Shown here in pieces: positions 1 through 35,755 of a stretch of DNA of 35,755 nucleotides. The DNA is taken from NCBI GenBank assembly GCA_011049455.1, contig DSBL01000146.1:1-35755 (forward strand), written 5' to 3'. Positions within the stretch are counted from its first letter, which is position 1. The number at the start of each line of letters is the position of its first letter. A program made the position numbers and the translations under genes. The notes under the pieces are model-generated. The model ran no database searches and was not told the DNA's origin. It worked only from the letters and a program-made list of their open reading frames with translations. Origin of the DNA: Desulfonatronum sp. (GTDB taxonomy: Bacteria > Desulfobacterota > Desulfovibrionia > Desulfovibrionales > Desulfonatronaceae).

Positions 1-438
1 ATTGAAGCAGCGGAAACAGGGCACTTGGTGTTTTCCACCCTGCATACCATTTCCGCGGCGAAAACCATTGATCGCATCATCGAGGTCTTCCCCGGAGACG
101 TTCAGGCCCAGATCCGTTCAGGTCTCTCGGAATCCTTGCGCGCTGTGATTTCGCAAAATCTGTTCAAACGCGTGGATCGACCGGGCCGGGTTGCAGCCCT
201 GGAAATACTGGTGGGTATCCCGGCGGTACGCAATCTTATCCGGGAAAACAAGACATTTCAGATCAATTCGGTCATCGAAACCGGGAAGAAATACGGCATG
301 CAATCCCTGGACGATGCGATCATGAAACTGCTCAAGCAGGGTGCGATCTCCGCGATGGACGCCTATAACAAATCCGTGGTAAAATCCAAATTTAGGGAAT
401 TGCTGGCCGAACCACCTTTGGATTTCACCGAGGCTTGA
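1..438 (+). CDS. pilT: PilT-type pilus retraction ATPase, C-terminal fragment
   Basis: This is the C-terminal 145 residues of a type IV pilus twitching ATPase, cut off by the window start. The frame is open from base 1 and begins inside the His box (AAETGHLVFSTLHT), the PilT/VirB11-family motif after Walker B. The C-terminal domain reads like PilT (NLIRENK, then a GKKYGMQSLDDA segment). PilT proteins are cytoplasmic hexamers that power pilus depolymerisation. The stop lies 3 bases before the next ATPase gene, so the two form a tandem pilT-pilU type pair and are probably co-transcribed. The Walker motifs lie outside the window. The family call is sure; PilT versus a close paralogue is less so. 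Confidence 0.88.
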   Translation: MEAAETGHLVFSTLHTISAAKTIDRIIEVFPGDVQAQIRSGLSESLRAVISQNLFKRVDRPGRVAALEILVGIPAVRNLIRENKTFQINSVIETGKKYGMQSLDDAIMKLLKQGAISAMDAYNKSVVKSKFRELLAEPPLDFTEA

Positions 439-441
439 ACC

Positions 442-1614
442 ATGCTCCGCGCCCACCTTGACCATCTCATTGCCCAGGTTCTCGCCACGGCTCCGGACAC
501 ATCTGACATTCTTTTCGTTGTCGGAAAGCCCGTACAGGCGGAAGTGCACGGTGAGTTGACAGACGTCCCAACTTCCCTGATCAATGGCGAACTGGTTCCG
601 TTTCAGGTCCAATCCATTGGATTTTGCATGATGGCGGGCAATGCACGCCTTTACACCGACCTGATCGACCGGGGTTCCTGTGATCTTTCCTATGATCTTT
701 CGGGCACGGCGCGTTTTCGCGTAAATATTTTTTTCCAGCGCGGCTCCATTTCCATCGTCATGCGCAGACTGCCCACGGACATCCCCACTCTTCGCGAACT
801 CAAACTGCCGCCCCTGTTCCGTCAAATGGCCAGGGAACAGTTTGGCCTGATCCTGGTCACCGGCGGTACGGGCACTGGGAAATCCACCACTTTGGCCGCA
901 TTGATCGACGCCATTAATTCCACTTCTGCCAAGCATATCCTGACCCTCGAAGATCCAGTGGAATTCGTGCATCCCCACAAAAAGGGCACCGTGAACCAGC
1001 GGGAACTGGGCACGGATTTTGACGATTTTTCTTCGGGACTCCGAGCCGCTTTGCGCCAGGCGCCCAAGGTCATTCTCGTCGGGGAAATCCGCGACCGGGA
1101 AACCATTGAAATCGCCTTGCAAGCGTCGGAAACCGGCCATCTCGTCCTGGGCACCCTGCACACCAGCGATACCGGCCAAACCATAAACCGAATCATCGGC
1201 ATGTTTGAACTGTCCGAGGAACGCCTGATCCGACAACGTCTCTCCCAGGGATTGAAGTTCATCGTCTCCCAGAGGCTGGTACCGAAAATCGGCGGCGGGC
1301 GGGTGGCGGCCCTGGAGGTGTTGACGAACAACCTGCGCGTCAAGGAGTTGATCCTCAACGGAGAATCCAGCGACAAAACATTTTATAATATCGTTGAAAG
1401 CGGCGAGGCCTACGGCATGTTCACTTTTGACCAGCATTTGACCCGCCTTTTCGAAGAAAACAGCATCACCCAAGAAACAGCCATGAGCGCTGCCTCGGAT
1501 CGCTCCCGCCTGGGTCAGGCAATCAACCGAATCAAAACGGTCAGGGGAGAAAAAGTCACAGATATTCAGGGATTGGAATTGGATGTTGACTATGGTAGGG
1601 ACAATGATCAATAA
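442..1614 (+). CDS. pilU: PilT/PilU-type twitching motility ATPase
   Basis: A complete 390-residue secretion-superfamily ATPase. Visible motifs are Walker A GGTGTGKST at about residues 141-149, the Asp box (LTLEDPVEF, 167-175), Walker B (VILVGEIRD, 210-218) and the His box (ASETGHLVLGTLHT, 228-241). The C-terminal region (FTFDQHLTRLFEENSIT) resembles PilU more than PilT, and the preceding gene is PilT-like. The role is therefore probably accessory retraction ATPase at the inner face of the pilus machine. The ATG at 442 follows the pilT stop by 3 bases, with a GAGG ribosome site inside the end of pilT. No other pilus genes are in view. PilU rather than a second PilT is an inference from C-terminal similarity and gene order. 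Confidence 0.88.
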   Translation: MLRAHLDHLIAQVLATAPDTSDILFVVGKPVQAEVHGELTDVPTSLINGELVPFQVQSIGFCMMAGNARLYTDLIDRGSCDLSYDLSGTARFRVNIFFQRGSISIVMRRLPTDIPTLRELKLPPLFRQMAREQFGLILVTGGTGTGKSTTLAALIDAINSTSAKHILTLEDPVEFVHPHKKGTVNQRELGTDFDDFSSGLRAALRQAPKVILVGEIRDRETIEIALQASETGHLVLGTLHTSDTGQTINRIIGMFELSEERLIRQRLSQGLKFIVSQRLVPKIGGGRVAALEVLTNNLRVKELILNGESSDKTFYNIVESGEAYGMFTFDQHLTRLFEENSITQETAMSAASDRSRLGQAINRIKTVRGEKVTDIQGLELDVDYGRDNDQ

Positions 1615-1668
1615 AACAATCCCGTTTTTTCCTCGTCCGGCGTTTGTCCCTCCCATAGGAGAACCCTT

Positions 1669-2295
1669 GTGCGAATAACCTGCCCCAGCTGCCAGAAAAA
1701 ACTCGCCATCCCGGACGAAAAAATTCCACCTGGAGCGCAATTCAAGGCGACCTGCCCGGAATGCAACCATCTGTTCACGGTTTTTGCTCGGAGCATGCCT
1801 GATCAGGACGATCAGCCCAAGGCCACCACCGCGGCCACCATGGCTTCGATTCCGGAACCGGATGTTTTCCCGCCCGGAACGCGAACGGCCTTGCTGGTCA
1901 TGCGCGACCAGGCATGGATTGACCCTCTTACAGCCTCTCTGCGTGATCAAAACTATCAGGTCGCGATTCTGGATGATCCAGCATTATCCCTGGCCAAGCT
2001 GACAATCAATGCCTATGATCTGGCGGTATTTGAAGACAGCGATGAATACCGAACCCTCATGGGCCAAATTCACTCCTGGCCGGGAACAAAACGCAGAAAA
2101 ATCAATGTGGTGCTCATTGGTGATGAAGGGAAAAGCCTGCATCCCGGCCTCTCCTTCACAAGGGGGGTGGACTGCTATCTTCACCAAAAGGACCATGCCC
2201 GGGCCCATCAACTTCTGCAGGCGGCCATGGAAGGATTTGACGCGGCCTATCAGGCATGGCACACGGCAGCCAAAAGCTTGGGCAAGGAGAATTGA
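1669..2295 (+). CDS. Zinc-ribbon protein with degenerate receiver-like domain
   Basis: 208 residues. The N-terminus is an MJ0042-type zinc ribbon with two CxxC knuckles (C5/C8 and C29/C32). After a linker, residues 65-190 have alternating strand/helix character like a response regulator receiver (RTALLVMRDQAW, then DLAVFEDSDEY, then INVVLIGDEG). The acidic pocket and the Thr/Lys positions are not clearly conserved, so it may not be phosphorylated. GTG at 1669 is chosen because TAGGAGA sits just upstream and the zinc ribbon starts immediately. It lies 54 bases after the pilU-like gene and may be co-transcribed. Function unknown; a regulatory or scaffold protein for pili is only a guess from position. 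Confidence 0.72.
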   Translation: MRITCPSCQKKLAIPDEKIPPGAQFKATCPECNHLFTVFARSMPDQDDQPKATTAATMASIPEPDVFPPGTRTALLVMRDQAWIDPLTASLRDQNYQVAILDDPALSLAKLTINAYDLAVFEDSDEYRTLMGQIHSWPGTKRRKINVVLIGDEGKSLHPGLSFTRGVDCYLHQKDHARAHQLLQAAMEGFDAAYQAWHTAAKSLGKEN

Positions 2296-2300
2296 GGAAC

Positions 2301-2573
2301 ATGGAGCAACGGCGCAAAGCGCGGCTACTCAACTGCCTGCAAACCATCCTGGACATGGAGTCGGAGTTGCGCTCTATCCGGGAGGCTGGATCCATTCTTG
2401 GGGAGCTGACCTCATTGCGATCCATCATGCGTGAATTGAAACTCGGACAAATGCAATTGGAGGAAAGTGATGTTTTGCGCATTGAAAACGCAACCATGGC
2501 CTTTTTGCATGAGCTGGAAGTCCATTTTCAAAATAACGACGGCAAATCCATTGCGCATGGTCTCCTGCAGTAG
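2301..2573 (+). CDS. Small helical protein, unknown
   Basis: A 90-residue charged protein with no cysteine knuckle, signal peptide or membrane segment. It looks all-helical, with heptad-like Leu/Ile/Met spacing (LTSLRSIMRELKLGQMQLEE) that suggests a short coiled coil. ATG 2301 is chosen because GGAGA and GAGG lie just upstream and the previous gene ends at 2295; a longer frame would overlap that gene. The tight spacing places it in one transcription unit with the zinc-ribbon gene. I do not recognise the family. Confidence 0.6.
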   Translation: MEQRRKARLLNCLQTILDMESELRSIREAGSILGELTSLRSIMRELKLGQMQLEESDVLRIENATMAFLHELEVHFQNNDGKSIAHGLLQ

Positions 2574-2702
2574 CTGTTCTGGGAACGGTGCACACGGTTA
2601 TCCTGAACTTTTTTTATGGCCTTTGACGATCATCTTTTTTCGTTTCGTCATGGATCATACCCGGGCAGCGTTTTTTTTGCCGGTTGTAAACAAAAGCTCA
2701 TC

Positions 2703-3002
2703 ATGAACATCCTGAAATTTCTTTGCGTTTTTTTCCTAATCCTGAGCTTTTTTCTGGGATGGAGACTTATCGGCCACCAGGACGGTTTGACCTCGTACCT
2801 GAATTTACGGGACCGAAGAGACGTTCTTTTGGGACATCTCTCGGCAATCGAAGCACAAAACATCAACCTGAGCAAGGAAATCCGCAGATTGACATCGGAT
2901 CGCGAATATCTGGAAAGTGTTATCCGAGTGGAAATGCATTATCTGCGGCCCGACGAAGTACTCTATATTCCACGGAACGACTCTTTTCGGAGATCGCCAT
3001 GA
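2703..3002 (+). CDS. FtsB/DivIC-like septum formation initiator
   Basis: 99 residues with the FtsB/DivIC plan: a short cytoplasmic tail, one membrane helix at about residues 4-22 (LKFLCVFFLILSFFLGWRLI), a coiled coil at 28-70, then a conserved-looking tail (YLESVIRVEMHYLRPDEVLY) matching the 'E..aR..l.y..p.E..y' pattern of the family. FtsB bridges FtsQ and FtsL in the periplasm during division. ATG 2703 puts the membrane helix at the N-terminus, although the ribosome site there is weak and an earlier start is possible. The stop overlaps the next ATG (ATGA). The bases from 2574 to 2702 hold no gene I can support. Confidence 0.8.
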   Translation: MNILKFLCVFFLILSFFLGWRLIGHQDGLTSYLNLRDRRDVLLGHLSAIEAQNINLSKEIRRLTSDREYLESVIRVEMHYLRPDEVLYIPRNDSFRRSP

Positions 3003-4102
3003 ACGCCAAAATCGCCTGGTTTGAAGAATTACTGGCCCTTGAGCCGAACTCCAAGCTTTTCCTTTCCCTGGCCCGGGCCTATCTCCAGGATGAACGGATC
3101 ATAGACGCGGCCCAAGTTCTGCGAAAGGGTCTTTCCTTTCATCCTGAACACCTTGAAGCCCGCCTATTGCTGATCCGCTGCCTCACGGAACTCCATGATG
3201 ACGATGAGGCCAAAAAGGTAACGCAAAGCCTGGCGAATACTTTGGCGGGTCATCCTGTTTTCTGGAATCTCTGGGCTGAAATCAGCAGGAAATCCTCCCG
3301 GCAAGACATAGCCCTGACCTTGCGGCTTCTGGTAAAACTTTTCCACGGCGAATCAATCAATTGGGGGCATATCTTGGAGCAAGGTTTGAAGGCCGTAGTC
3401 CTTGCCGAACCAAAAGGGTTCAACGATGCCCCCCGGGATGAAACACCGGAGGCCCCTGCCGGCGCCCCGGAAGAAATGCCTCAAGATGAGACGCCCGAGA
3501 AGAATACAAAAATCGCACTGGAAAAACAGGCGATGGACACCACGGAAAACGACGCCCGGGAACAATTCGCAGCAAGCGATTCCCCGGCGGATGCGGATAA
3601 AATGGCTGTGGACCGAAACGTCGAGCATCCTGTGGTGATTCAATCGAGAATTCCCCTGCCAAAGCCTGAAGAAATTCCGGGATACGAACGTACCAGGGTT
3701 TCCGTATCGCCGGGGATGGACAAACAATCAGCCAAGCCCGAATCCAGGGCCGATACGTCCGCCTCCACGGAGCCCGTACTCTCCGAAACGGAACGTCGTT
3801 ATTACGAGACAAGAACTTATGCGGCCCTTCTGGCCGACCAGGGAGAAATCCAGGAGGCCCTGGAACTTTACGGCAAACTCCTGGTTGCTTCCAAAGACGA
3901 AGAGCAACGCCTTGACTTGGAGGATCGCATTCAGGAACTCAAGGAAAAAATCCAAAAGTCGCAAACACCGCCCGGATTCCTGCAAGGCGCAAAAAACAGC
4001 CCAACCAAGGACAAAGCTTCCAAAGAAACCATGAAATCCCCCGAACTGATTCAAACACTCACCCGTCTGGCCCAGCGACTGGAAGCCAGAGGCGGCTCCT
4101 GA
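2999..4102 (+). CDS. Tetratricopeptide repeat protein with disordered linker
   Basis: 367 residues, starting at an ATG that overlaps the FtsB-like stop by 4 bases. Residues 1-120 form TPR-like helices (LFLSLARAYLQDERIIDAAQVLRKGL and the following repeat). Residues 145-260 are low-complexity, rich in Pro, Glu, Asp and Lys (ETPEAPAGAPEEMPQDETPE), and are probably disordered. A second helical/TPR segment follows (YAALLADQGEIQEALELYGKLL, about 275-320). There is no signal peptide. It probably acts as a cytoplasmic or membrane-associated adaptor. Coupling to the FtsB-like gene makes a division or envelope link possible but unproven. Confidence 0.78.
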   Translation: MNAKIAWFEELLALEPNSKLFLSLARAYLQDERIIDAAQVLRKGLSFHPEHLEARLLLIRCLTELHDDDEAKKVTQSLANTLAGHPVFWNLWAEISRKSSRQDIALTLRLLVKLFHGESINWGHILEQGLKAVVLAEPKGFNDAPRDETPEAPAGAPEEMPQDETPEKNTKIALEKQAMDTTENDAREQFAASDSPADADKMAVDRNVEHPVVIQSRIPLPKPEEIPGYERTRVSVSPGMDKQSAKPESRADTSASTEPVLSETERRYYETRTYAALLADQGEIQEALELYGKLLVASKDEEQRLDLEDRIQELKEKIQKSQTPPGFLQGAKNSPTKDKASKETMKSPELIQTLTRLAQRLEARGGS

Positions 4103-4137
4103 TCGCCTTCCAAAAACAATGCATACTGGAGTTTTCC

Positions 4138-4905
4138 GTGTCCACAACCATGCTCTCCAAACATCTCATATTCCTATGCGCCCTTGTTCTGCTTCTGTCC
4201 GGATGCAGCACGGCGCGCGATGTCTGGGACAAAACCTCCGATCTTTATGAGACCTATATTGATCCCAAACCGACACTCGATCTGCAGCGCAGCGACGGAG
4301 TGTCCAAAAAAGAACAGCAGCTGGCCATGCAGTTCAGCGTCATGGACCAGCAGCTGGAACTGCTTCTCCGATCCCTGGCTCCCCAGGACGTCTTTCCCTC
4401 TCCGGCCTGGTTCAACGACATGAACCATCGATTTCCTTGGCTGACGGGAATCATGGCCGTGGACACACAGGGAGAAATACTCGCCCGGCATCCTGAAGCA
4501 CCTCTTAAACTCATTTCAACCGCGCCCCTGCTGGAAAAGGAATGGTCCATCATCCAGCGCGGACTGGAAGGCTATGTCCTGGACACTTCCCTGGGACCAG
4601 AACTGGTCGTGGCCGGACCTTTTTTTCGTGACGGCCTCTGGCAGGGACTGCTTGCGGTTCATTTTGATCCCCGCAACCTGATCGACCTGTCCCAGGAACC
4701 CGACAGTCTGGTTCTGCTCACGCCCGAGGCACTCCTATGGAGCGGCCCGGATCAATCATCAGGCCTTGAGCTGCTCAACGCCCCCTGGGATGAACTACTC
4801 AAAAACAGGGTGCAAGGCCGGTGGTTGTCGGAAAACAGAGTTTTCGCCTGGATTTCCCGTCCCGTTGGCGAAATGCGACTGATCTATGCCGTTGCCGTGG
4901 ACTAG
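4138..4905 (+). CDS. Lipoprotein with Cache/PAS-like sensor fold
   Basis: 255 residues with a clear lipoprotein signal: a hydrophobic stretch and lipobox LLSGC ending at Cys23. The mature part has a helix (KEQQLAMQFSVMDQQLELLLRSL) followed by sheet-rich sequence like a periplasmic Cache (dCache/PDC) domain, for example WLTGIMAVDTQGEILARHP and VVAGPFFRDGLWQGLLAVHF. Cache domains usually sit in chemoreceptors or kinases; here there is no membrane-crossing output domain. GTG 4138 follows CTGGAG; ATG 4150 would also keep the signal peptide. It ends 24 bases before fbp. The lipoprotein assignment is strong; the Cache fold is read by eye. Confidence 0.72.
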   Translation: MSTTMLSKHLIFLCALVLLLSGCSTARDVWDKTSDLYETYIDPKPTLDLQRSDGVSKKEQQLAMQFSVMDQQLELLLRSLAPQDVFPSPAWFNDMNHRFPWLTGIMAVDTQGEILARHPEAPLKLISTAPLLEKEWSIIQRGLEGYVLDTSLGPELVVAGPFFRDGLWQGLLAVHFDPRNLIDLSQEPDSLVLLTPEALLWSGPDQSSGLELLNAPWDELLKNRVQGRWLSENRVFAWISRPVGEMRLIYAVAVD

Positions 4906-4929
4906 CCGTTGAACAAAGGAGAACTTCCG

Positions 4930-5943
4930 ATGTCGCAAATCACGGTCATTGAGCACCTGCTCTATCACCAGAAGGAATCCCCCATGGCCACAGGCCGTTT
5001 CACCCGCCTGCTGTCGGAAATGATCCTGTCCGGCAAGATAATCAACCAGGAGGTGAACAAAGCAGGCTTGGTGGAAATCCTGGGTCTTACCGGAGAAACC
5101 AATGTCCAGGGCGAAAAGGTCCGCAAACTGGATGAATTCGCAAATCATGTCCTCGAGCACCGTCTCCAACGCGCCGGCGTGCTTTGTGCGCTCGCCTCCG
5201 AGGAAAAGGCCGATCTGATCACTATCCCCAAGGATTATCCCCAAGGCGACTACATCTTGATTTTCGATCCCCTGGACGGTTCGTCCAACATAGACGCCAA
5301 TGTCAGCATCGGCACAATTTTCTCCATTTTCAGGCGCACCAGCCCCAGCCATGAACCAGTGACCCTGGCCGACGTTCTGCAGAGGGGAGCGGAACAGGTG
5401 GCCGCCGGGTACATGATCTATGGTTCCTCAACTATGCTGGTCTATACCACGGGCAACGGCGTGCACGGGTTCACCCTGGATCCCAGTGTTGGAGAATTCC
5501 TGCTTTCCCACCCGGATATTCGTACCCCGAAATTCGGAAAAATATATTCCGCCAACGAGGGGTATTGGCATTACTGGGACGAGGCGACGCGCAAGGCCAT
5601 AACCTATTTTAAGAACCCGGATAATGAGCGACACCAAGTCTACAGTTCCCGCTACATCGGATCTTTGGTGGCGGACTTTCATCGCAACCTGCTTTATGGC
5701 GGCATATTCCTGTATCCGGCCGATAAACGAGACCCCAAACACCCCCACGGCAAGCTTCGGCTGATGTGCGAGGCCAATCCTCTGGCCATGATTGTTGAAC
5801 AAGCCGGGGGTTTGGCCACTGACGGCATCAACCGCATCCTTGACATCCAGCCCGCTGAACTGCACCAGCGGGTACCGCTGGTGATCGGATCATACGATGA
5901 CGTGAGCAGGGTCCGCGAATTCATGCTCCGCGACGCCGCATAG
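4930..5943 (+). CDS. fbp: Fructose-1,6-bisphosphatase, class I
   Basis: 337 residues, the usual class I length. It hydrolyses fructose 1,6-bisphosphate to fructose 6-phosphate in gluconeogenesis, in the cytoplasm. The metal-binding signature [11 protein letters not shown] is at about residues 112-122, preceded by the acidic pair EE at 91-92. The C-terminal substrate region contains [23 protein letters not shown] 4930 is chosen over an upstream in-frame start because AAAGGAGAA lies 7 bases before it and the family N-terminus (ITVIEHLL) starts there. It is followed by tsaD after 34 bases. Confidence 0.97.
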
Positions 5944-5977
5944 CAAGATATAGCAAGCGGCTTAACCACATACCTTA

Positions 5978-7066
5978 ATGCGTTGTCTAGGTATTGAAAC
6001 CTCCTGCGACGAGACATCCTTTGCCCTGGTGCAGGACGGCCGCCTGCTCGCCCAAGTCCTGCACTCCCAGGAGAACTTGCACGCCCTGTTCGGAGGAGTT
6101 GTTCCTGAACTGGCCTCCAGGCGCCATTTGCAGACGATGCCGGGCCTTCTTCGCGGTTTGTTCCAAAAAACAGGCCTGACGCCGAATGACATCCACATCA
6201 TTGCCGTGGCCAGGGGGCCCGGCCTTCTAGGCGCCCTGCTGGTGGGTTTGGGCCTGGCCAAGGGGTTGGCCATGTCCCTGCATGTCCCCCTGGTGGGTGT
6301 AAACCATCTGCACGCACATCTTTTAGCTCCCGGCCTGGAGCAACAGCTTCTTTTCCCGGCCTTGGGCCTTCTGGTTTCCGGAGGGCATACCCATTTGTAC
6401 CGCATAGAGGCAGCGGATCAATTCCATATTTTGGGGCGCTGTCTGGACGACGCGGCCGGAGAGGCTCTGGACAAATCAGCCTCCCTGCTGAACATGCCCT
6501 ATCCAGGCGGTCGCCATGTGGACCAAGTGGCCGCCATGGCCGAACCTGACCGGACCCTGCTTCCCAAACCGTATCTGGACAACCAGAACCTGGATTTCAG
6601 CTTCAGCGGCCTTAAAACAGCCGTAGCCCATCATGTCGCCGACCACGCACACCTTCGCTTGCCGAAATTGGCAAACACTTCGGAGATTTTGGAATGGGCG
6701 AGAACATCACCAGATTTCCGCATATTTTGTGCTTCCCTGAATTGGACCATCACGGAAACACTGCGCATAAAGGTGGAACGAGCCCTGCGCCAAGCCGGAC
6801 CTGTGTCTTCGCTGATTGTGGCCGGAGGCGTGGCGGCCAACACCATGCTGCGCCAAACCCTTGCGCGGACGGCTCAACAATGGCGGATCCCCTTGATCCT
6901 GCCCAACCCTTCCTTGTGCACCGACAATGCCGCCATGATCGCCTATGCGGGCCTGTTGCTTTTTGAAAAGGGATGGATGCACGGCCTTGACCTGGAAGCC
7001 TTTCCCCGGGGCAAACCCATCCCATGGGACTATTCTTTCCGGGAAAATGTACCGATCAATGCCTGA
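5978..7066 (+). CDS. tsaD: tRNA N6-adenosine threonylcarbamoyltransferase TsaD
   Basis: 362 residues. TsaD transfers the threonylcarbamoyl group to A37 of ANN-decoding tRNAs, with TsaB/E and the TsaC/Sua5 product. Family marks are the ASKHA start GIETSCDET (5-13), the iron/zinc ligand pair H110/H114 in VNHLHAHLLAP, LVSGGHTHLY (132-141), the CLDDAAGEALDK motif (155-166) and the glycine-rich VAGGVAANTMLR near the C-terminus. It starts at the ATG at 5978 with only a weak ribosome site. The TsaB and TsaE partners are not in the window. Confidence 0.96.
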   Translation: MRCLGIETSCDETSFALVQDGRLLAQVLHSQENLHALFGGVVPELASRRHLQTMPGLLRGLFQKTGLTPNDIHIIAVARGPGLLGALLVGLGLAKGLAMSLHVPLVGVNHLHAHLLAPGLEQQLLFPALGLLVSGGHTHLYRIEAADQFHILGRCLDDAAGEALDKSASLLNMPYPGGRHVDQVAAMAEPDRTLLPKPYLDNQNLDFSFSGLKTAVAHHVADHAHLRLPKLANTSEILEWARTSPDFRIFCASLNWTITETLRIKVERALRQAGPVSSLIVAGGVAANTMLRQTLARTAQQWRIPLILPNPSLCTDNAAMIAYAGLLLFEKGWMHGLDLEAFPRGKPIPWDYSFRENVPINA

Positions 7067-7148
7067 CCCATGCTCATTGGATCGGAAACAACGGACGCGG
7101 CCATACCCGCTGGGGTTTCATTTTCAGCACATGCGATCAAGCCTCTCC

Positions 7149-7196
7149 TTGACACTTTATGCTGACCAAACTACGGTTGCTCTCCTACGAGCAACC
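7149..7196 (+). promoter_or_regulatory. Candidate trxA promoter with dyad
   Basis: A perfect -35 hexamer TTGACA (7149-7154) is followed 17 bases later by a poor -10 (TACGGT, 7172-7177). The -10 overlaps a perfect inverted repeat GGTTGCTC-N6-GAGCAACC (7175-7182 and 7189-7196). This suggests a regulated promoter for trxA, whose ATG lies about 90 bases further on. A better -10-like TATGAT occurs at 7223-7228 without a good -35. The promoter call is tentative; the dyad is exact. Confidence 0.35.
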
Positions 7197-7286
7197 TTAC
7201 GAAAATTGAATTTTTCGGATGTTATGATACATCTTTGTTCCAGGTGACAAAAAAAACAGAGAACCAGTTATGCAAAGGAGAATGTC

Positions 7287-7604
7287 ATGGCCCATGAAGT
7301 GAATGATACCAATTTTGACGCTGAAGTTCTGCAATGCGATCTTCCCGTGCTTGTGGACTTTTGGGCTCCCTGGTGCGGTCCTTGCCGTGCGATTGCTCCG
7401 GTTGTTGAAGAATTAACCCAGGAATTGTCCGGTCAAGTGAAAATCGCGAAAATGAACGTGGATGAAAATTCCAAGACGCCTTCCCGCTTCGGCATTCGAG
7501 CCATCCCGACGCTGATTCTGTTCAAAAACGGTGAAGTGCTGGAACAGCTCACCGGCGCCGTCTCCAAGATAAGCATCAAGGAAATGATCTCAAAAAAAAT
7601 CTAG
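7287..7604 (+). CDS. trxA: Thioredoxin
   Basis: 105 residues, the standard thioredoxin length, with active site WCGPC at 29-33 (VDFWAPWCGPCRAIAP) and the cis-proline P74 in RAIPTLILF. It is a cytoplasmic dithiol-disulfide oxidoreductase. The ATG follows a strong AAGGAGA ribosome site with good spacing. No thioredoxin reductase gene is adjacent. The 220-base gap upstream carries a dyad and promoter-like elements, so trxA probably has its own promoter. Confidence 0.97.
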   Translation: MAHEVNDTNFDAEVLQCDLPVLVDFWAPWCGPCRAIAPVVEELTQELSGQVKIAKMNVDENSKTPSRFGIRAIPTLILFKNGEVLEQLTGAVSKISIKEMISKKI

Positions 7605-7640
7605 TCGGCTCATGAAATCCTTAGATGCCATGCTGATCCG

Positions 7641-7669
7641 GGGCGGCCTTGCTTGGTGGACGGCCGCCC
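7641..7669 (+). terminator. GC-rich hairpin after trxA
   Basis: Perfect inverted repeat GGGCGGCC (7641-7648) and GGCCGCCC (7662-7669) with a 13-base loop, 37 bases after the trxA stop. There is no T-run, so it is a weak candidate for an intrinsic terminator; it may instead be an attenuating or mRNA-stabilising stem before bamD. Confidence 0.35.
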
Positions 7670-7754
7670 TTCGCGCGTTGCTTGCCAAAAACCACATGCC
7701 TTTCGGACATGGCATCACCATGGCCCATCCAGCCCCTCAACTCCTGGACCAATC

Positions 7755-8489
7755 GTGACAATACCACGTCCACTTGCTTTCCTGTCCTGCGTGACAATGC
7801 TCTGGCTGCTGTCCGGTTGCGGCATCATTGATTATTATTTCCTGCCCCCTCCCGAGGACACCGCCCAGGAACTGGCCCAGGCCGGTTTCGAGGCCATGGA
7901 AGCCAAGGAGTATCGACAGGCGATCACCTATTTCACCAAACTCAAGGATCGCTATCCTTTCAGCCCATACACTTCCGCAGCCGAGCTGGCCCTGGGAGAC
8001 GCCTTTTTCCTGTCCGGACAATACGAGGCAGCGGCTCAGACCTATCTTGAATTCGAATCCCTTCACCCGGGGCATGAATCCATTCCCTATGTACTTTTCC
8101 AGGTTGGGATGTCCTATCTCAGGCAGTTCCGCTCCATTGACCGGCCCACGGACAATATGGAGATGGCTCTGCAATATTTCACACGGCTGCAGGAGTCCTA
8201 TCCCCAATCAACCCAGGCCGCCGATGCGCAGCGCTTTATTTTGGAAGCACGCCGCTACAAGGCCGAACATGAACTCTACGTTGCGGATCTTTACTGGCGT
8301 AAAAAGGAATACGGACCCGCATGGAAACGGTACTCAGCCGTGGCCGTAGACTATGCAGACATTACAGACATTGCCGAATATGCTGAAAAGCAAAGCAATT
8401 TCTCCTACTATCTCTTTCAGAAGGAACAATCCCAGAAAGACCGGGAAAAGCGCGAAGGAACCTGGAAAAAACTTCTTGACTGGCTCTGA
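7755..8489 (+). CDS. bamD: Outer membrane assembly lipoprotein BamD
   Basis: 244 residues from GTG 7755, close to the usual BamD length. A type II signal peptide ends in the lipobox LLSGC (18-22). TPR-type helices follow (FEAMEAKEYRQAITYFTKLK, then AAQTYLEFESLHPGHESIPY), as in the YfiO/BamD family; the PFSPYTSAAELALGDA and FRSIDRPTDN segments are typical. BamD is the essential periplasmic lipoprotein of the beta-barrel assembly complex. GTG 7755 is preferred because an earlier start would put over 30 extra residues ahead of the signal peptide; the ribosome site is weak. Other bam genes are not adjacent. Confidence 0.92.
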   Translation: MTIPRPLAFLSCVTMLWLLSGCGIIDYYFLPPPEDTAQELAQAGFEAMEAKEYRQAITYFTKLKDRYPFSPYTSAAELALGDAFFLSGQYEAAAQTYLEFESLHPGHESIPYVLFQVGMSYLRQFRSIDRPTDNMEMALQYFTRLQESYPQSTQAADAQRFILEARRYKAEHELYVADLYWRKKEYGPAWKRYSAVAVDYADITDIAEYAEKQSNFSYYLFQKEQSQKDREKREGTWKKLLDWL

Positions 8490-8549
8490 GCCGCTGTGTT
8501 TGGTGCAGAAACAAGGGGTTGCTTTCGCTGTTTTCAAGGTTGATTTTGC

Positions 8550-9455
8550 GTGATTATCATGTCTGATCCCGGTCCCTTTGCCTGGCCCGTTTATCTGGAC
8601 AAGCACAAAATACCCGACAAAGTCTTTGCCCAGGCGTACGCAGCCTTGTCTGAAATCGAGCGCTCCTGGATAAAAAAAAACATCGCCCAGCTCTACGCCC
8701 TCGCCCCGGCCAACACCAAGGAACAAACCAGCACCGACACCCAATGGACCTGCGGCTTGCACAGCACTACCCGTACCCGTCCCAGGGACTGGGGAATTCT
8801 CCTTTTGGACGCATCATGTTCGGGTCCGGCCTGGACCGTGGCAGCGATTTTGCCGGCCTTGACCTCCGGAGTGCGGCACATTCTGGCCGTTTTCTTGAAC
8901 CAGATCGTCCCGTCGTCGCACCTCCTCGCCGCCGTGGAGCTTTGCGGCGTTGACACAGTCTGCTGTCTGCGAAGAAAAAAAATCATTACCCTGTTGGAGG
9001 ATCTTACCGGATTTTCAACCCAAGGCGTGGTTCTGAACCCGGACAACTCTTTCCCAGGACCCCTTCTTCCCAACTCCTGGCAAGAGACCATGGTAGTGTG
9101 GCAACCTGCCCCGCCGCGGCGCATGGGCATTTGGAGCGAAGCGACACATCAATGGGATTGGCCGACACTGGTCTGGAATCATCCAAACCTGAATCTTGAG
9201 ATTTGGGGCACAGGCCCCAAAAAACTTCCTCCCGGCTGCACAAGGATGTCTGGCAACTGGTCCGTGTTTTGTTCCCAGAGCTATCGCGTCCTGGGTGTTC
9301 CAGACCTCCGCTTGCCGGAAATACGGGAACAAAGGTGCGAACTCATCCTGACTCCCGGCCAGGAAGGGTGCTGGTACTGGCCTGATCTGACCCCGCAATG
9401 GTTTCAAACCCGGCAGTCGACCCTGGAAACAAACCACACGCTGACGGCGCAATGA
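8550..9455 (+). CDS. Unknown protein translationally coupled to EF-G
   Basis: 301 residues, with GTG 8550 as start (AAGG about 10 bases upstream; ATG 8559 is an alternative). I do not recognise it. A central segment (AWTVAAILPALTSGVRHILAV, then SHLLAAVELCGVDTVCCL) faintly recalls the dinucleotide-type fold of histidinol or aldehyde dehydrogenases, but no catalytic motif is evident. The second half is rich in Trp and Pro (WQPAPPRR, WDWPTLVWNHPN). There is no signal peptide or membrane helix. Its stop overlaps the EF-G start (ATGA), which argues for co-expression with that factor. Confidence 0.7.
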   Translation: MIIMSDPGPFAWPVYLDKHKIPDKVFAQAYAALSEIERSWIKKNIAQLYALAPANTKEQTSTDTQWTCGLHSTTRTRPRDWGILLLDASCSGPAWTVAAILPALTSGVRHILAVFLNQIVPSSHLLAAVELCGVDTVCCLRRKKIITLLEDLTGFSTQGVVLNPDNSFPGPLLPNSWQETMVVWQPAPPRRMGIWSEATHQWDWPTLVWNHPNLNLEIWGTGPKKLPPGCTRMSGNWSVFCSQSYRVLGVPDLRLPEIREQRCELILTPGQEGCWYWPDLTPQWFQTRQSTLETNHTLTAQ

Positions 9456-11497
9456 CCAAAAACATCGCGGATAATCCCATCAGCACCCTGCGCAACATCG
9501 GGATCATTGCGCATATCGACGCTGGAAAAACCACCGTAACCGAGAGGATCCTCTTTTTCAGCGGCATCATTCATCGGATGGGCGAAGTGCATGAAGGCAG
9601 CGCCACAATGGACTATTTGCCCGAGGAACAGGAACGGGGCATCACCATCAGTTCGGCCTGCACCACTACGCCCTGGGCAAACCACATCTTGAACATCATT
9701 GACACCCCCGGCCATGTGGATTTCACCATTGAGGTGGAGCGCAGCCTGCGCGTTTTGGACGGAGCAGTGGGCATCTTCTGCGCCGTGGGCGGGGTGGAGC
9801 CGCAATCCGAAACAGTCTGGCGGCAGTCCATGAAGTTCGGCGTACCCAAGCTGGCTTTCGTGAACAAGATGGATCGGCTTGGCGCGGATTTCGCGGCTGT
9901 ATTGGAAGACATGCGCGCCAAGCTGAACATCACTCCCTTGCCCCTGCAAATTCCGCATGGCCAAGGACGAGACTTCAAGGGCGTGATCGATCTTTTGGAA
10001 ATGCAGTACCTGGTTTTCGACGCTGAAACCCAGGGAGCTCAATGGCGACGCCTGCCCCTGGACGAAAGCCAGCGCAAGGTCGCCGCGCCCTGGAGGGAAA
10101 AAACCCTGGAGCTGCTGGCTGAACAGGATGACGCTTTTTTGGAAAAATACCTCTCCGGCCAGCCCATTGCCGGAGCCGATCTTCACCGCGTCATTCGCCG
10201 AACCACTCTGGATCAAACCCTGGTGCCGGTCATGACCGGTTCAGCTCTCAAAAACATCGGGATTCAACCCCTGATGGACGCTGTATGCCAATATCTGCCG
10301 TCCCCCGCAGACAAACCGCCCATAATGGCCGAGGATCCAGGCAACAGGAAGAAAATCTCCTTATCCGCCGACGCAGGAGAACCTCTGGCTGCTTTGGTCT
10401 TCAAGATCGACGTGGAGTCCGGGCGACGGTTGGCCTTTGCGCGCATCTATTCCGGAAGCATTGCCGAGGGCGACCTGCTTTACAACGTCTCCCAGAATCT
10501 TGATGAGCGGGCCGCGCATATCTACCGGATGCACGCGGACCGCAAGCAACGCTTGGAGCAAGCCTCGGCCGGCCAGATCATCACCATTTCCGGATGCAAA
10601 TCCACTAAAACCGGCGACACTCTGGCCCGGCGCGATCGCCCCCTGCTCCTGGAACAAATCGCAGACTATCAGCCGGTCATTTCCCTGGCCCTGGAACCCA
10701 AAAGCCAGGCCGATGCCAAGAGGTTGAACGAAGTTCTGGAATTCTTTCAGTTCCAAGATCCAACCCTGCGAGTGATGCTGGATCCGGAAACGGACCAGTT
10801 GATTCTTTCAGGCATGGGAGAACTGCACCTTGAGGTGGTGTTGGAGCGCATGCGCCGGGAATACGGCGTGGCTCCCCGGGTGGGTAATCCCCAGGTGCTT
10901 CATCAGGAAACCGTGACGCAACCAGGAATTGGAGAAGCGGTATTTCATCGCGAACTGGCCAAAACAATGCACTTCGGCGAAGTTCGTCTTGGCGTAAAAC
11001 CGCGTAAACGGGGCGCCGGACAATCCATCCGCTGGACCATGGATGTGCAGGGCTGGCCGGATGTCTGGATTCAGGCCGTAAACCAGGGCATTGATGACGG
11101 TTTGCAAAGCGGCGTGCTCAAGGGTTACCCCGTGCGGGACGTCCTTGTGGAAGTGGAGCATCTTGGCCGCAGAGAGGGTGAATCCTCTTCCGTCGGTTAT
11201 CAAATGGCCGCGGCCCAGGCCTTGAAAACCGCCCTAACCTCAGGCGCTCCTCAGCTCCTGGAACCGATCATGGACATCGAGATCAGCGTGCCCGAGGAAA
11301 ACGTCGGGGAAGTAATTGGACTATTCAACGCCAAAGGCGGTCGAGTGGAGAACATGTTCGACCGGGCCGGCGCAAAAATCATCACCGGCGTGGCCCCCAT
11401 GCGCCAACTCTTCGGCTTTTCCACATCCCTTCGCTCCGCATCTCAAGGCCGAGCCGCGTTCACCATGCGTTTTTCACGATTCGACGTCCTGGCCTGA
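9452..11497 (+). CDS. fusA: Elongation factor G paralogue
   Basis: 681 residues with all five GTPase boxes: AHIDAGKTT (20-28), RGITI, DTPGHVD, NKMD and GSALKN. Domains II to V follow, including LSGMGELHLEVVLERM of domain III. The start is set by the ATGA overlap with the upstream unknown gene and by the family N-terminus TLRNIGIIAHID. Two points mark it as a paralogue rather than the main EF-G: it is not in a str operon (no rpsL, rpsG or tuf nearby), and domain IV lacks the usual GGxGQYGHV loop, having KTMHFGEVRL instead. Its role could be in translocation or ribosome recycling; sequence alone cannot decide. Confidence 0.93.
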   Translation: MTKNIADNPISTLRNIGIIAHIDAGKTTVTERILFFSGIIHRMGEVHEGSATMDYLPEEQERGITISSACTTTPWANHILNIIDTPGHVDFTIEVERSLRVLDGAVGIFCAVGGVEPQSETVWRQSMKFGVPKLAFVNKMDRLGADFAAVLEDMRAKLNITPLPLQIPHGQGRDFKGVIDLLEMQYLVFDAETQGAQWRRLPLDESQRKVAAPWREKTLELLAEQDDAFLEKYLSGQPIAGADLHRVIRRTTLDQTLVPVMTGSALKNIGIQPLMDAVCQYLPSPADKPPIMAEDPGNRKKISLSADAGEPLAALVFKIDVESGRRLAFARIYSGSIAEGDLLYNVSQNLDERAAHIYRMHADRKQRLEQASAGQIITISGCKSTKTGDTLARRDRPLLLEQIADYQPVISLALEPKSQADAKRLNEVLEFFQFQDPTLRVMLDPETDQLILSGMGELHLEVVLERMRREYGVAPRVGNPQVLHQETVTQPGIGEAVFHRELAKTMHFGEVRLGVKPRKRGAGQSIRWTMDVQGWPDVWIQAVNQGIDDGLQSGVLKGYPVRDVLVEVEHLGRREGESSSVGYQMAAAQALKTALTSGAPQLLEPIMDIEISVPEENVGEVIGLFNAKGGRVENMFDRAGAKIITGVAPMRQLFGFSTSLRSASQGRAAFTMRFSRFDVLA

Positions 11498-11576
11498 CTT
11501 GCGCGAAGGCCTCACTCCTTATTATACTTTTTTCTCGCCATAATTCCCTTGTTCTCGAAAATTATTTAATCACATC

Positions 11577-12125
11577 ATGAACCGCAAACCCCGACTCTGG
11601 TGGGAAAACCTGCTCCGGGGGATCAGGTACGCCTATAAAAAAATGCTGCGCCTGAAGTCCTCTCCGCACGACGTCGCTCTCGGGCTTGCCCTGGGGGTGT
11701 TTATGGGGCTGCTGCCGATCATCCCTTTTCAATCCGTGACCGTGTTGGTGCTGGCACTGGCTCTGCGCTGCAGCAAGCTGGCCGCGCTGTTGGGCACCTT
11801 GATCTCAAATCCCTTGAACATTCCCTTTCTCTACTTCGTCATGCACCGGTTAGGACGTTTTCTTTTGCCGGAACTGCGCAGTCGCTACAATCCGGAGCAC
11901 TTGACCATCGGCGATTTGCTGCATACGGGTTGGCATCTTTTCGGAACCATGCTTTTGGGCGGGGTTGTCATTGCCATCCCCAGCGCCACTGCGACTTATT
12001 TTCTGGCCCGCTACCTGACACGACTGCATCACGCCCGGCGGGCCAGGAAAATGGCTTGTTCCCCCTATAAAAAAATCTGTCCGGACGAGTTGCCCGCCGC
12101 TCGCCCGAAAAGCAGCGATTCATGA
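11577..12125 (+). CDS. DUF2062 membrane protein
   Basis: 182 residues matching DUF2062: a basic N-terminus (GIRYAYKKMLRLKSSPHDVA), then two hydrophobic hairpins (LGLALGVFMGLLPIIPFQSVTVLVLALALR and a second pair near residues 80-95 and 118-145) with the family-typical ISNPLNIPFLYF. It is an inner membrane protein of unknown function. A TATTAT -10-like element lies at 11520-11525 upstream, without a good -35. Its stop overlaps the rsmA ATG (ATGA), so the two are coupled. Confidence 0.85.
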   Translation: MNRKPRLWWENLLRGIRYAYKKMLRLKSSPHDVALGLALGVFMGLLPIIPFQSVTVLVLALALRCSKLAALLGTLISNPLNIPFLYFVMHRLGRFLLPELRSRYNPEHLTIGDLLHTGWHLFGTMLLGGVVIAIPSATATYFLARYLTRLHHARRARKMACSPYKKICPDELPAARPKSSDS

Positions 12126-12907
12126 CCCGTGGAAACCCGCTGCCAAAACGCTCCCTGGGACAAAATTTCCTGCAAGACCAGGGCACGGCCCGTAAAATCG
12201 TATCGTCACTGGAGGCCGTGTCCAACGTTCCCGTCTTGGAGATAGGACCGGGTCATGGTGCCTTAACCCGCTGGCTCGTGGACACTCCTGCCCAAATATT
12301 CGCCTTGGAAAAGGACGTTTGGTTGGCCCTGGCGGTCAAATCCCAGTGGCCCCAAGTGACCGTGCTCGCAGCCGACGCCATGCGGTTCGCTTGGGAGCGT
12401 TTAGGCGGCCCCTGGAGCCTGATCGGCAATTTGCCCTACAACGTGGCCTCGCCGATCATTTGGGACGTAACTTCCCGGCTGCCTCGACTGTTCCAGGCTG
12501 TGTTCATGGTCCAAAAAGAGGTCGCCGACCGTTTGACCGCAACTCCTGGAAACCGGGTCTACGGCGGGCTCAGCGCCTGGGTGCAAAGCCATGTCCGAAT
12601 CCGGCGGCTGTTCGTGGTCGGTCCCGAGGTTTTTCGGCCCCGACCCAAGGTGGATTCCGCAGTGATCCGCCTTACGCCTCGGCCCCCTGAGACAAACAGG
12701 CCAGACGGCCCGGCCTTGCGTCAGCTCCTGAATACCTGTTTCCAGCAACGCCGCAAGCAGCTCAAGACCATCCTTCGCCCGGTCTGGAGCGACACCATCG
12801 CCGACTGGCTGCACAGCCAAGGGCTTCGTCCGGAAAGCCGGCCAGAGGAACTCTCGCCCCCACAGTTTCAGACTCTTGCGGCCATGCTTGCTGCATCGAA
12901 ATCCTGA
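12122..12907 (+). CDS. rsmA: 16S rRNA dimethyladenosine transferase RsmA
   Basis: 261 residues. RsmA (KsgA) dimethylates A1518 and A1519 of 16S rRNA using S-adenosylmethionine, a late step of small-subunit assembly. Visible motifs are SLGQNFLQD (11-19), motif I VLEIGPGHGALT (38-49), the acidic residue in ALEKD (61-65) and the catalytic NLPYNVASPI (103-112). The VFRPRPKVDSAVIRL segment is also typical. It is slightly short but complete. The start is fixed by overlap with the DUF2062 gene. It faces purC, with 160 bases between the stops. Confidence 0.95.
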   Translation: MTRGNPLPKRSLGQNFLQDQGTARKIVSSLEAVSNVPVLEIGPGHGALTRWLVDTPAQIFALEKDVWLALAVKSQWPQVTVLAADAMRFAWERLGGPWSLIGNLPYNVASPIIWDVTSRLPRLFQAVFMVQKEVADRLTATPGNRVYGGLSAWVQSHVRIRRLFVVGPEVFRPRPKVDSAVIRLTPRPPETNRPDGPALRQLLNTCFQQRRKQLKTILRPVWSDTIADWLHSQGLRPESRPEELSPPQFQTLAAMLAASKS

Positions 12908-12988
12908 TCACGGAAATACCAAGAATATCTGAACCATTTGCCCGCAAGTCCTCTTGCATGGATGATCGCCACGTTTTTCTGAGCGATG

Positions 12989-13015
12989 AAAAAAGATTGG
13001 CCTTGTTGGCAAAAG
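12989..13015 (-). terminator. Weak terminator candidate for purC
   Basis: On the minus strand an imperfect stem (TTGCC, then GGCCAA with one bulged base) is followed by TCTTTTTTC, 55-80 bases beyond the purC stop. The stem is short, so this is only a candidate. The rest of the interval 12908-13067 shows no gene I can support. Confidence 0.3.
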
Positions 13016-13067
13016 ATCAGCAGGGGATGGCTCAATACTTTTCGACAGGATTGCGGGAATGGACGCC

Positions 13068-13901
13068 TTATAAAAAAATGTTCATGAAATCAGCCGCTGG
13101 GACTTGGTTCCTGTTTTTGATGGTCCTCTTGCCGTCGAAGAGGCTCGTGATCGCGCATTGTTGATAAGCCGCGCAGTTTCCGCTGTCATCCGGGATATAG
13201 CCCTTGCACACGCGCAGGACGTCCGGCGATATTTCGTCGATGATCACGATTTTTCCGTCCCCCTGCTTCAATCTCCCCAGTTCAAACTTGCCGTCAATGA
13301 CATGGAGGTCATTGGCCGCGAACTCCTGGGAGACGATTTGCGCAATGCTCTGCACAAGCTCAACACTTTGAGCGATCTCATCTTTGCTCATGGCTCCGGT
13401 TTCCGCCAAAGCCTCCAATGTGATCAGCACGTCCACATCCCCTTTGGTCCAGACCTCGACCACTTTGTGGACATTCCTGCAAGGCCGCACAAAGGGGTAT
13501 CTTCTCCAGAAGCTGCCGGTGGCGTTGTTCCGCCAGGTGAATTCAAGATTCAGCAGGGGAGCAGAGCCGGGGAACGACGGCGATTCCACCGCCATGCTCA
13601 AAGGATCCGCCGGTTCCACGATCATTTCATTCTCGCTGATCGTCTCAATGTAATGTGAAGGAACGTTCCTTGCCTGAAGCAGCTTGAAGAAATGGGTGGC
13701 GAACCTGCACGCAATGGCACCTTTTCCGGAAATCTGGCCCACGACGGTGTCGTACCCTGGATCAAAGACAGGTTTCCCGTTTTCCATATAGCCCGTGGCG
13801 TCATCCTTGAAAACGAGCCGATACTTGCCGGCATGCGGTCCTTCCGCGATGGTGAAGACATCCTTGGATTTTCCGCTGTAAACAAGATTTTCATTCGTCA
13901 T
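13068..13901 (-). CDS. purC: SAICAR synthetase PurC, clostridial-like type
   Basis: 277 residues. It joins aspartate to CAIR in purine synthesis, using ATP. The N-terminus YSGKSKDVF (8-16), VFKDDATGY, NNATGSFWRRYP (125-136), DGKFELGR (203-210) and IDEISPDVLR (221-230) correspond to PurC motifs. The pattern, especially FDPGYDTVVGQISGKG, resembles the form common in Clostridia rather than the E. coli form. ATG 13901 is preferred to one 21 bases earlier because AGGAGA sits 9 bases upstream. No other purine gene is adjacent. It lies on the opposite strand to its neighbours with a small overlapping gene upstream, which fits a separate acquisition, but that is inference. Confidence 0.88.
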   Translation of the reverse strand: MTNENLVYSGKSKDVFTIAEGPHAGKYRLVFKDDATGYMENGKPVFDPGYDTVVGQISGKGAIACRFATHFFKLLQARNVPSHYIETISENEMIVEPADPLSMAVESPSFPGSAPLLNLEFTWRNNATGSFWRRYPFVRPCRNVHKVVEVWTKGDVDVLITLEALAETGAMSKDEIAQSVELVQSIAQIVSQEFAANDLHVIDGKFELGRLKQGDGKIVIIDEISPDVLRVCKGYIPDDSGNCAAYQQCAITSLFDGKRTIKNRNQVPAADFMNIFL

Positions 13902-14130
13902 CTGCACAAATCTCCTTTTCATTGTAAAACACTTTATCATTTTTCGCCTGACCGGCAGCACAACCGTCAAGAATCAGCCAACATCCCGTGATGTTGAACC
14001 CTTTGTGCGGAAGCAAGCCCAGCTCGAAACAACCCGACATTGCGTCGCTCGTTCTCAGGTTGTAGCCGACCGCCAGCTTCCACCGTTCTTCTGACAAGAA
14101 CCTTATATGAGCCGGGTGCAAAAAGTCCAT
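13891..14130 (-). CDS. Small ORF overlapping purC start
   Basis: 79 residues. ATG 14130 has a good ribosome site (GGGGAG, 4-5 bases upstream); a GTG at 14142 is also possible. The stop overlaps the purC start by 11 bases, a typical coupling arrangement. The protein has no signal peptide or membrane helix. It contains three cysteines in its middle (SGCFELGL, TGCWLILDGC) and a charged C-terminus. I do not recognise it. It could be a real small protein or a leader ORF for purC. Confidence 0.5.
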   Translation of the reverse strand: MDFLHPAHIRFLSEERWKLAVGYNLRTSDAMSGCFELGLLPHKGFNITGCWLILDGCAAGQAKNDKVFYNEKEICADDE

Positions 14131-14353
14131 TGTGCTCCCCACTCAAAAAAGGATGATCAAAGAATAGGATCGGATGCGGGGCGAAATGATGTTGATATGA
14201 GCATTAGTGTTCCCGGCTTTCGGCCTTTTCTTGCCATGCCAAGCATTTGCCCGTATGGATTGGGGCTGGCATCGAGTCTCCAAAAAATGTGTCCTGAACA
14301 AAGCGGGTGGCGAGAGCTTCCGCCAACATCAAAACCATATTCTCATCACCTCC
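14131..14353. other. Intergenic region between purC unit and siroheme gene
   Basis: This 223-base divergent interval must hold the promoters of both units. On the minus strand a TATTCT element lies near 14151-14156 without a convincing -35. No riboswitch-like fold, tRNA or extra gene could be supported by eye. Confidence 0.4.
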
Positions 14354-15031
14354 ATGCGCTACTACCCCATTCTCCTGGATCTCCACGGCAAGACGTGCCT
14401 TGTGGTCGGCGCGGGTCATGTCGGCAGGCGCAAGATCCAAACCTTGCTTTCCTGCGGTCCGGCCCTGGTCCGCATCATCGACCCCAAGCAGCCCGACCAG
14501 TGCTGGCAAGAACTTATAGACCTGGGTATCGTGGAGTATGCCAGCCGCTCTTTTGTTCCCAAGGACCTGGATGGCTGCTTTCTGGTCATTGCCTGCACGG
14601 ACCACGAGAGCCAGAACTGGCGCATCAGCCGTCTGTGCGCGGAACGCGGCATTCTTTGCAACATCGTGGACCAACCGGAAAAATGCAGCTTCATCCTGCC
14701 GGCCCTGCATACCCAGGGTGATCTAACCATTGCCGTGTCTACGTCCGGATCCAGCCCGGCCCTGGCCAAGAAAATCCGCCAGGACCTGGGAACCTGTTTC
14801 GGTCCGGAATACGGCCGTTACCTCTCCTTGATGCGTCAATTACGGCCCTTGGTCCTGGGCTTGGGGCGGCCCACCGAGGAAAATTCAGAACTATTCCGCA
14901 AGATGACGGAAAGCGCCCTGTTGCACGCCGTCCAAGCCGACGACAGGGCGCAAGTGCTTATATTGCTCAAGGACTTTCTGCCCCAAAGCCTGCATACCCG
15001 TCTGGAGGATTTGATCCATGAACTGGACTGA
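14354..15031 (+). CDS. Precorrin-2 dehydrogenase / siroheme synthase N-domain
   Basis: 225 residues. The NAD-binding motif VVGAGHVGRRK (17-27) near the N-terminus and the LTIAVSTSGSSPALAKKIRQDL segment identify the SirC/Met8/CysG N-terminal family. It oxidises precorrin-2 to sirohydrochlorin and may also insert iron. The CysG methyltransferase domain is absent, so that step must be encoded elsewhere. ATG 14354 matches the family start (YYPILLDL), but no ribosome site is visible; an upstream start is possible. It overlaps ccsA by 14 bases, and the next gene but one is hemA, so the unit links tetrapyrrole synthesis with cytochrome c maturation. Siroheme is the sulfite reductase cofactor. Confidence 0.92.
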   Translation: MRYYPILLDLHGKTCLVVGAGHVGRRKIQTLLSCGPALVRIIDPKQPDQCWQELIDLGIVEYASRSFVPKDLDGCFLVIACTDHESQNWRISRLCAERGILCNIVDQPEKCSFILPALHTQGDLTIAVSTSGSSPALAKKIRQDLGTCFGPEYGRYLSLMRQLRPLVLGLGRPTEENSELFRKMTESALLHAVQADDRAQVLILLKDFLPQSLHTRLEDLIHELD

Positions 15032-15845
15032 GTGGATGGAGCTCTTCGTCCTGGCCCTATATTTCTGCGGGGCCGTACTGCACATCGCCTCGGTCCTGGT
15101 GCGCAAACCAGCCATCCAGCAAACCGGCCGGATCCTGATTATCATCGGATTCGGCCTGCACTCCTTGGACATCGTCATGACCATGATCGGCGTCGGCTCG
15201 CAGATCTTCGGCCAGGGACCGTTCTATTTCAGCCTGTTGGCCTGGACCTTGATCATCGTCTACCTGGTTCTCAGCTGGCATCTGCGAATGCACTTCCTGG
15301 GGCTGACCGCCACCCCGATGGCCTTGATCATTTTCTCCTTCGCCACGACCCTGAATACCGTGGAAGTGACCCTGCCCAGGAGCCTCCTGGGGCTGTGGTT
15401 CGGTCTGCACATCGGGTCCCTGTTCTTGAGCATCTGCCTGCTGGCCATGGCCGCCAGCTCCGGAGCCGTGTACCTGTTTTTGGAAAACAAGATCAAGGGC
15501 AAGTCCAAGATCACCGGCTTGAGCAGGGACCTGCCCTCCCTGGCCTTGTTCGACAAGGTCAATGCCTGGGCCGTAAACATCGGCTTTCCTTTGTTCACCA
15601 TCGGGCTGTTGTCCGGGTTTCTCTGGGCGCATTTGACCTGGGAGCGCTTTTTCTCCTGGGACCCCAAGGAACTGGCGGCCATAATCGTCTGGCTGCTTTT
15701 TGCCCTGCTCTTTCACCAGCGGCTGGTCAACGGCTGGCGGGGCCGCAAGCCAGCCAAGCTGGCCATCTGGATCTTCGGTCTGTCTTTGGTTTCCATGCTT
15801 GGCATCAATTTTTTCCTTGAGACCCACCACAGTTTTCAACCCTAG
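15018..15845 (+). CDS. ccsA: CcsA/HemX-type cytochrome c assembly protein
   Basis: 275 residues with about eight membrane helices. The WWD-like region has FFSWDPKELAAIIVW (WDPKE at 214-218). Candidate haem-ligand histidines are H131 (GLHIGS), H233 and the HH pair at 270-271. CcsA/ResC proteins export haem and ligate it to apocytochromes in System II; shorter HemX-type relatives next to hemA may have a related haem role. The ATG at 15018 follows GGAGGA at good distance. It lies inside the end of the siroheme gene and 3 bases before hemA. No ResB/Ccs1 partner is visible here. Confidence 0.9.
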   Translation: MNWTEWMELFVLALYFCGAVLHIASVLVRKPAIQQTGRILIIIGFGLHSLDIVMTMIGVGSQIFGQGPFYFSLLAWTLIIVYLVLSWHLRMHFLGLTATPMALIIFSFATTLNTVEVTLPRSLLGLWFGLHIGSLFLSICLLAMAASSGAVYLFLENKIKGKSKITGLSRDLPSLALFDKVNAWAVNIGFPLFTIGLLSGFLWAHLTWERFFSWDPKELAAIIVWLLFALLFHQRLVNGWRGRKPAKLAIWIFGLSLVSMLGINFFLETHHSFQP

Positions 15846-15848
15846 GCC

Positions 15849-17192
15849 ATGAAGCAACGCATCTGCCTGCTGGGACTCAGCCACCGCACTGCCGGGATCG
15901 AAGTGCGCGAACGCTTCGCCCTGGCAGACCCTCATCCCCGGGAACAGGGATTGATCACCGGCCATTCCCCGGTCCGAGAGGCACTGGTCCTGTCCACGTG
16001 CAACCGAGTGGAAATCGTGGCCGCCGGACGCACAGACAAGGACTTGAGTCCCCTGATACGGGACTACTGGGTCCGCCTGTGCGGGGCCCAGCCCGATGAA
16101 CTGATCCCCTATACCTATGAACACCATGACCTGGAGGCCGTGGCTCACCTCTTTTCCGTGGCTTCCAGTCTGGATTCCATGATCCTGGGCGAACCGCAGA
16201 TCCTGGGCCAGCTCAAACAGTCCTACCGTCGCAGCGTGGAGCAAGGTACGGCCGGAGTGGTCCTGAACCGCCTGCTGCACAAGGCCTTTTCCGTGGCCAA
16301 ACGGGTGCGCACTGAAACCAGGGTGGCCTCCAACGCCGTGTCCATCAGCTTTGCGGCCGTGGAACTAGCCAAACGCATTTTCGGCAATCTGGAAAACCAG
16401 ACCGCCATGCTTGTGGGCGCCGGGGAAATGGCCGAGCTGGCCGCCACGCACCTGCTTTCCGCCGGGGTCAAGCGCATGCTCATCGCCAACCGCACCCACT
16501 CCCGGGGCTGCGAGCTGGCCGAGCGCATCCGCGGCCAGGCTGTTCCCTTTTCTGAGCTGTTCCAGCACATGGCCGAGGCGGACATCATCATCAGTTCCAC
16601 CGGCGCCACCCAGACCGTGATCCGCAAGCGCGACATCCAGGGGATCATGAAGAAACGGCGAGGCCGGTCCATGTTCTTCATCGACATTGCCGTGCCCAGG
16701 GACGTGGACCCGGACGTCAACGCCCTGGACAACGTGTTCTTGTACGACATCGACGATCTCAAGGAAGTGGTCGAGGAAAACCTAAGCCAGCGCAAGTCCG
16801 AGGCGAACAAGGCCAGGGTCATCGTGGCCGAGGAAACAGACAAGTTCGCCGCCTGGATGCGCTCACTGGACCTCAAGCCGACCATCCTGGACCTGCTCTC
16901 CAAGGGCGAGAACCTCGGCCGCAAGGAACTCAAGAAAACCCTGCGCCGCCTGGGCCCCAAGGCCGAAGACCCGGAAGTGGCCCAAGCTCTGGAAGTCCTG
17001 GTATTTTCCTTAGCCCACAAACTCTACCACCAGCCCCTGGACTTCCTGAAACGCCGGGCTCAGGAGGAAGATGCCGGACCGAGGTACATCGACATCACCC
17101 GGAGAATGTTCAACTTGGACAACGACCCTCCAACTCCCGACGCCCACCCGGAGCGTAAAACGCCGGGATGCAGGGGACGCAAACCATCCTGA
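15849..17192 (+). CDS. hemA: Glutamyl-tRNA reductase
   Basis: 447 residues. It reduces Glu-tRNA to glutamate-1-semialdehyde, the first committed step of C5 tetrapyrrole synthesis. The catalytic cysteine is C51 in STCNRVEI; GLSHRTA (9-15), EPQILGQLK and the NADPH motif LVGAGEMAELAATHL are typical, followed by the dimerisation helices. The C-terminal 30 residues (after FNLDNDPPTP) are Pro/Arg-rich and look disordered. It is the third gene of the siroheme-ccsA-hemA block, 3 bases after ccsA, with only a weak ribosome site. No hemL or hemB is in view. Confidence 0.97.
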   Translation: MKQRICLLGLSHRTAGIEVRERFALADPHPREQGLITGHSPVREALVLSTCNRVEIVAAGRTDKDLSPLIRDYWVRLCGAQPDELIPYTYEHHDLEAVAHLFSVASSLDSMILGEPQILGQLKQSYRRSVEQGTAGVVLNRLLHKAFSVAKRVRTETRVASNAVSISFAAVELAKRIFGNLENQTAMLVGAGEMAELAATHLLSAGVKRMLIANRTHSRGCELAERIRGQAVPFSELFQHMAEADIIISSTGATQTVIRKRDIQGIMKKRRGRSMFFIDIAVPRDVDPDVNALDNVFLYDIDDLKEVVEENLSQRKSEANKARVIVAEETDKFAAWMRSLDLKPTILDLLSKGENLGRKELKKTLRRLGPKAEDPEVAQALEVLVFSLAHKLYHQPLDFLKRRAQEEDAGPRYIDITRRMFNLDNDPPTPDAHPERKTPGCRGRKPS

Positions 17193-17261
17193 TCGATTGC
17201 GGGAGTCTGTTCACGACTCAACTCCGGTTTTCAGCAGCGGCAATGGACCAGCAAACCCTCT

Positions 17262-17290
17262 TTGACAACAAAAAGACAACAGGAAATAAT
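17262..17290 (+). promoter_or_regulatory. Sigma-70-like promoter close to an ATG
   Basis: TTGACA (17262-17267), a 17-base spacer and AATAAT (17285-17290) make a near-consensus promoter. The -10 ends one base before the ATG at 17292, so a transcript from it would begin inside that reading frame. It may drive the downstream tilS-cyclase genes, or the true start of the small gene may be ATG 17331. Confidence 0.4.
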
Positions 17291-17291
17291 T

Positions 17292-17627
17292 ATGCGATCC
17301 TATTATATAGATGAACTGCAAAAAGGCGACATGCAGCTTCTGCTGCCATATCTCGAGGCCAAGGGCCTGCAAGGCTCCCTGGCAGGCGTCTACTGGCTGT
17401 TCCTGCCCGAGCACCTGCTCACCGGGGAACAACGTGCTCATCGGCAAGAATGCGGGCCCTTCGTGGCCTCCCTGGAGATCGGGGACACTTGGCTCAAGGC
17501 CGAAATGCTGATCAGGGGGCGGGGCCGGCTGCGCTGCTCCTGCATCGCCTACGCCACACCCGAACAACGGGATTGGCTGGTCGCCCAGGTGGACGCCATG
17601 CTTCGAGACCTGAACATAGCCGTCTGA
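17292..17627 (+). CDS. Small conserved-looking protein, unknown
   Basis: 111 residues from ATG 17292 (AGGAAA 7 bases upstream). The sequence starts RSYYIDELQKGDMQLLLPYL and contains GVYWLFLPEHLL and LRCSCIAY; it appears to be one mixed alpha/beta domain with no signal peptide or membrane helix. ATG 17331 is an alternative start with AAGG just before it, and would suit the promoter-like element at 17262-17290. It lies between hemA and tilS. I do not recognise the family. Confidence 0.7.
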   Translation: MRSYYIDELQKGDMQLLLPYLEAKGLQGSLAGVYWLFLPEHLLTGEQRAHRQECGPFVASLEIGDTWLKAEMLIRGRGRLRCSCIAYATPEQRDWLVAQVDAMLRDLNIAV

Positions 17628-17638
17628 GCCTTTATGGA

Positions 17639-18706
17639 ATGATCGCCCCCTGCCCGTCCTCCTTCACGCTTCCCTCCCGCCTTCAGGATCTGCCCCCGGC
17701 GTGGGCCCGCTTTTGTCTGCGCATTGACCGCTTTATTTCCCAAACCGTCGGCCCGATCCATAATCGCCATCTGCTCCTGGCCTGCTCCGCGGGCAGCGAT
17801 TCCCTGGCCCTGCTTCTCGTCATGAACTCCCTGGCCTCGCGCCTTAAAATCAAGCTCAGCGCGGTCCACCTGGACCACTGCCTACGCTCGGAATCCCGGA
17901 ATGAGACTTTGGCTCTGGCCCGTGTCTGCGCGACCCTGAACATCCCTTTGAAAATCGGCCGCAGCAACGTCGGCCGATACGCCCGCAAAACCGGCCTGGG
18001 CATCGAGGAGGCCGGGCGCACGCTTCGCTACAGGTTCCTCCTGGGCCTGGGCAAAAAAATCAACGCCGACCTGATCCTGACCGCACACCACGCCGACGAC
18101 CTGGCCGAGGACGTGCTGATGCGCCTGCTGCGCGGCGCGGGCTGGCCCGGCCTAGCCGGAATGCCCGCCTGGGACCCTAAGCGACGCTTGGCCCGCCCCC
18201 TGCTGCGCACCACCAAACAAACCTTGCAAACCTTTTTGCGTGTTCTGGATCTGACTTGGCAGGAAGACGCCAGCAACGCAGATCAAAATTTCCTGCGCAA
18301 CCGCATCCGTTCCGCGATCCTGCCGGAAATCAAGCGGGAATTCCCCGGGATGCATCGCGGCATTGCCCGATTGCACGCTTTGGCATCGCTGGACCTGGAC
18401 TATTTCACAACACGGCTGGCGCCCCTGCTTACCAAGGCCAGAGAGCACGGTCATTTCCTGGAACGGCGTGATCTGGCCCACCTGCATCCGGCCCTGCGTT
18501 TGCGTCTGTTCAAGGCCCTGGTGGACGACCTTGGTCCGGGCCAGGCCCGCCATGATGCATTGCTACGACTGGAACAGGCTTGGCAAGAGAATCGCACCGG
18601 AGCATGCATTCAGTTTCCCGGCGAGAAAACCGGAACAGTCACCGCGCAAGGAATCCGATTCGCCGTTTCCAGAGCGGCCCAACGAGGAGCAAAACCATGC
18701 GCCTGA
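17639..18706 (+). CDS. tilS: tRNA(Ile)-lysidine synthetase TilS
   Basis: 355 residues. TilS converts C34 of the AUA-reading tRNA-Ile to lysidine with ATP and lysine. The PP-loop is ACSAGSDSLAL (48-58); the usual SGGxDS reads SAGSDS, one Ala replacing the second Gly. HLDHCLRSES, the GIEEAGRTLRYRF segment, TAHHADDLAEDVLMRLLRG and NFLRNRIRSAILP are all TilS landmarks. A C-terminal domain follows. ATG 17639 is 11 bases after the previous stop with a poor ribosome site. The end overlaps the cyclase gene by 10 bases. Confidence 0.94.
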   Translation: MIAPCPSSFTLPSRLQDLPPAWARFCLRIDRFISQTVGPIHNRHLLLACSAGSDSLALLLVMNSLASRLKIKLSAVHLDHCLRSESRNETLALARVCATLNIPLKIGRSNVGRYARKTGLGIEEAGRTLRYRFLLGLGKKINADLILTAHHADDLAEDVLMRLLRGAGWPGLAGMPAWDPKRRLARPLLRTTKQTLQTFLRVLDLTWQEDASNADQNFLRNRIRSAILPEIKREFPGMHRGIARLHALASLDLDYFTTRLAPLLTKAREHGHFLERRDLAHLHPALRLRLFKALVDDLGPGQARHDALLRLEQAWQENRTGACIQFPGEKTGTVTAQGIRFAVSRAAQRGAKPCA

Positions 18707-20175
18707 AAACCAAACTCTTTCTCGGCATTTTTCTGATCGCCTTTCTGGCATCCGGAGCCACGGGCTCGTTCTTCTACTATCAGGCCAAAACCGCCCTGCT
18801 GGAATCCATCCGACAGCAGCTCAAGGCCACGGCCAAAATCGCCGCGCTGCTCGTGGATGGAGACATGCTGGAATCCTTGACCGAGCAGAAACACATGGCC
18901 ACCGCAGAATACCAGGCGATCCAGGATCTGATGGGCGTCATCGCCCAATCCAACGCGGAATACCTATTTGCCTACACCATGCGTCTGGATCATGGAATCG
19001 TCCGCTTCGTCGTGGATTCGCCAGCCCATGACGACGACGGGGACGGAGTGATCAGCGAAGACGAACTGCCCGAACCCCTCGGCGCCATCTATCCTGATCC
19101 GCCGGATGAATTGCTGCAAGGTTTTGTAAGGCCCTCCAGCGACCAAAAACCTCACACGGATCAATGGGCCACCACCATGTCCGGATATGCGCCCATACAC
19201 AATCGGGCCGGTCAAGCAGTAGACCTGATCGGAATTGACATGTCCCTGGACAGGGTGGACAGCAAGTTGACCGCTATCCGGCAGGCCGGCTTGGCGTCTC
19301 TTGGCCTCGCGGCCTTGGTGGCCATGCTTATGGGCTGGTATTTCAGCCTGCGCATCTTCTCCCCCCTAGCCAAGCTGGAACGGGCCCTGACCCGGGTTGC
19401 CAAGGGTGATTACGCCCACCTGTTGGATGAGCGTGGCCGGGATGAAATTTCGGCGTTCGCCAAGTCCTACAACGACATGGTCCGGGAGTTGAAGGAAAAA
19501 GCCTGGATGAAGGCCAGTCTGGGCAAAGTGCTCGGTCCCCAGGCCGCCGCCCACCTGCTCCAGCATCGCCTGCAACTGGGCGGCGAGATGCGCGAGGCGA
19601 CCATCCTGGTCTGCGACTTGCGTGGTTTCTCCCGCCTAAGCGAAAAACTGCCGCCAAAACTCCTGGTCGGACTGATCAACGACTATTTCACGGCCATGGT
19701 GGAGGTCATCCAGAAAAACAAAGGCATGGTGGACAAATTTGTGGGGGACATGGTGCTTGCGGTCTTCGGTCACCCCGTGCCTTTGGAAAATGCCCGGAAA
19801 GCCGCCCTGACCGCTGCCCGGGAACTGATCCATCGCTGCGATGCGCTCAACGACTCGCTGCAGCTCTCGAGCGACTTGCACCTGGAAAACTCCGTGGGAC
19901 TGCATTGCGGACCAGTGCTGGCCGGAACCATCGGCAGCCCGGAACGCATGGAATATACGGTCATGGGCCTGACCGTGAATGTGGCCGTGCGCATGGAAAA
20001 GATGACCAGGGAGTTGGGCGTCCGATTAGCGGCCAGCGGGGAGTTCGTCCAGCACCTGGATCAAAACCATGGCTTGATTCATGCCGGAAGCCAACCCTTG
20101 CCCGGCATGCGCCTGGCCATGGATGTTTATGTGGTTGAAAATGATGTAAAAAAAGCAGACGAACAGGCAATATGA
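18697..20175 (+). CDS. Membrane adenylate/guanylate cyclase, EF-hand in sensor
   Basis: 492 residues: membrane helix 1 at 5-27, a periplasmic sensor at about 28-195, helix 2 at about 198-218, a HAMP domain, and a class III cyclase domain from about 295. Catalytic residues are present: metal ligands D307 (VCDLRGFSRLS) and D351 (KFVGDMVLAVFG), purine-contacting K347 and T421 (MEYTVMG), and transition-state N428 and R432 (VNVAVR). K plus T fits adenylate cyclase of the bacterial type, though GTP use is not excluded. The sensor holds a perfect EF-hand loop at residues 112-123 (DDDGDGVISEDE), suggesting calcium binding. ATG 18697 follows CGAGGAGC and overlaps tilS by 10 bases. Confidence 0.92.
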   Translation: MRLKTKLFLGIFLIAFLASGATGSFFYYQAKTALLESIRQQLKATAKIAALLVDGDMLESLTEQKHMATAEYQAIQDLMGVIAQSNAEYLFAYTMRLDHGIVRFVVDSPAHDDDGDGVISEDELPEPLGAIYPDPPDELLQGFVRPSSDQKPHTDQWATTMSGYAPIHNRAGQAVDLIGIDMSLDRVDSKLTAIRQAGLASLGLAALVAMLMGWYFSLRIFSPLAKLERALTRVAKGDYAHLLDERGRDEISAFAKSYNDMVRELKEKAWMKASLGKVLGPQAAAHLLQHRLQLGGEMREATILVCDLRGFSRLSEKLPPKLLVGLINDYFTAMVEVIQKNKGMVDKFVGDMVLAVFGHPVPLENARKAALTAARELIHRCDALNDSLQLSSDLHLENSVGLHCGPVLAGTIGSPERMEYTVMGLTVNVAVRMEKMTRELGVRLAASGEFVQHLDQNHGLIHAGSQPLPGMRLAMDVYVVENDVKKADEQAI

Positions 20176-20176
20176 T

Positions 20177-20206
20177 GCGGCCACGGAGAGTCAAGTCCTT
20201 GGCCGC
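20177..20206. terminator. Hairpin between convergent genes
   Basis: GCGGCCA (20177-20183) pairs with TGGCCGC (20200-20206) right after the cyclase stop, with further GGA/TCC pairing inside the loop. There is no T-run. It is a candidate stem ending the cyclase transcript before the convergent TPR gene. The remaining bases to 20303 contain a run of eight G (20223-20230) and no gene. Confidence 0.35.
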
Positions 20207-20303
20207 GGCAAGGTATTCTTACGGGGGGGGACATGAACCGGGAAAAAGTCAGCCCTTGAAAGGAACCACGAACAGAAAAAAAAGTTAAATCAATAAGAAT
20301 ACG

Positions 20304-20885
20304 TTACTGCCCGGCGCTTGGCTCAAGCTCCGATAGTTCCTGCCTGATCCGTTCCACGAGGTCTTCGTCACCGACAGCGAGTTCCAGAACCCGTTGAAAA
20401 TGCTGCCGGGCCTGTCCGGGATCATTCAAATAATGCTTGTAGAGCATTCCCAGATTGAAATGGGCGCGATGGTTATCCGGGTGCAAGGCGAGGATGCGCC
20501 GGAACTGTTCTGCGGATTCTGGAAATTGATCCAAATTGTAGTGGGCCACGCCCAAACCGTTCAGGGCCTTATCATGGGAGGGATCAACGGCCAAAGCCCG
20601 TCTCCAGAACACCGCAGCCCGGTCCCAGGCACCCATGCGCATGAATTGATCTCCGAGAGCCAGAAGGGTAGGCAAATGATTCGGCTCCGCATCCAGACGG
20701 GCCATCAGTCCGGCGACTTCATTCATGGCCGCGGATGTCTCACCTAGCCGGGCCTGCGTGGTCAGACCGGGATTTTGCAGCCGATGGATGAGAGACCCGA
20801 TAAACAAAAACGCCAAGCCCAATCCCAGGACCGCGATCACCAGCCTGCGGCCCTGGTCAGGTTGCGTCGTTGTCGTGGTGCTCAT
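20304..20885 (-). CDS. Membrane-anchored TPR protein (CcmI/NrfG-like)
   Basis: 193 residues: a short N-terminus, one membrane helix at about 15-33 (LVIAVLGLGLAFLFIGSLI), then TPR repeats (LLALGDQFMRMGAWDRAAVFWRRAL, ALNGLGVAHYNLDQFPESAEQF, AHFNLGMLYKHYLNDPGQAR). It overlaps the ccmD-like gene by 29 bases. Membrane-anchored TPR proteins next to CcmD usually correspond to CcmI/CycH-type chaperones that hold apocytochrome c for haem attachment in System I. That role is inferred from position and topology. The ATG at 20885 places the membrane helix correctly. Confidence 0.82.
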   Translation of the reverse strand: MSTTTTTQPDQGRRLVIAVLGLGLAFLFIGSLIHRLQNPGLTTQARLGETSAAMNEVAGLMARLDAEPNHLPTLLALGDQFMRMGAWDRAAVFWRRALAVDPSHDKALNGLGVAHYNLDQFPESAEQFRRILALHPDNHRAHFNLGMLYKHYLNDPGQARQHFQRVLELAVGDEDLVERIRQELSELEPSAGQ

Positions 20886-21015
20886 GCTCCATGGCCTCCA
20901 GGTGTCGTAGACGTTGTTCCAGCCACGCCTGTTTGCGGGCCAGAAAAAAAAGATACCCGGCCAGACCGGCCCAGGCTGCGGCGTTTGCCGCAAACAAATA
21001 ATATGCGTATTCCAC
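20857..21015 (-). CDS. ccmD: CcmD-like small membrane protein
   Basis: 52 residues: a membrane helix (YYLFAANAAAWAGLAGYLFFLA) followed by a basic/acidic helix (RKQAWLEQRLRHLEAMEHEHH). This is the CcmD plan; CcmD releases holo-CcmE from the CcmABC haem exporter. GTG 21015 is preferred because TGGGGA lies 5 bases upstream; a TTG at 21042 is a weaker alternative. CcmABC genes, which normally precede it, are absent: the next gene upstream is a divergent regulator. Confidence 0.75.
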   Translation of the reverse strand: MEYAYYLFAANAAAWAGLAGYLFFLARKQAWLEQRLRHLEAMEHEHHDNDAT

Positions 21016-21059
21016 AATATCCCCATCTGTTGAAATGAGCAACTCAAAAAATTAATATA

Positions 21060-21112
21060 TTACGCACTTTCCCTTCATGCGTAAAGTCATATAACATCTT
21101 GCAACCAGCAAG
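21060..21112. promoter_or_regulatory. Two dyads between ccmD and the Crp/Fnr gene
   Basis: An exact inverted repeat TTACGCA-N11-TGCGTAA spans 21060-21084, and a second, CTTGC-N5-GCAAG, spans 21098-21112. They sit in the 231-base divergent intergenic region. Arms of this size with 11- and 5-base centres suit dimeric regulators. No function can be assigned from sequence. Confidence 0.4.
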
Positions 21113-21167
21113 CACTCGAGGACAAAACCTGTTGGCCGACGTGGGAAACGGCCCCCGTATCAACGCC

Positions 21168-21181
21168 TTGACCTGGATCAT
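21168..21181 (+). promoter_or_regulatory. Fnr/Dnr-like box upstream of the regulator gene
   Basis: TTGAC-CTGG-ATCAT matches 8 of 10 fixed positions of the Fnr/Dnr consensus TTGAT-N4-ATCAA. It lies 65 bases before the ATG of a Crp/Fnr protein whose recognition helix has the matching E-x-x-S-R pattern, so autoregulation is plausible. Confidence 0.45.
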
Positions 21182-21246
21182 AACATCCATTTTCGTTTCA
21201 CGCCGCATCCTTCACTTCATTCAGCATCCCCAGGGAGACCAGGGCC

Positions 21247-21924
21247 ATGAACGAACAAATCATTCCCCATCTGGATCGTGTTCCCGTTTTTCACGGTCTT
21301 CCTCGAGACCAGCTACAAGCCCTGGTCGACATCGCCGAGCCCAAGATTCACCAGCAAGGGGATAACATTTTCATGGAGGGCGACCCGGCCGAGGGTTTTT
21401 TCCTGATTCTTTCCGGCCAGGTCAAGGTGTATAAGTTGTCCCTGGACGGCAAGGAGCAGGTGCTGCACTTTGTCGGCCCGGACGAAATCTTCGCCGAGGT
21501 CCCGGTCTTCTCCGGAGGAAGCTATCCAGCCCACGCTGATGCCCTGCGGGAGACCAGAACCCTTTTCTTTCCCCGCCGGGCAATGCGCGCACTGCTGGCC
21601 AAGGATCCCAGTTTGGCCATGAACATGCTGGCCGACTTGTCCCGCCGTCTGCGTCAGCTGACCTTGCTGGTGGAAAATCTGTCCTTGAAGAAAAGTCCCG
21701 CCAGGCTGGCGGCCTATCTGTTGCACATGAGCACGGAACTGCTCCAAACCGACGAGGTGGAACTTGATATCACCAAAGGCCAGCTGGCCACCCTGCTGGG
21801 TACCACGCCGGAAACCCTGTCTAGGACCCTGAAGAAGCTCTCTGAAACCGGGATCATTCAGGTCCAAGCCCGGACCATCCGGCTTTTGGACAAGGTGGCA
21901 CTGGAACGCATGACCAACGGATAG
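21247..21924 (+). CDS. Crp/Fnr-family regulator, DNR/HcpR-like
   Basis: 225 residues: a cyclic-nucleotide-type beta-barrel (about 1-115), a dimer helix and a winged helix-turn-helix (175-215). The recognition helix TPETLSRTLKKL (187-198) has E189, S192 and R193, the Fnr-type E-x-x-S-R pattern that reads TTGAT half-sites. The protein has no cysteine, so it cannot carry an Fnr iron-sulfur cluster. At the phosphate-binding cassette it has FAEVPVFSGGSYPAHA; the CRP arginine is replaced (Pro94 by alignment), so classic cAMP binding is unlikely. The GGxYPA pattern is like DNR/HcpR proteins that sense nitrosative stress through haem. The target is unknown. The ATG at 21247 follows GGGAGACCAGGGCC. 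Confidence 0.92.
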   Translation: MNEQIIPHLDRVPVFHGLPRDQLQALVDIAEPKIHQQGDNIFMEGDPAEGFFLILSGQVKVYKLSLDGKEQVLHFVGPDEIFAEVPVFSGGSYPAHADALRETRTLFFPRRAMRALLAKDPSLAMNMLADLSRRLRQLTLLVENLSLKKSPARLAAYLLHMSTELLQTDEVELDITKGQLATLLGTTPETLSRTLKKLSETGIIQVQARTIRLLDKVALERMTNG

Positions 21925-22037
21925 AATGATACATGCTCCCGGTTAAAGCAACGCCGAGGATGGGTCTGGATGATGCAACCACATGAATTGCCATGCTTGA
22001 TTCGACAACATGCATTTTTCGGCCGGATGCAAATCCC

Positions 22038-23288
22038 TTAGTGCCCTCGGTTGCTTACCTGGCGAATGAACGTGTCCGGGGCGCAGCCCGGCTGCTCCAG
22101 GCGAAGGACCGCACGCACGCCGGGATGGGCCAGGGACAGTGATTCACCCAGCTGGTTTTCCAAACGATACGCCTTGGGTGCAATGATTGGTCGACGCAGG
22201 CCAGGCAACACCAGCTCCACGGGCCGCGAGGCGTCCCACTGGTCCAAAACTTTAACCAGCCATTGTTCCTCCCCGATTTTTTCCGTCACTTGGCCAACCA
22301 TGGGCATGGTGCCCAAGCTGTCCCATCGCCGGGATGCGGTCGCCGGCGCGCCGGACAGGAAAAAACCCGTATCCATGGCCCTGCGCAACGACCCGCGAAG
22401 TTCACGCAAGTAAAGGTCGGGTCTGATATCAGCTTGTGCCATGTTCTCCAAGGCCGAGCGGTACACGTCGCAGACCAAGGCTACGTATGCGCCGGACCGC
22501 ATCCGGCCTTCGATCTTCAAAGCCGCGATCCGATTCCTGCACAGCCATGGCAAGTATTTGACCAGACATAGATCCCGGGGACTGAAAAACGCGGAAAACT
22601 TCTCCTGCTCCAGCACTTCCCAGAGAATCTCTCCTGGACGGAGCTGCTCCTCCAGGGACATGGCCACTGGGCGGTAGTGAAACCGGCAGGGTTGCGTGCA
22701 TTGGCCGCGATTGGCCGAACGGGCGTTCAGATACGCACTCAGGGAGCAACGCCCGGAAATAGCCAGGCACATGGCCCCATGCACGAAGACTTCCAGCTCC
22801 ATGCCGGGCACGGCGGCCGCCACGGCCCGGATCTCCCGCAGGTTCATTTCCCGAGCCAGATTGACCCGTGCTGCGCCGAGCTCCCTCCAGAATGCGACCG
22901 CGGCACTGTTGCCCGTATTGGCCTGCGTGCTGACGTGTATCCGGATATCCGGCAATTCTTGCCGGGTCAGATGAAACACCCCCGGATCAGCCACAATCAC
23001 ACCGTCGAGAGGATACTGGCGCAGTCTGGCCAATACTTCGCGCACAGGGCCCAGGTCACCTTCTGCGGCAAAGGCATTGAGACAATAGTAGATCCGGACA
23101 TTGCAGGCCCGGGCCAGATCAAGGGCTCGCCCCAACTCCCTCCAGCCAAGACCGGAGGAACCGGCCCGCAAATTGAATGCTGATCCGCCCAAGTACACGG
23201 CGTCGGCCCTGTATCGCAGGGCAATGCGAAGTTTTTCGAGGCTGCCGGCCGGAACGAGCAGTTCCGGAAGAGGTACAAAAGAAGGCAT
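22038..23288 (-). CDS. U32 family protein (TrhP/UbiU-like)
   Basis: 416 residues. U32 'peptidases' include TrhP (prephenate-dependent tRNA U34 hydroxylation), RlhA and UbiU. The family core is present: ELLVPAGSLEKLRIALRYRADAVYLGG at the N-terminus, HVSTQANTGNS (118-128) and FVHGAMCLAISGRCSLSAYLNARSANRGQCTQPCRFHY (168-205). Likely [4Fe-4S] ligands are C174, C181, C197 and C241, with spacing like UbiU. The length fits TrhP or a UbiU-like protein better than RlhA. It is downstream of the PHP gene by 14 bases, so one operon. The substrate is not settled. Confidence 0.88.
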   Translation of the reverse strand: MPSFVPLPELLVPAGSLEKLRIALRYRADAVYLGGSAFNLRAGSSGLGWRELGRALDLARACNVRIYYCLNAFAAEGDLGPVREVLARLRQYPLDGVIVADPGVFHLTRQELPDIRIHVSTQANTGNSAAVAFWRELGAARVNLAREMNLREIRAVAAAVPGMELEVFVHGAMCLAISGRCSLSAYLNARSANRGQCTQPCRFHYRPVAMSLEEQLRPGEILWEVLEQEKFSAFFSPRDLCLVKYLPWLCRNRIAALKIEGRMRSGAYVALVCDVYRSALENMAQADIRPDLYLRELRGSLRRAMDTGFFLSGAPATASRRWDSLGTMPMVGQVTEKIGEEQWLVKVLDQWDASRPVELVLPGLRRPIIAPKAYRLENQLGESLSLAHPGVRAVLRLEQPGCAPDTFIRQVSNRGH

Positions 23289-23302
23289 GCGGGGGGGATA
23301 GA

Positions 23303-24163
23303 TCAGTGGGTTAGACCGCGTTGCCGGCGATGCTCCTTCATGGCCGTCAAAATCGAATAGGGCACGAAAAGATTGCCGAATCCGATGCCCAGGTGCACGT
23401 CCGGCTTGACCGTCCCGTGGAAGTCCGATCCTCCCGTCACCAGGAGATCCAAATCCCGGGCGATTTGCACATAAGCGAGGGTCTGATCCGGACGATGCAG
23501 GGTATAATAAGCCTCCAAGCCATCCAAACCGTATTCTTTCAGTTGGCGGATGACCCCGCGCAGGTCCGGTCCCTGCAGGCCCAGCAGAAACGGGTGGGCC
23601 AAGACAACCGTGGCCCCCACGCTTTTCAACAGGTCAATGGCCTGACGCGGCCCCAGTTTTTCCTTAGGCACATACGCCCTGCCTTCGGAACCCAGATAGA
23701 CGCGGAAAGCGGTGCTGATTGAATCCACAAATCCCTTTGCGTGCATCACTTGGGCAATATGCGGACGGCCCACGGCATCCCCGCCAGCCACGGCCAGGAC
23801 GTCTTCATAGGCAATCTCCATGCCCAGGGCGTTCAATTTGGCCATGATCATATGATTACGCTCATGCCTGCGCTGGCGCAGGGATTCCAAGGACTGACTG
23901 AGTTTACTCATCCCGACCGGAATCCAGTATCCCAGAATGTGCATATTACCCGATGGTGAAACCACGCTCAGTTCGCATCCCGGGATGAACTCAATCCCGA
24001 GTTTCTCTGCCAGGATCATGGCCTCTTCAAGCCCCCCGGTGGTATCGTGATCGGTCAGGGCAATGGCCTCCAAACCCGTTTTTTTTGCCGCCAGCATCAA
24101 TTCCGACGGAGTCAGCGTGCCGTCGGAAGCAGTGGAATGGGTGTGCAGATCAATACCAGCCAT
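23303..24163 (-). CDS. PHP-domain phosphoesterase (YciV/RNase AM-like)
   Basis: 286 residues with PHP metal motifs: HTHS (H7, H9), D14, TDHD (D38, H39), E64 in GCELSV and HPF later, plus GGSDFHG near the C-terminus. The full-length pattern fits the TrpH/YciV group: 3',5'-nucleotide phosphatases and RNase AM, which trims 5' ends of rRNA. ATG 24163 starts directly at the PHP domain; a TTG 18 bases earlier has no ribosome site either. It is the first gene of a two-gene operon with the U32 gene. Confidence 0.88.
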   Translation of the reverse strand: MAGIDLHTHSTASDGTLTPSELMLAAKKTGLEAIALTDHDTTGGLEEAMILAEKLGIEFIPGCELSVVSPSGNMHILGYWIPVGMSKLSQSLESLRQRRHERNHMIMAKLNALGMEIAYEDVLAVAGGDAVGRPHIAQVMHAKGFVDSISTAFRVYLGSEGRAYVPKEKLGPRQAIDLLKSVGATVVLAHPFLLGLQGPDLRGVIRQLKEYGLDGLEAYYTLHRPDQTLAYVQIARDLDLLVTGGSDFHGTVKPDVHLGIGFGNLFVPYSILTAMKEHRRQRGLTH

Positions 24164-24249
24164 GGACAGGAATAGGGGCAACAGGATGATTCAAGAAACG
24201 ATCCTTACCTATATCATTCTGGAAGCCTCCACAAGAAAAACCCGCCTTC

Positions 24250-24291
24250 CCAAAAAACAATCCCCGCCGGACATGTCCTTGTCCGGCGGGG
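24250..24291 (-). terminator. Rho-independent terminator of flaG
   Basis: A 12-base perfect stem, CCCCGCCGGACA (24262-24273) with TGTCCGGCGGGG (24280-24291), 6-base loop, followed on the minus strand by TTGTTTTTT. It lies 25 bases past the flaG stop. A textbook intrinsic terminator, which also separates flaG from the downstream PHP operon. Confidence 0.93.
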
Positions 24292-24316
24292 AAGAAGAAA
24301 CATGGGACAGAATATG

Positions 24317-24682
24317 TTACAGGGAACGGTCCAGGATCACCCCTGCCATTTCCTCGAGGGATTCGGCCAACTTGATGATTTCATCCGGGGGAAGGCGCCG
24401 AATGACCTCTTTTGTTTCCGGATCATAAATCTCCACCTGAAGACGCTCGCTGTTTTCGCCGACCCTCAGCCGGATATGCAAGCCAAGATCTTGCATTCGT
24501 TCGTCAGCGGCTTCAACGGCCTGGAAAAGCTTTTCTCGGGCTTGCCCGGGGGCAAAAACCTCGTCATTAACCCGCACGGCATCCTTGACCGTATTTTCCT
24601 TGGCCGATGCAAAGGGCAAATCCAGGCTTACGGACCTTTCCTGGAAAACCGGGGAGTTGTTTTGGATAGTTTCGATTTTCAT
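24317..24682 (-). CDS. flaG: FlaG family protein
   Basis: 121 residues. The C-terminal half has the FlaG pattern: GLHIRLRVGENSERLQVEIYDPETKEVIRRLPPDEIIKLAESL. The N-terminal part is variable and polar. FlaG family proteins are flagellin-associated and in several bacteria affect filament length; the mechanism is unclear. ATG 24682 follows GAGGTGGGG; a longer frame upstream lacks support. It is divergent from flagellin rather than in the same operon, with its own terminator. Confidence 0.85.
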   Translation of the reverse strand: MKIETIQNNSPVFQERSVSLDLPFASAKENTVKDAVRVNDEVFAPGQAREKLFQAVEAADERMQDLGLHIRLRVGENSERLQVEIYDPETKEVIRRLPPDEIIKLAESLEEMAGVILDRSL

Positions 24683-25187
24683 ACCCCACCTCTCACCGCT
24701 GATGCACATGACAGCAAGATGAAGAATGTCGCATGACTTTGGCAACCATATCTCACGATTAAGATCAAGGTTGCCATGTCCTCATCTGTTGTATCGGCGC
24801 TTACCGAATTTTCTTTAGGGGGTGTTCGCACTCTTTTTTCAAAAATTTTTGGTTCGGACAATTCATGGGGTGCTCTGATCCAAGCCATGCAATTTTTTCA
24901 GCATGGTCCGTCATGGGCGTGACGTGAAGCATGTTTGCAAGATGAAGCGAGTGAACCGAAAAGAGAAAAAACAACATGCTTTAATCATTAACAAAAATAA
25001 GACGAACCAAGAACATTCTTTCCCTGCTCAAGGCATGAGGCCAGACCATCTTGAAATTCGGCCCACGCCCTTTGGACACTCCACAAAAAAACATAACTTA
25101 TTTATATTAATAGTTAAATTAGTTATGGCATTGTGCTTGCTTTGCATGAAACCAATACGAGTTCAACCCCTTTGAGGAGGTCTTCTT
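24683..25187. other. flaG-flagellin divergent intergenic region
   Basis: About 505 bases without a gene I trust. It is AT-rich from about 24960 to 25130 and holds the sigma-54 promoter of flagellin at its right end. No matching sigma-54 site was seen on the minus strand for flaG. Short open frames here have poor composition and no ribosome site and were not accepted. Confidence 0.6.
25126..25141 (+). promoter_or_regulatory. Sigma-54 promoter of flagellin
   Basis: TGGCAT-TGTGC-TTGCT matches the -24/-12 consensus TGGCAC-N5-TTGCW with one mismatch, and the GG and GC are 10 bases apart as required. It is 46 bases before the flagellin ATG. Transcription would therefore need RpoN and an activator, as usual for flagellin in many deltaproteobacteria. 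Confidence 0.85.
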
Positions 25188-26117
25188 ATGTCTCTGGCTA
25201 TTAATACCAATTTAATGGCTCTCAATGCCGCCAGAAATCTTTCGGCAAGTTATTCACGGCTTGGAACATCAACTCAACGCCTCTCCTCGGGCCTGCGCAT
25301 CAACAACGCCTCGGACGACGCCGCGGGTCTGGCCATCCGCGAACTGATGCGCGCGGAAATATCCTCCATGCGCCAAGGGATGCGCAACGCCAACGATGCC
25401 ATTTCCTTGATCCAGACCGCGGACGGCGCCCTGCAGGTCATTGATGAAAAACTGATCCGCATGAAGGAGCTGGCCACCCAGGCGGCCACCGGCACCTACA
25501 ATTCGGACCAGCGTCTGATCATTGATTCGGAATACCAGGCCATGGCCTCGGAAATCACCCGGATCGCCAACGCCACCAAATTCAACGGGGTCTACCTGCT
25601 CAACGGTAACCTTTCAGGCGGGAACAACCCGGCCAGCTGGGGTGTTACACACAATGGAGAAGGCCTGCAGTCCACCGGCCCCATGAAGATCCACTTCGGC
25701 ACGGGCAATGACAGTGCCGAGGATTACTACTACATCGCCATCGGCAACGCCACGGCCTCGGCCCTGGGAGTGGGGAACAATTCAGGCGCCGGACTTACAG
25801 GCGACTACGCCGGGAATTCCATCTCCACCCAGGCCGGCGCCCAGCGGGCACTGGACGCCTTGAACGCGGCCATCATCTCCAAGGACCTGATCCGCGCCAG
25901 CCTGGGTTCCTTGCAAAACCGACTGGCCAACACCGTGACCAACCTGTCCATTCAGGCAGAAAACCTGCAGGCAGCGGAATCGCGCATATCCGACGCGGAC
26001 GTGGCTCTGGAAATGACCGAATTCGTACGCAACCAAATCATCACCCAGGCGGCCGTGGCCATGCTGGCCCAGGCCAACTCCCTGCCCAGGATGGCCATGC
26101 AGTTGATCAGCGGCTGA
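25188..26117 (+). CDS. fliC: Flagellin
   Basis: 309 residues, the filament subunit. The conserved N-terminal D0/D1 (SLAINTNLMALNAARNL, TQRLSSGLRINNASDDAAGLAI, ALQVIDEKLIRMKELATQAA) and C-terminal D1/D0 (LASLGSLQNRL, SRISDADVALEMTEFVRNQI, VAMLAQANSLPRMAMQLI) are complete. The central domain is small (about residues 145-215). The ribosome site is GAGGAGG, ideally spaced. It is preceded by a sigma-54 promoter and is divergent from flaG. Flagellin is exported by the flagellar type III system, so no signal peptide is expected. Confidence 0.98.
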   Translation: MSLAINTNLMALNAARNLSASYSRLGTSTQRLSSGLRINNASDDAAGLAIRELMRAEISSMRQGMRNANDAISLIQTADGALQVIDEKLIRMKELATQAATGTYNSDQRLIIDSEYQAMASEITRIANATKFNGVYLLNGNLSGGNNPASWGVTHNGEGLQSTGPMKIHFGTGNDSAEDYYYIAIGNATASALGVGNNSGAGLTGDYAGNSISTQAGAQRALDALNAAIISKDLIRASLGSLQNRLANTVTNLSIQAENLQAAESRISDADVALEMTEFVRNQIITQAAVAMLAQANSLPRMAMQLISG

Positions 26118-26177
26118 TAAAACCGCAATCGTCCCTTGCCGCGGCTTCTTCCCGGGGCTAAACATCGGCAGACCTTC

Positions 26178-26227
26178 TCCATGACGACAAGGGCCTGAAG
26201 CATGCTTCAGGCCCTTGTCGTCATGGA
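26178..26227. terminator. 50-bp perfect palindrome between fliC and rnc
   Basis: A perfect 50-base inverted repeat with no spacer (25-base arms, centre GCATGC), for example GACGACAAGGGCCTGAAG answered by CTTCAGGCCCTTGTCGTC. It lies between the convergent fliC and rnc genes, 60 bases after fliC and 6 bases after the rnc stop. There is no long T-run on either side. It probably ends both transcripts as a bidirectional hairpin; other roles are discussed in the findings. Confidence 0.7.
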
Positions 26228-26233
26228 CGCAAG

Positions 26234-26959
26234 TCAGAGATTTGACTCCCGGCCAAAAAACTTCAAGGCGTTTTGGGCCGCCTGTTGCTCGGCCTTTTTC
26301 ACGCTGGTTCCGCGGCTTCGGAACTCCTCCCCCGTGGGCAGCCGCAACAAAACATGAAACATGCGTTCATGCTCCGGGCCGGAGGTTTCCTCGAGAACAT
26401 ACGTCGGCCTGTCCTTGAAAATCTGCTGCGTCATCTCTTGCAGTCTGGTCTTGTAGTCCTTTTCCGATTGCACCTCTTTGATCCCCGACCAGAGAGGTGC
26501 AAAACGATTTAGCACCCATTCCCGGGCCGCGTAGTACCCGCCATCCAGAAAGACGGCCCCCAGCAAGGCCTCGAAGGCATCGCTCAACAGGGCGGGACGC
26601 TGTCTTCCTCCCTGGCTTTCCTCACCACGCCCCAACATCAGCATCCGATCAAGCCCCAGATCAAGCGCCAGGCTCGCCAGGGCCCGTTCGTTGACCAGCA
26701 TGGCCCTGTACACGGTCAACCGCCCTTCATCAGCGTCCGGATAGCGCGAAAACAGCTCTTCGGTAATGCACAATTCCAGAACCGCGTCCCCCAAAAATTC
26801 CAGCCGCTCGTTGCTCTGGCCTCTTCCGGTGGACTCGTTGGCATGGGAACTATGCGTCAGCGCTTCATTGAGCAGATCGACCTTGGCAAAAACATACCCT
26901 ATTTTGTCCTGTCCCGTGTTCACATCGCGTTTCACCGTCTTCCAAACCTCCTGTTCCAT
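26234..26959 (-). CDS. rnc: Ribonuclease III
   Basis: 241 residues. The RNase III signature NERLEFLGDAVLEL (50-63) holds E54 and D58; D127 and E130 of SDAFEALLGAVFLDGG complete the metal site. A C-terminal double-stranded RNA binding domain follows (about 165-238, ending VKKAEQQAAQNALKFF). It processes rRNA precursors and structured mRNAs. ATG 26959 is preferred; a TTG 9 bases upstream is possible. It faces flagellin and is divergent from the phosphotransacetylase-like gene. A long perfect hairpin is located 6 bases past its stop. Confidence 0.97.
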   Translation of the reverse strand: MEQEVWKTVKRDVNTGQDKIGYVFAKVDLLNEALTHSSHANESTGRGQSNERLEFLGDAVLELCITEELFSRYPDADEGRLTVYRAMLVNERALASLALDLGLDRMLMLGRGEESQGGRQRPALLSDAFEALLGAVFLDGGYYAAREWVLNRFAPLWSGIKEVQSEKDYKTRLQEMTQQIFKDRPTYVLEETSGPEHERMFHVLLRLPTGEEFRSRGTSVKKAEQQAAQNALKFFGRESNL

Positions 26960-27036
26960 GGAAACCAATGATCCTCATGAAGACCAACCGCCTTTCGCCG
27001 AGGGGAATGCGCCTTTTATCCGGGAGAATCGAGACA

Positions 27037-27072
27037 TTTGCACAAAGCATTGGCAAAAGATAATGTTTTGCC
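27037..27072 (+). promoter_or_regulatory. Candidate promoter with dyad upstream of DRTGG gene
   Basis: GGCAAAA-N7-TTTTGCC (27052-27072) is a perfect inverted repeat. Its centre holds GATAAT (27059-27064), a good -10, with TTTGCA 16 bases upstream as -35. The dyad would thus straddle the -10, the classic position for a repressor. The ATG of the downstream gene is about 84 bases further on. Confidence 0.45.
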
Positions 27073-27147
27073 GAGGCGACAGAAAGAAGTCAATCGGCTC
27101 AAGCTCTGCAGTGAAAAAAATAACGCAAGTGCTGAAGGAGGCAACCT

Positions 27148-28212
27148 ATGGTCGGCATTTATGTGGGCGCAACATCAGGCTATTCGGGGAAAAACCTGAT
27201 AGCCATGGGTCTGGGGCTCAAATTCCAAAAGGACGGCCTAAAAGTCGGCTACATCAAGCCAGTCGGCGCCATGCCCGTGGAAAAAAACGGCAGGTTGGGC
27301 GACGAAGATGCCTTTTTCGTTCAGGAAGTCCTGGGACTGCACGAAGACCCTGCTCTGGTCACTCCGGTTCTGGTGACCAAGGACTTCCGGGCCAAAGCCT
27401 TTGACGGCCAAGCCAGCGACTTGATGGGCGATATCAAGCACAGTTTTGAAGCCATCAGCAAAGACAATGACGTGACCATCGTGGCAGGATCCGGCAGCAT
27501 GTACTCCGGCAAATACTGCAATGTGGACGCTGTGGAGGTGGTCAGGACCCTGGGCATCCAAGCATTGGTTATTGATCGCTTCGTCAAGGAGCTGGATTAC
27601 GATTATTTGGTGGTCCTCAAGGATGCCCTGGGCGACCAACTCATCGGCACCATTCTCAATGACATTCCACCTGATTTCATGACCGAACTCAAGGAACATA
27701 TCGTCCCGTTCCTGGAACGCAACGGGGTGAAGGTGCTGGGCATACTGCCGCGGGATCCCCTTTTAGGCGCCATCCAGGTCGCGGAACTGGCCCAACGCCT
27801 GGGCGGACGAATCGTCACGGCGCAGCATAAAACCGACCGGGTCGTGGAAAACTTTCTCATCGGCAGCATGCAGGTGGAGAACTTCATGACCCATTTCCGG
27901 AAAAACAAAAACACCGCCATCATTATGGGCGGCGACCGGTCCGACGTACAGTTGGTGGCCTTGGAAGGGGAATGTCCCTGCCTGATCCTCACCGGAAATA
28001 TTTATCCCAACGACATCATTCTCACCCGGGCTGAGGTCAAAGAAATCCCCATTATCATTGTCCGGGACGACACCTTCAGCATGTCCAAAAAAATGGATTC
28101 AATCCTTTCCCGGATCAAGCTCAGGGACATGGTCAAAATTCAGCAAGGCGCCCAGGTTGTGGCCAATAATGTGGATATTCCCTTTATCAAGCAAAAAATT
28201 GGCCTGCGCTAG
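27148..28212 (+). CDS. Phosphotransacetylase-like P-loop/DRTGG protein
   Basis: 354 residues. The N-terminal domain (about 1-200) is a BioD/CobQ-like P-loop fold: GATSGYSGKNL (7-17) is a Walker A-like loop where the residue after K15 is Asn rather than Thr/Ser. The C-terminal part (about 210-330) resembles the DRTGG domain (IIMGGDRSDVQLVALEG, CLILTGNIYPNDIILTRAEV). This arrangement matches proteins annotated as phosphotransacetylase-family, like the N-terminal regulatory part of long Pta, without the catalytic domain. A regulatory or ligand-binding role in acetyl-CoA metabolism is inference. AAGGAGG precedes the ATG at good distance. A single gene, divergent from rnc. Confidence 0.85.
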   Translation: MVGIYVGATSGYSGKNLIAMGLGLKFQKDGLKVGYIKPVGAMPVEKNGRLGDEDAFFVQEVLGLHEDPALVTPVLVTKDFRAKAFDGQASDLMGDIKHSFEAISKDNDVTIVAGSGSMYSGKYCNVDAVEVVRTLGIQALVIDRFVKELDYDYLVVLKDALGDQLIGTILNDIPPDFMTELKEHIVPFLERNGVKVLGILPRDPLLGAIQVAELAQRLGGRIVTAQHKTDRVVENFLIGSMQVENFMTHFRKNKNTAIIMGGDRSDVQLVALEGECPCLILTGNIYPNDIILTRAEVKEIPIIIVRDDTFSMSKKMDSILSRIKLRDMVKIQQGAQVVANNVDIPFIKQKIGLR

Positions 28213-28265
28213 ACAAATTCGAACAAAAAACCGACTGCGAATATTCATCTTGGAAAGCACACGAG

Positions 28266-28302
28266 GGCCGCGGAATCATCCATCAATTGGATCTCCGCGG
28301 CC
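28266..28302. terminator. Bidirectional hairpin between DRTGG gene and rnhA
   Basis: GGCCGCGGA (28266-28274) pairs perfectly with TCCGCGGCC (28294-28302) around a 19-base loop, between the convergent genes. T-runs are short (TGTGTTT on the plus side), so it is a moderate candidate for a shared terminator. Confidence 0.5.
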
Positions 28303-28333
28303 GCTGTGTTTGATGAAACTGGTCTTTATGCAG

Positions 28334-28825
28334 CTAACACTCTTGTCCTCGCGCATAGACCATATCCTCCGGCAAATTCTCGCACATGGCTGCCGCCTTG
28401 GCCAATCGGTCGCAGCACTCATTTTCCGGATCGCCGGCATGTCCACGGACCCAAAAAAATCGAACCTTATGCGCCTTAAGCAAGATATCCAGCCGGACCC
28501 AGAGATCCCGATTCTTGACCGGCTTTTTCTCCGAAGTCAGCCAGCCGTTGCCCCGCCATTTGGCCAGCCACCCTTTGTTCACCGCATCATGCAGGTATCT
28601 GGAATCCGTGAACACCGTTACTGAACATGAAGCTTTCAGGCATTCCAATGCTTCAACCACTGCCAGCAGTTCCATCCGGTTGTTCGTGGTCCTGCGGTAT
28701 CCGCCGGAAATTTCACGGCGATGGCCGCCACAGAGCAGCACCGCTGCCCACCCGCCCGGGCCGGGATTGCCGAGGCAGGCGCCGTCCGAATAAATGGCGA
28801 CCTGGGAATTTTTTTCAACGGTCAC
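28334..28825 (-). CDS. rnhA: Ribonuclease HI
   Basis: 163 residues. The four catalytic acidic residues are D14 (YSDGAC), E52 (NNRMELLA), D74 (FTDSRY) and D139 (NECCDRLA), with H129 in RGHAGDPENE. It degrades RNA in RNA-DNA hybrids. The start GTG 28825 follows CGGAGA, 8-9 bases upstream, and overlaps the preceding stop by 4 bases (GTGA), the third gene of its unit. A longer upstream frame would overlap the neighbour heavily and has no family match. Confidence 0.95.
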   Translation of the reverse strand: MTVEKNSQVAIYSDGACLGNPGPGGWAAVLLCGGHRREISGGYRRTTNNRMELLAVVEALECLKASCSVTVFTDSRYLHDAVNKGWLAKWRGNGWLTSEKKPVKNRDLWVRLDILLKAHKVRFFWVRGHAGDPENECCDRLAKAAAMCENLPEDMVYARGQEC

Positions 28826-29388
28826 TGGCTCTGTTCTCCGATTTTGCCGCGGTATTGCCCACCATTCAACGGAACATTTTGCCCAGCCGGTTCGTTCAGC
28901 CCATTCCAGATCAAGCCCAGAGCCTTGCCCAAACCGCCCGGCCAATCCCCGCTTTGCCAATATGGGGAAAAATGCTCTTTGCTCAAATGGCTCGCCAGTT
29001 CCCGCCCCACTGCCCGTTCCACCAAGGGAGGTAAAATGACCACGGCCTGTCTGCCGTCGGGATACACTCCGATGAATATTGTTGCCATGTCCTGTTGCGG
29101 CGGGTCCAACGGTTCAACGTCCACAATCACCTGCAATTCCAGACCAAAGGAGGATTTTAGAGCCCGGGAGAGATCCCGGACCGCCTTTTTCTGCTTGTCC
29201 GTGAGGGTATTTGTTTTGTCCAGCAAAACATGTTTCGGTCCAATCCGATGGGCATCCATCATTTCCAGGGTTCGGTCGTAATGCCTCCAAAAAAGCCAGA
29301 TCACTCCCATGAACACAAAAATGACACCCAAGGATCGCAACAGTCCTTCCCAGGGCGGCGCATCGCGACGATGCACTCCAAAGGGCAT
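28822..29388 (-). CDS. Membrane-anchored TPM-like domain protein
   Basis: 188 residues: a membrane helix at about 17-34 (LLRSLGVIFVFMGVIWLF), then a soluble domain with LTDKQKKAVRDLSRALKSSFGLELQVIVD and AVVILPPLVERAVG, similar to TPM (TLP18.3/Psb32/MOLO-1) domains. Their function in bacteria is poorly known. ATG 29388 has AAGGAG 7 bases upstream. It lies between the phosphomannomutase gene (19 bases) and rnhA (overlap), so one operon. The TPM call rests on pattern resemblance. Confidence 0.68.
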   Translation of the reverse strand: MPFGVHRRDAPPWEGLLRSLGVIFVFMGVIWLFWRHYDRTLEMMDAHRIGPKHVLLDKTNTLTDKQKKAVRDLSRALKSSFGLELQVIVDVEPLDPPQQDMATIFIGVYPDGRQAVVILPPLVERAVGRELASHLSKEHFSPYWQSGDWPGGLGKALGLIWNGLNEPAGQNVPLNGGQYRGKIGEQSQ

Positions 29389-29407
29389 CAGGGGCTCCTT
29401 TTCAATC

Positions 29408-30778
29408 TTATCCGCTTGAATCGAGAATCCAACGTTGTAAAGGCTTTTCCACCAAGGCCCGGATTTCCTCCAGCCGTTCGCGGGACTGGGCCTCGAATCT
29501 GAGCACCAAAACAGGCTGGGTGTTGGAAGCTCGCAAGAGACCCCAGCCATCGGGCAGCACCAGACGAACGCCGTCCACGTCCACGATGTCGTACCTGTGC
29601 CTGAAGTATTCCTTGGCCTGCTCCACCACCTTGAACTTTACGGCCTCCGGACAGTCCACGCGCAACTCCGGAGTAGAATAAATCAAGGGCCACTCCTGCA
29701 AATAACTGCTCAAGGGGACATTCGGATCCTGCCCGAGGATCTCCACAAGCCGCATCGATGCATACAATGCGTCGTCAAAACCGTAATACCTGTCCGCAAA
29801 AAACATATGGCCGCTCATTTCCCCGGCCAAGACCGCACCGGTTTCCTTCATCCGGGCCTTGATCAGGGAGTGGCCCGTCTGGCCCATGATCGGCTTGCCT
29901 CCGTAATCGGCGATATCCTGAAAAAGAAGGTGCGAACATTTAACCTCGCCGATAACCGTGGCCCCGGGCAGGGTCTGAAGCACCCGTCGCGCGAATATCG
30001 CCAGAAGGCGGTCGCCGTAGATCATTTGCCCCTGCTCATCCAGAGCGCCGATACGATCCGCGTCGCCGTCCAGGCCGATCCCGACATGGGCCTTGGTTTC
30101 CAGCACCTTGGCCCGTAAATCAATATTGTTCGCATCCTGAGTCGGATCCGGATGATGGTTCGGAAAGCTCCCATCCGGCTGACAATAGAGCTCCACCACC
30201 TCAGCCCCGATCCGACGTAACAATTCGGCGCAAATGAGGCCGCCTGCTCCGTTGCCTCCGTCCACCACCACCCGTACTGGTCCGCTCAAGGCAGCCTGAG
30301 CGCTGAGTTCATTCAAATAGGCGGGCACGATATTGTGCTCCGTGGCCATGCCCCTGCCCTGGGTGAACTTCCCCCGGGCCATGATGGCGTAAACCTCTTG
30401 AATCTGCTCGGAATGAATCGTTCCCTCTCCGGCCCAGACCTTGAATCCGTTGAATTCCGGCGGATTATGACTTGCGGTGATCATCACGCCAGCATGGCGG
30501 TTGAGCTTTTTCACGGCATAATAGAACACCGGCGTGGGCACCATGTGCACATAAATCACATCCACCCCGGTGGACAACAGCCCGCGGATCATGGCTCGCT
30601 GGTACCCCGGGGAACTGTGCCTGCAGTCGTGCCCGACCACCGCCTGTCCAAAACCCAATCGCAAAAAATAGGTGCCGCAGGCCTTGCCCAACAACTCAAC
30701 CCACTCTTCATCAAAATCCCGGTCAACAACGCCCCGGATATCATAGGCCCGAAAAATTTCATGGTTCAATGCCCTCAT
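29408..30778 (-). CDS. Phosphomannomutase/phosphoglucomutase
   Basis: 456 residues of the alpha-D-phosphohexomutase family. The phosphoserine loop is TASHNPPEFNG (S103), the magnesium loop LDGDADR (236-242), the substrate loop GEMSGHMFF and the phosphate-binding loop RASNTQPVLVLRFEA. N-terminal FRAYDIRGVVD is typical of AlgC/ManB-type enzymes that isomerise mannose or glucose 6- and 1-phosphates for surface polysaccharide synthesis. ATG 30778 follows AGGAGG with a 10-base spacer. It leads the unit containing the TPM-like gene and rnhA and is divergent from hflK. Sugar preference cannot be read here. Confidence 0.95.
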   Translation of the reverse strand: MRALNHEIFRAYDIRGVVDRDFDEEWVELLGKACGTYFLRLGFGQAVVGHDCRHSSPGYQRAMIRGLLSTGVDVIYVHMVPTPVFYYAVKKLNRHAGVMITASHNPPEFNGFKVWAGEGTIHSEQIQEVYAIMARGKFTQGRGMATEHNIVPAYLNELSAQAALSGPVRVVVDGGNGAGGLICAELLRRIGAEVVELYCQPDGSFPNHHPDPTQDANNIDLRAKVLETKAHVGIGLDGDADRIGALDEQGQMIYGDRLLAIFARRVLQTLPGATVIGEVKCSHLLFQDIADYGGKPIMGQTGHSLIKARMKETGAVLAGEMSGHMFFADRYYGFDDALYASMRLVEILGQDPNVPLSSYLQEWPLIYSTPELRVDCPEAVKFKVVEQAKEYFRHRYDIVDVDGVRLVLPDGWGLLRASNTQPVLVLRFEAQSRERLEEIRALVEKPLQRWILDSSG

Positions 30779-30885
30779 TGCAATATATCCTCCTGAAAAC
30801 AAACCGCCCATGCCACGACGCCTTGCGTCTTAAGCTGATTTCCGTTGCAAGCCAAGTGGTAAAGGGACATGGGATTCTTGCCGTC

Positions 30886-30909
30886 TTGACCTGAAAAAAC
30901 GGATCAGGT
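30886..30909 (+). promoter_or_regulatory. Dyad just upstream of hflK
   Basis: ACCTGA-N9-TCAGGT (30889-30909) is an exact inverted repeat ending 12 bases before the hflK ATG. It includes the AGGT that would serve as the ribosome site, so as RNA it could mask translation initiation; as DNA it overlaps a TTGACC hexamer (30886-30891). Function unproven. Confidence 0.35.
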
Positions 30910-30921
30910 AAATCCGACCAC

Positions 30922-32055
30922 ATGAACTGGGACTGGGAAAAACTTCAAGACAAGCGGCAACGACACGGTCCCCAGGGGCCGGATCTCACGCAAATCAATG
31001 AACAATTGAACAAGCTGAAAAACATCAAGCTGCCTGGCGGCGGCAAGATTGTCTTTCTGATCGTTGTTCTGCTGTGGCTGGCCACCGGCATTTACATCGT
31101 CAATCCGGACGAGGTGGGAGTGGTCCAGCGCTTCGGTTCCTTCAACCGGATAACCGATCCAGGTCCGCACTACCATATGCCCTATCCCTTTGAAAAAGTG
31201 CAAACCCCCAAGGTCACCCAGGTCCGCCGCTTTGAAATCGGTTACCGAACCATTACGGCCCCCACAGTGGCCGGGGCTGAACCTCAATACAGGATCGTCC
31301 CCGAGGAATCGCACATGCTCACAGGCGATGAAAACATCGTGGACGTCCAGTTCATCGTCCAGTACCAGCTCAAGGATCCGGTGAGATATCTGTTCAACAT
31401 CCAGATGCCTGACGCCTCCGTGAAAAGCGCCGCGGAAACGGCCATGCGCGAGGTCATCGGATACAACAAGCTGGATGCCGCCCTGACCGACGGCAAGCCG
31501 GCCATTCAGGACGAGACCCGGGCACTGATGCAAACCATCATGGACCGCTACCAGTCCGGGATCCAGATTCTGGCCGTGCAACTGCAGGATGTGCAACCGC
31601 CGGAGCCGGTCATCGACTCCTTTCGCGACGTGGTTCGAGCCAGGGAGGATGCCGTACGCATCACGAACCAGGCCGAGGCCTACAGCAACGACATCGTACC
31701 TCGGGCCCGCGGCGAGGCCGCGATCATCATCAACCAAGCCGAAGCCCACAAGGAGGCCGTGGTCCGCAAGGCCGAGGGCGAGGCGCAGCGTTTTCTGTCC
31801 ATCCTGGCGGAATACAAACAAGCGCCGGAAGTCACCAGAAAACGCCTCTACCTTGAAACCATGGAAGAAGTACTCAGCCTGCCCGGGCTGAGCAAGACGA
31901 TCATCTCCGATCAGGCCATCAATCAGGTCTTGCCCTATCTTCCCCTGGAAAGAATCTCCCCGCGGGCCATGCCGTCAGAAATCAAGCAACCGGCGCAGGT
32001 CATATCACCAAACATGCCCAGTGAGCCAAGTGTTCGAGGAGGGAGAGCACAATGA
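30922..32055 (+). CDS. hflK: FtsH regulator HflK
   Basis: 377 residues: a cytoplasmic N-terminus, membrane helix at about 42-60 (KIVFLIVVLLWLATGIYIV), then an SPFH/band 7 domain (VNPDEVGVVQRFGSFN) and helical region with EAAIIINQAEAHKEAVVRKAEGEA. HflK and HflC form a large membrane complex around the FtsH protease in the inner membrane. The C-terminal tail is Pro-rich. The ribosome site is unusual and lies within a dyad. The stop overlaps hflC (ATGA). Confidence 0.95.
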   Translation: MNWDWEKLQDKRQRHGPQGPDLTQINEQLNKLKNIKLPGGGKIVFLIVVLLWLATGIYIVNPDEVGVVQRFGSFNRITDPGPHYHMPYPFEKVQTPKVTQVRRFEIGYRTITAPTVAGAEPQYRIVPEESHMLTGDENIVDVQFIVQYQLKDPVRYLFNIQMPDASVKSAAETAMREVIGYNKLDAALTDGKPAIQDETRALMQTIMDRYQSGIQILAVQLQDVQPPEPVIDSFRDVVRAREDAVRITNQAEAYSNDIVPRARGEAAIIINQAEAHKEAVVRKAEGEAQRFLSILAEYKQAPEVTRKRLYLETMEEVLSLPGLSKTIISDQAINQVLPYLPLERISPRAMPSEIKQPAQVISPNMPSEPSVRGGRAQ

Positions 32056-32909
32056 AAGCCTTGACCTTTCCCGTGGTTATCGTCGTCGCCATCCTCGGCT
32101 TCCTCCTGGCCACCCAGAGCGCCTTCATTGTTGACGAAACCGAACGCGCCATTGTTCTGCAGCTCGGCAAGCCCGTGGGCCAAACCAAAGAACCCGGCCT
32201 GCACTTTAAACTGCCGTTTGTGCAAAACGTGCTCTTTTTCGATGCCCGGATTCTGGACTACGACTCCCGGCCCGCGGAAATCCTGACCAGGGACAAGAAA
32301 AACATGATGGTGGACAACTATTCCAAGTGGCGCATTGTCGATCCCTTGCAGTTCTACACCACCTTGCGCACCCTGCCCATGGGTCAGGCCAGGCTGGATG
32401 ACATTATCTACGCCGAATTACGTGTTCTTCTGGGTCAGCATACCCTGACCGAGGTCGTGACCACCAAACGCGCCCAGATCATGGAGGAAGTGACCAGCAA
32501 GAGCAACGCTTTGGTAAAGGAATACGGCATCGAGGTTATTGACGTGCGCATCAAACGCACTGACCTGCCTGCGGAAACCCAGCGCGCCGTGTTCAACAGA
32601 ATGATTGCCGAGCGTGAACGGGAAGCCAAGACCTATCGGGCCGAAGGCGAAGAACGCGCGGCTAACATCCGTTCCCTGGCGGACAGGGAAAAGGTGATCC
32701 TCCTGGCGGAGGCCACGCGGACCTCCCAGCAGTTGCGTGGAGAGGGCGACGCCCAGGCTGTCAAGACCTTCGGGGAAGCCCTGAATCAAGCCCCGGAATT
32801 CTACGGATACATGCGTACCCTGGAAGCCTATAAAAAGACCATGGACCAGAACACGCAACTCATTTTGACGCCCTCCAGCCCTTTTTTACGCCTCCTTCAA
32901 GAGGAATAA
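32052..32909 (+). CDS. hflC: FtsH regulator HflC
   Basis: 285 residues: membrane helix at 5-21 (TFPVVIVVAILGFLLAT), then a band 7 domain (VDETERAIVLQLGKPV, PGLHFKLPFVQNVLFFD) and helical region (VIDVRIKRTDLPAETQRAVFNRM, YRAEGEERAANI). It is the partner of HflK and is coupled to it by an ATGA overlap, with GGAGG upstream. It ends 18 bases before the stop of the convergent M48 protease gene. Confidence 0.96.
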   Translation: MKALTFPVVIVVAILGFLLATQSAFIVDETERAIVLQLGKPVGQTKEPGLHFKLPFVQNVLFFDARILDYDSRPAEILTRDKKNMMVDNYSKWRIVDPLQFYTTLRTLPMGQARLDDIIYAELRVLLGQHTLTEVVTTKRAQIMEEVTSKSNALVKEYGIEVIDVRIKRTDLPAETQRAVFNRMIAEREREAKTYRAEGEERAANIRSLADREKVILLAEATRTSQQLRGEGDAQAVKTFGEALNQAPEFYGYMRTLEAYKKTMDQNTQLILTPSSPFLRLLQEE

Positions 32910-32927
32910 CCGGCTGGATCGGCCGCC

Positions 32928-34271
32928 TCAGAAAAAGCCCCACTCCAGCAACCGATTGTAGGCGTACTGGGCCTGCTCTCCTGAATCCACACTCTGCAGG
33001 TAGCGGTAATACTCCTCTGCCGCCTTTTTTTTATGTCCCATGCCTTCCTGGGAGAATCCCTTCAGAAAGACGGTGTTCGGGTTGCCCGGAAGCATTCGTT
33101 CATAACGGTCAAATTGCGCATAGGCGGCATCAAATTGCTTCAAACCCACCTTGGCCAAACCGCTGAGATGATGGCCCTGGGCCTCGGACGGATAGACGCG
33201 CTGGGCCTGTTCAGCAAAAAAAGCCGCCTTTTTGGGCCGCTCCTGGGCCAATTGACACTTGGCCATGAGCACCAGTCCGGCGTAATCCTCCGGAGCCTTT
33301 TGCAGGGCCTCCTCAAATGCGCTCTCAGCCTTGGGAAACTCTTCGCGCATCATGGATTTCTCGCCCTCCTGCAGCTTCTCAATGGCGTCCTTGATCTTGC
33401 GCAGCTCGGCCGTGGAATCCATGTACCGCTCCCGATGTACCGGAAGACCGCGGGCATCGGCATAGGCGGTGTTCGCGTTGTGCACCGCTGTCTGATACCG
33501 CTCTTCGCTCATGGGATGGGTTGAAAACATCATTTCAATGGCCGAAGGCTTGCTCTTGGACATGTTGCGCAACACATCCATCAATCCGACCATGCCATCC
33601 GGACTATACTCCGACCGGGTCATGTATTCCATGCCCAAGGCATCGGCCTGACGCTCGTCGTTGCGGCTGTAATGAGCGAGCAGCGCGCCCGAGGCGATCC
33701 CGCCCAGGCCGGCGGCAATGGCCGCGTACTTCTCATTCTGGGTGGCCAGATAGATTGTGGCCCCGGCCATGATCACGCTGGCCAGGATTCCCGTGGACAT
33801 TCGCGCCGAGGTGTGCCGGGCATTGACATGACCCAGCTCGTGGCCGATCAACCCGGCCAATTCGGCTTCATTCTGCATTTCCAGAAGTATTCCGCGGGTC
33901 GTGGCCACGCTGCCGCCGGGAAAAACGTATGCATTGGCGTGGTTGGCATTTACGCAGCGAAACGAGTACGGCATGTGCGGCCGGTGCGTGTTGGCGGCCA
34001 TTCCGCTGCCGACATGGGTCAGATAGGCGTTCAGCCGTTCATCCTGCACCGGTCCGTAATCCGAGGAAAACTGATGCGGAGAATGTTCCTGGTCCAGCTG
34101 GACTTCATTTTCCTCGGAAAAGAACATCAACTGGCTCTGTCCGGTGACGGGATTGACCGCGCAGCCAGTGGCCGCTCCGGCAGCCAGCCCCGCGGCGCCG
34201 GCCGAGGTCAGCCACAAGAAATCCCTGCGGGTCAGGGATCTTGGCGAGATACGGTTTTGGAATTGATGCAT
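32928..34271 (-). CDS. M48 metalloprotease, Tat-type lipoprotein, TPR tail
   Basis: 447 residues. The N-terminus has a twin-arginine motif (LTRRDFLWLTSAG, R15/R16) and a hydrophobic stretch ending at ATGC (C37), a probable Tat-routed lipoprotein site though -3 is Ala rather than Leu. The protease domain has HELGHVNARH (H144, E145, H148) and a third ligand Glu in DERQADALG. TPR repeats fill residues about 290-440 (AFEEALQKAPEDYAGLVLMAKC). This is the BepA/YfgC plan, outer membrane protein quality control. It faces hflC. Tat export of this family is unusual and would allow cytoplasmic metal loading. Confidence 0.92.
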   Translation of the reverse strand: MHQFQNRISPRSLTRRDFLWLTSAGAAGLAAGAATGCAVNPVTGQSQLMFFSEENEVQLDQEHSPHQFSSDYGPVQDERLNAYLTHVGSGMAANTHRPHMPYSFRCVNANHANAYVFPGGSVATTRGILLEMQNEAELAGLIGHELGHVNARHTSARMSTGILASVIMAGATIYLATQNEKYAAIAAGLGGIASGALLAHYSRNDERQADALGMEYMTRSEYSPDGMVGLMDVLRNMSKSKPSAIEMMFSTHPMSEERYQTAVHNANTAYADARGLPVHRERYMDSTAELRKIKDAIEKLQEGEKSMMREEFPKAESAFEEALQKAPEDYAGLVLMAKCQLAQERPKKAAFFAEQAQRVYPSEAQGHHLSGLAKVGLKQFDAAYAQFDRYERMLPGNPNTVFLKGFSQEGMGHKKKAAEEYYRYLQSVDSGEQAQYAYNRLLEWGFF

Positions 34272-34407
34272 GATGTTTCTTCCTCGTAAAACCCTGTGCC
34301 CAAGTGTCTTGCAAAATGGAGTTTATACCCTCGGATCATTTAGCAAGAAGCCAGGCAGAGTTCAAGAACTGAATCGGATCGATCCAGGCAAGCGGGAAAA
34401 CAGACAA

Positions 34408-35721
34408 TCATGGTTCCCGAGGCGGACGGCAGTAGGTCTCCCGGGTAAAGCAGGCCACAATGACCGTGAGCGCCAGCCATCCGGTCAGCAGCAAGAACCC
34501 GGTCTGATAGGCCTGTATGTCATAAACCCGCACGCCGGCTAACGTCTCTCCGCTCCACTGACGGTCCAGCATCCAGCCCAATACCGGCTGAAGAATCATC
34601 GGACCGGTCATGGTGCCCATGTTGCAGACCCCGGAAATTGTCCCGGCTAGCCGCGTCGGGGCCGACTCCTTGGCGTAGGCGAAGCCGACGATGACCACGC
34701 CGCAAGCGCAACCAGCCGCAACAGCGATGACAGCAAAGAGAGACACCGGCAGGGAGCGAACCTGGATGGCAATGGTCCAGGCCGCCAGGGCAATAACCGA
34801 GGCAATGACGTACAACGGCTTGCGCCGTCCGAACCTGTCCGACAGATGTCCAAAGAGAGGACCGGACAAGGCCCAGGCGATCATGATCATGGATGTCAGT
34901 GCGGCGCCGGCCCGGGCGCTGAGCCCGTACCGAATCTCCAGGTACGGCACCCCCCACAGGCCGCAAAAGGTGAGCACCACACCGACCATCCCGGCCTGGG
35001 CAATGGGAAGCAGCGTGGTGTTGCGGTACTGAAAAACGCTGCCCAATCCCTTGAGCAGACTGCCGGGCGAGACACCGGCAACTTTAGTGGCAGTGATATA
35101 TGAGGCATAGCCTTTCTCCGAGGGGTCGTCCCGCACCACGATCCAGACAAGAATGCCGATGGCCAGGCAAATCAACCCCATGCCCCACATCACTTCGCGC
35201 CAGCCGATCCACTCCACGCAAAGGCGCAACGGAACTCCTGCGCTCACCGCACCGGCCACGCCGCACAGCAGGGCCACGCCAGTGACAAAAGCGAACCGTC
35301 GCTGCGGGAACCAATGCATGGCGATCTTCATCAAGGTCACCCAGGCAACGGCAACGGAGCCGCCGATCAGCAGCCTGCCGACATTGGCCAGAACAACGTG
35401 GTCGGCCATGGCGAAAAACGCCGTGCCCAAAGCGGCCACAATGGCCCCCGTGGTCAAAAGCCGCCGCGGACCCCAATGATCCACCAGCAGCCCCGTGGGG
35501 ATCTGCATGGCCACGTAGCTGTAGAAATAGAACGCGGAAAAATTCCCCAGGGCCGCGGCTGTGATCTGGAAATCGCTCATTAGCTGATCCGTCATCACGG
35601 CTGGGGCCACCCGCTGGTAAAAACCGACGAAATACAGCCAAGCCCCCAACCCCCAGACCAGCCATGACAAGCGCAAAGGAGGATACGGCACCGGGGATGG
35701 ACTGGGTTCCCGAAGAATCAT
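34408..35721 (-). CDS. Major facilitator superfamily transporter
   Basis: 437 residues with about 12 membrane helices. MFS motif A appears twice: GLLVDHWGPRRLL between helices 2 and 3, and GHLSDRFGRRKPL in the second half. The FYQRVAPAVMTDQLMSDF start of the first loop and the short central loop are typical of sugar-phosphate/organic-anion type MFS members. The substrate cannot be predicted. The start ATG 35721 has no clear ribosome site. It is 136 bases upstream of the M48 gene on the same strand; that gap shows no terminator. Confidence 0.9.
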   Translation of the reverse strand: MILREPSPSPVPYPPLRLSWLVWGLGAWLYFVGFYQRVAPAVMTDQLMSDFQITAAALGNFSAFYFYSYVAMQIPTGLLVDHWGPRRLLTTGAIVAALGTAFFAMADHVVLANVGRLLIGGSVAVAWVTLMKIAMHWFPQRRFAFVTGVALLCGVAGAVSAGVPLRLCVEWIGWREVMWGMGLICLAIGILVWIVVRDDPSEKGYASYITATKVAGVSPGSLLKGLGSVFQYRNTTLLPIAQAGMVGVVLTFCGLWGVPYLEIRYGLSARAGAALTSMIMIAWALSGPLFGHLSDRFGRRKPLYVIASVIALAAWTIAIQVRSLPVSLFAVIAVAAGCACGVVIVGFAYAKESAPTRLAGTISGVCNMGTMTGPMILQPVLGWMLDRQWSGETLAGVRVYDIQAYQTGFLLLTGWLALTVIVACFTRETYCRPPREP

Positions 35722-35755
35722 GGAGCGTTGCGCATTGTTTCAGGAATACACCTAG

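Follow-up and report, generated by a model that had tools for sequence, protein, structure and literature searches.

The window analysed here, a stretch of 35,755 nucleotides from Desulfonatronum sp., a sulfate reducer, encodes a membrane-anchored class III adenylate cyclase whose sensor carries what is, by its sequence, a genuine Dx[DN]xDG-type loop, and this loop is very likely to bind Ca2+. We give a probability of roughly 45% to the full explanation that we prefer, in which Ca2+, as a cofactor of the lid, would tune how the sensor responds to a ligand in its pocket. An EF-type loop combined with a Cache domain and a class III cyclase seems not to have been described in the open-licence literature searched.

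The cyclase, its sensor and the loop

The cyclase gene (18697..20175; all features given here lie on the plus strand) was identified as an open reading frame with Pfam matches and encodes 492 residues. It starts at the ATG at 18697, where it overlaps the end of tilS, and its domain order is first transmembrane segment, single Cache sensor, second transmembrane segment, HAMP and cyclase. The transmembrane segments were placed by hydropathy at about residues 7-27 (18715..18777; maximum at residue 7) and about residues 198-218 (19288..19350). Pfam recognises the signal-transmitting HAMP domain at residues 217-266 (19345..19494; PF00672, E 2e-9) and Guanylate_cyc at residues 299-481 (PF00211, E 6.9e-19, above the cut-off), the latter marking the class III catalytic domain (19591..20139), in which six catalytic residues are also conserved; it gives the sensor no family name.

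The sensor comprises residues 28-195 (18778..19281), and the two hydrophobic segments that bracket it fit a periplasmic location. Its AlphaFold2 model, built from 78 homologues, has a mean pLDDT of 91.5 and consists of a long N-terminal helix and a PAS-like sheet. The best matches to solved structures found by VIA-align are DcuS (3by8; Z 14.2, rmsd 2.2, 131 aligned residues) and CitA (1p0z; Z 14.2, rmsd 2.4, 128 aligned residues), and the model thus supports a periplasmic single Cache domain resembling that of DcuS and CitA. The first-pass annotation had assumed a periplasmic sensor and proposed this structure prediction, and both the hydrophobic segments and the predicted fold agree with it. 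At the sequence level, the window sensor matches none of the Pfam Cache models, 11 of the 78 homologues touch sCache_3_2 (best E 0.0029), and no close relative was found among PDB sequences.

The predicted calcium-binding loop, DDDGDGVISEDE, is of the EF type (DxDxDG), known from calmodulin as a calcium site, and occupies residues 112-123 (19030..19065), an assignment based on PROSITE PS00018, the orthologues and the model. The 13 residues D112-L124, namely the loop followed by L124, match PS00018 in full, and the canonical ligand positions 1, 3, 5, 7, 9 and 12 are all present together with G6 and I8, just as had been claimed from the first reading. The loop reads DDDGDG ... E123, that is, the Dx[DN]xDG motif with a later acidic ligand. 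About 0.14% of shuffled sensor sequences matched PS00018, and 0.04% matched a stricter pattern; a full match is thus rare by chance. The earlier term "EF-hand", however, is too strong for the site, since both the flanking EF helices and a partner loop are absent. In the model, where the loop has a pLDDT of about 87-92, it is preceded by a beta strand (77-83) and followed by only a three-residue helical turn (model residues 97-99); the Pfam EF-hand model barely touches the protein (E 0.2, below the cut-off); and the whole protein contains a single match to the pattern, leaving no second EF loop for pairing. A helix-loop-helix EF-hand was therefore rejected, on the evidence of the model and of the low Pfam score.

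Two conserved motifs mark the Cache pocket. The first is Y-T-M-R at residues 93-96 (18973..18984), of which Y93, M95 and R96 are invariant in alignment A1; the second is D155-x-W ... S162-G-Y-A-P166 (19159..19194), whose columns are invariant or nearly so in alignments A1, A2 and A3, in loop-bearing and loopless sequences alike. The loop comes after strand beta-2 and ahead of the conserved segments G..Y, PS.D and D.WG...SGYAP, and from the known Cache fold we infer that it lies in the lid of the pocket, between beta-2 and beta-3.

The catalytic set consists of the metal-binding aspartates D307 and D351, the adenine-specific K347 and T421, and N428 and R432. All the residues expected of a class III adenylate cyclase (metal Asp, Lys/Thr and Asn/Arg pairs) are thus present, as the first-pass annotation had noted, and on this basis the cyclase looks active. 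The same six residues are invariant in 20/20 full-length orthologues, including three (L017, L019 and L021) in which the loop is degraded or lost, which indicates that the catalytic domain outlives the loop.

The gene neighbourhood offers no clue to calcium. The tilS-cyclase-TPR order is kept within the genus only and the window genes checked around the cyclase are housekeeping genes, so that nothing ties the cyclase to calcium, and genomic linkage was set aside as a clue. A CRP/FNR-family regulator lies nearby in the window (21247-21924) but is probably not a cAMP receptor: its pocket does not have the Arg and Ser with which E. coli CRP contacts the cAMP phosphate, and its adjacency to the cyclase was therefore dropped as evidence. 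Elsewhere in the same genome, three proteins have intact phosphate-binding cassettes and are thus candidate receptors for any cAMP made here, although none adjoins the cyclase gene. One is a BrkB-like membrane protein with a C-terminal cyclic-nucleotide-binding domain (L199:1426-2721, contig C1); another is a PilZ - cyclic-nucleotide-binding - Ser/Thr kinase fusion (L200:469-2361, contig C103) with an intact GE..RTA cassette, possibly a kinase that reads both c-di-GMP and cAMP; the third is a truncated cyclic-nucleotide-binding frame (L203). Apart from the enzyme described here, a single class III cyclase was found in this genome; it has a CHASE2 sensor (L205:1-2256, contig C9).

Conservation and distribution of the loop

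Full-length orthologues were gathered from genomes of the same order, Desulfovibrionales. Across six families of the order the metal-coordinating positions are conserved while other positions vary: of 24 aligned loops, all have E12 and 22 retain D1, D5 and G6, and the mean entropy is 0.64 bits at the coordinating or structural positions versus 1.43 bits at the remainder. Outside Desulfonatronovibrionaceae the corresponding values are 0.23 and 0.95 bits; there D1, D5, G6 and E12 occur in 13/13 loops, and position 3 is D or N. Among these 13 are the loops of every full-length orthologue found within the genus, five in all, and they have nearly all canonical positions intact, the exception being a single F in place of I at position 8. 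Such sequences support the view that the loop is under selection.

The survey of homologues suggested in the first-pass annotation therefore found conservation of the coordinating positions across the order, but also loss or degradation of the loop in some Desulfonatronovibrionaceae. Most loops in this family have Thr at position 3; in a solved lectin structure, Thr at the second D position still coordinates Ca2+ (PMC3123361). Within the family, weakening or loss of the loop occurred several times, although the sensor and the enzyme stayed intact. The loop is degraded or lost in L017, L019, L021 and L066, and several such orthologues retain the pocket and catalytic residues. The existence of such orthologues implies that the loop is dispensable for the core function. 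Among the orthologues sampled, decay is confined to this family; we do not claim that it is tied to low free Ca2+ in soda lakes. Two loop-bearing orthologues (L027 and L023), from two genomes of one genus, have broken cyclase frames (170 and 286 residues open), which are either pseudogenes or assembly errors.

For the wider family, 84,980 species genomes were scanned with the sensor alignment, which yielded 305 relatives, and the best 80 were kept; the survey outside Desulfobacterota thus represents the best 80 of 305 loci from one scan and is biased to window-like sequences. The slot that holds the loop lies between FVVDS and G..Y and is of variable length; in most relatives it contains a short turn, of about 5-10 residues in loopless homologues. 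A complete EF-type loop was found in the same slot of a Fibrobacteres class III cyclase (L078, DQNNNGIIDPEE) and of a Peribacteria histidine kinase (L112, DENGNGIIDPEE), and a partial one in a Planctomycetota histidine kinase (L127). A hybrid histidine kinase from the window's own phylum (L041:1141-3153) also has a partial DxDxNG loop there, DYDRNGIFEGERE. The sensor of the Fibrobacteres cyclase is likewise modelled with confidence (pLDDT 93.5) as a single Cache domain of the DcuS/CitA type; the model matches CitA with Z 15.0 and rmsd 2.1 over 128 aligned residues, and its loop lies in the same place, after strand beta-2. Viral contigs yielded no relatives, and plasmids only a single distant chemoreceptor.

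Outputs across the sensor family include GGDEF and HD-GYP domains, histidine kinases and one chemoreceptor. As classified by simple sequence motifs, all cyclase-linked members sampled either have the loop or belong to the family in which it decays, and a full loop occurs in only one sensor with a non-cyclase output; the motif test missed two cyclases (L004 and L005) and left the short loop-bearing frames L023 and L027 unclassed. In a tree of the sensors calculated from profile match columns, the Fibrobacteres cyclase is placed beside the Desulfovibrionales cyclases (support 0.82) and the Peribacteria kinase elsewhere, so that the association between loop and cyclase represents two or three origins at most and is weak evidence.

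What calcium may do

The pocket motif D.WG...SGYAP is common to about 100 loopless homologues that drive other outputs, and for this reason Ca2+ is unlikely to be the core signal of the sensor family. Conservation of the pocket with or without the loop instead points to a separate core ligand, probably a small molecule. In the explanation that we prefer, Ca2+ would be bound through D112, D114, D116, the main-chain carbonyl of V118 and E123, and would fix the Cache lid beside the conserved pocket, which a second small ligand would occupy. Calcium occupancy would then tune or permit the response to that ligand, and the response would travel by way of the second transmembrane segment and HAMP, reach the cyclase dimer and alter the amount of cAMP. 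The analysis establishes the sequence, its conservation, the predicted fold and the intact active-site residues; that calcium binds, that the lid is gated, that there is a second ligand and that cAMP is affected are all inferred.

Almost as likely, though we hold it tentatively too, is a permanently occupied structural site, in which periplasmic Ca2+ would simply staple a long lid loop and carry no information. A purely structural loop would be expected to leave the same sequence signature; most known bacterial extracytoplasmic Dx[DN]xDG loops are listed with a structural or unknown role (PMC3123361); and the loop is single, unpaired and without EF helices, in sensors that, like their enzymes, persist in orthologues after its loss. 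Loopless homologues, however, fold on their short turns, which makes a staple unneeded unless the longer lid has a role, and loop and cyclase output go together in the family sampled.

The first-pass annotation went further and proposed direct periplasmic control of cAMP synthesis by calcium. This view is partly borne out: the evidence supports selection on the loop, its recurrence in the same slot in other phyla, a periplasmic Cache sensor and an apparently active cyclase. It does not support control by calcium alone, against which the pocket motif of loopless homologues and the loss of the loop from orthologues with an intact enzyme speak. That binding to the loop by itself switches cAMP synthesis is possible but quite improbable, and less supported than either a cofactor or a structural site. 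Its canonical ligands are conserved, there is already in CasA a periplasmic Cache cyclase that responds to Ca2+, and the loop is nearly confined to the cyclase-linked members of the family; the pocket motif, on the other hand, stays conserved across many outputs whether or not the loop is there, loopless orthologues with an intact cyclase occur naturally, and the association of loop and cyclase has few origins. In its broader form, that a clade of transmembrane adenylate cyclases lets external Ca2+ set cAMP directly through an EF-type loop grafted onto a Cache domain, we consider the idea rather unlikely. A relic, that is, an acidic insertion past binding Ca2+ or one that binds another metal, would agree with the decay in part of Desulfonatronovibrionaceae; it is the least probable of these readings by far, because the window loop retains every canonical position, the full-length orthologues found in the genus retain nearly all of them, and variation falls mainly on non-coordinating positions.

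Known systems and significance

The sensor model is structurally closest to DcuS and CitA (sCache_3_2), which are likewise periplasmic and lie between two membrane helices, but these sense C4-dicarboxylates or citrate and have a histidine kinase output, whereas the window sensor drives a cyclase. PhoQ, another periplasmic sensor, is PAS/PDC-like and binds Ca2+ and Mg2+, but does so at a membrane-facing acidic surface patch without an EF loop, and it drives a histidine kinase rather than a cyclase. The closest functional parallels are the Ca2+-responsive diguanylate cyclases CasA of Vibrio fischeri, which has a periplasmic dCache domain, and CdgK of V. cholerae, through which extracellular Ca2+ alters a second messenger (PMC8576532). 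They share with the window protein a periplasmic Cache-type sensor coupled to a cytoplasmic nucleotide cyclase and, if calcium acts as proposed here, a response to Ca2+. The product of CasA is c-di-GMP, formed by a GGDEF domain under a dCache sensor, whereas the window protein combines a single Cache with a class III cyclase (PF00211); the proposed Ca2+ residues of CasA, D236 and E293, are scattered, whereas the window loop is contiguous and of the EF type, and the text of the CasA paper does not mention EF-hands (PMC8576532). Rv2435c, an adenylate cyclase, also has an extracytoplasmic Cache sensor, but the Cache is double and a Ca2+ loop is not mentioned (PMC4822843).

Among calcium sites, the Dx[DN]xDG loops surveyed in 2011 resemble the window loop in their motif, later acidic ligand and extracytoplasmic location, but the structural contexts in the main text of that survey do not include Cache or PAS (PMC3123361). 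EfhP of Pseudomonas aeruginosa, predicted to be periplasmic, also has canonical EF loops and binds Ca2+ (Kd 13.7 uM), but it contains two EF-hands and does not belong to a transmembrane enzyme; no membrane cyclase was found among the entries covered of a 2022 table of bacterial EF-hand proteins (PMC9132961). In the open-licence literature we found no EF-hand in a bacterial Cache domain, and neither a Ca2+-gated bacterial membrane adenylate cyclase nor a Cache adenylate cyclase with a Ca2+ loop. The remark in the first-pass annotation that such control is not an established bacterial pathway therefore stands for cAMP within that literature, but not for c-di-GMP, for which CasA already establishes a Ca2+-controlled Cache cyclase (PMC8576532).

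It is common for bacteria to respond to external calcium, but few of the receptors are known, and in the open-licence literature searched none of them links calcium with cAMP by way of a membrane cyclase. From these sequences, calcium control of bacterial cAMP emerges as a specific and testable idea. If calcium did set cAMP directly, the cyclase would act as a Ca2+-to-cAMP receptor within a single protein, and Dx[DN]xDG would have gained a new structural setting. If the loop is only structural, the Cache fold would join the contexts of EF-type calcium loops, and the loop would still be a signature for calcium-dependent sensors in other phyla. If it regulates the enzyme, it would offer a defined site together with natural loop-plus and loop-minus orthologues.

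Follow-up and report, generated by a model that had tools for sequence, protein, structure and literature searches.

To our knowledge, there are few worked examples of a bacterial mRNA whose 5′ and 3′ ends pair with each other and thereby regulate it. In Staphylococcus aureus, a motif in the icaR 3′ untranslated region (3′UTR) pairs with the Shine–Dalgarno (SD) region of the same mRNA, which interferes with translation initiation and makes a substrate for RNase III (PMC3868564). In Escherichia coli, FliX arises from the 3′ end of the flagellin gene fliC; its pairing site is within the fliC coding sequence, and overexpression of FliX lowers flagellin (PMC10578931). In Vibrio cholerae, the 3′UTR small RNAs OppZ and CarZ pair with their own transcripts and inhibit their translation, OppZ at the start of oppB (PMC7398697). 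These accounts follow the available portions of the cited texts; in the available portion of a review of 3′-end small RNAs, neither fliC nor any name in Desulfo- appears (PMC9438474). No report of an element of the kind described below was present among the matches listed in a search of open-licence full texts.

Here, we describe a flagellin locus of Desulfonatronum sp. (Desulfovibrionales; assembly GCA_011049455.1, contig DSBL01000146.1), contained in a stretch of 35,755 nucleotides that we call the window. The larger finding is a putative anti-start element, i.e., a conserved, covarying segment of the flagellin 3′UTR that lies 5′ of a hairpin and would pair with the start region of the same message. 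It resembles the icaR motif in facing its own SD region, yet concerns another gene in another phylum, mostly abuts the terminal hairpin, enters codons 2–5 in most genera sampled and carries compensating changes across an order. FliX differs in its target, which lies inside the fliC coding region and not at the start site; FliX was also reportedly found in Hfq RIL-seq data, while no Hfq gene was found here. Function has been shown for icaR, and RNase E processing, Hfq dependence of OppZ and a setting of operon genes are features of OppZ and CarZ (PMC7398697, available portion), whereas the present case is described from sequence. The locus also recalls an intrinsic bidirectional terminator in placing a GC-rich stem between convergent genes, but this stem is a perfect one of 25 bp with no T-run on either strand.

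Results

In the window, fliC (25188–26117, plus strand; 309 aa, Pfam Flagellin_N and Flagellin_C) converges on rnc, the gene for ribonuclease III (26234–26968, minus strand; up to 244 aa, Pfam Ribonuclease_3 and dsrm). Upstream of fliC, TGGCAT-N5-TTGC (25126–25141, plus strand) resembles what we take to be the sigma54 consensus and is called a sigma54-like promoter on that basis; a similar TTGGCAC-N5-TTGCT is present in several congeners. A small GACATC/GATGTC hairpin was also seen near the presumed 5′ end of several congener fliC leaders.

Between the two genes lies a palindrome of 50 bases (26178–26227), the proposed 3′-end hairpin of both the fliC (plus) and the rnc (minus) transcript. An inverted-repeat search returned arms of 25 nt each (26178–26202 and 26203–26227; TCCATGACGACAAGGGCCTGAAGCA/TGCTTCAGGCCCTTGTCGTCATGGA), 100% complementary and with 0 nt between them, beginning 60 bases after the fliC stop codon (26115–26117) and ending 6 bases from that of rnc (26234–26236, minus strand). 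The original prediction, made from the letters of the sequence, had described just such a mismatch-free palindrome 6 bases past rnc, lacking T-runs and able to form 22–24 bp of RNA duplex, and each of these points held. The predicted RNA fold has 23 bp in its stem and 4 nt in its loop, and the 161-nt region containing it reached −72.5 kcal/mol (z −6.4), a stability equaled by 0 of 200 shuffles. A G+C-rich stem right after a stop codon, as in intrinsic terminators, is thus present; the accompanying T-run is not, there being 1 T in the 8 bases past the stem on the fliC strand and 2 T on the rnc strand (the 2 A preceding the stem), and a terminator scan of the window listed no site at the palindrome. 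The further claim that the stem exceeds an ordinary terminator was likewise upheld: the stem is far stronger than usual. It follows closely on the stop codons of the two converging genes.

The palindrome is also rare. Assuming equal base use, its chance expectation is 4^-25 × 35,755 centers, or ~3e-11, and it was the longest perfect stem in 435,755 sampled bases (the window plus twenty 20-kb stretches of the same genome), the runners-up being one of 19 bp, which lies at the edge of a contig, and one of 17 bp; a chance origin was rejected on both counts. Intergenic stems of 12–17 bp are present elsewhere in this genome. A REP- or MITE-like repeat family was rejected as well, because the 28-base core occurs at a single place in the 2.87-Mb assembly (164 contigs, 95% complete), even when up to 3 mismatches are allowed. 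No Rfam family matched at the gathering score in the window or in the 8 loci tested. As a side observation, 4 of 24 perfect stems of at least 12 bp fell within ~130 bases of the 20 sampled contig starts (L112:28–77, L114:1–26, L115:98–123 and L120:94–123), where the assembly probably breaks at inverted repeats.

Among the relatives, fliC faces rnc in 7 of 8 loci of the genus, and a stem was present in all 7 of these, measuring 25, 17, 14, 17 (one mismatch), 17, 18 and 16 bp. These stems sit +6 to +57 from the rnc stop and fall into three unlike sequences; in one congener (G006), the same-place stem of 18 bp was among the three longest in 400 kb. Outside the genus, stems of 7–16 bp were found, mainly of 10–12 bp. 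The expectation that the stem would be conserved in relatives was therefore half borne out: within the genus, its position is kept while its sequence has changed, but the long stem is not kept. A stem retained while its letters and length change fits a 3′-end hairpin and argues against a length requirement imposed by RNase III. We conclude that the palindrome is probably an unusually perfect 3′-end hairpin, common to the fliC and rnc transcripts.

When the fliC 3′ ends of seven congeners were aligned, GACATCGGCTGACCTCCTG was found, with small changes, immediately 5′ of the stem, the window version being AACATCGGCAGACCTTCTC. This element is complementary to the fliC SD and start (CAGGAGGTCCAGCTATGTC in L005 and GAGGAGGTCTTCTTATGTC in the window). 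In the window it consists of AGACCTTCTC (26170–26179) and ACAT (26162–26165), together spanning 26162–26179 on the plus strand and overlapping the base of the palindrome by 2 nt. Its target in the fliC leader (25174–25191, plus strand) consists of GAGGAGGTCT (25174–25183), which holds the SD, and ATGT (25188–25191), which holds the start codon. With 10 pairs, including one wobble, plus 4, the window element is among the weaker ones. In other families of the order, the 3′UTR often complements the fliC start, mostly at AUG and codons 2–5, as in GTCTTTGGTC/GACCAAAGAC; further matching sets are GTCTCTGGTC/GATCAGAGAC, GTCTTTAGTC/GACTGAAGAC, GTCCTTAATC/GATTAAGGAC and GTCTCTCGTC/GACGAGAGGC.

To quantify this complementarity, we used 77 distinct flagellin loci of the order, of which 70, from 21 genera, lie beside a convergent rnc. 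Identical copies were merged, and 14 loci without a recognizable flagellin start or a complete flagellin were set aside (L003, L006, L012, L016, L017, L019, L021, L027, L029, L031 and L218–L221), L218–L221 being recovered for the complementarity test; in L006, the element is present but the contig ends within fliC, and this locus was therefore counted for the stem and kept outside the 70. From a further set of 80 loci, L032–L036 were examined: L032 repeats L005, L034 repeats L010, L033 and L035 contain no usable flagellin, and L036, whose start was not found, was left unscored. L246 and L175 are one gene scored in two groups.

Each start (−16 to +15) was compared with its 3′UTR against 400 dinucleotide shuffles. 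Complementarity reached p ≤ 0.05 in 49/70 rnc-adjacent flagellins and p ≤ 0.01 in 40/70, although the loci are related and the counts are therefore not independent. Conversely, only 2/31 paralogous flagellins reached p ≤ 0.05 (Fisher 1e-9). The −16 to +15 leader was chosen after seeing the noisy result of an earlier shuffle test, which used a longer leader and in which 22/70 reached p ≤ 0.01, 42/70 reached p ≤ 0.05 and 0/7 nonadjacent loci did so. All 6 genus loci tested, those with a complete fliC, gave p ≤ 0.01 (window, 0.010), so that a 3′UTR segment complementary to its own SD and start, as in icaR-type regulation, is found here. Among ordinary genes, fliC included and with gene starts that are rough calls, p ≤ 0.05 was seen in 13/220 in the window genome and 10/220 in G006; by score, fliC was tied second in the former and first in the latter, and with a wide element it ranked 10th of 381 starts and 1st of 343, respectively.

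We also scored each 3′UTR against all synonymous versions of codons 2–4 (usually 144). Over the 70 loci, the real codons had a median rank of 1 of 144 (fraction 0.0069) and fell within the best 5% in 52, L008, L010 and L209 doing so through pairing outside the aligned element. For the paralogs the figure was 1/22, with 0/5 in a further set of paralogs. In the genus of the window, 1/6 passed, by another site, and the window ranked 35 of 144, because the genus element faces the SD instead. Compensating changes are accordingly present across the order and only weakly so within this genus. When leaders were permuted among 20 genera, one locus each, the real sum was never reached (20 draws of 2000).

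The departures from Watson–Crick pairing are informative about the nature of the complementarity. In the 60/70 loci with at least 7/10 Watson–Crick pairs, 30 of 43 non-Watson–Crick positions were G–U, whereas sites taken as background gave 28% (25 distinct combinations, not fully independent; binomial p 1.7e-8), the element having been located by Watson–Crick pairs alone. A predominance of G–U wobbles is expected for RNA and not for DNA repeats, and thus points to RNA pairing. In cofolding, at least 8 intermolecular pairs formed with the own leader in 65/70 loci, compared with 69% of 350 leaders carrying other codons, and the median gain was −8.9 vs. −5.8 kcal/mol (Mann–Whitney 3e-7), a modest contrast. 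Overall, 61/70 loci passed either the complementarity or the codon test and 40/70 passed both; 9/70 passed neither (L015, L025, L169, L192, L196, L203, L210, L212 and L213), a few of these showing partial matches by eye.

A hairpin follows the element on its 3′ side in 48/57 loci, at a median of 3 nt, with 9 lacking one by the criterion used. In the cofolds of the 10 loci listed, the leader helix stood beside the hairpin in 8, with zero gap in the window. In L201, the element pairs into the terminator and not with the leader; in L197, it is positioned after a hairpin; and in L010, L011 and L200–L202, it also forms the 5′ half of the stem of the terminator. Part of the conservation could therefore be local. 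In these last five loci and in L036 (Solidesulfovibrio, with GGACCAGGGAGG within the terminator stem), the 3′ arm of the terminator was seen to resemble the fliC start, which suggests two competing structures. A separate observation concerns the fliC 3′UTR of L022 (G032), where a run of ~20 G lies beside the element at the place where sister species have a terminator stem. A conserved small protein read from an SD-ATG-like sequence on the rnc strand was considered and rejected, as the peptides are unlike across loci by eye.

With regard to taxonomic spread, eight flagellins from five genomes in which no fliC–rnc adjacency was seen were also inspected. The element was present in L243, L245 and L247 (the assembly of the last being too broken to exclude adjacency) and missing from five, some of which are paralogs; the element hence seems tied to fliC and not to rnc. 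In the paralogous flagellin L226 (G105), whose start is different (GTCGATGGTT), the 3′UTR contains a 10-nt segment, AACCATCGAC, that complements this start perfectly, likely an independent case. Outside the order, p ≤ 0.05 was reached in 2/14 flagellin loci of a phylum sample (L256 and L257; one start, L268, was misplaced), giving no clear support; two more were at 0.053 and 0.06, and none lies beside rnc.

In the window's own assembly (G000), a second flagellin (C37:16703–17656; L216), an 84% identical match, lacks the element, and fliW and csrA are adjacent (C2:28369–29006). A search for Hfq (PF17209) found no gene in this 95%-complete assembly and found one in 5/14 control genomes; the gene may have been missed, or another chaperone may serve.

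Discussion

The reading that we favor, at a probability of roughly two in three, is that flagellin translation is subject to feedback through 5′–3′ pairing and that the hairpin marks the 3′ terminus of the message. The hairpin at the palindrome would stop or protect the fliC 3′ end and, on the opposite strand, that of rnc, and the 3′UTR just 5′ of it would act as an antisense to the start codon and ribosome-binding site of fliC itself. This segment would pair with the leader in cis, from another copy of the message or via a released 3′ fragment, and would block ribosome entry, a negative feedback that limits flagellin synthesis. The duplex with the leader would then directly adjoin the hairpin, the combined duplex being a possible target of RNase III. 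We infer from the sequence that leader and 3′UTR come together in the cell, that less flagellin is translated as a consequence, that the 3′ end is fixed by the hairpin and that RNase III plays a role. The pairing may lower expression or may protect the message, and may act in cis or in trans. Since a ribosome reaches the leader long before the 3′UTR exists, repression in cis could act only late.

The alternative that survives best is that the fliC 3′UTR, element and hairpin together, is released as a trans-acting small RNA, like FliX, OppZ and CarZ, with fliC and perhaps other starts as targets. We regard it as possible, if short of an even chance, and it is compatible with the pairing feedback model. 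A seed followed by a hairpin is the layout of such an RNA, and E. coli FliX, which arises from the fliC 3′ end, lowers fliC mRNA when overexpressed (PMC10578931, available portion). The missing Hfq tells against it, as OppZ relies on this chaperone (PMC9438474, available portion). Moreover, paralog starts scored at most 21 against the 3′UTR of the rnc-adjacent copy, compared with mostly 22–25 for the parent starts.

It is unlikely that the palindrome does no more than terminate strongly in both directions, or block 3′ exonucleases, next to a complementarity of no regulatory role. Such a role would suit a stem kept at its spot between convergent genes while its sequence turns over, in a genome with other intergenic stems of 12–17 bp. 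Yet this leaves unexplained why the 3′UTR complementarity follows the choice of synonymous codons at a distance of ~900 nt and why paralogs almost lack it, and neither side of the stem has a T-run.

RNase III needs a stem of about 22 bp, and the length and perfection of the palindrome, together with rnc as its adjoining gene, had led the original prediction to propose an RNase III site controlling the 3′ ends of rnc and/or fliC. The 5′–3′UTR duplex of icaR is indeed an RNase III substrate (PMC3868564, available portion). However, among the 48 loci of the order with element and hairpin, the stem reaches at least 20 bp in just one, the window's own, with 14–18 bp in the congeners; the sole congener with rnc away from fliC (L003, the eighth genus locus) has a 12-bp stem; and L243, L245 and L247 show the element with no rnc seen next door. 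A conserved RNase III signal controlling rnc is thus unsupported, and we consider the stem improbable as an RNase III control site for either gene. Cleavage by RNase III of the long stem, or of a 5′–3′ duplex, could nevertheless occur here.

A DNA-level role, in which the start region and 3′UTR act as inverted repeats of ~10–17 bp around the coding sequence and permit inversion of the gene (phase variation), is very improbable given that the departures are mostly G–U and that one repeat overlaps the start codon.

For the pairing feedback model, a translation block together with an RNase III substrate, as in icaR, is the natural expectation. In Bacillus subtilis, the SD is where CsrA and FliW control the translation of flagellin, a site for which the element would then be a competitor. 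On a broader view, which we hold with the scales about level, the rnc-linked flagellin mRNA of the Desulfovibrionales would close on itself and lower its own translation without Hfq, beside CsrA–FliW; in this species, the 25-bp hairpin and the leader duplex would together form a single long RNase III target. Flagellin translation would then be turned down as the message accumulates, and the antisense would be kept by compensating changes against synonymous codons 2–4 or would face the SD.

The element would be a coevolving feature of a very costly protein, present in most genera sampled from one order, and a self-pairing flagellin mRNA would stand in a genome where Hfq was not found. The matched changes in codons and 3′UTR would offer natural variants for telling action in cis from action in trans.
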